Shown: piece by piece, positions 1-40,063 of the stretch
How the letters are laid out: each line of letters begins with the position of its first letter
Position numbering within the stretch: the stretch's first letter is position 1
Assembly: GCA_020722005.1 (NCBI GenBank)
Contig: DYLP01000024.1
Span: 1-40,063, forward strand
Reading direction: 5' to 3'
Length of the DNA: 40,063 nt
Origin: Melioribacter roseus
GTDB lineage: Bacteria > Bacteroidota > Ignavibacteria > Ignavibacteriales > Melioribacteraceae
The notes under the pieces: generated by a model
Databases searched by the model: none
Seen by the model: only the letters and a program-made list of their open reading frames with translations
What the model was told of the DNA's origin: nothing
Translations under genes and position numbers: made by a program

Positions 1-270
1 TCTTTTATCAATTTTTAATAAACTTAATCAATTTCTAATGACAATTTTGGGATAATTTTATCTTTCCTGCGTTTTGTACCACTAATTTTATTATTTCAGT
101 TTTGCCCTACATAACTTTCTTATGCCGTAAGTTATTCGGTAAAAGTTTTTCCTCCTGAAGCAGTTTATTTTTCTGAGAGTAAAAACAGATTTATTCTTGA
201 CCATTTGTCTCATCAATGATTTTATCCTGACAATATTTTTGCTATAATTACGGATTAAAATTTATTCCAT
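1..270. other. AT-rich intergenic leader with a candidate promoter
   Basis: I see no gene in this stretch. It is very AT-rich. A consensus-like TATAAT lies at 243-248, 23 bases before the ATG of the plus-strand membrane protein gene. No TTGACA-like hexamer sits at the usual 16-18 base distance, so the promoter call is weak. A 7-base inverted repeat (ATAACTT at 111-117, AAGTTAT at 129-135) could be an operator, a weak hairpin or chance. Confidence 0.3.
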
Positions 271-885
271 ATGAAATTTTTAAGAAGATTATACGATTGG
301 GTGCTTCATTGGTCGGAAACTCGGTACGGAGCGGCTGCATTATTTGTGCTGGCATTTGCTGAGGCTTCTTTTTTCCCGATTCCACCCGATGCATTATTGA
401 TTGCGCTGGTACTCGGTTCAAGAGATAAGGCTTTCCGTTTTGCCTTAATTTGTACAGTAGCTTCTGTATTCGGCGCTGCAGCGGGATTCGGATTAGGTCA
501 TTATTTATGGTGGGATTCGACCGATAATTTTTCTGCTTTAGCCAATTTCTTTTTTGCCAATGTTCCTGGCTTTACAAAAGAATTATTTTTTAACGTGCGC
601 GCTCTTTATAACGAATGGAATTTCTGGATAATTTTTACCGCTGGCTTTACACCCATACCTTATAAAGTATTTACAATTTCAGGTGGTGCTTTCGATATCA
701 ACTTTCTTCTTTTCATTATTGCCTCTGTGGCAGGTAGAGGACTTCGTTTCTTTCTGGTTGCAGGACTTATATGGAAATTCGGCGAACAAATTAGAACATT
801 TATCGACAGGTACTTCAATACACTGGCTATTCTATTTACAGTATTGTTAGTTGGTGGATTTGTAGCAATCAAATATCTTATTTAA
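271..885 (+). CDS. DedA/YqaA-like (VTT domain) membrane protein
   Basis: This 204-residue integral membrane protein resembles the YqaA branch of the DedA/SNARE-associated (VTT) family. Members are linked to envelope homeostasis, and some DedA proteins act in undecaprenyl-phosphate or phospholipid translocation. The family look comes from FFPIPPD near residues 34-40, a Gly/Ala-rich hydrophobic segment, and the later GFTPIPYKVFTISGG motif followed by further hydrophobic helices. The length is normal for the family. It starts at ATG without an obvious SD. It is the only plus-strand gene here, and its TAA overlaps the stop of the opposing gene, so the two converge with no room for a terminator. 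The substrate is not deducible. Confidence 0.82.
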   Translation: MKFLRRLYDWVLHWSETRYGAAALFVLAFAEASFFPIPPDALLIALVLGSRDKAFRFALICTVASVFGAAAGFGLGHYLWWDSTDNFSALANFFFANVPGFTKELFFNVRALYNEWNFWIIFTAGFTPIPYKVFTISGGAFDINFLLFIIASVAGRGLRFFLVAGLIWKFGEQIRTFIDRYFNTLAILFTVLLVGGFVAIKYLI

Positions 886-1211
886 TCTGCGAGTATCTTC
901 CCGTCGACAACGGGAGTTACACAAATTAAAGGATTGTCAGGAACACCAAAATAGTCAAATATTTCTTCGTAGAGTTTGTAGTGATATCCCTTGGATTCGA
1001 GTCGTGAAAATTTTCTATATGAAATAAAATTTCCTCTATCACTTACAGGCGCTTCGAAATTGATTGCACGTGCATAGTCGCTCCGCGCTTGCCGCTTCAA
1101 AAAATTTATTTTTTCGGTATCCGTACCCTCCGCTTCATATGAAATTGCCCTGAAACCGACAACGTTTTTATTTTGGATTTCAACATAAATATTTAATATC
1201 AATTCTTTCAT
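882..1211 (-). CDS. hypothetical protein, 109 residues
   Basis: I do not recognise this family. It is a soluble, charged protein with no signal peptide, membrane segment or cysteine cluster. The N-terminus (KELILNIYVEIQ) looks like a beta strand, and the middle is rich in Arg, Lys and Tyr. I chose the ATG at 1211 over an in-frame TTG at 1232, because the longer version would run into the hairpin at 1220-1248. Neither start has a good SD. It follows fumC by 49 bases, and its stop codon overlaps that of the convergent plus-strand gene. It may depend on read-through from fumC. Whether it is expressed is uncertain, but the frame is clean. Confidence 0.6.
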   Translation of the reverse strand: MKELILNIYVEIQNKNVVGFRAISYEAEGTDTEKINFLKRQARSDYARAINFEAPVSDRGNFISYRKFSRLESKGYHYKLYEEIFDYFGVPDNPLICVTPVVDGKILAD

Positions 1212-1219
1212 AATGAACA

Positions 1220-1248
1220 GGCTGCCCTTCAATTAAATGCGGGCAGCC
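1220..1248 (-). terminator. hairpin after fumC (weak terminator or attenuator)
   Basis: A perfect 8-base inverted repeat, GGCTGCCC at 1220-1227 and GGGCAGCC at 1241-1248, encloses a 13-base loop, 12 bases after the fumC stop in the direction of transcription. The GC-rich stem stands out in AT-rich DNA. The following bases (TGTTCATT) are only moderately T-rich, so termination is probably incomplete. The hairpin ends 8 bases before the ATG of the next gene and could also limit its translation. Confidence 0.55.
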
Positions 1249-1260
1249 CCTTGTAATATA

Positions 1261-2655
1261 TTATTTTTTATTTGGACCGACCATATTTTCGGGTCTTACA
1301 TATTTGTCAAATTCCTCTGCGGTTAACAATCCCAATTCAATGGCAGACTGTTTCAGGGTTTTGTTTTCAGCGTAAGCCTTTTTAGCTACCTTAGCAGCAT
1401 TGTCGTATCCAATAACAGGATTAAGAGCGGTTACAAGCATAAGAGAATTATTCAGATGTTTGTTGATGACTTCATGATTCGGTTTTATTCCAACGACACT
1501 ATTATCCGTAAAACTCTCGCATGCGTCTGCTAATAGACGAATCGATTGTAATATATTGAAGGCAATTACGGGCATAAAGACGTTGAGTTCAAAATTACCG
1601 CTTGCACCAGCAAAGTTGATTGTTACATCGTTTCCAAATACTTGTGTGCATACCATTGTCATTGCTTCTGATTGAGTCGGATTCACTTTGCCTGGCATAA
1701 TTGAACTTCCAGGCTCGTTAGCAGGTAAAATAATTTCACCAATTCCGCAACGAGGTCCCGAACCGAGCCATCGAACGTCGTTTGCAATCTTCATAAAAGA
1801 AGCTGCTATCGTCTTCAAAACACCGCTGAATTCAACCAGAGCATCTTTACCTGCCATTGCTTCGAATTTATTAGGAGCAGTACGGAAAGGTTTTCCAGTA
1901 AGCTCTGAAATTTTTTGTGCAGCTTTAACAGCATAATCTGGATGTGCATTTAAGCCCGTACCAACTGCCGTCCCTCCGAGAGGTATTTCATAAAGCCGCT
2001 TCAAGGCGTCGTTAATTCTTGCTAATCCATTGGTTAATTGTTGTGCATAACCCGAGAATTCCTGCCCGAGCGTTAATGGAGTGGCATCCATTAAATGTGT
2101 CCTTCCAATCTTAATTATCGAAGCAAACTCTTTCGATTTTTCCTCTAAGGCATCTCTTAATTTTGTTAACATCGGAATTAAACGGCGATGAACTTCTTCA
2201 ACTGCGGCAATATGAATAGCAGTAGGGAAAACATCGTTTGTGGATTGGGACTTGTTTACATCGTCATTTGGATGAATTGGCGTTTTACTACCGAGCTTAC
2301 CACCAGCAATTTCAATCGCGCGATTCGATATAACTTCGTTTACATTCATATTGGTCTGCGTCCCGCTTCCGGTTTGCCACACCACCAACGGAAAATGGTC
2401 GTTTAATTTCCCTTCGATGACTTCGTCGGCAGCTTTAATTATTAATTCTTTTTTATCGTTGGGTAAAAGACCCAGTTCATTGTTAGTTAATGCGGCGGCT
2501 TTTTTTACAATTGCGAGCGCTCGAATTAATTCGAATGGAAATCGTTCGCCCCCAATTTTAAAGTTTTGTAACGACCTTGCTGTCTGCGCTCCATAGTATT
2601 TGTCTGCCGGGACTTTAATTTCTCCCATGCTGTCAGATTCAATTCTGTAATCCAT
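1261..2655 (-). CDS. fumC: class II fumarate hydratase
   Basis: This 464-residue protein catalyses reversible hydration of fumarate to L-malate in the TCA cycle, as a cytoplasmic iron-independent homotetramer. Three family blocks are visible: [14 protein letters not shown], the [19 protein letters not shown] region, and the fumarase/aspartase signature [17 protein letters not shown] carrying the mobile active-site serine. The length is normal for the class. I place the start at the ATG at 2655, which has AGGAGT five bases upstream, rather than at the in-frame TTG six bases earlier. A 78-base gap separates it from the upstream NlpC gene, so it may have its own promoter. TTGAAC and TACATA spaced 17 bases apart occur there but match the consensus poorly. 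Confidence 0.96.
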
Positions 2656-2733
2656 TTTCAACTCCTATGAGATTTTAAAATATGTACAACAAATTAATGG
2701 AATGTTCAAATTATTGCAATTGGTCATAAAAAG

Positions 2734-3408
2734 TTATTGAGCGAGAGGAAGTCGACGGGCACCGACAAATCTTTTTTTATAATAAGTTTCGTCAAGAGAA
2801 GAGACTGTAACACCTAAAGTTCTACTTGAATGGATAAATTCCCTGTTCCCGAGATAAATTCCTACATGGCCGGGATATGCTCGTCTCGAAGTATTGAAAA
2901 ATACAAGGTCACCAAGTTTCAATTCATTTTCATCTACACTTATACCTGTAGTGAATTGTTCCCTGACCGTGCGCGGTAAGTCAACCGAGAAAGCACTCAG
3001 TACCTGTTTTGTAAATGCCGAGCAATCAATACCCCTATCGGAGTTACCACCGTATTTATAAGGGGCATCAATATATTTTACTACTTCGAGAAGTAATTTT
3101 TCTCTGAAAGAAAGCGGCACTTCTGAGCTTATCGATGTTCTATAATCATCGACAAACTCCTGTACGTCTACTGAATTAATCTCTTCTGGTAATTCGTCGA
3201 ATTCATTTATTTCATTGTTAGGAACAGGTGTGTTAATACTGACTGAATCTATTGTTGAATCCTCTTCGGAAGTGAATCTTGTAACTTTACTTACTTCTTC
3301 TTTTTTCTCTGTCGATTTATTGTATCTTACAGAAGAAGATGTGGAAGAACATCCAGTCGTCATAATAGATAAGATGAGAAAAAGAGATATAACTATTTTT
3401 TCTGACAT
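2734..3408 (-). CDS. NlpC/P60 family cell-wall hydrolase lipoprotein
   Basis: This is a predicted lipoprotein endopeptidase that cleaves peptide stems of peptidoglycan. A short hydrophobic signal ends in MTTGC, with Cys20 as the likely lipidated residue. A low-complexity Ser/Glu-rich linker spans about residues 21-95. The NlpC/P60 domain fills the C-terminus. The catalytic Cys is C129 in GIDCSAF, the His is H181 in PGHVGIYLG, and the third polar residue is H193 in FIHSS. All three are intact, so the enzyme should be active. It begins 7 bases after the rpoD stop, so it is probably the last gene of the rpoD transcript. The lipobox lacks the usual Leu at -3, which makes lipidation likely but not certain. 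Confidence 0.88.
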   Translation of the reverse strand: MSEKIVISLFLILSIMTTGCSSTSSSVRYNKSTEKKEEVSKVTRFTSEEDSTIDSVSINTPVPNNEINEFDELPEEINSVDVQEFVDDYRTSISSEVPLSFREKLLLEVVKYIDAPYKYGGNSDRGIDCSAFTKQVLSAFSVDLPRTVREQFTTGISVDENELKLGDLVFFNTSRRAYPGHVGIYLGNREFIHSSRTLGVTVSSLDETYYKKRFVGARRLPLAQ

Positions 3409-3415
3409 TCGATTC

Positions 3416-4270
3416 TTATCCCAGATATGCTCTTAAGTTTTTACTCCTGGATGCATGTCTGAGACGGCGAATTGCCTTTTCCTTAATTTGACGGACTCTT
3501 TCACGTGTAAGATTAAACTTTTCGCCTATTTCTTCAAGAGTAAGAGAATGTTCGCCGTTTAGTCCAAAATAAAGTTTTATAACTTCAGCTTCTCTATCGG
3601 TCAATGTTGAAAGCGCTCTTTCAATTTCTTTTTTCAGAGATTCCGACATTAAGGTTTGATCGGGTGAAGGTACTTCATCATTTGGCAATACGTCGAGCAG
3701 ACTATTTTCTTCGCCTTGATTGAAAGGAGCATCCATCGATATATGTCTGCCGGCATTTTTAATAGCGTCGGCTACCTCCGTAACATCCATATTCAATTGT
3801 TCAGCCAGTTCTTCGGCGTTTGGTTCCCTTTCGAATTCCTGAACCAGGTTGCTGTATGCTTTACCAATTTTATTTAGAGCACCCACCCTATTGAGCGGAA
3901 GTCGTACAATTCTCGATTGTTCGGCAAGCGCCTGTAGAATCGATTGACGAATCCACCAGACTGCATATGAAATAAATTTAAAACCACGGGTTTCATCGAA
4001 ACGCTTGGCTGCTTTAATCAATCCCAGATTACCTTCGTTAATCAAATCACCAAGTGACAAACCTTGATTTTGATATTGCTTTGCAACCGAAACGACAAAT
4101 CGCAGATTTGCTTTGACCAGTTTTTCCAGAGCTTTCTGGTCGCCTTTTTTTATTTTAATTGCAAGTTCAATTTCTTCTTCCGGCGTAAGCAATTCAACTT
4201 TACCAATTTCTTGCAGGTATTTGTCGAGAGAAAGACTTTCACGGTTTGTAAATTGTTTTGTGATTTTCAA
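3416..4270 (-). CDS. rpoD: primary (housekeeping) RNA polymerase sigma factor
   Basis: At 284 residues this is the compact primary sigma factor typical of the Bacteroidota/Chlorobi group, lacking region 1.1 and the non-conserved insert. Region 1.2 is near residues 11-45 ([19 protein letters not shown]). Region 2 includes [19 protein letters not shown] and the -10-binding segment [16 protein letters not shown]. Region 3 follows. Region 4 carries the -35 helix-turn-helix [20 protein letters not shown]. The start is TTG, with GAGGA three bases upstream, and no in-frame ATG exists until well into region 3. It follows the BMC-P genes by 16 bases and precedes the lipoprotein gene by 7, so it lies in the middle of an operon rather than heading one. 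Confidence 0.96.
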
Positions 4271-4286
4271 GGTTCCTCTCCTCTAT

Positions 4287-4556
4287 CTATTTATCAGTAT
4301 TAATAAAATCCACAATACCTACAATCGAAGCGTCGACAGGAGCCATTTCTACATCGAGCGGAATAACGGCTTCGCTTGCGGTTACGTAAAAAATAATTTC
4401 ACCCGGACCGGCGCCCACAGTATCGAGTGCAATAATTGGACTGCTGATACTTTCAAGATTGTAGTTAACAGGTTGAACCAGTTGCATTTTATAGCCTGTA
4501 ACGGCGTCGTATTTTCTTGTTGCCCATATTGTTCCAATTACTTTACCCAGGTGCAT
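4287..4556 (-). CDS. EutN/CcmL-family microcompartment vertex protein (BMC-P), copy 1
   Basis: This 89-residue protein has the fold signature of BMC-P proteins, which form pentamers capping the vertices of bacterial microcompartment shells. It opens with the family start HLGKVIGTIWATRK and carries the loop DTVGAGPGE, ending in PVDASIVGIVDF. The usual GSSAR stretch after the loop is replaced by ASEAV, so it is more divergent than its neighbour. It starts at ATG, 11 bases after the stop of copy 2, and lies 16 bases before rpoD. No hexameric shell protein (BMC-H) or cargo enzyme signature lies nearby. It is either a satellite shell gene or a BMC-P relative used outside a shell. Confidence 0.88.
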   Translation of the reverse strand: MHLGKVIGTIWATRKYDAVTGYKMQLVQPVNYNLESISSPIIALDTVGAGPGEIIFYVTASEAVIPLDVEMAPVDASIVGIVDFINTDK

Positions 4557-4567
4557 AGAAAGAATAC

Positions 4568-4849
4568 CTACTTATTATCGCTAATTGCGACGTCAAGTTT
4601 ATCGACAATAGCCATTATAACGGCGTCGACCGGCTTGTTCTTTGTAAAAGTTGTTTGTCGTGCCGAACTGCCCTGAGCTACTAAAACAGTTTCGCCGATA
4701 CCCGCACCCACCGAATCGACAGCTATGACCGTTGACGTTTTCGGTGTTAAGTCGAGATTTAATTCACGGACAATCAGAAATTTTGCGCCCACCAGATTCT
4801 CGTCCTTTCGTGTTGACCAAACTGTTCCAATTACTTTCCCGAGTAGCAG
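4568..4849 (-). CDS. EutN/CcmL-family microcompartment vertex protein (BMC-P), copy 2, CTG start
   Basis: This is a canonical BMC-P protein of 93 residues. It contains LGKVIGTVWSTRKDENLVG, then DSVGAGIGETVLVAQGSSAR, then PVDAVIMAIVDKLD. The first in-frame GTG (4792) would remove the conserved LGKV strand that begins this family. Extending upstream, the frame stays open to a TAA. The only placement giving the normal N-terminus is CTG at 4849-4847, read as Met-Leu-Leu-Gly-Lys-Val. GGGAGG ends five bases upstream of that codon. The CTG lies two bases after the PIN gene's TAG, and the SD is inside the end of that gene, so translation is probably coupled. Confidence 0.87.
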   Translation of the reverse strand: MLLGKVIGTVWSTRKDENLVGAKFLIVRELNLDLTPKTSTVIAVDSVGAGIGETVLVAQGSSARQTTFTKNKPVDAVIMAIVDKLDVAISDNK

Positions 4850-4860
4850 AACTACCTCCC
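4847..4860 (-). promoter_or_regulatory. Shine-Dalgarno and CTG start of BMC-P copy 2
   Basis: On the minus strand GGGAGG (4860-4855) is followed by TAGTT and then CTG (4849-4847). The stop codon of the upstream PIN gene lies between them. This near-perfect SD at ideal spacing from CTG, together with the family N-terminus starting exactly there, decides the start codon. No ATG, GTG or TTG exists in frame between the upstream stop and residue 20. Confidence 0.8.
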
Positions 4861-5256
4861 TGTTTTAATTTTTGCAGCGTCTATTATTTCAATACCGGAA
4901 TTCGAATACTTTTCTATCTGTCTTGTGACCAAAGGCAATTTGTTGTTTAATGCCACAGAACAAATTAAAGCTTCGCGAACGCCCGCAACTTTATTAAAAA
5001 ATTTTGAAATGTTCAAACTATATCTTGAATTTAAGCCGAGCACTTTCAATGCCGAGAGCAGACGTTTTACAGCTTCTTCACGTGTACGATTGTATGAATT
5101 GAAAAAGAGTTCAGCCGAATTTATTACCGTAGTAAAACAGACACCTCGTTTCATTAGAATTTCCAGTATAGAATCCTCACTTGAATCGGTCTCAAGATAT
5201 TCTATCAAAATATCAGTATCGATTAAATAATGCTCTTTTTTATCATTCATGTTCAT
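4852..5256 (-). CDS. PIN-domain protein (VapC-like toxin candidate)
   Basis: This 134-residue PIN-domain protein belongs to the magnesium-dependent ribonuclease fold of VapC toxins. The first acidic motif is LIDTDILIEYLE near residues 11-22, and the second is in VINSAELFFNS. The third, normally Asp in a DAxIAATA-like block, is read here as VREALICSVAL with Glu in that place. PLVTRQIEKYSNSGIEII matches the C-terminal PIN strand. Activity may therefore be altered. Starts at 5265 (TTG), 5256 (ATG) and 5250 (ATG) are possible. I prefer 5256, about 12 bases after GGAAGG. The start overlaps the end of the upstream antitoxin-like gene by 14 bases, and the stop touches the next SD. Confidence 0.78.
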   Translation of the reverse strand: MNMNDKKEHYLIDTDILIEYLETDSSEDSILEILMKRGVCFTTVINSAELFFNSYNRTREEAVKRLLSALKVLGLNSRYSLNISKFFNKVAGVREALICSVALNNKLPLVTRQIEKYSNSGIEIIDAAKIKTGR

Positions 5257-5548
5257 ACCAAACAAATTCCTTCCCGAAATTTTCCTTTTTCAAACTTCCC
5301 TTCGCACTTAAAAAATCATAAACTGTGGAAAAAGGAATTCCCTGAATTTTTTGCACACTGTCAAAGAGCTCTTCTGAATAACCTTCGAGTATTGCAAATT
5401 TTCTTGCATCGTAAAATATTGAAATAAAAAATTCGGTTATCTTTTTATCATTAATTTGCTTAATGGCATCCTCTGGTAATGTTATCGTATTGTCTTTATT
5501 AAGTTGTGCTGGACATGAAATTATTTCCGTTAAATTATCTTTATTCAT
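5243..5548 (-). CDS. small antitoxin-like protein upstream of the PIN gene
   Basis: This is a 101-residue acidic/basic protein that I cannot assign firmly. Residues 12-32 (CPAQLNKDNTITLPEDAI) look like the strand-turn-LPEE pattern of AbrB/SpoVT-type DNA-binding antitoxins. The C-terminal half (residues 60-101) is charged, as expected for a toxin-binding tail. Position supports an antitoxin role: it precedes the PIN gene and overlaps it. Its ATG also overlaps the deoB stop within ATGAATAA, an 8-base overlap, so it is translationally coupled to deoB. If it is an antitoxin it has no visible promoter or operator of its own, which would be unusual for an autoregulated module. Confidence 0.55.
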   Translation of the reverse strand: MNKDNLTEIISCPAQLNKDNTITLPEDAIKQINDKKITEFFISIFYDARKFAILEGYSEELFDSVQKIQGIPFSTVYDFLSAKGSLKKENFGKEFVWYEHE

Positions 5549-6704
5549 ACAAAAAACTTTTTCCTTTCAAATCGTTGTTAACTTTGAAATAATGGGCTAT
5601 AGTTTGGGCAACGTCCGCAAATGTATTTCTAATTCCGAGATTGCGTGCTGTTTCATCTTTTGAATAAAAAAGTAAAGGAACAAACTCTCTGCTGTGGTCA
5701 GTACTCGGAGTAGTAGGGTCGTTTCCGTGATCGGCAGTTATCACTAATCGATCGCTGGCATCGAGTTGGTTTAAGAGCAACGGTAAAAATTCGTCGAATT
5801 CTTTCAGAGCACCTGCAAAACCATACGGATCGTTACGGTGACCATAATAGACATCAAAGTCGACCAGATTTACAAAAATAAACGAAGATTTGGCATTTGA
5901 ACTCACCTGCAGTAGCCGCTCCATTCCTTCAGAATTTGATCTGGTCTTGTACCCGGTTTTTATTCCCCTGTAATTAAACAAGTCGTTAATTTTACCAATA
6001 GCAATCGTATCGATTTTATTATAATATAAGTAATCGAGAATTGTATGCCCGAAAGGATCTAAAGAAAAATCTTTTCTATTTGTCGTTCGTGTAAATTTTC
6101 CCGGTGTACCGATAAAAGGACGAGCAATGACACGCGCAACTGCATCTTTGCCTGTCAATACATTTTTTCTTGCAATTTCGCAGATTTTATAAAGTCTATT
6201 CAAGGGTATTACTTCTTCGTGCGCTGCAATTTGAAAGACGGAATCTGCGGATGTATAAACTATCGGGAATGAAGTTCTTAAATGTTCCTCTCCTAATCTT
6301 TCGATAATCTCCGTACCCGAAGCCGGGATGTTACCGAGTACTCCTTCGACTTCAGTTTCTTCGATAAATTTATTAATAATAGATTGAGGAAACCCATCTG
6401 GATAGAGAGGAAATTCTTTGTCAATATGGAGTCCACCCAATTCCCAGTGACCTGTTGTTGAATCTTTACCGATGGATACTTCCATCATTTTGCCGAAAGA
6501 AGCTAACGGTGAATCGACCGGCTCGAGCCCTTTGATCGAAGCGATATTACCCAGACCGAGCTTCTGGAGATTGGGTAAATTTAAGCCGCCCACATATTCA
6601 GCCATGTTTGATAGAGTATTGCTGCCCTGGTCGCCATATCTTGAGGCATCTGGCAGTTCCCCGATACCTACTCCGTCTAAAACTATTACAATAAAATTTT
6701 TCAC
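5541..6704 (-). CDS. deoB: phosphopentomutase
   Basis: This 387-residue enzyme interconverts (deoxy)ribose 1-phosphate and 5-phosphate, linking nucleoside phosphorolysis to central metabolism. It is an alkaline-phosphatase-superfamily protein. Metal-binding Asp10 is in VIVLDGVGIGELPDA. The phospho-acceptor Thr is in DSTTGHWELGG (Thr84 by family alignment). Metal ligands recur in DFDVYYGHRNDPYG (H289) and ITADHGNDPTTPSTDHSREF (D325, H326, H337). Length is normal. It starts at GTG, 6 bases after the upstream GAF gene, and overlaps the next gene. No deoC, deoD or deoA lies nearby, so the rest of the pathway must be elsewhere. Its product, deoxyribose 5-phosphate, is the substrate of DeoC aldolase, which releases acetaldehyde. 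Confidence 0.96.
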   Translation of the reverse strand: MKNFIVIVLDGVGIGELPDASRYGDQGSNTLSNMAEYVGGLNLPNLQKLGLGNIASIKGLEPVDSPLASFGKMMEVSIGKDSTTGHWELGGLHIDKEFPLYPDGFPQSIINKFIEETEVEGVLGNIPASGTEIIERLGEEHLRTSFPIVYTSADSVFQIAAHEEVIPLNRLYKICEIARKNVLTGKDAVARVIARPFIGTPGKFTRTTNRKDFSLDPFGHTILDYLYYNKIDTIAIGKINDLFNYRGIKTGYKTRSNSEGMERLLQVSSNAKSSFIFVNLVDFDVYYGHRNDPYGFAGALKEFDEFLPLLLNQLDASDRLVITADHGNDPTTPSTDHSREFVPLLFYSKDETARNLGIRNTFADVAQTIAHYFKVNNDLKGKSFLYE

Positions 6705-6710
6705 AAATTG

Positions 6711-8588
6711 TCACAAACTTTTAACCGTGTTCCCTCCTTTTTCGAGGGCTTTATTGAGCGCCAACTCGGCATTTGACAATATTTCATCGACGTCCGTCTT
6801 ATTTGTTGTGGAAGCAACTCCCACCGAGATTGTAAAAGTTGTCTGTTTCGAAACTACCGATATTGGTTTACGTGCAACTTTAATACGAAGTTTCTCAGCC
6901 CAAAGGAAAACGTCTTTAGGTGCCGTATTGAAAAAGTAGACGGCAAAAACCCTTTCACTTAAACGACCTATTAAATTCATAGGCGTCATCTCATCACGGA
7001 TCATTTGGGAAATAGCCTTCAAGACTTTTGGGAATGGATTACCGTCAAAGAGCGAATCTTCTTCAATGAAATCATCGATTTTAATAAGAGCCAGAGCACC
7101 AGGCAATGCAAGTTCTTTGCTACGAACCAGATCAATCGTTAAACGTTCTATAAATGACTGATAATTTAGTACTTTGGTTTCTACATCGTGAGCAAGTAAA
7201 TTTTTCAATACGTTAATCGATGCGTGAGAATACAGGATAAAGGCAAAAATTTTAGTAGCATTCTTGACAAAAGTAACTTCACTGTTGGAATAATAATTTT
7301 TTTTGAGGCTCTCGAAACACAATACTCCGTAGTTCTGATCGTCGTAGATAAGCGGTATAGCCAAGAAAGAGCCGTCGAAGCTTACATCCTCATTCTTGTT
7401 AAATCGTGGCAGGTCGATTTGAGTAGTGTCGTCAATTTTAACCGGGATAGAACTCATAATCGATTTCCCAACCAGTGTATCCTTGAGTTCCACTTCAAGA
7501 TTTTCTCCAACGTATTTCAAAGAGGTTTTATTGACAATACGCGAAGTCTTAAATTTTTGTTCGAGTGGATTATAAAGAACAAACGTAAAGACATCCCAAT
7601 CGAGCAATTTTTCGATTGTTCTGTCGAGCATTTCAAAAATGTCTTTTTCCGATTCGAATTTTCTGTCTTTCTCCAGAATTTCAGTCAAGGCTTTAAGCCG
7701 CTGTTCGGCTTGCGATTCAGAAAATTTGTCTTCAAATAGCGATATGATAATTGAGATGACTCTAACAATTTTACCAAGAGAATAAATTTGTTCAATACCG
7801 AAAGCGTCTTTAACCTTTGCATCGAGTATGAGCAGACCAGTCAAATTTTTTCCATAAAAGAGGGGCACGCCTACAAAACTCTTAATACCCTGTGGAACAT
7901 TGTAATAACGGATAACGTCAGGTTCTGCATTAGATGAAATGTCGTTCAATAATTCAGGTTCTTCATTTTGAATTATCTTTCCTAAAATATCGTCTTCGAG
8001 ATCGAACTTTTGACGCGTTATTGCAGAAGAACTCGACACATAACGTTCGAGCGTCAGACGTTGTCGTTTTTTGTTGTACCAGAAAAATGCTGCCGTGTGA
8101 GCCCAAAAGGCGTCTTTTAATACGCTTAATATTTTTTCGAGAAGAAAACCGAATTGCTCGTCGTGGCTAACGTCTTTCGGAAGTTCTTCCAGTACAATCT
8201 TCTGAAAATTTTCTTTGAAATCGGTTGGTTTGAAAATTTCACGGTTACCTTTATTCGGGAAATAGGCATTCATATTTTCCGCTGTCAACACTTCGATATT
8301 TTTGACAGTCGACACAATCTTAAATTCCTCGCCCTCATCTGTCTGATAACCGTGTTTTGCCTCGGGCGTTTCCTCTGTTTTTGAAGAGGGAATGGGTTCA
8401 TCGTGCTTTTCGTCAACCCCTTCTCGCGTGTTATCACGAAGAAAAATTATAAATCCGATATATATTACCAGAATTAAACTGGTAATTATTCTCGTTAAAA
8501 AATCATCGGTAAGAAAAAGGATGGTTAAAAGGATGGGTATTAACATAAAAGTCAGTATTCTTTTTCTGTACTTCGACGATTTACCCAT
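6711..8588 (-). CDS. membrane protein with two GAF domains and a degenerate GGDEF domain
   Basis: This is a 625-residue predicted signalling protein at the inner membrane. Two transmembrane helices lie near residues 11-27 and 33-50. A charged linker follows, then GAF-like domains at about 145-285 (SFVGVPLFYGKNLTGLLILD) and 315-455 (FLAIPLIYDDQNYGVLCFES). The C-terminal fold at about 465-620 is GGDEF-like, ending in FTISVGVAS and a block like those preceding GGDEF C-termini. The catalytic signature is replaced by LSERVFAV at 543-550, and the usual RxxD inhibitory site is absent. It should not make cyclic di-GMP and may serve as a receptor or scaffold. It sits 6 bases upstream of deoB. Confidence 0.82.
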   Translation of the reverse strand: MGKSSKYRKRILTFMLIPILLTILFLTDDFLTRIITSLILVIYIGFIIFLRDNTREGVDEKHDEPIPSSKTEETPEAKHGYQTDEGEEFKIVSTVKNIEVLTAENMNAYFPNKGNREIFKPTDFKENFQKIVLEELPKDVSHDEQFGFLLEKILSVLKDAFWAHTAAFFWYNKKRQRLTLERYVSSSSAITRQKFDLEDDILGKIIQNEEPELLNDISSNAEPDVIRYYNVPQGIKSFVGVPLFYGKNLTGLLILDAKVKDAFGIEQIYSLGKIVRVISIIISLFEDKFSESQAEQRLKALTEILEKDRKFESEKDIFEMLDRTIEKLLDWDVFTFVLYNPLEQKFKTSRIVNKTSLKYVGENLEVELKDTLVGKSIMSSIPVKIDDTTQIDLPRFNKNEDVSFDGSFLAIPLIYDDQNYGVLCFESLKKNYYSNSEVTFVKNATKIFAFILYSHASINVLKNLLAHDVETKVLNYQSFIERLTIDLVRSKELALPGALALIKIDDFIEEDSLFDGNPFPKVLKAISQMIRDEMTPMNLIGRLSERVFAVYFFNTAPKDVFLWAEKLRIKVARKPISVVSKQTTFTISVGVASTTNKTDVDEILSNAELALNKALEKGGNTVKSL

Positions 8589-8646
8589 CTCTTAACTCAG
8601 AATTTTTACAATTTTGATTCAATAATAATAAAGTTTTCTGAAATTT

Positions 8647-9231
8647 TCATAACAAGTAGAGAGAAGTAAGAAGTTTTATTATTTCTTTTTTGCCGGTATG
8701 TTTAACAGCTGAAAAGATGAAAGCGTTTGTCCCGAAGATGATTTCAGGAAATATTTCTTTAATAGTCTTCTTTGCAACCGCAATTTCAGATTGTTTCAGT
8801 TTATCCACTTTGTTCATTATCAAAAAATAGGGTAACTTTTTGGAATGAATAAATTCTTTGAGCATTAAATCGAGCTGTTGAGGTTTATGACGGGCATCAA
8901 TCAAATGGAAAACAGTCGAAATATTTTTATTAATGTCGAAGAAATTAATGATGAGGTTTTCCCAGTAATTTTTCTCGCTTTTAGATACTTTAGCATAACC
9001 GAAACCTGGCAAATCTACGATGTAGAATTTTCTTTCTACGAGATAATAGTTAATCGAACGTGTTTTACCAGGAGTTGAACTTGTTCGTGCTACTTTCAAA
9101 GGATAAAACAAAGTATTGATAAAAGATGATTTGCCCACATTAGATCTTCCGCAAAGCACCACAGAGGGCAAGTTGTTTTTCGGTATTTCATTTATGTTGA
9201 AAGCCGAAGTAACAAATTCAATTTTTTTCAT
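8647..9231 (-). CDS. engB: ribosome-biogenesis GTPase EngB/YsxC
   Basis: This 194-residue TrmE-Era-EngA-EngB-Septin-like GTPase is required for late assembly of the large ribosomal subunit. The P-loop GRSNVGKSS is near residues 28-36, and switch I has RTSSTPGKTRSINYY. G3 is DLPGFGYAK, G4 is NKVDK and G5 is SAVKHTGK. Length is normal. It begins at ATG only 18-20 bases beyond the terminator that ends the ribosomal cluster, leaving little room for a separate promoter. Expression may rely on partial read-through. The following gap before the GAF gene is 58 bases of AT-rich DNA. Confidence 0.95.
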   Translation of the reverse strand: MKKIEFVTSAFNINEIPKNNLPSVVLCGRSNVGKSSFINTLFYPLKVARTSSTPGKTRSINYYLVERKFYIVDLPGFGYAKVSKSEKNYWENLIINFFDINKNISTVFHLIDARHKPQQLDLMLKEFIHSKKLPYFLIMNKVDKLKQSEIAVAKKTIKEIFPEIIFGTNAFIFSAVKHTGKKEIIKLLTSLYLL

Positions 9232-9248
9232 AAGGTCGAAAATGATTT

Positions 9249-9287
9249 AAAAAAGAAACGTCCGGAAACCATTGAGAAATCCGGACG
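9249..9287 (-). terminator. rho-independent terminator of the ribosomal supercluster
   Basis: On the minus strand an 8-base perfect stem (CGTCCGGA at 9287-9280 with TCCGGACG at 9266-9259) with a 13-base loop is followed by TTTCTTTTTT. It starts 26 bases after the rplQ stop. This is the best intrinsic terminator in the window and marks the end of the alpha operon. Confidence 0.9.
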
Positions 9288-9313
9288 CATCTAAAATTCG
9301 AAAAGAGAATCGA

Positions 9314-9859
9314 CTAATTTTCTTCTTTCTTTTCTTCCGAAGAAGTTTGTTCACCGGCTTCAGCTTTGGGTTCCTGGTTAACTTCGGATTGTGGTTCAGC
9401 TTTTTTTACTTCTTCTTCAGTTTTAACTTCTTCAGCTTTTTGTTCTTCTGCTTTTGTCTTATTTTCGGTTTTCTTTTTCGTAGATTTTTCTTTAACAACA
9501 TCACTGTAGTCAACCAATTCGATATAAGCTAATTCTGCACCGTCTCCTTTACGCTGCCCCAGTTTGATAATTCTTGTATAACCGCCTGGCCTTTCGCCAA
9601 TTTTATTAACAATTGAGGTAAAGAGTTCTTTTACAACTTCTTTATCTTTTATATCGGCAGCGACATATCTACGATTTGCAACCGAGTCGACCTTAGCTTT
9701 TGTAATAATTGGCTCTACAAAAGTGCGCAACTCTTTAGCTTTTGCCAGAGTAGTTTTAATCTTTTTATGTTTCAGCAGTGAAGTGGCTAAATTTCTCAAA
9801 GTAGCCAGTCTGTGTTCCGAAGTTCTTTTTAATTTTCTTCCTTTAACTCTGTGTCTCAT
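9314..9859 (-). CDS. rplQ: 50S ribosomal protein L17 with acidic/basic tail
   Basis: L17 sits on the solvent side of the large subunit near the peptide exit tunnel. The core (about residues 1-117) is standard, with [17 protein letters not shown] at the start, [20 protein letters not shown] in the middle, and [20 protein letters not shown] at its end. About 60 extra residues follow, made almost only of Lys, Glu, Ala, Ser and Thr, bringing the length to 181. Such tails are seen in Bacteroidota L17 and are probably disordered. It begins with ATG, 25 bases after rpoA, and is the last gene of the alpha operon before the terminator. Confidence 0.97.
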
Positions 9860-9884
9860 TATCGAACCTTCACAGTTTTAGTGA

Positions 9885-10880
9885 TTATTTTTTATCGGTT
9901 TTATCTGACAGATATTTATCGACATCCATACCAAAATGGAGTCCGTAATTATCAACTATTTCTTTCAATTCTGCCAACGATTTGCGACCAAAATTTCTGA
10001 AACGGAGCATTTCGTTTTCATCGCGGCGTACTAAATCGCCGAGTGTTTTGATATTGGCAGTTTTGAGGCAATTATGAGACCTGACACTTAGTTCAAGGTC
10101 ATCAACACTTGTTGAAAGAATTTTTCTCAATCTTTCTGCTTCTTCATCTCTTTCGGTTTCTTCTTTTACTTCTTCAGGTTCAGTTTCAAAATTAATGAAC
10201 ATCTGAATGTGGTCTCTTAGAATCTTGCCCGAAGTTGAAAGCGCTTCTTCGGGAGTGATGGATCCATCGGTAGTAATTTCGAGAGTAAGTTTTTCATAGT
10301 CGTTACGTTCGCCAATGCGAACATTTTCGACGTCGTATTTAACATTTACAATAGGAGTATAAATCGAGTCGAGGGGGATTGTACCGATTGTCATATCGGG
10401 AGTTTTCTGTTCCTGTGCAGGCACATAACCTTTCCCGATGCCGAAACGAAGTTCAATATTTAGCTTAGCATCTTTATTTAAGTGAGCGATATGTAAATTT
10501 GGATTCAGAATTTCAACTTCGGGGCATGCATTTTGAATATCTTTCGCTTTGAAGTCGCCTTCACCGGATATAGAGACATTACAGCTTGTTACTTTTTTAT
10601 CGAGAAGTCTCATACGCACTTTTTTGAGATTCAGGATAATTTCGGTAACATCCTCCTGAACACCTGGAATAGTAGAGAATTCATGAAGTACGCCTTCAAT
10701 TTTAATGGCAGTAATCGCAGCTCCTGGAAGTGAGGATAATAATACCCTTCTCAACGAATTACCTAATGTAACGCCAAATCCTCTCTCTAAAGGTTGAATA
10801 GTAAATCTTCCGAATGTAGCACTTTTCGAGGATTCTTCTTGTACTACGCCATCGGGCATTTTAATTAACGGATAGCTCAT
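9885..10880 (-). CDS. rpoA: RNA polymerase alpha subunit
   Basis: At 331 residues this is a full-length alpha subunit. The N-terminal dimerisation domain (about 1-230) contains RFTIQPLERGFGVTLGNSLR and GYVPAQEQ. A Glu-rich linker (PEEVKEETERDEEAE) separates it from the C-terminal domain (about 255-325) that binds UP elements and activators, seen as ELSVRSHNCLKTANIKTLGD and RNFGRKSLAELKEIV. The N-terminal domain nucleates core assembly by binding beta and beta'. It lies between rpsD and rplQ as in most bacteria. rpoB and rpoC are also in this window, so the three core subunit genes lie within about 27 kb. Confidence 0.98.
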   Translation of the reverse strand: MSYPLIKMPDGVVQEESSKSATFGRFTIQPLERGFGVTLGNSLRRVLLSSLPGAAITAIKIEGVLHEFSTIPGVQEDVTEIILNLKKVRMRLLDKKVTSCNVSISGEGDFKAKDIQNACPEVEILNPNLHIAHLNKDAKLNIELRFGIGKGYVPAQEQKTPDMTIGTIPLDSIYTPIVNVKYDVENVRIGERNDYEKLTLEITTDGSITPEEALSTSGKILRDHIQMFINFETEPEEVKEETERDEEAERLRKILSTSVDDLELSVRSHNCLKTANIKTLGDLVRRDENEMLRFRNFGRKSLAELKEIVDNYGLHFGMDVDKYLSDKTDKK

Positions 10881-10906
10881 TTAATATATCCTCTATTATT
10901 ATAAAA

Positions 10907-11533
10907 TTACTTAGAATACAATTCGACAATTAATTGTTCGTTGGCATTCAATGGAATATCTTCTCTTTCGGGGATATTCATAAAAGTACCCGAGAGGGAA
11001 GCTTTATCGATGGAAAGCCAATTATATGCATTATCTTTAGTTCTTCTGAGCGAGTTGTGAATAATGTCAAGTTTTTTGCTCTTTTCTCTGACTGCAACGA
11101 CATCTCCGGGTAAGAGCAAATATGAAGGGATATCGACAATTTTGCCGTTAACGGTAAAATGCCTGTGAAGTACTAATTGTCGTGCTGCCTTTCTCGAAGG
11201 TGCAAAACCGAGTCGATAAATAACGTTGTCCAGACGTCTTTCGAGCAATTTAACAAGGTTGGCACCTGTAATTCCTTTTTGACGTGTTGCTCTGAAGAAA
11301 TAGAGTTTGAATTGTGTTTCCTGCAATCCGTAAATACGTTTTACTTTTTGTTTTTCTCTTAACTGAACGCCATACTCGGAAAATTTGGCTCTGCGTGTTA
11401 AGCCGTGCTGACCCGGAATATAATTTTTCTTTTCGAGTGGGCAGTGTTCGGAATGACATTTAGAACCTTTAAGAAATAGTTTTTGTCTTTCTCTTCTGCA
11501 TAATTTGCAACTTGGACCAGTATATCTTGCCAT
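10907..11533 (-). CDS. rpsD: 30S ribosomal protein S4
   Basis: S4 is a primary 16S rRNA binder that nucleates the 5' domain and helps form the mRNA entry channel. The 208-residue protein is the zinc-binding form, with Cys9, Cys12, Cys26 and Cys31 in the N-terminal ribbon. The S4 RNA-binding fold is visible at [20 protein letters not shown] and [17 protein letters not shown]. In Escherichia coli S4 represses the alpha operon by binding its leader. I see no comparable pseudoknot here because there is no long leader before rpsM. The start is ATG, with the SD in the 15-base gap after rpsK. Confidence 0.98.
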
Positions 11534-11548
11534 CTAAATTTTCTCCTG

Positions 11549-11935
11549 TTATACTCTTCTACGTTTTGGTGGTCTGCATCCGTTGTGCGGAATCGGAGTA
11601 ATATCCTTAATCGAAAGGATTTCCAGTCCTGCAGTGCTTAGAGCTCTTATGGCTGCTTCCCTGCCTGCACCTGGACCTTTAATTAAAACGTCAACTTTGC
11701 GTAGACCTAAGTCGTGAGCTTCTTTAGCAGCAGCTTCTGCGGTAACCTGAGCAGCAAAGGGAGTATTTTTTCTGGAGCCTTTGAAACCGTTTTTACCGGC
11801 AGAAGACCATGAAATTGTATTGCCATAAATATCTGTTATTGTAACAATCACGTTATTGAACGAAGCTTTAATGTGAGCTACTCCGACCGAATCAACGTGA
11901 ACTTTCTTTTTAGTCTTTTTTCCTGCCTTAGCCAA
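11549..11935 (-). CDS. rpsK: 30S ribosomal protein S11
   Basis: S11 forms part of the 30S platform next to the E site and the anti-Shine-Dalgarno helix. At 128 residues it has the usual basic N-terminus ([11 protein letters not shown]), [18 protein letters not shown], and the very conserved C-terminal [17 protein letters not shown]. The start codon is TTG, with CGGAG seven bases upstream. No ATG lies close by, and the KKTKKK leader is normal for the family, so TTG is required. It follows rpsM by 22 bases. Confidence 0.97.
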
Positions 11936-11957
11936 TTTGAATCTCCGTAATTAATTA

Positions 11958-12341
11958 TTACTTCTTAGCCGGTGTTTTCTTCTTTCCGGCTACTGTTTTT
12001 CTTTTACCTTTTCTGGTTCTTGCATTTGTTCTTGTTCTTTGTCCTCTTACAGGTAAACCACGACGATGCCTCAAACCGCGATAGCAACCGATATCCATCA
12101 AACGTTTGATATTTTGCTGAACTTCGCTTCTGAGAGCACCTTCAACTTTATAGTCGGAAGTCATGATTGCACGAATCTTTGCAATTTCTTCTTCGGACAG
12201 TTCAGCAATTTTCTTCTCGGGATCGATGCCTGCTTTGGACAATATATCCAAGGCGGTCCTACGACCTATACCATAAATATAGGTTAATCCAATAAACGAT
12301 TTTTTTTGTTTCGGTAAATCAATTCCAGCTATACGAGCCAA
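11958..12341 (-). CDS. rpsM: 30S ribosomal protein S13
   Basis: S13 lies in the 30S head, bridges to the 50S subunit, and touches P-site tRNA through its basic C-terminus. At 127 residues it shows [20 protein letters not shown], then [20 protein letters not shown], and ends in a Lys-rich tail (GKKKTPAKK). The start is TTG with a strong GGAGG seven bases upstream. Eleven bases separate it from rpmJ, and the SD sits just after the rpmJ stop. Confidence 0.97.
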
Positions 12342-12352
12342 ATCTCTTCCTC

Positions 12353-12466
12353 CTATCCTTGTCTTTGTTTATGTTTAGGATTTTTGCAAATAACCCGAAC
12401 AACACCCTTTCTTTTTATGATTTTACAATGTTCGCACATTTTTTTTACAGATGATCTTACCTTCAT
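12353..12466 (-). CDS. rpmJ: 50S ribosomal protein L36 (zinc form)
   Basis: This 37-residue protein is among the smallest ribosomal proteins and stabilises 23S rRNA near the L7/L12 stalk base. I translated it by hand: [20 protein letters not shown], then a basic second half ending KHKQRQG. Cys11, Cys14, Cys27 and His32 form the zinc ribbon, so this is the zinc-dependent type. It starts at ATG (12466-12464), 11 bases after infA, and ends at TAG, just before the SD of rpsM. Gene order infA-rpmJ-rpsM is the standard one. Confidence 0.97.
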
Positions 12467-12477
12467 AATAGCTCCAT

Positions 12478-12696
12478 TTATTTATATCTGTATGTTATTC
12501 TTCCTTTATTAAGGTCGTAGGGAGATAATTCAACTGCTACTTTATCTCCCACCAGAATTTTAATAAAATGCATTCTCATTTTACCGGAAATATGCGCAAG
12601 GATTTCATGCCCATTGTCAAGTCTAACCTTGAAATGAGCATTTGGTAACGTTTCAGTTACTACTCCATCAATCTTTATTGCTCCTTGTTTAGCCAT
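12478..12696 (-). CDS. infA: translation initiation factor IF-1
   Basis: IF-1 is a 72-residue OB-fold protein that occupies the A site of the 30S subunit during initiation. The sequence is canonical: [20 protein letters not shown], then [20 protein letters not shown] and a C-terminus of [11 protein letters not shown]. The ATG start lies only 4 bases after the map stop. The map-infA-rpmJ arrangement directly before the alpha operon is common in Bacteroidota and Firmicutes. Confidence 0.98.
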
Positions 12697-12700
12697 ATAA

Positions 12701-13462
12701 TTAGCATCTTGTTAATATTTCCGGTTTACCGTCAATTATTGCAATGGTATGCTCGAAATGAGCCGACGGCTTACCATCCATTGTTTTTACAGTCCATCCA
12801 TCTTCTTCTACGAAGACTTTGTGAGTTCCCAAATTAATCATCGGTTCAATTGCCAGCGTCATACCATTCTTCAAAATTGCACCGCTTCCCTTTTTGCCAT
12901 AATTAGGGATTTGTGGATCTTCGTGCAAATGCTTTCCAACGCCGTGTCCACATAAATCACGCACTACCGAGTATCCAAAACTTTCAACGTACGACTGCAC
13001 TGCATATCCGATATCACCAATTCTGTTTCCGGGACGCGCTTCTTCAATAGCCAGATAGAGCGATTTTTCTGTTACTTCCATCAACTTCTTTTTTTCGTCG
13101 GATATGTTTCCCACAGCAACAGTCAACGCTGCATCTCCGTAATAACCGTTCTTTTCTACACCGACGTCGATAGAAATTATTTCACCTTCCTTAAGAACTC
13201 TGTTGCCCGGAATTCCGTGAACAACCTCGTCATCAATCGAAGAACAAATTGAGCCAGGAAAATCGAACGACCCGACTTGCGAATAACCTTTAAATGCCGC
13301 ACGAGCATTATTGCTGAGTATGTAATCTTCAGCCATTTTATCGAGCTCGAGCGTTGTTACACCCGGCTTAACATAATTTTTCAGTAATTGAAGAACCTCT
13401 GCAACTATCTGAGAACTTTCTCTTATATAATCAATTTCTTTTCTGGTCTTTATTATAATCAC
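12701..13462 (-). CDS. map: type I methionine aminopeptidase
   Basis: This enzyme removes the initiator methionine from nascent proteins with small second residues. At 253 residues it is the simple cytoplasmic type I form. Five metal ligands are visible in order: two Asp in [19 protein letters not shown], His in [12 protein letters not shown], Glu in [10 protein letters not shown], and Glu in AHFEHTIAI. The start is GTG, with no strong SD in the 18-base gap after secY. In Escherichia coli map is elsewhere. Here it takes the secY-map position, and adk, which often lies between them, is missing. Confidence 0.97.
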
Positions 13463-13480
13463 GATTCACTACAAAAAATA

Positions 13481-14818
13481 TTAAAATCTTCTGCCTCTTA
13501 TTTTACCGGACTTCATAAAACCATCGTAATGACGCATCAATAGATGCGACTCGATTTGTTGAAGTGTATCGAGTGCCACACCAACAATAATCAACAAACT
13601 GGTTCCTCCAAAGAACGATGCAAAACTTCCCGATACACCGAATTTTGCGACAAATGCCGGCAGTATTGCCACGATGGCAAGGAAGATTGAACCAGGTAAA
13701 GTTATTTTAGTCAATATATTATCAATAAATTCGGCGGTTTGCTTGCCAGGTCGTATACCTGGAATAAAGCCGCCCTGTTTTTTCATATTTTCTGCTACTT
13801 CCTGTGGATTAAATGCAATCGCTGTATAAAAATAGGTGAAGAAGACAATCATCAAAGCATAAATAAAAGAATAAGTAAACGACTGATAATTAAAGTAGCC
13901 AGCAATTGACGCAATAAATTCGTTATTCGGGAAGAAGGAAAATAGTGTGCTTGGAATAAACATAATCGACTGCGCAAAAATTATCGGCATTACACCTGCA
14001 GTGTTTACTCTTAAAGGAATATATTGAGTAACACCTCCATAAACTTTTCTTCCAACGACTCTTTTTGCGTACTGCACTGGAATTCTTCTTGTACCCTGAG
14101 TAACGAGTATTACACCTGAAATTACAAGTAACATGAAAGCAATGATAACAATTTCGATTACGAGATTACGCTGACCTGCTGCCAGTAATCTGTACTCGTC
14201 AAGTATGGCATAAGGGAACCTGTCAATAATACCAATAAATATTATTAGAGAAATACCGTTGCCAATTCCTTTGTCTGTAATTTGTTCACCGAGCCACATA
14301 ATGAATATTGTGCCGGTAACAAGGAATACAATGGTTGAGAATGTCCAGCCAATCCCTCTAATTTCTTCGGGGACAACAGGCATTCCGTTAAAATTCATAT
14401 TGAGAAGATGGATCGTTACACCCCAAGCCTGAAAAGCAGAAATAATAACTGTTCCGTAACGTGTCCATTGAGTAATTTTCTTTCTGCCTTCTTCTCCTTC
14501 TCTTTGGAGCTTTTGAATGTATGGAACAACTGCTCCAGCCAATTGGAGAATAATGGAAGCTGAAATATAGGGCATAATCCCCAAAGCGAATAGGGCGGCA
14601 TTTCTGAATGCACCACCGACAAACAAGTCGTATAACCCGAACAAATTGTCGGAAGTGGAATTTGACATAGCCGAGCTGAGCAAGTGAGAATCGATACCCG
14701 GCAATGTAATGTGAGCTCCTATTCTTACAATCACAAGCAGAGCCAAAGTATAAAGAATTCTTTGCCTCAGCTCGTGAATCTTAAATATGTTCCGGAATGT
14801 TTCTTGAAAAGTTGCCAT
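13481..14818 (-). CDS. secY: preprotein translocase channel subunit SecY
   Basis: SecY is the pore of the Sec translocon in the inner membrane. The 445-residue protein has ten predicted membrane helices. The family signature is LGIMPYISASIILQL near helix 2. GEQITDKGIGNGISLIIF is helix 4 and its cytoplasmic loop. NTAGVMPIIFA lies before helix 7, and the C-terminal GRRF tail follows the last helix. The ATG start overlaps the rplO stop by one base (TAATG), so the two are translationally coupled. Its partner SecE is encoded at 39505-39687. SecG is not in the window. Confidence 0.98.
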   Translation of the reverse strand: MATFQETFRNIFKIHELRQRILYTLALLVIVRIGAHITLPGIDSHLLSSAMSNSTSDNLFGLYDLFVGGAFRNAALFALGIMPYISASIILQLAGAVVPYIQKLQREGEEGRKKITQWTRYGTVIISAFQAWGVTIHLLNMNFNGMPVVPEEIRGIGWTFSTIVFLVTGTIFIMWLGEQITDKGIGNGISLIIFIGIIDRFPYAILDEYRLLAAGQRNLVIEIVIIAFMLLVISGVILVTQGTRRIPVQYAKRVVGRKVYGGVTQYIPLRVNTAGVMPIIFAQSIMFIPSTLFSFFPNNEFIASIAGYFNYQSFTYSFIYALMIVFFTYFYTAIAFNPQEVAENMKKQGGFIPGIRPGKQTAEFIDNILTKITLPGSIFLAIVAILPAFVAKFGVSGSFASFFGGTSLLIIVGVALDTLQQIESHLLMRHYDGFMKSGKIRGRRF

Positions 14819-15282
14819 TAAGCTTTAATCTCTTTTATGGTTCCACCGACTGATTCAATTTTTTGTTTAGCCGAAGCGCTAAAAGCATGGGCTTCAATAT
14901 TTATTTTGGATTTTATTTCACCGCTGCCCAAAATTTTATATGGAGCAGCAGCTTTTGAAATCAAACCATTTTGATATAAAACCGAAGGAGTAATAACCTC
15001 TCCTGAAATCTTATTTTCGTCAACCAATTTTTGAATTCGGTCGAGATTAACAACCTGATAAGTCAATTTAAAAGGACTCTTGAAGCCACGTTTAGGCACT
15101 CTGCGCTGCAAAGGCATCTGGCCACCTTCGAACCAGATTTTAAATTTAGCACCCGACCTCGAACGTTGCCCATTCATACCGCGCGTAGCGGTTCCACCGT
15201 GTCCACTACCTTCGCCTCTTCCAATTCTTTTTTCCCTTTTATTTGAACCTTTCGCAGGTTTTAAATTACTTAAGATATCCAT
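14818..15282 (-). CDS. rplO: 50S ribosomal protein L15
   Basis: L15 is a late-assembling 23S-binding protein with a long extended N-terminus. Residues 1-60 contain the Gly/Arg-rich GRGEGSGHGGTATRGMNGQR and FEGGQMPLQRRVPKRGFK, which thread into rRNA. The globular C-terminal domain ends with ASAKQKIESVGGTIKEIKA. Total length is 154, within the normal range. It starts at ATG 11 bases after rpmD and its stop overlaps the secY start. Confidence 0.98.
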   Translation of the reverse strand: MDILSNLKPAKGSNKREKRIGRGEGSGHGGTATRGMNGQRSRSGAKFKIWFEGGQMPLQRRVPKRGFKSPFKLTYQVVNLDRIQKLVDENKISGEVITPSVLYQNGLISKAAAPYKILGSGEIKSKINIEAHAFSASAKQKIESVGGTIKEIKA

Positions 15283-15293
15283 GTATCACCCTG

Positions 15294-15482
15294 TTAATCT
15301 TCTATTTCTTCTACTTTTACTAAATGAGATACTTTTCTTACCATGCCTCTTATTTGAGGAGTATCGTTATGAATTACCTGATAATTTGGTCTTCCTAAAC
15401 CGAGAGCTTCAATAGTAAGCTTTTGTGGTTTCGGACGATCAATAATGCTTCGTATTTGTGTAATTTTTAATTTCTTTGCCAT
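15294..15482 (-). CDS. rpmD: 50S ribosomal protein L30
   Basis: L30 is a small peripheral 23S-binding protein, present in many but not all bacteria. I set the start at the ATG at 15482, giving 62 residues beginning MAKKLKITQIRSIIDRPK. GAGG lies five bases upstream. A longer reading from 15500 would overlap the rpsE end and adds a non-family leader. The core GLGRPNYQVIHNDTPQIRGM is typical. The gap to rpsE is 7 bases. Confidence 0.96.
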   Translation of the reverse strand: MAKKLKITQIRSIIDRPKPQKLTIEALGLGRPNYQVIHNDTPQIRGMVRKVSHLVKVEEIED

Positions 15483-15489
15483 GTCAACC

Positions 15490-16005
15490 TCACTCTGCAC
15501 TGAACAACTCGTTAAGATTCATACCTCTTTTGAAAGCTACCGAGCGAGCATCCCATAAATTCAACAAAGCAGCCAGCGTAGCTTTAACCTGATTATGCGG
15601 ATTAGACGAACCCAGAGATTTTGTCAAGACATCCTGAACACCTGCGGCTTCGAGGACGGCTCTCACGCCACCACCAGCAATAAGTCCCGTACCGGGAGAT
15701 GCTGGTTTAATGAGGACTTTTCCCGCTCCAAATTTACCGATAATTTCATGTGGTACTGTTCCCTTTATAACAGGTACTTTATATACATTTTTCTTAGCGT
15801 CCTCGATACCTTTTGAGATAGCATCTGTAACTTCATTTGCTTTACCCAGGCCAACTCCTACATGACCATTGCCGTCGCCAACCACAACAATGGCATTAAA
15901 ACTAAAGCGACGACCACCTTTAACGACTTTGGCAACTCTGTTAATATGAACTATTTTTTCTTTTAAGTTTTCCAGTCCGCTTACTTTTTTCGATTTGAAG
16001 TTCAA
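15490..16005 (-). CDS. rpsE: 30S ribosomal protein S5
   Basis: S5 lines the mRNA entry channel and takes part in decoding fidelity. The 171-residue protein has the N-terminal double-stranded RNA-binding fold ([20 protein letters not shown]) and a C-terminal domain with [19 protein letters not shown] and [16 protein letters not shown]. The start is TTG with AAGGAG six bases upstream. It is separated from rplR by 110 bases that hold tRNA-Gln, an arrangement not seen in model spc operons. S5 must then be made from an mRNA whose 5' side is cut by tRNA processing, or from read-through transcript. Confidence 0.97.
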
Positions 16006-16038
16006 TTTTCACTCCTTTTGAATTACCTTATTTTATTG

Positions 16039-16109
16039 CTGCCGGAGGAGGATTCGAACCTCCACATACGGCTCCAAAGGCCGCTGTCCTACCTTTAGAC
16101 GATCCGGCA
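16039..16109 (-). tRNA. tRNA-Gln (anticodon TTG)
   Basis: The minus strand folds into a full cloverleaf of 71 bases. The acceptor stem pairs TGCCGGA with TCCGGCA, followed by discriminator G. The D arm is GTCT/GGAC, the anticodon stem GCGGC/GCCGT with loop CTTTGGA (anticodon TTG), and the T arm GGAGG/CCTCC with TTCGAAT. The weak U1-A72 pair and G73 are glutamine identity features. CCA is not encoded. It lies 6 bases after the rplR stop and 33 bases before rpsE, on the same strand, with no promoter or terminator visible around it. Confidence 0.97.
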
Positions 16110-16115
16110 ATCCCA

Positions 16116-16481
16116 TTAGAATTTCAAACCACCTTCGCGTGCGCCTTCCGCAACCGCTTTTACTTTGCCATGATAGGGATAGCCGTTTCGGTCAAATACA
16201 GCTGCAGTAATTCCCTTTTCGGTTGCTATCTTTGCAAGCAACTTCCCGACAATTCTTCCCTTCTCTATTTTTCCTTTTACTCCTTTCAATTCCTCAGCGA
16301 TCTCCTTCGAAAGTGTCGAAGCTGCAGCTAATGTGGTACCTGTAGTGTCATCTATTAATTGAGCATATATATGATTGAGACTCTTGAATACGCTCAAACG
16401 AGGACGCTCAGGAGTTCCGTGTATTTTCTTTCTGATTCTAACGTGTTTTCTTAATCTTCTTGTAGTGTCTTTTAAAAACAT
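16116..16481 (-). CDS. rplR: 50S ribosomal protein L18
   Basis: L18 binds 5S rRNA together with L5 and places it in the central protuberance. The 121-residue protein has the basic N-terminus [20 protein letters not shown], the conserved [18 protein letters not shown], and a C-terminus with [20 protein letters not shown]. It starts at ATG after a 17-base gap from rplF. The stop codon is followed after 6 bases by tRNA-Gln, so RNase P cleavage would leave this mRNA with almost no 3' untranslated region. Confidence 0.97.
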
Positions 16482-16498
16482 TTTTCACGACCTCCTAA

Positions 16499-17035
16499 TT
16501 ATTTGCCGGCTGTTTTGCCTGCCTTTCTTAATATAACTTCGTTTGAATATTTAATACCTTTGCCTTTATACGGTTCGGGTTTTCTGAAAGATCTAATTTT
16601 AGCTGCTACAAGTCCCACAAGTTCTTTATCGCTTCCAGAAATTTTCAATTGATTAGGAGTTACAACATCGATTTTAATTCCTTCGGGTGGAATAAAGAAA
16701 ATTGGATGCGAATAACCGAGAGTCAATAAAATTCCACTGCCTTTTGCTTCGGCACGATAACCAACACCTACTATTTCGAGTGTTTTCGAAAATCCTTGGG
16801 TAACTCCCAAAACCATATTATTAATCAACGACCTGGTTAGACCGTGAAGCGCTCTGTTTTGTTTCTCGTCGTTAGGTCGTGTAACCAGAATTTCTTCTTT
16901 TGTAACTTCGACATTAATATTCGGGTGAATCTCCATCTGGAGTTCGCCGAGTTTGCCTTTAATTTTCAATAGATTACCATTTTTCGTAACGGTAACGTCT
17001 TTAATTGGAATCGGTTTTTTGCCTATTCGTGACAC
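16499..17035 (-). CDS. rplF: 50S ribosomal protein L6
   Basis: L6 consists of two similar domains and lies near the sarcin-ricin loop and factor-binding site. I place the start at GTG (17035), giving MSRIGKKPIPIKDV, the normal family N-terminus, with AGAGGT six bases upstream. A longer frame from TTG at 17050 would translate the SD itself. The C-terminal domain holds the signature PEPYKGKGIKYSNEVILRKA. The length of 178 residues is usual. The gap to rpsH is 18 bases. Confidence 0.96.
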   Translation of the reverse strand: MSRIGKKPIPIKDVTVTKNGNLLKIKGKLGELQMEIHPNINVEVTKEEILVTRPNDEKQNRALHGLTRSLINNMVLGVTQGFSKTLEIVGVGYRAEAKGSGILLTLGYSHPIFFIPPEGIKIDVVTPNQLKISGSDKELVGLVAAKIRSFRKPEPYKGKGIKYSNEVILRKAGKTAGK

Positions 17036-17053
17036 TTTTTGACCTCTCAATTA

Positions 17054-17449
17054 TTACCAAACTTGGCAGATTAGTTCACCGCCGACTGATTCTTTACGTG
17101 CTTGTTTATCCGTCATTAAACCTTTTGACGTTGATATAATCGATATTCCCAATCCATTCATAATTTTTGGGATTTCATCTTTGCCGGCATAGATACGAAG
17201 ACCCGGCTTACTGACTTTCTTCAAGCCAGTTATTGAAGGAATTCCGTTAATGTATTGAAGATGAATACGCAAAATGTTCTGTTTATTATCTTCGATTACA
17301 TTATAGTCTCTAATGTATTTGTTAGCCTTTAATATTTCTGCCAATCCTTCTTTCAACCTCGACGAAGGAATATCGACGTATTTTTTTCTGGCTTTAATTG
17401 CATTTCGTATTCTTGTTAAAAAATCTGCAATCGGGTCGGTTGTCAACAT
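17054..17449 (-). CDS. rpsH: 30S ribosomal protein S8
   Basis: S8 binds the central domain of 16S rRNA and in Escherichia coli represses the spc operon by binding its mRNA. At 131 residues it starts [20 protein letters not shown] and ends with the signature [20 protein letters not shown] followed by ELICQVW. The ATG start lies 18 bases after rpsN. I did not identify a 16S-helix-21 mimic near rplE, the site used in Escherichia coli. Confidence 0.98.
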
Positions 17450-17467
17450 TACTTTATTCTCCTTCTA

Positions 17468-17737
17468 TTACCAACTTGATTTCTTTAGACCGGGAATTTC
17501 GCCTCTCAATGCCATTTCCCTGAGGACGAGACGGGAAATTCCGAATTTTCTGTAATATCCTCTGGGACGCCCGCTTATCATACAGCGATTGTGCGCTCTA
17601 GTCGGAGAAGAATTACGTGGCAACAGTTGCAATGCCTCGTAATCACCTTTCTCTTTCAATTCTTTTCTTTTTTGAGCGTATTTTTCTCTTAATTTTGCTT
17701 TTTTAATTTCACGTGCTAATAAGCTTTTTCTTGCCAT
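17468..17737 (-). CDS. rpsN: 30S ribosomal protein S14 (zinc-free form)
   Basis: S14 is in the 30S head near S3 and S10. This is the long, 89-residue form without the CxxC zinc ribbon, recognised by its N-terminal [20 protein letters not shown] and C-terminal [19 protein letters not shown]. Only one Cys is present. It lies in the usual rplE-rpsN-rpsH order, 9 bases after rplE. With no zinc-binding paralogue seen here, S14 in this organism does not obviously depend on zinc, while S4 and L36 do carry zinc ligands. Confidence 0.97.
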
Positions 17738-17746
17738 GATTTCCCT

Positions 17747-18391
17747 TTAATTATTTTCTTTTTTTCTAAACGGCATTCCAAATGCACTTAACAATTCATA
17801 AGCTTCTTTGTCTGTTTTAGCGGTCGTTACAAAAGTAATATCCATACCCAGTACTCTGTTCACTTTGTCGATATTAATTTCTGGAAAGATGATTTGTTCT
17901 TTAATCCCGAGCGTATAATTACCTCTTCCATCAAAGGATTTATCGGAAATGCCTCGAAAGTCCCTTACGCGCGGTAGTGCAATTGTAATCAATCTATCGA
18001 GGAACTCGTACATTATTTCTCTGCGCAGTGTAACTTTAGCGCCAATTTTCATACCTTCTCTGAGTTTGAAGTTCGAAATTGACTTTCTGGCAGTTCTGAT
18101 TGAAGCTTTCTGGCCTGTAATAGTTTCAAGGTCCTTTACTGCTTCTTCAAGAATTTTAGGATCCTGAACAGCCTGACCTACACCCATATTTACAATAATT
18201 TTTGCCAGACGAGGAACCTGCATAATGTTCTTATAGCCGAACTGCTGCATCAATTTCGGAGCAATCTCTTTTATATATTTTTCTTTGAGTCGAGCCGGAA
18301 TTTTTTCTTCAACAACCGTTTCCTTTTCAGCACCGGCCTTGGCAGCTTTTTTAACTGCTTTTTCCTGTTTTTCAGTTTTTTGTTTTGCCAT
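17747..18391 (-). CDS. rplE: 50S ribosomal protein L5 with N-terminal extension
   Basis: L5 binds 5S rRNA and contacts P-site tRNA from the central protuberance. The standard protein is about 180 residues. Here the ATG at 18391 gives 214, because about 35 residues rich in Lys, Glu and Ala ([20 protein letters not shown] onward) precede the normal [20 protein letters not shown]. Core motifs include [13 protein letters not shown] and [18 protein letters not shown]. The start four codons earlier (TTG at 18403) would place the SD too close. The extension is probably flexible and exposed. Confidence 0.95.
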
Positions 18392-18432
18392 CTTAAATAT
18401 CAATCCTTTTTGACATTTGACTTATCGAGTTA

Positions 18433-18759
18433 TTATCTTAGCATTTCGCCGCTTTTTTTACTAATTCTAACGCTTTTTTTCTTACCAGTTTTTTCATCAA
18501 TAATGATTTTAGCTCCTATACGCGACGGTTCACTTGTTTTAGGGTCAATAATCATTACATTAGAAGCATTAATAGGAGCTTCTTTTTCAATAATTCCACC
18601 CTGTGGGTTTTTTTGAGAAGGTTTTGTATGCCGCTTTTGTAAATTGACACCTTCCACAATCACCCGATTTTTAGCAGGAAAAACTTTCAGAATTTTACCA
18701 GTTTTTCCTTTGTAGTTACCTGTTATAACAATTACATTGTCATTTTTATTAAGTTTCAT
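18433..18759 (-). CDS. rplX: 50S ribosomal protein L24
   Basis: L24 is an assembly initiator for the large subunit and ends up beside the exit tunnel. The 108-residue protein has an N-terminal KOW motif ([20 protein letters not shown]), then [20 protein letters not shown] and a basic C-terminus. It starts at ATG 13 bases after rplN. A 41-base gap follows before rplE, one of the larger gaps in this segment, without a convincing hairpin. Confidence 0.97.
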
Positions 18760-18772
18760 AGTATCAATCCTC

Positions 18773-19141
18773 TTATAGAACCTCTGGAGCCAGAGAAATT
18801 ATTTTCATAAATTTTTTGTCCCTTAATTCTCTTGCAACAGGCCCGAAGATACGAGTACCTCTCGGTTCGCCCTGGTTATTTAACAATACAGCTGCATTGT
18901 CGTCGAATCTGATGTAGGAGCCGTCTTTTCTACGCACTTCCTTTTTAGTGCGCACAACAACGGCACGCGACACATCACCTTTTTTAACTGCACCACCTGG
19001 AATGGCTGCTTTTACACTGACGACAATAATATCGCCAACGCTGGCATATCTTCTGCCGCTGCCTCCCAGTACACGGATACATCGAATTTTTTTAGCACCC
19101 GAATTGTCCGCTACTACTAAATTTGTTTCTTCTTGTATCAT
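18773..19141 (-). CDS. rplN: 50S ribosomal protein L14
   Basis: L14 is a highly conserved beta-barrel protein at the subunit interface, forming bridge B8 and serving as the docking site for the silencing factor RsfS. At 122 residues it begins [20 protein letters not shown] and includes [20 protein letters not shown] and the C-terminal signature [20 protein letters not shown]. The ATG start follows rpsQ by 31 bases. It would head the spc operon in species where S10 and spc are separate. I see no promoter here, so the S10 and spc segments appear to be continuous. Confidence 0.98.
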
Positions 19142-19172
19142 AATTTCCAGATCTCCGTCGAGCTTTTTCTGT

Positions 19173-19430
19173 TTACTTAGCTTTTTCGATAATTTCTACT
19201 AAACGCCATGCTTTTCTTTTACTAAGAGGGCGTGTTTCCATTATTTTAACTTTGTCGCCGAGGTCACATTCATTTTTCTCGTCGTGAGCCATCAGCTTGG
19301 TGGTCTTTTTGAAATATTTCTTGTACAATGGATGCGCCACACGTCTTTCAATCGCTACGATGATACTTTTGTCCATCTTATTGCTAATTACGGTTCCGAT
19401 CCTAACTTTTCTATAATTTCTTGTATGCAT
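19173..19430 (-). CDS. rpsQ: 30S ribosomal protein S17
   Basis: S17 is an OB-fold primary binder of the 16S 5' domain. At 85 residues it begins [20 protein letters not shown], contains [20 protein letters not shown]-like sequence (here [13 protein letters not shown]), and has [20 protein letters not shown] near the end. It starts at ATG 17 bases after rpmC. The order rplP-rpmC-rpsQ is the usual end of the S10 operon. Confidence 0.97.
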
Positions 19431-19447
19431 GGAAAACTTTTTGCTCC

Positions 19448-19672
19448 TTATTTATTTTCCTTTGATTCATTCTGTTTAGCTTCCTGAAGCTGGCGCTCTT
19501 TAAGAACCGTTTTCATTTTAGCAATATCTTTGCGAGTGGTTCTGAGCAGCGCAGTGTTTGTTAAATTTTTCAGTTCGTGCTGAAATCTCAGATCGATTAA
19601 ATTCTTTTGTTCTTCCAGAATTCTTCTCTGAATTTCTTCTGTTGACATTTCTCTGATTTGATAAATTTTCAT
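19448..19672 (-). CDS. rpmC: 50S ribosomal protein L29
   Basis: L29 is a two-helix protein at the tunnel exit, next to L23, where chaperones and SRP dock. The 74-residue sequence has [20 protein letters not shown], then the family block [20 protein letters not shown], and ends with a charged stretch (KQNESKENK). It starts at ATG and follows rplP by 11 bases. Confidence 0.96.
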
Positions 19673-19683
19673 TTTATCAATCC

Positions 19684-20103
19684 TTATGATTCTAAATCGA
19701 TTCTCTGAACAATTTTTGTTTTAATTGGAAGCTTGTGAGCAGCCAATTGTAAGGCTTCGTGAGCAGTTTCTCTGTCGACACCGTTAATTTCAAATAGAAT
19801 TCTACCCGGTTTTACAACTGCAACCCAGAATTCTGGAGCTCCCTTTCCTTTACCCATTCTTGTTTCGAGAGGCTTTTTGCTGACGGGTTTGTCGGGGAAG
19901 ATACGAATCCATACTTTACCGTCACGCTTCATTTTACGCGACAGAGCAACACGACAAGCTTCTATTTGGCGACTTGTAATCCAGGCTGGCTCAAGCGCTT
20001 TGAGACCGTAATCACCGAAATTTACAAGATGTCCTCTCGTAGCTTTACCTCTTCTTCTACCTCTTTGCGATTTACGATATTTTACTCTTTTTGGCATTAA
20101 CAT
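19684..20103 (-). CDS. rplP: 50S ribosomal protein L16
   Basis: L16 helps position A-site tRNA near the peptidyl-transferase centre. The 139-residue protein begins [20 protein letters not shown], the family N-terminus, which favours the first ATG (20103, AGGAGT eight bases upstream) over the second two codons later. The conserved block [20 protein letters not shown] (here [11 protein letters not shown]) and [20 protein letters not shown] are present. It follows rpsC by 12 bases. Confidence 0.97.
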
Positions 20104-20115
20104 GGAATTAAACTC

Positions 20116-20757
20116 CTATTCGGATGAACGTTTACCTAAAATTTCTCCACGGCAGATCCAGATTTTTACACCGATAGAGCCGTATATTGTTTGAGCAGTA
20201 GCTTGAGCATAGTCGATATCAGCTCTAAGAGTATGAAGTGGAATCCTGCCTTCTTTGTATTGTTCAGTACGAGCCATTTCGGCACCGCCCAATCTTCCAG
20301 AGCACATCACTCTAATTCCTTCGGCACCCATTCGCATTGCTGCAGTTATTGCGGTTTTCATCGCTCTTCTAAAAGAGATTCTTCCTTCGATCTGCTTTGC
20401 AATATTTTCGGCTACCAGATAAGCATCTAATTCGGGTCTTTTAATTTCTGAAATCTGGACTTTGACTTCTTTTTGTGTAATCTTTTTCAATTCTTCTTCC
20501 AGCTGGGCTATTTCCTTACCGCTTTTACCGATAACGACTCCAGGTCGCGAAGTATGAATTGTCAATATAACATTCTTCGAAGTTCGATCGATTTTGATGG
20601 CTGATACACCTGCATTTTGAAGCCTTTTCCTGATGTAACGCCGTAATTCATAGTCTTCCATTAATTTGGTGGCGTAACTCTTGTTTTCGAACCAGTTCGA
20701 TTCCCAGCCTCTTATAATTCCAACTCTAAAACCGATTGGATTTGTCTTCTGACCCAA
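20116..20757 (-). CDS. rpsC: 30S ribosomal protein S3
   Basis: S3 lies at the mRNA entry pore in the 30S head and contributes to the ribosomal helicase. At 213 residues it begins [20 protein letters not shown]. The KH domain is seen at [20 protein letters not shown], and the C-terminal signature at [20 protein letters not shown]. The start is TTG with GGAGG five bases upstream. It follows rplV by 12 bases and sits close to rplP. Confidence 0.97.
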
Positions 20758-20769
20758 ATTTTCCTCCGA

Positions 20770-21114
20770 TTACTTTTTTGTTGCAACAACAATTGTTAAA
20801 TGATTTGACCTTTTTCTGATTCTGTAAGCCCTGCCCATTGGCGCAGGCATAATTCTTTTCAAAGTTGGACCCTGATTGACATAAGCTTCTTTGACGTAAA
20901 GCTCTGAAATATTATGGCTTGTATTATCATCTTTATTCATCAGATTAGAAACAGCCGAGCGTAACACTTTTTCTGCATCGACCGAAGCATGCTTAGGTGA
21001 AAAGTGAAGAATCTCGATAGCCTGTTCGACTGATTTACCTCTAATCAAATCGATAACCAATCTCATTTTTCGTGGCGAGGATCCGATATATTTGTGTGTC
21101 GCTTTTGCTTCCAT
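20770..21114 (-). CDS. rplV: 50S ribosomal protein L22
   Basis: L22 contributes a long beta hairpin to the exit tunnel constriction. I choose the ATG at 21114 (114 residues, MEAKATHKYIGSSPRKMRL), which has GAGG nine bases upstream. An in-frame TTG at 21129 would include that SD. The hairpin region KEAYVNQGPTLKRIMPAPMG is intact, with no macrolide-type deletion apparent. It follows rpsS by 18 bases. Confidence 0.95.
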   Translation of the reverse strand: MEAKATHKYIGSSPRKMRLVIDLIRGKSVEQAIEILHFSPKHASVDAEKVLRSAVSNLMNKDDNTSHNISELYVKEAYVNQGPTLKRIMPAPMGRAYRIRKRSNHLTIVVATKK

Positions 21115-21132
21115 TATTCCAAACCTCAATTA

Positions 21133-21420
21133 TTACTTTGCTTTAGATGCTTTTTCTGCTTTTGTTCCTGGATGTCCTCTGAAAATTCGTGTAGGCGCAA
21201 ATTCACCCAGCTTGTGGCCAACCATATTTTCAGAAATATAAACAGGGATCATTTTATTGCCGTTATGAACGGCGATTGTATGTCCTACAAATTCAGGAGA
21301 AATCGTAGATGCACGAGACCAGGTTTTAATTATCTTTTTTTGATTAGCCTGGTTTAACTGTCTGATTTTCCTGAGCAATTTAACATCAATATAAGGACCT
21401 TTTTTGACTGATCTTGGCAT
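21133..21420 (-). CDS. rpsS: 30S ribosomal protein S19
   Basis: S19 is a 30S head protein that pairs with S13 at the A-site finger bridge. The 95-residue protein starts [20 protein letters not shown]. The family signature is [20 protein letters not shown] followed by [18 protein letters not shown]. The start is ATG, 8 bases after rplB, in the standard rplB-rpsS-rplV order. Confidence 0.98.
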
Positions 21421-21428
21421 AGCTTACT

Positions 21429-22253
21429 CTATTTTCTTCTCTTTACAATATATTTATTAGAAGGATTTTTCTTTTTTCTTGTTTTAAGACCTTTAGCTTT
21501 TTGACCCCATGGCGATACAGGATGTCCACCACCTGATGTTTTTCCTTCACCGCCACCCATCGGATGGTCAACCGGATTCATCGCAACGCCTCTCACATGA
21601 GGTCTTATACCAAGCCATCTACTCCTACCTGCTTTTCCTAAACTAATATTTTCGTGGTCTGCATTTCCAACTGTACCATATGTAGCCATGCATTCCACAT
21701 TAATCATTCGAACTTCACCAGAGGGCATTTTCAATTGAGCGTATTTACCTTCACGAGCCATCAGTTGAAGCGATACACCTGCAGAACGACCTAGCTGACC
21801 ACCTTTTCCTGGCTTTAATTCAACATTATGAACAAAACTACCAATTGGAATTTCTTTCAGTGGAAGTGCGTTACCAACTTTTATTTCAATTCCACTACCC
21901 GACATTACAGTCTCACCCACTTTCAAGCCGTCTGGAGCAATAATATATCTTTTTTCTCCATCTGCATAATGCAGTAATGCTATTCTAGCTGTTCTATTCG
22001 GATCGTATTCTATAGAAAAGACTTTAGCTGGAATACCGTATTTATCGCGTTTAAAATCGATAATTCTATATTGTCGTTTATGTCCACCACCACGATGTCG
22101 TGCAGTTACACGTCCCAGGTTGTTGCGTCCTCCGGATTTTTTTAACGGAGCCAACAACGATTTTTCGGGTTCTCTTTTGGCAATCTCTTCGAAAGAAGAG
22201 ACACTCATAAATCTCGTTCCTGGTGTAATTGGTTTTAATTTTCTTATAGCCAT
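21429..22253 (-). CDS. rplB: 50S ribosomal protein L2
   Basis: L2 is one of the largest and most conserved 23S-binding proteins, needed for subunit association and for peptidyl-transferase assembly. At 274 residues, it has [20 protein letters not shown] in the N-terminal part and the signature [20 protein letters not shown], whose His is important for activity, followed by [16 protein letters not shown]. The C-terminal tail is strongly basic. It starts at ATG 24 bases after rplW. Confidence 0.98.
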
Positions 22254-22277
22254 TTAGTTTACTCCGATTCTCTCAGA

Positions 22278-22574
22278 TTATACTTCGCCGAATATATCTA
22301 TTTTTTGACCTTCTTTTAGCGTAACAACTGCCTTTTTGAACTTTGGCGTTCTGCCTTCGAATCGACCTTTCCTTGTAAATTGAGTTCTTCTTTTCCCTTT
22401 ATATTTCATCGTATTAACCGCAACAACGTCGACATTAAATTTTTCTTTTACAGCTTTAGCAATTTCAATTTTATTAGCGTCGACCGACACGATAAATCCA
22501 AATTTATTCGGATGTTTTTCCTGAATCGAGGTCATTTTTTCTGTAATCAAAGGTCTTATAAGTATGCTTTTCAT
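22278..22574 (-). CDS. rplW: 50S ribosomal protein L23
   Basis: L23 is at the tunnel exit and is the docking point for trigger factor and SRP. The 98-residue protein begins MKSILIRPLITEKMTSIQEK and contains KFGFIVSVDANKIEIAKAVK, then FNVDVVAVNTMKYKGKRRTQ and the extended basic loop. The ATG start lies 14 bases after rplD, in the order rplC-rplD-rplW-rplB. Confidence 0.97.
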   Translation of the reverse strand: MKSILIRPLITEKMTSIQEKHPNKFGFIVSVDANKIEIAKAVKEKFNVDVVAVNTMKYKGKRRTQFTRKGRFEGRTPKFKKAVVTLKEGQKIDIFGEV

Positions 22575-22588
22575 ATCAATACCAAATT

Positions 22589-23215
22589 TTAATTAAATGT
22601 ACTTTCAAGCAATTGTACAGCGCTCTTTTGTAACATCAGAATTTGATTGTTCAGCAGTTCATAAACTGAAGCTTTGTTGGCTTCTACAATCGAGACTCTG
22701 TCGATATTTTTTCCGGATTTATAAACGTTTTTCAAAGTTCCGTTTGTAAGCAAGAGAGTTTTTTTGCCGTTCAAATTCAAGGCTTTAAGAATTTCAACAA
22801 AATTTTTTGTTTTTGGTTGTTCGAAATCAAAATCTTCAACAACTATAATCTGATTAGCTTTCGATTTATAAGAAAGTGCAGATTTACGAGCCAGTTGAAC
22901 TACTTTTTTATTCAATTTTTGTCTGTAGTTTCTCGGTTTTGGTCCGAATATTCTACCACCACCGACCCAGAGTGGAGAGCGCACCGAACCAGCTCTTGCA
23001 CCACCTCGTCCCTTTTGACGCCACGGTTTTTTACCTCCGCCACTTACCTCACTTCTTTCTTTGGCTTTGTGCGTTCCCTGTCTTTGATTAGCCAGGTAAG
23101 CTTTAACAGCAATATAGAGAACGTGGTCATTCGGCTCAATTTCAAAAATATCTTTCGAGAGTTCTATCTGCTCACCTGATTTTGTACCGTCTATTTTATA
23201 AACATCTACTTTCAT
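22589..23215 (-). CDS. rplD: 50S ribosomal protein L4
   Basis: L4 extends a loop into the exit tunnel opposite L22. In gamma-proteobacteria it also represses the S10 operon by attenuation. The 208-residue protein has the loop region QGTHKAKERSEVSGGGKKPW followed by RQKGRGGARAGSVRSPLW. I see no long S10 leader resembling the Escherichia coli attenuator. Only about 105 bases separate tuf and rpsJ, largely taken by tuf hairpins. It starts at ATG 14 bases after rplC. Confidence 0.97.
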   Translation of the reverse strand: MKVDVYKIDGTKSGEQIELSKDIFEIEPNDHVLYIAVKAYLANQRQGTHKAKERSEVSGGGKKPWRQKGRGGARAGSVRSPLWVGGGRIFGPKPRNYRQKLNKKVVQLARKSALSYKSKANQIIVVEDFDFEQPKTKNFVEILKALNLNGKKTLLLTNGTLKNVYKSGKNIDRVSIVEANKASVYELLNNQILMLQKSAVQLLESTFN

Positions 23216-23229
23216 TTTTCGATCGTCGT

Positions 23230-23850
23230 TTATTTATTGATAGCAACTATTGAATTAACCGCACCGGGTACAGCACCTTTTATCATAATTATATTCTGTT
23301 CCGGTATAACTTTTACAACTTTTAAATTTCTAATCGTAACCTGTTTACCGCCCAATCTTCCAGCCATTCTCTGTCCTTTGAAAACTCTGGATGGAAAAGA
23401 GCTGGCTCCAATCGAACCGGGTGCTCTTTCTCTATCACTTTGACCGTGCGTAGAAGACCCAACACCGCCAAATCCGTGACGTTTTACAACGCCTTGGAAA
23501 CCCTTACCCTTACTATTGCTCGTTACTTTGACTTTATCGCCAGGCTGGAAAACATCTACTTTAATCTCATCTCCAACCTTAAATTGAGCAATATCGAAGT
23601 TCTTGAATTCTTTAACGGATCGGGGTGGAACAAGACCGAGCTTTTTGTAGACTTCTAGTTGGGGTTTGTTAACTTTCTTTTCTTTCTTTGAACCAAACCC
23701 AAGCTGAAGCGCTTCGTAACCGTCTTTTTCAACAGTCCTCAAACCATATACTTTACAGGGTCCTGCTTCGAGAACAGTTACTGGTATTACTTGACCGTCA
23801 TCACTAAAAATATTAGTCATTCCGATTTTTTTAGCTATCAATCCAGGCAT
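23230..23850 (-). CDS. rplC: 50S ribosomal protein L3
   Basis: L3 is an early assembly protein with a long loop reaching the peptidyl-transferase centre. The 206-residue protein begins MPGLIAKKIGMTNIFSDDGQ and has the loop SKGKGFQGVVKRHGFGGVGS followed by THGQSDRERAPGSIGASSFP. Length is close to the usual 205-215. It starts at ATG 9 bases after rpsJ. Confidence 0.98.
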   Translation of the reverse strand: MPGLIAKKIGMTNIFSDDGQVIPVTVLEAGPCKVYGLRTVEKDGYEALQLGFGSKKEKKVNKPQLEVYKKLGLVPPRSVKEFKNFDIAQFKVGDEIKVDVFQPGDKVKVTSNSKGKGFQGVVKRHGFGGVGSSTHGQSDRERAPGSIGASSFPSRVFKGQRMAGRLGGKQVTIRNLKVVKVIPEQNIIMIKGAVPGAVNSIVAINK

Positions 23851-23859
23851 TTTTATTTC

Positions 23860-24168
23860 CTATAACTTTATCTCAATATCGACGCCGGCAGGAATATCTA
23901 ACTTGCTCAGCGCATCAACTGTTTTATTATTTGAATTATGAATGTCGATAATTCTTTTATGAGCCCTAATCTCGAACTGTTCACGCGATTTTTTATCGAC
24001 GTGAGGCGAACGCAAAACAGTAAAAACAGTTCTTTTTGTAGGCAACGGTATTGGTCCTGAGACCACAGCTCCTGTGCTTTTTACAGTTTTGATAATTTTC
24101 TCAGTTGACTTATCAATCAGAATATGATCATATGATTTCAACTTAATTCTAATTTTTTGACCGGGCAC
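23860..24168 (-). CDS. rpsJ: 30S ribosomal protein S10
   Basis: S10 is in the 30S head and, as NusE, also joins NusB and NusG in antitermination. The 102-residue sequence begins [20 protein letters not shown] and includes [20 protein letters not shown] and [18 protein letters not shown]. The start is GTG, ten bases after AAGGAG. It is the first gene of the S10 segment, after the tuf hairpins. A TATGAT lies in the gap, but no -35 element is recognisable. Confidence 0.97.
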
Positions 24169-24209
24169 TTTTTTAATTCTCCTTTTTACAAATCATATCT
24201 TCAGTGTAC

Positions 24210-24254
24210 TTTGCCTTTCGAGGCAAAAAGAAGGGAAAGATTCCTCTTTCCCTT
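24210..24254 (-). terminator. tandem hairpins after tuf (terminator or attenuator)
   Basis: On the minus strand a perfect 10-base stem, AAGGGAAAGA (24254-24245) with TCTTTCCCTT (24240-24231), closes on a GGAA tetraloop and is followed by CTTTTTG. A second hairpin, TTTGCCT/AGGCAAA with a CGAA loop (24227-24210), begins inside the T-tract. It lies 18 bases after the tuf stop. The structure looks like an intrinsic terminator, perhaps partial, since no strong promoter is visible before rpsJ. Confidence 0.75.
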
Positions 24255-24272
24255 GATTTATTATTCAATAAA

Positions 24273-25478
24273 CTATTCAATGATTTTTGTAACAACTCCA
24301 GCGCCAACAGTTCTACCACCTTCCCGGATAGCGAAGCGAAGACCTTCTTCCATAGCAATTTCAGAAATCAATTCGACAGACAATCTAACATTGTCGCCAG
24401 GCATAACCATTTCCGTACCTTCTGGCAATTTTGCAACGCCTGTAACGTCGGTCGTTCTGAAATAGAATTGAGGACGATATCCATTGAAAAATGGTGTATG
24501 ACGACCACCTTCTTCTTTTGACAGAATGTAAACTTCTCCTTCGAATTTTTTATGAGGTGTAATCGAACCGGGTTTAGCGAGGACCATACCTCTTTCAATT
24601 TCTTTTTTATCGATACCTCTCAACAATAATCCTGCATTATCGCCTGCAATAGCTGAATCAAGTTCCTTGCGAAACATTTCAATACCGGTAACAACGGTCT
24701 TTTTGTGCTGACCGAGACCGATTAACTCAACTTCTTCATTTAACTTTATCTGACCTCTTTCAACTCTACCAGTTGCAACCGTACCACGACCAGTAATAGA
24801 GAAAACGTCTTCGACAGGCATAAGGAATGGTTTATCCACATCTCTTTGCGGTAGAGGTACATATTCATCAACAGCTTTCATTAAATCCCAGATGCATTGG
24901 TATCTTGGGTCATCAACAGGAGCATTTTCTGTGCCTGCTTCAAGAGCTTTCAGGGCAGAGCCTCTAATAATTGGAATTTCATCACCTGGAAATTCATATT
25001 TACTGAGAAGTTCTCTTAATTCCATTTCAACCAATTCAATCAATTCTGGGTCATCAACCATATCTATTTTATTCAAAAATACCACTATTCTCGGTACACC
25101 AACCTGACGTGCAAGAAGAATATGTTCTCTTGTTTGAGGCATTGGACCGTCGGTAGCAGCGACAACAAGAATTGCGCCATCCATCTGAGCGGCTCCAGTA
25201 ATCATGTTCTTGACATAATCGGCATGACCGGGGCAGTCGACGTGAGCATAGTGACGATTTTCCGTAGAATATTCAACGTGTGCCGTTGCTATAGTAATAC
25301 CTCTTTCTCTTTCTTCGGGTGCGTTATCGATACTGTCGAAAGTACGAACTTCAGATAATCCTCTTTTTGCCAGACCCATGGTTATTGCTGCAGTCAATGT
25401 TGTTTTGCCATGGTCTACGTGTCCGATCGTTCCAATATTAACGTGAGGTTTACTACGATCAAATTTTTCTTTTGCCAT
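24273..25478 (-). CDS. tuf: translation elongation factor Tu
   Basis: EF-Tu delivers aminoacyl-tRNA to the ribosomal A site as a GTP complex. The 401-residue protein has the P-loop [10 protein letters not shown] near residue 19, switch I with [13 protein letters not shown], and [20 protein letters not shown] with the catalytic His directly after the Gly. It also has NKIDMVDD and SALKALE, followed by beta-barrel domains 2 and 3 ending [13 protein letters not shown]. It starts at ATG with AAGGAG seven bases upstream and lies 45 bases after fusA. A hairpin pair follows it. Only one tuf is in the window. Confidence 0.98.
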
Positions 25479-25523
25479 CGAGTTACTCTCCTTGTTATTT
25501 TATATTCATTTTAATTTATTTAA

Positions 25524-27623
25524 TTAATATTCTTCAACTGACTTTTTCGATTGAGATTTTTCCATAATTTCTTCTGCCACCGACTTAGGCACTTCAGCAT
25601 AATGAGAAAATTGCATTGTGTAAAGCGCACGTCCCTGCGTCATAGACCTTAAAACAGTAGCGTATCCAAACATTTGAGCTAACGGCACTTGAGCTTTTAT
25701 AACCTGCGCATCTTTTCTTGTCGAAAAACCTTCTATTTTACCTCTTCTTGAGTTCAAATCTCCCATAACATCGCCCAAGTATTCTTCGGGCGTAATAACT
25801 TCAACCTGCATAATTGGCTCCAATAAAATCGGATTTGCCTTTTTTGCACCATTTTTAAAAGCCATCGAAGCTGCAACACGGAAAGAAATTTCATCCGAGT
25901 CAACTTCATGATAAGAGCCATCATACAGTTTAGCTTTGACATCAACTACAGGGTAGCCTGCTAATACCCCATTTTTCATCGCGTCCTTCAAACCATTAAT
26001 AACAGGGTTGATATATTCTTTCGGAACCACACCGCCAACAATTGCATTTTCAAATTCAAACCCTTTGCCAGGCTCATTAGGTGATAATTCCATCCATACA
26101 TGGCCATATTTACCTCTACCTCCAGATTGCTTGACAAATTTTCCTTCTGCCTGGACAGTTTTAGTAATAGTTTCTCGGTAAGCAACCTGCGGTTTACCAA
26201 TGTTGGCTTCCACTTTAAATTCTCTTTTCATTCTATCTACGAGGATCTCAAGGTGTAATTCTCCCATACCACTGATCAAAGTTTGTCCCGTTTCCTGATC
26301 TACCTTAACTTTAAATGTAGGATCCTCATCTGATAATTTTGAGAGCGCATCTGAAAGCTTATCCTGATCGGACTTTGTTTTTGGTTCGATAGCAATCTCA
26401 ATTACCGGTTCAGGGAATGCCATCTTTTCGAGCATAATTGGGTCATCTTCGGTACAAAGTGTATCTCCAGTGCGCGTGTTTTTCAGACCAACGATAGCTG
26501 CAATATCACCCGCACGAATTCCGTCCATATCTTCGCGATGATTTGCGTGCATCTGTAGAATTCTACCAACTCTTTCTTTCTTATCCGATACTGAGTTATA
26601 AACATAAGAACCAGATTTAAGTGTACCAGTATAGACTCGAATAAAGGTTAACTTGCCTACGTACGGATCTGTCATTATCTTAAATGCTAGGGCTGAAAAC
26701 TTTTCATTTTCATCAATTTTTCTTTCGACATAATCATTTTTATGTACATGGTGTGCTACAAGATTACCGAGATCGAGTGGGGAAGGTAAGAAATTAACTA
26801 CAGCATCAAGTAGCATCTGAACGCCTTTGTTCTTAAATGATGATCCACAAAGGACTGGCACAATTTTTAATTTAATAGTTGCCTCCCTTAATACACGGAG
26901 AACTTCTTCAGGCGTAATTTCTTTGCCTTCTATGTACTTTTCGAGTAGAGTATCGTCGACTTCAGAAACTGCCTCGAGCATTTGTGTACGATATTTGTTT
27001 GCTGCAGGTTTCAGATCCTGTGGTATTTCAACGTCTTCGAACGTGGTTCCGAGAGTTTCTTCGTGGAATACGCGTGCTTTCATAGTGATTAAATCGATAA
27101 TTCCACTGAACAAATCACCTTCGCCTATTGGCAAGGTAATTGGTATTGCATTAGCACCGAGACGATCCCGCATCATTTGAACTGCATTATGAAAATCAGC
27201 ACCAACACGGTCCATTTTATTTACAAAAGCTATTCTCGGCACACCATATTTGTCTGCCTGCCTCCAAACCGTTTCCGACTGAGGTTCAACGCCGCCCACT
27301 GCACAAAATAGAGCAATGGCGCCGTCCAGAACTCTCAAAGAACGTTCTACTTCAACTGTAAAGTCAACATGTCCTGGTGTATCAATAATATTTATTTGGT
27401 GTCCAGCCCACATTGTAGTGGTAGCCGCACTGGTAATCGTAATTCCTCTTTCTTTTTCTTGCTCCATCCAGTCCATAGTAGCGGCTCCATCGTGCACTTC
27501 ACCAATACGGTGGACTTTCCCCGTGTAAAACAAAATTCTTTCCGTCGTCGTTGTCTTCCCGGCATCAATATGAGCCATAATGCCGATATTCCTAACCTTA
27601 CTTATTTCTACTCTTTTAGACAT
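25524..27623 (-). CDS. fusA: translation elongation factor G
   Basis: EF-G drives translocation of tRNA and mRNA and, with RRF, ribosome recycling. At 699 residues it has GTPase motifs [51 protein letters not shown] and [10 protein letters not shown]. Domains II to V follow, with domain IV containing [20 protein letters not shown]. The sequence is a normal full-length EF-G, not an evident EF-G2 paralogue. It starts at ATG 20 bases after rpsG and is followed by tuf, the usual str operon order. Confidence 0.98.
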
Positions 27624-27643
27624 AAATTATTAACTTACTCCTT

Positions 27644-28111
27644 TCACCATTTAAAGTGCGCAAAAGCTTTATTAGCCTCCGCCATTCTATGCGTATCATC
27701 TTTTTTCTTAACAGAGTTTCCTTCGCCGTTAGAAGCTGCGATTAATTCGGCTGCTAATTTAAGTGCCATAGATTTATCTTTCCGTTCACGCGCATACGTT
27801 CTCAACCATCTCAATGCAAGAGCCATTCTTCTTTCGGGTCTTACTTCCATTGGCACCTGATAAGTAGCACCTCCGACTCTACGGCTTCTAACTTCGACCA
27901 AAGGAGATACATTTTGAACTGCTTTTTTGAAAATTTCTAGTGCCGATTTTTTAGTACGTTCTTCAATAATATCAAAACTTTCGTACACAATTCTTCTTGC
28001 CGTAGATTTTTTACCATCCCACATAATGTAATTGATAAATTTAGATACCAGCACATCATTATAGCGTGGGTCAGGTTTAAGATATCTTTTTTCTGCTCTT
28101 CTTTTTCTCAT
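27644..28111 (-). CDS. rpsG: 30S ribosomal protein S7
   Basis: S7 nucleates assembly of the 30S head and touches E-site tRNA. The 155-residue protein begins [20 protein letters not shown] and includes [20 protein letters not shown]. It continues with [20 protein letters not shown] and ends with [13 protein letters not shown]. The ATG start lies 2 bases after the rpsL stop, so the two are tightly coupled. Confidence 0.98.
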
Positions 28112-28113
28112 GA

Positions 28114-28491
28114 CTATTTAGCTTTTGGTTTTTTGGTTCCGTATTTCGACCTGCCTTGTTTTCTATCCTCCACACCACTGGTGTCGAGCGTGCCTCTAAT
28201 AATGTGATATCTGACACCGGGCAAATCTTTAACTCTACCTCCTCTTATCAAAACTATAGAGTGTTCTTGAAGGTTATGTCCTTCGCCCGGAATGTAAGCA
28301 GTAACTTCAATACCATTACTCAATCTCACTCTGGCTACCTTTCTGAGTGCAGAATTTGGTTTTTTAGGTGTCGTAGTATAAACTCTGGTACACACTCCAC
28401 GCTTCTGTGGACAAGCTTCTAAAGCAGGAGCTTTATTTTTAGAGGTTACCACCTCTCTTCCTCTTCTAACCAACTGATTTATCGTTGGCAC
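28114..28491 (-). CDS. rpsL: 30S ribosomal protein S12
   Basis: S12 is at the decoding centre and governs accuracy. At 125 residues it includes [20 protein letters not shown] and [19 protein letters not shown]. The two Lys positions where substitutions give streptomycin resistance in other bacteria are unchanged. The Asp in VKDLPG that is usually methylthiolated is present. The start is GTG with GGAGG six bases upstream. It is the first gene after a TTGACA promoter in the rpoC-rpsL gap. Confidence 0.98.
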
Positions 28492-28537
28492 GTAAATCCT
28501 CCACGTCTATTTCATTTTAATAAAAATTCAGACTCAA

Positions 28538-28566
28538 AATTTATCGATAAATATTTCAATTGTCAA
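28538..28566 (-). promoter_or_regulatory. sigma-70-type promoter of the str segment with overlapping palindrome
   Basis: On the minus strand TTGACA (28566-28561) is followed after exactly 17 bases by TAAATT (28543-28538), matching the housekeeping consensus at 6/6 and 4/6. Initiation would fall near 28531, about 40 bases before rpsL. A perfect 14-base palindrome, ATTTATCGATAAAT (28539-28552), covers most of the -10 element and adjacent spacer, so a repressor site is possible. AATTTATCGAT, which includes half of it, recurs at 28588-28598 over the rpoC stop. Confidence 0.68.
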
Positions 28567-28585
28567 GTTAGGTCGATAGCAAATA

Positions 28586-31500
28586 TTAATTTATCGATTC
28601 TTTTTCTTCTACTTGCTGTTCTTCTTTTTGTTCTTCTTCGCTCGTTAAGATTATATTTCTATATTTTTTCAAACCAGTACCACCTGGAATTAAATGTCCC
28701 ATAACAACATTTTCCTTTAGACCCACCAAGTTGTCGACCCTTGCTTCGACAGCCGCATTTGTAAGTACTTTTGTGGTTTCCTGGAACGATGCAGCTGAAA
28801 TAAAGCTTTCTGTAGAGAGAGCAGCTTGAGTAATTCCTAACAATATATTGTCAAAAGTAGCAGGCTCGGCATCGCGCACCTTCATAGGTTTCTTCCCTTT
28901 CCTTGTTAGGTCTGCATTAATATCTCTAAACTTAGAACGTGGAATCAATTGTCCTTCTTTGAAACGCGACTGTCCCGGGTCTATGATATAGACCATATTC
29001 TTAATTCTTTCGTTCTCCTCGATCACTTTATTTCTGTCTTCAAGGCTTTCTTCTATGAAATTAGTATCTCCCGACGAAATTATTCGTAGTTTCTGCAACA
29101 TTTGTTTAACAATAACTTCAATATGTTTGTCGTTTATTTTTACACCTTGAAGGCGATAGACATCCTGAATTTCATTAACAAGATATTCCTGCACGGCATT
29201 TGGACCTTTAATTTTCAGTATGTCGTGGGGATTAACTGGACCGTCGGTAATTTTTTCACCTGCTGGAATTTCGTCACCTTCCTGAACCAACACATGCTTT
29301 CCATAAGGAACGGAGTAAACTTTTTGGATGGAACCGTCAAAAGATTCCACAATTATTTCGCGTGAGCCTCTTTTTCTTGCTCCAAATTTTACATGTCCTT
29401 CGATTTCTGATACAATTGCCGGATCGTGAGGGCTTCGGGCTTCAAAAAGTTCGGTAACCCTTGGCAAACCGCCTGTAATATCTCTCGTTTTAGCTGCAGA
29501 CTTTGAAATCTTAGCCAGTACTGTTCCGGCTTGAATTATTTCTCCTTCCTCAACAGAGAGATATGCTCTCGTCGGCAAATTAAATATTTTTTCATTGCCT
29601 TTTGAATCTCTAATTAATATACTCGGTGTAAGATTTTTATCTTTTGATTCAATAACTACTTTTTGTACGTGTCCTGTTTGTTCGTCTGCTACCTGTTGAT
29701 AAGTAACATTATCGACCATATCGACAAATACGACAGTGCCTCCAATATCTGATATTATAACAGAATTATAGGGGTCATGATTATAAAGAGGAGTCCCTTT
29801 TTCGACTTCTTGACCGTCATTTACCATCAGTTCGGCACCGTAAGGAATTTCATATCGTTTAATTTGCCTGTTGTCGTTATCAAAAATACCAATTGCGCCC
29901 CGTCTTCCGATAACTACTTTTACTGGTCCGAATACATCATTTTTTTCGACAAAATTAATCTTGTCGTATTTTACTTTACCTGCAACGTTTGTCTCAACCT
30001 GCGACTGACTTGCTATACGAGATGAGGTACCGCCGAAGTGGAAAGTACGAAGAGTAAGCTGAGTTCCAGGTTCACCTATAGATTGAGCGGCAATAATTCC
30101 TACTGCTTCTCCTATTTCTACAAGCTGACCTGTTGTCAGATTTCTTCCATAACATTTTGCACATACTCCCTGGCGTGCTTCACATGTAAGAACAGTTCTT
30201 ATATAAACCTGGTCGATGTTTGCTTCGTCGATTTTTTCTGCAATCTCTTCCGTAATCATTTCACCGGCTTCAATGAGCAGTTCATCGGTTCTTGGGTCAT
30301 AGACATCTTCCTGAGCAACGCGACCGATAATACGTTCAGCAAGAGGTTCGCGTTCGAGCTCAACATCTTTCAATGCAGTGACATAAACACCACGTATTGT
30401 TCCACAATCTTCTTCCGTAACAATTACATCCTGAGCAACGTCTGTTAACCTTCTGGTGAGATAACCTGCATCGGCTGTTTTAAGAGCAGTATCAGCAAGA
30501 CCTTTACGGGCACCGTGCGTGGAAATAAAATATTCCAGCACAGAAAGACCTTCTTTAAAGTTAGCAACGATTGGATTTTCTATAATTTCACCCGATTGAC
30601 CTGAAAGACTTTTCTGCGGTTTTTGCATAAGACCACGCATACCGGCAAGTTGGCGTACCTGTTCCTGCGAACCACGAGCACCAGAATCGACCATCATATG
30701 GAGTGAATTGAAACCATTCTGGTCATTTTTAAGTCTCTCCATCAGTGAACGGGCAACGTTATTTGTAGTAAATGTCCAGATATCAATAATCTTATTATAT
30801 CTTTCAGCATCAGTAATAAGGCCCTGCTCGTGCTCACTGAGAACATCCATAACTTTCTTATTGGCATCTTCAATTAATTTTAATTTTTCATCGGGTATAA
30901 TCATATCGCTAAAACTTATTGATATACCTGCAGCCGTTGCGTATCTATAACCCAAATCTTTGACGTCGTCGATAAATTTGGCTGTTACTTCGTTGCCGAG
31001 CTTCATAAACATCTTATATATCAGTCCGCTGAATATTTTCTTGACCAGAAGTTCGTTAATGAATCCCATTTCTCTTGGAACGATCTGATTGAAAATAACG
31101 CGTCCCACAGTGGTTTCAATTAATTCTCCTTCGTATTTCAATTTAATTTTTGCATGAAGGTCAACAGCTTTTGAATTGTATGCAATGAGCACTTCATCCA
31201 TACTTCCGAATATAATACCTTCGCCTTTGGCACCAGGCATAAATTTGGTCAAGTAATAACATCCGAGAACTATATCTTGAGTTGGAATTACGATTGGCAT
31301 ACCATTTTGCGGCGAAAGGATGTTATGAGAGCTAAGCATCAGAATTGATGCTTCGAGCTGAGCTTCGTACGACAGGGGAACGTGTACAGCCATCTGGTCG
31401 CCGTCAAAGTCGGCATTAAATGCCGTACATACCATCGGGTGCAATTGAATTGCTTTGCCGTCAATGAGAACTGGTTGAAATGCCTGAATTCCCAGACGAT

Positions 31501-32821
31501 GCAATGTGGGAGCGCGGTTGAGCAGTACCGGATGACCTTCGATTAATTTTTCAAGTATTTCCCAGATAATTGGTTCTTTTCTGTCGACAGCTTTTCTTGC
31601 GCTTTTAACTGTTTTATAGTGCCCACGCTCTATCAACTTTCGAATGATAAATGGTTTGAACAATTCGACAGCCATATCCTTCGGTAAACCGCATTGATGA
31701 AGTTTTAATTCTGGACCGACGACTATGACCGAACGTCCCGAATAATCGACTCTTTTTCCTAAAAGATTCTGGCGGAATCGTCCCTGCTTTCCTTTGAGCA
31801 TATCGCTCAGGGATTTAAGCGGGCGGTTACCGTCGCTTCTTACTGCGCTTGACCTTCTCGAATTATCGAAAAGCGCATCAACAGCTTCCTGAAGCATTCT
31901 CTTTTCATTTCTAAGGATTACTTCAGGAGCTTTAATATCTATTAATCTTTTGAGACGATTGTTTCTTATAATAACACGACGATACAAATCATTCAGATCG
32001 CTTGTGGCAAAGCGTCCACCTTCCAATGGCACTAATGGTCTGAGTTCAGGTGGTATAACTGGGATTACGCTCAGCACCATCCACTCAGGCTTATTTGGAA
32101 CTTTGCCTTCGCGTTCTCTGAATGCTTCGAGTACACGTAGACGTTTGAGGATGTCATTCCTCTTTTGTTGCGATGATTCATCTGCAAGTTGTGCTTTTAA
32201 TTCTTTAAACGTAGCTTCGATATCAATACTTTTGAGTAGTTCTTTGATTGCTTCGCCACCAATCTTTGCAACAAATTTTTTCGGATCGTCGTCCTCGAGA
32301 GCATCATTATCGTGCGGCAGCGACTGCAATATTTCATAGTACTGATCTTCAGAAATCAAGTCTTTTCTTTGAAGTCCTGTAGGTCCAGGATTAAGTACCA
32401 CATACGATTCGTAATAAATAACTCGTTCGAGTTCTTTTGTGGTCATTCCGATAATATTACCGATTTTCGAAGGTAGAGCTTTAAAGAACCAGATATGTAC
32501 AACAGGAACAGCCAGAGCAATATGTCCCATTCGTTCTCTTCTAACCGATTTCAAAGTAACTTCCACACCGCAACGATCGCAAACAATCCCCTTATATCTT
32601 ATTCCTTTATACTTTCCGCAGGCACATTCCCAATCTTTGACAGGTCCAAATATTTTTTCGCAAAATAGACCGTCTTTTTCGGGGCGGAACGACCTGTAAT
32701 TGATTGTCTCGGGTTTGGTCACCTCGCCATGTGAGCGCGACAATATATCATCAGGGCTAGCAAGGCTAATAGTCAATCGTTCTATATTTCTAACTTTTGT
32801 TTCTTGAAATTTAGATGTCAT
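28586..32821 (-). CDS. rpoC: RNA polymerase beta' subunit
   Basis: This 1411-residue subunit carries the polymerase catalytic Mg site in [16 protein letters not shown]. The N-terminal zinc ribbon uses Cys66, Cys68, Cys81 and Cys84 ([10 protein letters not shown] and VCDRCGVE). The second zinc site is formed by [26 protein letters not shown] and nearby residues. The trigger-loop region is at [16 protein letters not shown]. The end is a Glu/Gln-rich tail. I place the start at the ATG ([10 protein letters not shown]) with AAGGAG nine bases upstream, not at the TTG six codons earlier, which would translate the SD. It follows rpoB by 49 bases. No clear terminator follows it. Confidence 0.98.
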
Positions 32822-32870
32822 AAATAATTTCTCCTTCAAACTTTTATTAATATAAATCTCACACGGTTAA

Positions 32871-35800
32871 TCAATTAATTTTAATATTCAGGCCCAGACC
32901 TTGCAATTCCTTAATCATAACATTGAAAGCTTCGGGAATATTTGGTTCCGGAATGTTTTCGCCTTTTACGATTGCTTCATAAGTTTTCGCTCTGCCAGTT
33001 ACATCGTCGCTTTTAACCGTCAAGATTTCTTGAAGTACGTGAGCAGCGCCATATCCTTCGAGAGCCCATACTTCCATTTCACCGAATCTTTGACCACCGA
33101 ATTGTGCTTTACCGCCTAATGGTTGTTGTGTAATGAGCGAGTAAGGTCCAATTGAGCGGGCGTGTATTTTATCGTCGACCATATGACCGAGTTTCATCAT
33201 GTAAATATATCCGCAAGTTACTTTCTGATGGAAACGTTCTCCCGTACGTCCATCATAGAGCCAGGTTTTGCTTCCACCTGGTAGTTCAGCTTTCTTAAGC
33301 CATTCTTCTACATCGTTAACACCTGCACCATCGAAAATTGGGGTTTCAAATTTAACACCAAGTTTCTTTCCTACCCAACCGAGAGCCGTTTCATAAAGTT
33401 GCCCGATATTCATACGAGAAGGCACGCCCAAAGGATTGAGAACTATATCTACTGGAGTACCATCTTCATGATAAGGCATATCTTCAACTGGTACTACCTT
33501 AGCAACGACACCCTTGTTGCCGTGTCTTCCTGCCATTTTATCGCCAACCTGGACCTTCCTTTTCTTGGCAACGTATACTTTGGCTAGTTGAGTAATACCA
33601 GGTGGCAATTCGTCACCAGATTGAATTTTGAGACGTTCTCTTTTGAAATCTTCTTCAATTTCAGCAAGCACACTGAAATAATTTGAATAAAGTTTTTTAA
33701 TTAGTTCATTTGTTTTAGCTTTGTCGAACCAGTCTTTTGTATAATCGAGTTTTGTTACGTCATCGATATCTGAAAAAGTCGATTCTTTGATAGTTGTTCC
33801 GCTTCGTATCACAACACTATCGTCGAGATCACGAATTCCAGTTGTTGTTTTTCCAAGCGTCAAAGTTGTAAGCTTTTCGACTAATTTATTATAATAAATA
33901 TCTTTTTTACGCTGATAGTCAGATTCAAGTGCTTCGAGCTGTTTTTTCTCTTGCTTCTTAGAATCTGCGTCTTTCCTTCTCCTGCTAAAAAGACGAGTTT
34001 TAATAACAACACCTTTGAGTCCGGGAGGTGCTTTCAAAGAAGCATCTTTAACGTCGCCAGCTTTATCGCCGAAAATTGCTTTAAGGAGTTTCTCTTCGGG
34101 AGTCGGGTCGGACTCGCCCTTAGGAGTAATTTTGCCAATAAGAATATCGCCTTCTTTAACTTCGGCGCCTTCTCTTATAATTCCATTTTCATCCAGATCC
34201 TTTGTAGCTTCTTCGCTAACATTAGGAATATCTCTGGTTAATTCTTCCTGACCACGTTTAGTTTCACGAACCTGGAGTTCAAATTCTTCTATATGAATTG
34301 AAGTAAATACGTCGTCTGCTACGAGTCGCTCGCTAATAATAATAGCATCCTCAAAGTTATATCCGTGCCAGGGCATGAATGCTACGGAAATGTTTCTGCC
34401 GAGAGCTAATTCTCCACTTTCAACCGAAGGACCATCGGCCAGTATATCGCCCTTTTTTACTCTCTGTCCAGTTACAACACGTGGTTTTTGATTGAAGCAT
34501 GTTTCCTGATTAGTGCCTGCAAATTTAGTCAATTTATATTCAACTTTTCTTTCGCTGTCAAAACTTACAAGAGCTTCGTCTTCATCGAGATCCGAATCAT
34601 AAGCAATGATAATTTTTTCAGCATCGGCAAATTCAACAACACCATCCTTTTCAGCAACAATTACTGACCTTGAATCGCGAGCAACTTTATATTCCATTCC
34701 AGTTCCTACAATAGGAGCTTCGGGCACTAACAACGGTACAGCCTGGCGTTGCATGTTCGAACCCATCAACGCACGGTTAGCATCGTCGTGTTCGAGGAAT
34801 GGTATTAACGATGCAGCGGCACTAACAATCTGAGCAGGCGCAACATCCATATATTGCACTACGCTCGGCGGTACTACAGGATATTCGTCTTTAAAACGGC
34901 ATTTTACTCTGTCGAGTATGAATCTACCGTGTTCGTCTAGGGGAGCATTTGCTTGAGCAATAATATATTGGTCTTCCTGGTCGGCGCTGAGATATTCAAT
35001 CTGGTTTGTTACTTTGCCGTCTTTTACTTTTCGATATGGCGTTTCAAGGAACCCGTATTGATTTACTCTTGCGTATATAGTCAGTGAAGAAATAAGACCG
35101 ATATTCGGACCTTCGGGCGTTTCGATTGGACAGAGTCGTCCATAATGTGAGTGGTGAACGTCGCGTACTTCAAAGCCTGCACGCTCTCGAGTAAGTCCAC
35201 CAGGTCCAAGAGCAGAGATTCTCCTCTTATGAGTTATTTCGGAAAGAGGGTTTGTTTGATCCATGAACTGGGATAATTGATTCGTGCCGAAAAACGCATT
35301 AATTACGCTGCTGATAGTTCTAGCATTGACCAAATCCTGTGGCTGCATATTTTCATTATCGCGCATATTCATGCGTTCTTTGATCGTACGAGCCATTCTC
35401 GCAAGTCCAATATTATATTGCTGTTGAAGCTGCTCGCCAATTGTTCTTATGCGTCTGTTGCCCAAATGGTCGATGTCGTCTACGCTTAAATTTCCATTCT
35501 TGAGCATAATAATATTCTTCATTATCGAAACGATATCTTCTACGGTAAGAACTCTTATGCTTTCGTCGACATTGAGACCAAGTCTATCATTCATTCTAAA
35601 ACGACCAACTTCACCTAAGTCGTACCTTTTATCGCTGAAGAAGAGTTTATCCAAAAGACCCAGTGCGGTTTCGATATCCGGAGCTTCACCAGTTCTTAAT
35701 TGCCTATAGATTGCAAACAGAGCTTCTTCTTTGGTTTTGGCTGTATCTTTTTTGAGTGTATTTATAATAAGGTCCTGTTCTATCGAAGTTTCGGAGGTTA

Positions 35801-36650
35801 TTAATTTTACTTTTTGAAGCGAGGACTTCTTAATATTATCGATTATCTCTTCGTTTAATGCCTCGTCTTTCGAAACATAGATTTCACCGGTTTGCAAATC
35901 GATGACATCGTCGGCGGCGATGCGTCCGGAATGAACTTCGGGGTCTAGTTTTTTAACAGCAACTTCTTCAACCAGGCTGAATAAATTAAGAATTTGCTCA
36001 TCGGTTTCGTAGCCGAGTGCTCTTAAAAGCGTAGTTGAAGGGAATTTTTTCCTTCTATCGATATAGACATAAAGCACATTGTTGATATCGGTAGCAAATT
36101 CAACCCACGAACCTCTAAATGGAATAATGCGAGCAGAATAGATCGGCGTTCCGTTTGGGTGGAATGTTTGAGAGAAAGCCACACCAGGCGATCGATGCAG
36201 CTGACTGACGATAACGCGCTCGGCTCCATTAATAACAAATGTCCCCTTTTCAGTCATAAAAGGGAGATTGCCCAGATAAACTTCTTGCTCGACAGTATTA
36301 ATAAACTCCTCTGTTTCACTATCTCTTGTCGAAAGGCGCAATTTGGCTTTTAGAGGCGCCGAATAAGTTAAGCCTCTTTCCTCACACTCGGCTATCGAGA
36401 ACCGAGGTTTTTCAATATGATATTCGATAAAATCAAGTCGATAAAATTCTTTATTGTCGAGTATAGGAAAATTTTGATTGAAAACAGCCTGCAGTCCCTT
36501 GTTCTCTCTTTGAGAAGGCGGCACCGAAAGCTGCAAAAATTCCTCAAACGATTCAAGTTGTATATTCAACAGGTCCGGTACTTTAAGAACAGGCGAAATC
36601 TTACCAAACGTTATGCGACCGTTAATTTTATTAATCTTTTGTTTTTCCAA
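32871..36650 (-). CDS. rpoB: RNA polymerase beta subunit
   Basis: At 1259 residues, this core subunit forms one pincer of RNA polymerase and the rifamycin pocket. The cluster I region is [20 protein letters not shown] then [20 protein letters not shown], with the usual Gln, Asp, His and Ser positions in their susceptible state. Conserved C-terminal segments include [19 protein letters not shown] and [20 protein letters not shown]. The start is TTG at 36650, with GGAGG six bases upstream. The open frame extends 25 codons further, but that part consists of leader hairpins and would give an atypical N-terminus. Confidence 0.97.
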
Positions 36651-36663
36651 TCCTAACCTCCGG
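36648..36663 (-). promoter_or_regulatory. Shine-Dalgarno and TTG start of rpoB
   Basis: CCGGAGG (36663-36657) is followed by TTAGGA and TTG (36650-36648). This is the only strong ribosome-binding site between rplL and the first conserved RpoB segment, and it decides the start against the upstream in-frame GTG at 36725. Confidence 0.82.
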
Positions 36664-36675
36664 TATTTATTAAGC

Positions 36676-36727
36676 TCTTTCATTAAATGAAAGAAAGTGG
36701 TAACCCGGTGATTCCGTTTTACCACTT
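36676..36727 (-). promoter_or_regulatory. two hairpins in the rplL-rpoB gap (attenuator or processing site)
   Basis: In transcript order the first hairpin pairs AAGTGGTAA (36727-36719) with TTACCACTT (36703-36695), with a further CGG/CCG pairing inside the loop. The second, directly adjacent, pairs nine bases either side of one central base (36694-36686 with 36684-36676, core CTTTCATT/AATGAAAG). The first is followed by a T-rich stretch. Many bacteria reduce rpoBC relative to rplJL by partial termination and RNase III cleavage at this place. These structures fit that role. Confidence 0.7.
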
Positions 36728-36763
36728 CAAAAATTAATATGATTTACCTGGAAAATCGTATAA

Positions 36764-37144
36764 TTACTTAATTGTGACTGTAGCGCCAGCTTCTTCCAAT
36801 TCCTTCTTGATTTTTTCGGCTTCTTCTTTTGAGATGCCTTCTTTAATTGGTTTTGGAGCGCTGTCAACTAAATCCTTTGCTTCTTTAAGTCCAAGAGAAG
36901 TATGAGCACGGACTACTTTGATAACGTTAATCTTAGTAGCACCTGCATTTTCAAGGATAACATCGAATTCAGTTTTTTCTTCAGCAGGGGCTGCATCGCC
37001 ACCTGCAACAACTCCACCTGCCATTACAACAGGAGCTGCGGCTGTAACACCAAATTCATCTTCGAGAGCTTTCTTTAATTCAGCTGCTTCAACAAGCGTA
37101 AGGGCTTTGATTTTTTCTACAATTTCTGCAACTTTTTCTGACAT
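36764..37144 (-). CDS. rplL: 50S ribosomal protein L7/L12
   Basis: L7/L12 is the multi-copy stalk protein that recruits and activates translational GTPases. The 126-residue protein has the N-terminal dimerisation helices ([20 protein letters not shown]), an Ala/Gly/Val hinge ([20 protein letters not shown]), and the C-terminal factor-binding domain with [20 protein letters not shown] and [20 protein letters not shown]. It starts at ATG, 37 bases after rplJ. The 113 bases from its stop to the rpoB TTG hold the two hairpins. Confidence 0.98.
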
Positions 37145-37181
37145 TTTTATATCTCCTATTTCTTAATTATTTCTTAAAAAA

Positions 37182-37703
37182 TTATGCTGCTTTTTTCTTG
37201 GATATCTCGTCAACAAGGCTAACTATGTCGCGCATAACTGCATTGATTGCGCCGACGATTCCTGATGCCGGGGAGTTTATACTTCCAATAATTCCGGCAA
37301 TCAATTCTTCTTTTGACGGCATTGAAGCAAGTGTATTCAATTGGTCAGCAGGATAAAAATTCGACTCGAGGTAGCAACCTTTGAACTGGAATTTCCCGGT
37401 TTCATCAAAATACTTTTTGATAATTTTAGCCGGCGCAACGAAATTTTCACCAGCAAATGCCACACCCGTCATACCGACGAATTGATCATAAAGCTTTTCG
37501 TAACCGCCCAAATCTTCGAGGGCTTTCTTGAAGAGCGTATTTTTGAATACCTTGTAAGTAACACCTTCTTTTCTAAATGTAGAACGGAGTTTATTGATAT
37601 CTTCAACGTTAACTCCATTATAATCCACCAGATAGATTGCGGTTGAGTTACTTACAAGTTCTTTAATCTGCTCTACAACCTCATATTTTTTCTCTTTTTT
37701 CAT
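37182..37703 (-). CDS. rplJ: 50S ribosomal protein L10
   Basis: L10 anchors L7/L12 dimers at the base of the stalk. With the second of two adjacent ATG codons as start, it has 173 residues. The N-terminal globular part includes STAIYLVDYNGVNVEDINKL and GVTYKVFKNTLFKKALEDLG. The C-terminal helix that binds L12 lies about 135-173 and ends SLVDEISKKKAA. GGGAG is four bases before this ATG and only one before the first, which favours the second. The L10-L12 complex represses its own mRNA in other bacteria, and a candidate switching structure precedes this gene. Confidence 0.97.
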   Translation of the reverse strand: MKKEKKYEVVEQIKELVSNSTAIYLVDYNGVNVEDINKLRSTFRKEGVTYKVFKNTLFKKALEDLGGYEKLYDQFVGMTGVAFAGENFVAPAKIIKKYFDETGKFQFKGCYLESNFYPADQLNTLASMPSKEELIAGIIGSINSPASGIVGAINAVMRDIVSLVDEISKKKAA

Positions 37704-37706
37704 CAT

Positions 37707-37716
37707 TCTCCCGTAT
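37707..37716 (-). promoter_or_regulatory. rplJ ribosome-binding site repeating the upstream hairpin arm
   Basis: The sequence ATACGGGAGA (37716-37707) contains the GGGAG ribosome-binding site. Its first seven bases, ATACGGG, are identical to the second arm of the hairpin at 37759-37782. The hairpin's first arm (ACCCGTAT) can therefore pair either with its own partner or with this site, which would hide the SD. Confidence 0.55.
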
Positions 37717-37751
37717 CAGTTATTACATCGTTCGGCTTAAGAAGCATTTAT

Positions 37752-37782
37752 AAATAAAACCCGTATAGATTGTAATACGGGT
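37752..37782 (-). terminator. intrinsic terminator or attenuator between rplA and rplJ
   Basis: On the minus strand ACCCGTAT (37782-37775), an 8-base loop and ATACGGGT (37766-37759) form a perfect stem followed by TTTATTTAT. It begins 17 bases after the rplA stop and 80 bases before rplJ. The stem is moderately stable and the T-tract is interrupted, which suggests partial termination separating the L11-L1 unit from the L10-L12 unit. Confidence 0.7.
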
Positions 37783-37798
37783 GAGTGCGTAATCTTTA

Positions 37799-38494
37799 TC
37801 AGATGGAAGCTACTTCGTCCTTGCTAATTTTCAAACCAGGTCCCATTGTAGATGACAGATATATACTTTTAATGTACTGTCCCTTTGCAGAAGCTGGCTT
37901 CATCTTTACAATTGTATTGAGGAAAGCTCTGGCATTGTCTACAAGCTTATCCGAATCGAAAGAAATTTTACCGAGTGCCGTATGAACAATACCAGCTTTT
38001 TCGACACGAAATTCGATTTTCCCGGCTTTAACTTCTTTAACAGCATGGGCTACATCTTGAGTAACAGTTCCGCTTTTCGGATTGGGCATAAGTCCCTTTG
38101 GACCTAAAATTTTACCTAATTTTCCCAACTCTGCCATCGAATCGGGAGTTGCAATGATCACGTCGACATCTGCCCAGCCTTCTTTAATTTTCTCGAGATA
38201 TTCTTCAAATCCTGCATAGTCGGCACCCGCATCCAATGCTTCCTTCGCTTTAGAAGCTTTAGCAATAACAAGAACTTTGACGTCTTTTCCCGTACCATGA
38301 GGAAGCGAGACCGTTCCTCTGACCATCTGGTCGGCGTGTCGCGGATCGACCCCCAATCTAATTGCACAATCTAATGTTTCGTCGAATTTCACTTTCGAAA
38401 GTTCTTTCAACTTATCAATTGCTTCCTTCAAAGTATATTCTTTCTGGGCTTCGACTTTTTCCTTTATAGATTTCATTCTTTTTGAAACTTTCAT
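37799..38494 (-). CDS. rplA: 50S ribosomal protein L1
   Basis: L1 forms the mobile stalk that guides deacylated tRNA from the E site, and it represses its own operon in several bacteria. I use the ATG at 38494 (231 residues, [14 protein letters not shown]) rather than upstream in-frame GTG at 38506. Domain I includes [20 protein letters not shown] and [20 protein letters not shown]. The signature [19 protein letters not shown] is in domain II. It follows rplK by 23 bases and is followed by a terminator-like hairpin. Confidence 0.97.
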
Positions 38495-38517
38495 AACGTC
38501 ATCCACTATAGTTTTTG

Positions 38518-38943
38518 TTAATCTTCAACTGTGATTCCCATACTTCTTGCTGTACCAGCAATCATGCTCATTGCATGCTCGATATCGTTAGCATTTAAGT
38601 CGGGCATTTTTAATTCTGCAATTTCGCGCAATTGCTCTTTTGTAACTCTTCCAACTTTTGTTTTATTTGGTTCAGGCGAACCTTTATCGAGTTTCAATGC
38701 CTTTTTAAGCAGCACAGCGGCAGGAGGAGTTTTCGTGATAAACGTGAAGGATTTATCCGAAAAAACCGTAATTACAACGGGTATGATCAATCCCTGCTTG
38801 TCGGCTGTTTTTGCGTTAAATTGTTTACAAAATTCCATGATGTTAACGCCTTTTTGACCGAGAGCAGGACCTACCGGTGGCGACGGGTTTGCCTGTCCTC
38901 CGGGAATTTGTAGCTTAATGTAACCTTCTACTTTCTTTGCCAT
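38518..38943 (-). CDS. rplK: 50S ribosomal protein L11
   Basis: L11 is at the GTPase-associated centre and is needed for stringent-factor (RelA) activation and for thiopeptide binding. At 141 residues it contains the Pro-rich switch [20 protein letters not shown] and [14 protein letters not shown]. The C-terminal rRNA-binding domain ends with [19 protein letters not shown]. It starts at ATG, 13 bases after nusG, in the order nusG-rplK-rplA. Confidence 0.98.
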
Positions 38944-38956
38944 TTTTCTACCTTAA

Positions 38957-39502
38957 TTATTTCTCTAATTCTGCTTGAGCAAAGTCAATTTCGACGGGAG
39001 TTTTACGTCCGAAAATCGAAACCATGACCTTTATTTTCATTTTTTCTTCGTTAATTTCTTCAACCACTCCCGAAAAATTATTAAAAGGTCCGTCGATTAT
39101 TTTTACATAATCTCCGGCTCTGAATAATGTTTCGGTACGTTCGGTATCTTCGTCTTTTGTAATTCTCCCCACAATTCTCTTTACTTCATCGGGTTGAAGC
39201 GGAATTGGAGTTTTTTGAGAACCAAGAAAACCCATCACAGACGGAGTATTGAGGATAAAATCCTTAACTTTAGCATCCAGGTCGGCACACAATAGAATAT
39301 AGCCGGGAAAGAAATTTTTCTTTTTAGTTTTTTTCTTCCCATCTTTTACTTCAAAAACTTTTTCGGTTGGAACTAAAACTTCATAGACTCGCGCTCTTAA
39401 ATATTCATTGTCCTGTAGTTCGTTTTCGATCAAAGTTTTTACCTTATTTTCGTGTCCCGAAAAAGTTCTAACTACATACCATTTACCTAACTGGGTATCC
39501 AA
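38957..39502 (-). CDS. nusG: transcription elongation/termination factor NusG
   Basis: NusG binds the polymerase clamp, suppresses backtracking, and links RNA polymerase with Rho or with S10 on the ribosome. The 181-residue protein begins MDTQLGKWYVVRTFSGHENK, has the NGN domain to about residue 120 (FFPGYILLCADLD, PSVMGFLGSQKTPIPLQPDE), and a KOW domain (FRAGDYVKIIDGPFNNFSGV). It carries a Lys-rich insert (KDGKKKTKKKNF) in the NGN. The start is TTG, 2 bases after the secE stop, with a distant AAGGA. The two genes are probably coupled. Confidence 0.97.
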   Translation of the reverse strand: MDTQLGKWYVVRTFSGHENKVKTLIENELQDNEYLRARVYEVLVPTEKVFEVKDGKKKTKKKNFFPGYILLCADLDAKVKDFILNTPSVMGFLGSQKTPIPLQPDEVKRIVGRITKDEDTERTETLFRAGDYVKIIDGPFNNFSGVVEEINEEKMKIKVMVSIFGRKTPVEIDFAQAELEK

Positions 39503-39504
39503 TT

Positions 39505-39687
39505 CTAAAAGATTCCTTTTAATATTTGATTAAGAGACATATCAATAACATATGTAAAGAGCGCTAGAATCAGACATACAACAACTACAACTACAGTAGA
39601 CTCTTTCAATTCTTCTTTTGTCGGCCAGGTGACCTTTTTCATCTCCTTGACGACATCATTGACAAAGTTGATAATTTTTTCTTTCAT
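39505..39687 (-). CDS. secE: preprotein translocase subunit SecE
   Basis: SecE clamps the SecY channel in the inner membrane. This is the minimal single-helix form of 60 residues. The amphipathic segment with FVNDVVKEMKKVTWPTKEEL is the family signature, followed by one membrane helix (about residues 30-52, STVVVVVVCLILALFTYVID). The ATG start lies 22 bases after tRNA-Trp, which probably liberates its mRNA 5' end on processing. The order tRNA-Trp-secE-nusG is widespread. Confidence 0.97.
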   Translation of the reverse strand: MKEKIINFVNDVVKEMKKVTWPTKEELKESTVVVVVVCLILALFTYVIDMSLNQILKGIF

Positions 39688-39709
39688 AATCGCACATTTT
39701 TATGTCTAG

Positions 39710-39782
<73 letters not shown>

Positions 39783-39783
39783 A

Positions 39784-39951
39784 TTATTTAGTTTCCTTAA
39801 ATATTACGTGTTTTCTAACAACCGGATCGTACTTTTTGTATTCTACACGGCCAGGGTGGTTCCGTTTATTTTTGGTTGTTGTGTAACGATAACCAGTGCC
39901 AGCAGAGCTCTCCAATACAATAATTTGTCTAATATTTTTTGCTTTGGCCAT
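39784..39951 (-). CDS. rpmG: 50S ribosomal protein L33 (zinc-free form)
   Basis: L33 is a small protein near the E site of the large subunit. I translated it by hand as 55 residues, beginning [20 protein letters not shown]. The middle reads [20 protein letters not shown] and the end [15 protein letters not shown]. No cysteine is present, so it is the zinc-independent type. It starts at ATG (39951) and ends one base before tRNA-Trp. It lies between two tRNA genes, and the 58-base AT-rich gap upstream includes a TATAAT at 39974-39969 that might be part of a promoter, without a recognisable -35. Confidence 0.95.
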
Positions 39952-40009
39952 TTTATTTGCTTCAGTTTATTATATAATCTTTTAAAACAAAAAAATATTT
40001 ATTCTTTAG

Positions 40010-40063
40010 AGCTGATGACCGGGATTGAACCGGTGACCTCTTCCTTACCAAGGAAGTGCTCTA
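40010..40063 (-). tRNA. tRNA-Thr (anticodon GGT), 5' end outside the window
   Basis: The 3' part of a tRNA is visible: an anticodon arm CTTCC/GGAAG with loop TTGGTAA (anticodon GGT), a T arm ACCGG/CCGGT with TTCAATC, and the acceptor 3' strand CATCAGC with discriminator T. About 20 bases including the D arm lie beyond the window edge. A tRNA-Thr at this place before rpmG and tRNA-Trp agrees with common bacterial order. Confidence 0.95.

Follow-up and report, generated by a model that had tools for sequence, protein, structure and literature searches.

A BMC-P gene pair beside a sigma factor gene in Melioribacter roseus and a probable dispersed, FRAG-type microcompartment in Ignavibacteriales

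The closest described relatives of the genes considered here are the FRAG bacterial microcompartments (BMCs) of Sutter et al. (2021), whose shell genes lie at up to six locations, include a BMC-P triplet, and are found in Ignavibacteriae (PMC8217296). In the portions of that survey that deal with these types, FRAG1-7 are grouped with loci that have an aldehyde dehydrogenase and no obvious signature enzyme, SPU loci comprise DeoC, RpiB, and aldehyde dehydrogenase, and in some HO (Haliangium ochraceum) genomes an EP-like N-terminal extension is present on a DeoC encoded elsewhere, the function of HO being called enigmatic. Seven BMC-P genes over five loci have already been noted in Melioribacter roseus, in a passage of PMC4207490. 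PduT homologues that bind an Fe-S cluster carry the motif C-P/S/A-G-K/R/S-Y/F, and electron transfer through PduS/PduT is discussed as a hypothesis in the relevant part of the same source (PMC6325248); PduS and PduT bind each other, according to a section of PMC2982820. Our literature search found no function for Ignavibacteria FRAG BMCs in the portions of text it covered, and the supplementary tables of PMC8217296 may name some enzymes.

The window analyzed here (the whole stretch of 40,063 nucleotides) is contig C76 of a 2.66-Mb, 79-contig M. roseus genome and carries two BMC-P genes, A and B, as its only shell genes. The dispersed set to which they probably belong resembles FRAG in its several shell-gene locations (C76, C31, and C10, scattered without a main locus, beside a separate PVM-type locus), in a BMC-P triplet in most relatives, in its occurrence in Ignavibacteriae, and in shell genes mostly remote from known enzymes; most relatives also have a scattered shell set, and most lack PduL. 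Whereas FRAG has no assigned signature enzyme in the parts of PMC8217296 that describe it, the shell genes here are accompanied from genome to genome by two tagged enzymes, a DeoC and an acetaldehyde-type dehydrogenase, and outside its PVM locus the source genome has only two members of the triplet. The predicted chemistry is that of SPU, in which a DeoC aldolase yields acetaldehyde and an aldehyde dehydrogenase oxidizes it (as outlined in portions of PMC8217296 and PMC4207490), and both enzyme types are present. SPU loci, however, are clustered and include RpiB, whereas here the genes are scattered over contigs (DeoC on C31, dehydrogenase on C22, BMC-P pair on C76). HO shares the triplet and, in some genomes, the extended DeoC, but has a main locus. 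The PVM/PVM-like type occurs in the source genome as a clustered locus on C57, but this is another gene cluster, with PduL and a class II aldolase, and PduL was found in just 6 of 58 genomes (source included). The pair thus belongs to a known kind; as far as the literature search shows, its linkage to cargo is the new part.

The BMC-P pair and its gene neighborhood

A and B lie in a tight run of genes on the minus strand that ends in an RpoD-type sigma factor gene:

6711-8588, minus strand: GAF-GGDEF gene, start of the tight run
5541-6704, minus strand: deoB, phosphopentomutase (NF003766, 527 bits, cut-off 256; TIGR01696, 475 bits, cut-off 341)
5243-5548, minus strand: small ORF, upstream of and overlapping the PIN ORF
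4852-5265, minus strand: PIN-domain gene between deoB and A (PF01850, 34.5 bits)
4568-4849, minus strand: BMC-P gene A, EutN/CcmL, GSSAR type (PF03319; probable CTG start at 4849-4847)
4287-4556, minus strand: BMC-P gene B, EutN/CcmL, ASEAV type (PF03319; ATG start)
3416-4270, minus strand: RpoD-type sigma factor (Pfam sigma-70 regions 1.2, 2, 3, and 4)

A first-pass annotation had described two adjacent EutN/CcmL-type BMC-P genes and had named assignment to PF03319 beforehand as a test. Both proteins passed it in a Pfam search, with 108.1 bits for A (ORF translated from 4846) and 90.7 bits for B (4287-4556) against a cut-off of 25. The shared start motifs, the DxVGAGxGE loops, and the GSSAR/ASEAV difference it had claimed are all present (LGKVIGTVWSTRK, DSVGAGIGE, and GSSAR in A; LGKVIGTIWATRK, DTVGAGPGE, and ASEAV in B), and B does end 16 bases before the sigma ORF. 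At the conserved N-terminus of A no ATG, GTG, or TTG start is available, and the CTG at 4849-4847, 5 nt 3' of GGGAGG, is probably its start codon. Across 23 loci of the order, the codon at this place is TTG in 15, ATG in 4, CTG in 3 (the source genome, G001, and G012), and GTG in 1. AlphaFold predicted the monomers of A and B poorly (pLDDT 61 and 53), which made the models unfit for a fold search, and a promoter scan was uninformative (9 found against 14.9 expected). The closest solved structure to A is 5v74 (E 7.3e-24), which we take to be the H. ochraceum shell.

Comparison of the rpoD neighborhoods of relatives, as the annotation had proposed, recovered the order A-B-sigma in all 29 loci of relatives, 28 of which also show deoB (in L029 there was none within the flank covered), and in 77 of 80 named loci, with deoB seen in 73; the 80 were kept out of 133 found, under names that include Melioribacter and Stygiobacter. 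The arrangement is therefore not a matter of chance. Sigma adjacency itself was checked in 30 loci of the order (source included) and in G030 and G054, the other pairs being placed by coordinates. Three named loci lack the sigma gene: L229, which ends 17 bases after B, L278, and L290. The last two, labelled Bacteroidetes and KSB1, respectively, have closely similar A-B pairs with neither sigma gene nor deoB on the stretch covered; judged from sequence, a neighbor in both looks like an rdgB-type pyrophosphatase, and another in L290 like a glutamate formiminotransferase.

A BMC-P tree of 92 rows was built on few columns; its bootstrap did not settle, and three PVM rows sit on long branches. In this tree, A forms one group of 30 orthologues (support 82/79), B another of 30 (99/92), and the third BMC-P of relatives a group of 22 rows. 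Because A and B fall into separate orthologous groups across the order, different roles for the two are plausible.

The sigma gene is a neighbor that is retained in pair-less relatives. Its product matches the NCBIfam RpoD equivalog models below their cut-offs, and since 8 of 11 genomes searched (the source genome not among them) hold two close matches to it, one of which adjoins deoB in seven genomes, the status of primary sigma factor given to it at first is unproven. In seven pair-less sigma loci (G008, G018, G034, G035, G039, G046, and G057) deoB is still the upstream neighbor of the sigma gene, with the PIN gene in two of them, so the pair is gained or lost cleanly inside a housekeeping gene string. 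The deoB product could supply deoxyribose-5-phosphate to the pathway proposed below; its adjacency was rejected as functional evidence, and lends that reading no support, because deoB adjoins the sigma gene in pair-less genomes as well. The PIN gene, present in part of the relatives only, and the small ORF that overlaps it (4852-5548) form a possible toxin-antitoxin pair.

Shell genes and tagged enzymes elsewhere

The first-pass annotation had reported no shell partners within the 40 kb. This stands for BMC-H in the window, while seven PF00936 domains and four more PF03319 genes lie on other contigs; a genome-wide search found BMC-H, BMC-T, further BMC-P, and a putative aldehyde dehydrogenase cargo, all outside the window. 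PF03319 occurs at six places in the source genome, the pair on C76 and four on C57, and that search found no stand-alone third BMC-P there. Of the PF00936 domains, C57 carries three, C31 a tandem pair, and C10 two within a single protein. C57 is the main-type, clustered PVM locus, with a class II aldolase, a PduP-like dehydrogenase, PduL, four BMC-P, three BMC-H, and an ORF that, judged by its sequence, is acetate-kinase-like. The dispersed set consists of A and B on C76, the BMC-H pair with an extended DeoC on C31, a BMC-T with a PduS-like gene on C10, and the tagged dehydrogenase on C22. Another PVM-type locus, L430 (G053:C52), has its own BMC-T and PduS-like gene, unlike that of the source genome.

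Across the 58 genomes, PF03319 was found in 52 and PF00936 in 56. The commonest PF03319 count, among the matches listed, is three, corresponding to the pair plus a singleton (G002, G029, and G033 have only two matches), and the commonest PF00936 count is four domains, the BMC-H pair plus one BMC-T. The surroundings of each part are conserved. The BMC-H pair lies beside relA/spoT-like and ruvX-like genes in 20 of 20 loci fetched and the singleton BMC-P beside a dprA-like gene in 20 of 20 (neighbors named from sequence), and a PduS-like gene adjoins the BMC-T in 19 of 20; the 20 BMC-H/DeoC regions were picked for having both on one contig. The two-domain protein on C10 is a PduT-like BMC-T adjoining a PduS-like flavin/Fe-S protein, and CSGKY was present in the source copy and in 19 of 19 homologues read, so that both the PduT motif and a tandem pduS are found here. 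A core role for PduL in the dispersed set was considered and rejected because the enzyme is so rare.

In all 20 loci read, the second BMC-H of the tandem pair (L015:9790-10386; L111-L130) contains a long linker, acidic for the most part, and ends in a conserved stretch with the consensus-like sequence LNVHELRRLARSFxxFPIKGREISKANR. No Pfam match was found in this stretch of the source protein at 0.01; to our eye it looks Rho_N/SAP-like.

The DeoC on C31 scores as a TIGR00126 equivalog (287 bits, cut-off 117), and in most pair-bearing genomes a conserved stretch of about 60 residues extends the N-terminus of DeoC. An HMM of this extension matched 46 of 58 genomes at E ≤ 1.4e-27, each time beside a DeoC match, and its three remaining matches were weak (E 0.04-0.09). 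Eight genomes have DeoC without the extension, and the pair was found in none of them; the extension sequence is missing from the DeoC of G008, G018, G034, G035, G046, G053, and G057, of which G053 and G057 have an N-terminus of similar length and different sequence and G008 and G046 a shorter one. The hydrophobic moment of the N-terminus was not above that of shuffled sequences in two of three cases (37% and 42% of shuffles as high) and was matched by 5.9% of shuffles in the other.

The dehydrogenase of the source genome (C22:2208-3782) carries the C-terminal tag, and among NCBIfam models it scores highest with TIGR02518, acetaldehyde dehydrogenase (acetylating), at 597 bits, just below the cut-off of 620. 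Intact frames are 524-579 residues long. A PduP-like query led to this protein through matches of 29-31% identity; its matches of at least 40% identity were confined to G022, G035, and seven genomes that carry a PVM-type copy. A whole-protein HMM matched 47 of 58 genomes at E ≤ 1e-100, the copy in G026 being cut by the contig; the same HMM also matches a protein of 883-897 residues in G038 and G040, probably AdhE-like. In the tag, which resembles an encapsulation peptide, IEERLRARAGNP is followed by a variable linker and then by a last segment that might form an amphipathic helix. The hydrophobic moment of the tag was high against shuffles in two of four sequences (1.8% and 0.1%) and not above them in the other two (10% and 28%). 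The tag model found fragments in G019 and G021, and the only other protein that it matched convincingly was a G017 class II aldolase (E 2.7e-11). Class II aldolases near the third BMC-P were rejected as tagged cargo, since 15 of 16 aligned rows have no tag. The third BMC-P and the dehydrogenase share a contig in 16 of 33 genomes in which both places are known, at 10.7-29.9 kb in 14 of them and at 109 kb and 1.48 Mb in two.

Co-inheritance and probable losses

The pair is present in 47 of 58 genomes (45 by coordinates among the matches listed; in the other two, G030 and G054, a contig end truncates A), and 11 were counted as lacking it. Pair and dehydrogenase occur together in 46 genomes, the pair alone in one (G021, which has the tag fragment), the dehydrogenase alone in one (G004), and neither in 10. 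For pair and DeoC extension, the corresponding counts over all 58 genomes are 44, 3, 2, and 9; where a DeoC-type gene was found they are 44 with both, none with the pair alone, two with the extension alone (G004 and G019), and eight with neither. The latter table omits G026, G030, and G040, which have no DeoC-type match, and G039, whose aldolases are all of other types, including a distantly DeoC-like one that lacks the extension. These co-occurrence tests ignore shared ancestry.

Nine of the 11 genomes without a visible pair also lack tagged cargo, with none of pair, extension, and dehydrogenase found (G008, G018, G034, G035, G039, G042, G046, G053, and G057). The pair-less state of G004, G019, and G042 may reflect assembly gaps: G019 has no sigma match, and the sole sigma locus of G004 and of G042 has no deoB beside it. 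Among the matches listed, two of four PF03319 matches were placed in G042 and five of six in G001. The sigma locus of G053 is cut 125 bases upstream, and its pair-less call rests on its PF03319 matches and its PVM-type locus.

Both states occur within families f1, f2, and f3 and within genus g51. On a sigma-factor tree of 38 genomes (8 pair-less), the pair state needs six changes (bootstrap 5-7), of which the strongly supported branches alone force one; several independent losses of the pair are likely. Other shell genes are kept without the three components in G053 (its PVM-type locus) and G035 (10 PF00936 matches). At L426 (G008:C291), a BMC-H pair sits in the usual place without BMC-P, extension, or tagged dehydrogenase, perhaps a decaying system.

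A putative deoxyribose-phosphate metabolosome

We conclude, with good confidence, that A and B are probably vertex (pentamer) proteins of a dispersed FRAG-type BMC, a deoxyribose-phosphate metabolosome with SPU-like chemistry and no operon. Our confidence is high that the pair is a satellite locus of a shell encoded elsewhere, one of two readings offered by the first-pass annotation, as other contigs of the genome carry shell genes and tagged putative cargo, which accompany the pair in relatives too. Co-inheritance and tags suggest that DeoC and the dehydrogenase are likely the cargo of this shell. Both would be enclosed by a shell tiled with BMC-H and BMC-T, with A, B, and, in most relatives, the third BMC-P at its vertices. 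In this model deoxyribose-5-phosphate would enter the compartment, where the dehydrogenase would convert acetaldehyde to acetyl-CoA before it leaks, and PduS/PduT could carry off electrons from NADH, a role applied to this BMC-T by analogy. The parts may be made constitutively, as gene order, namely their placement in housekeeping gene strings, suggests.

The annotation's other reading, a shell-independent use of A and B tied to housekeeping transcription, draws on the strict adjacency to the sigma gene across the order. This is undercut by the seven pair-less loci in which deoB and the sigma gene remain neighbors, by the way the pair tracks tagged cargo, which is also lacking from nine of the 11 genomes without a visible pair, and by L278 and L290, where the pair stands without a sigma gene on the stretch covered, and we regard it as highly improbable. 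A and B might instead serve as satellite vertex genes for the clustered PVM-type compartment on C57. The same genome does hold that locus with its four BMC-P and three BMC-H genes, A groups with the third and fourth C57 BMC-P on the tree, and vertices could be shared where, as in the source genome, a stand-alone third BMC-P is missing. PduL, however, occurs in few genomes and the pair in 47, and G053 has a PVM-type locus whose four BMC-P account for all four of its PF03319 matches, with no pair; we give this explanation a small chance.

The compartment could also be real and its main substrate something other than deoxyribose-5-phosphate, the dehydrogenase serving another source of aldehyde and DeoC being minor or outside. 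The G017 class II aldolase, with a tail related to the dehydrogenase tag, the score of the dehydrogenase just short of the acetaldehyde equivalog cut-off, and the DeoC N-terminus, only weakly amphipathic by the measure used, would fit such an arrangement, while the tail is lacking from the other class II aldolases near the third BMC-P and the DeoC extension is widespread. We consider this unlikely too.

On the preferred reading, that of a deoxyribose-phosphate metabolosome, we propose, with moderate confidence, that the Ignavibacteriales FRAG BMC is a constitutive housekeeping organelle for the catabolism of deoxyribose-phosphate from nucleosides and DNA that exports electrons through PduS/PduT and whose components are encoded at separate sites among sigma-factor, stringent-response, recombination, and protease genes. 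Gene neighborhoods hold few hints to the function of FRAG BMCs, which is why the 2021 description came without a signature enzyme. If true, this would give cargo to a BMC type described as enigmatic, the tagged enzymes co-inherited across the whole order being candidate cargo that provides a testable function for FRAG BMCs. It would also mean that an organelle can persist with no operon, its genes each set in a conserved string of housekeeping genes, a point relevant to the regulation and loss of such organelles.
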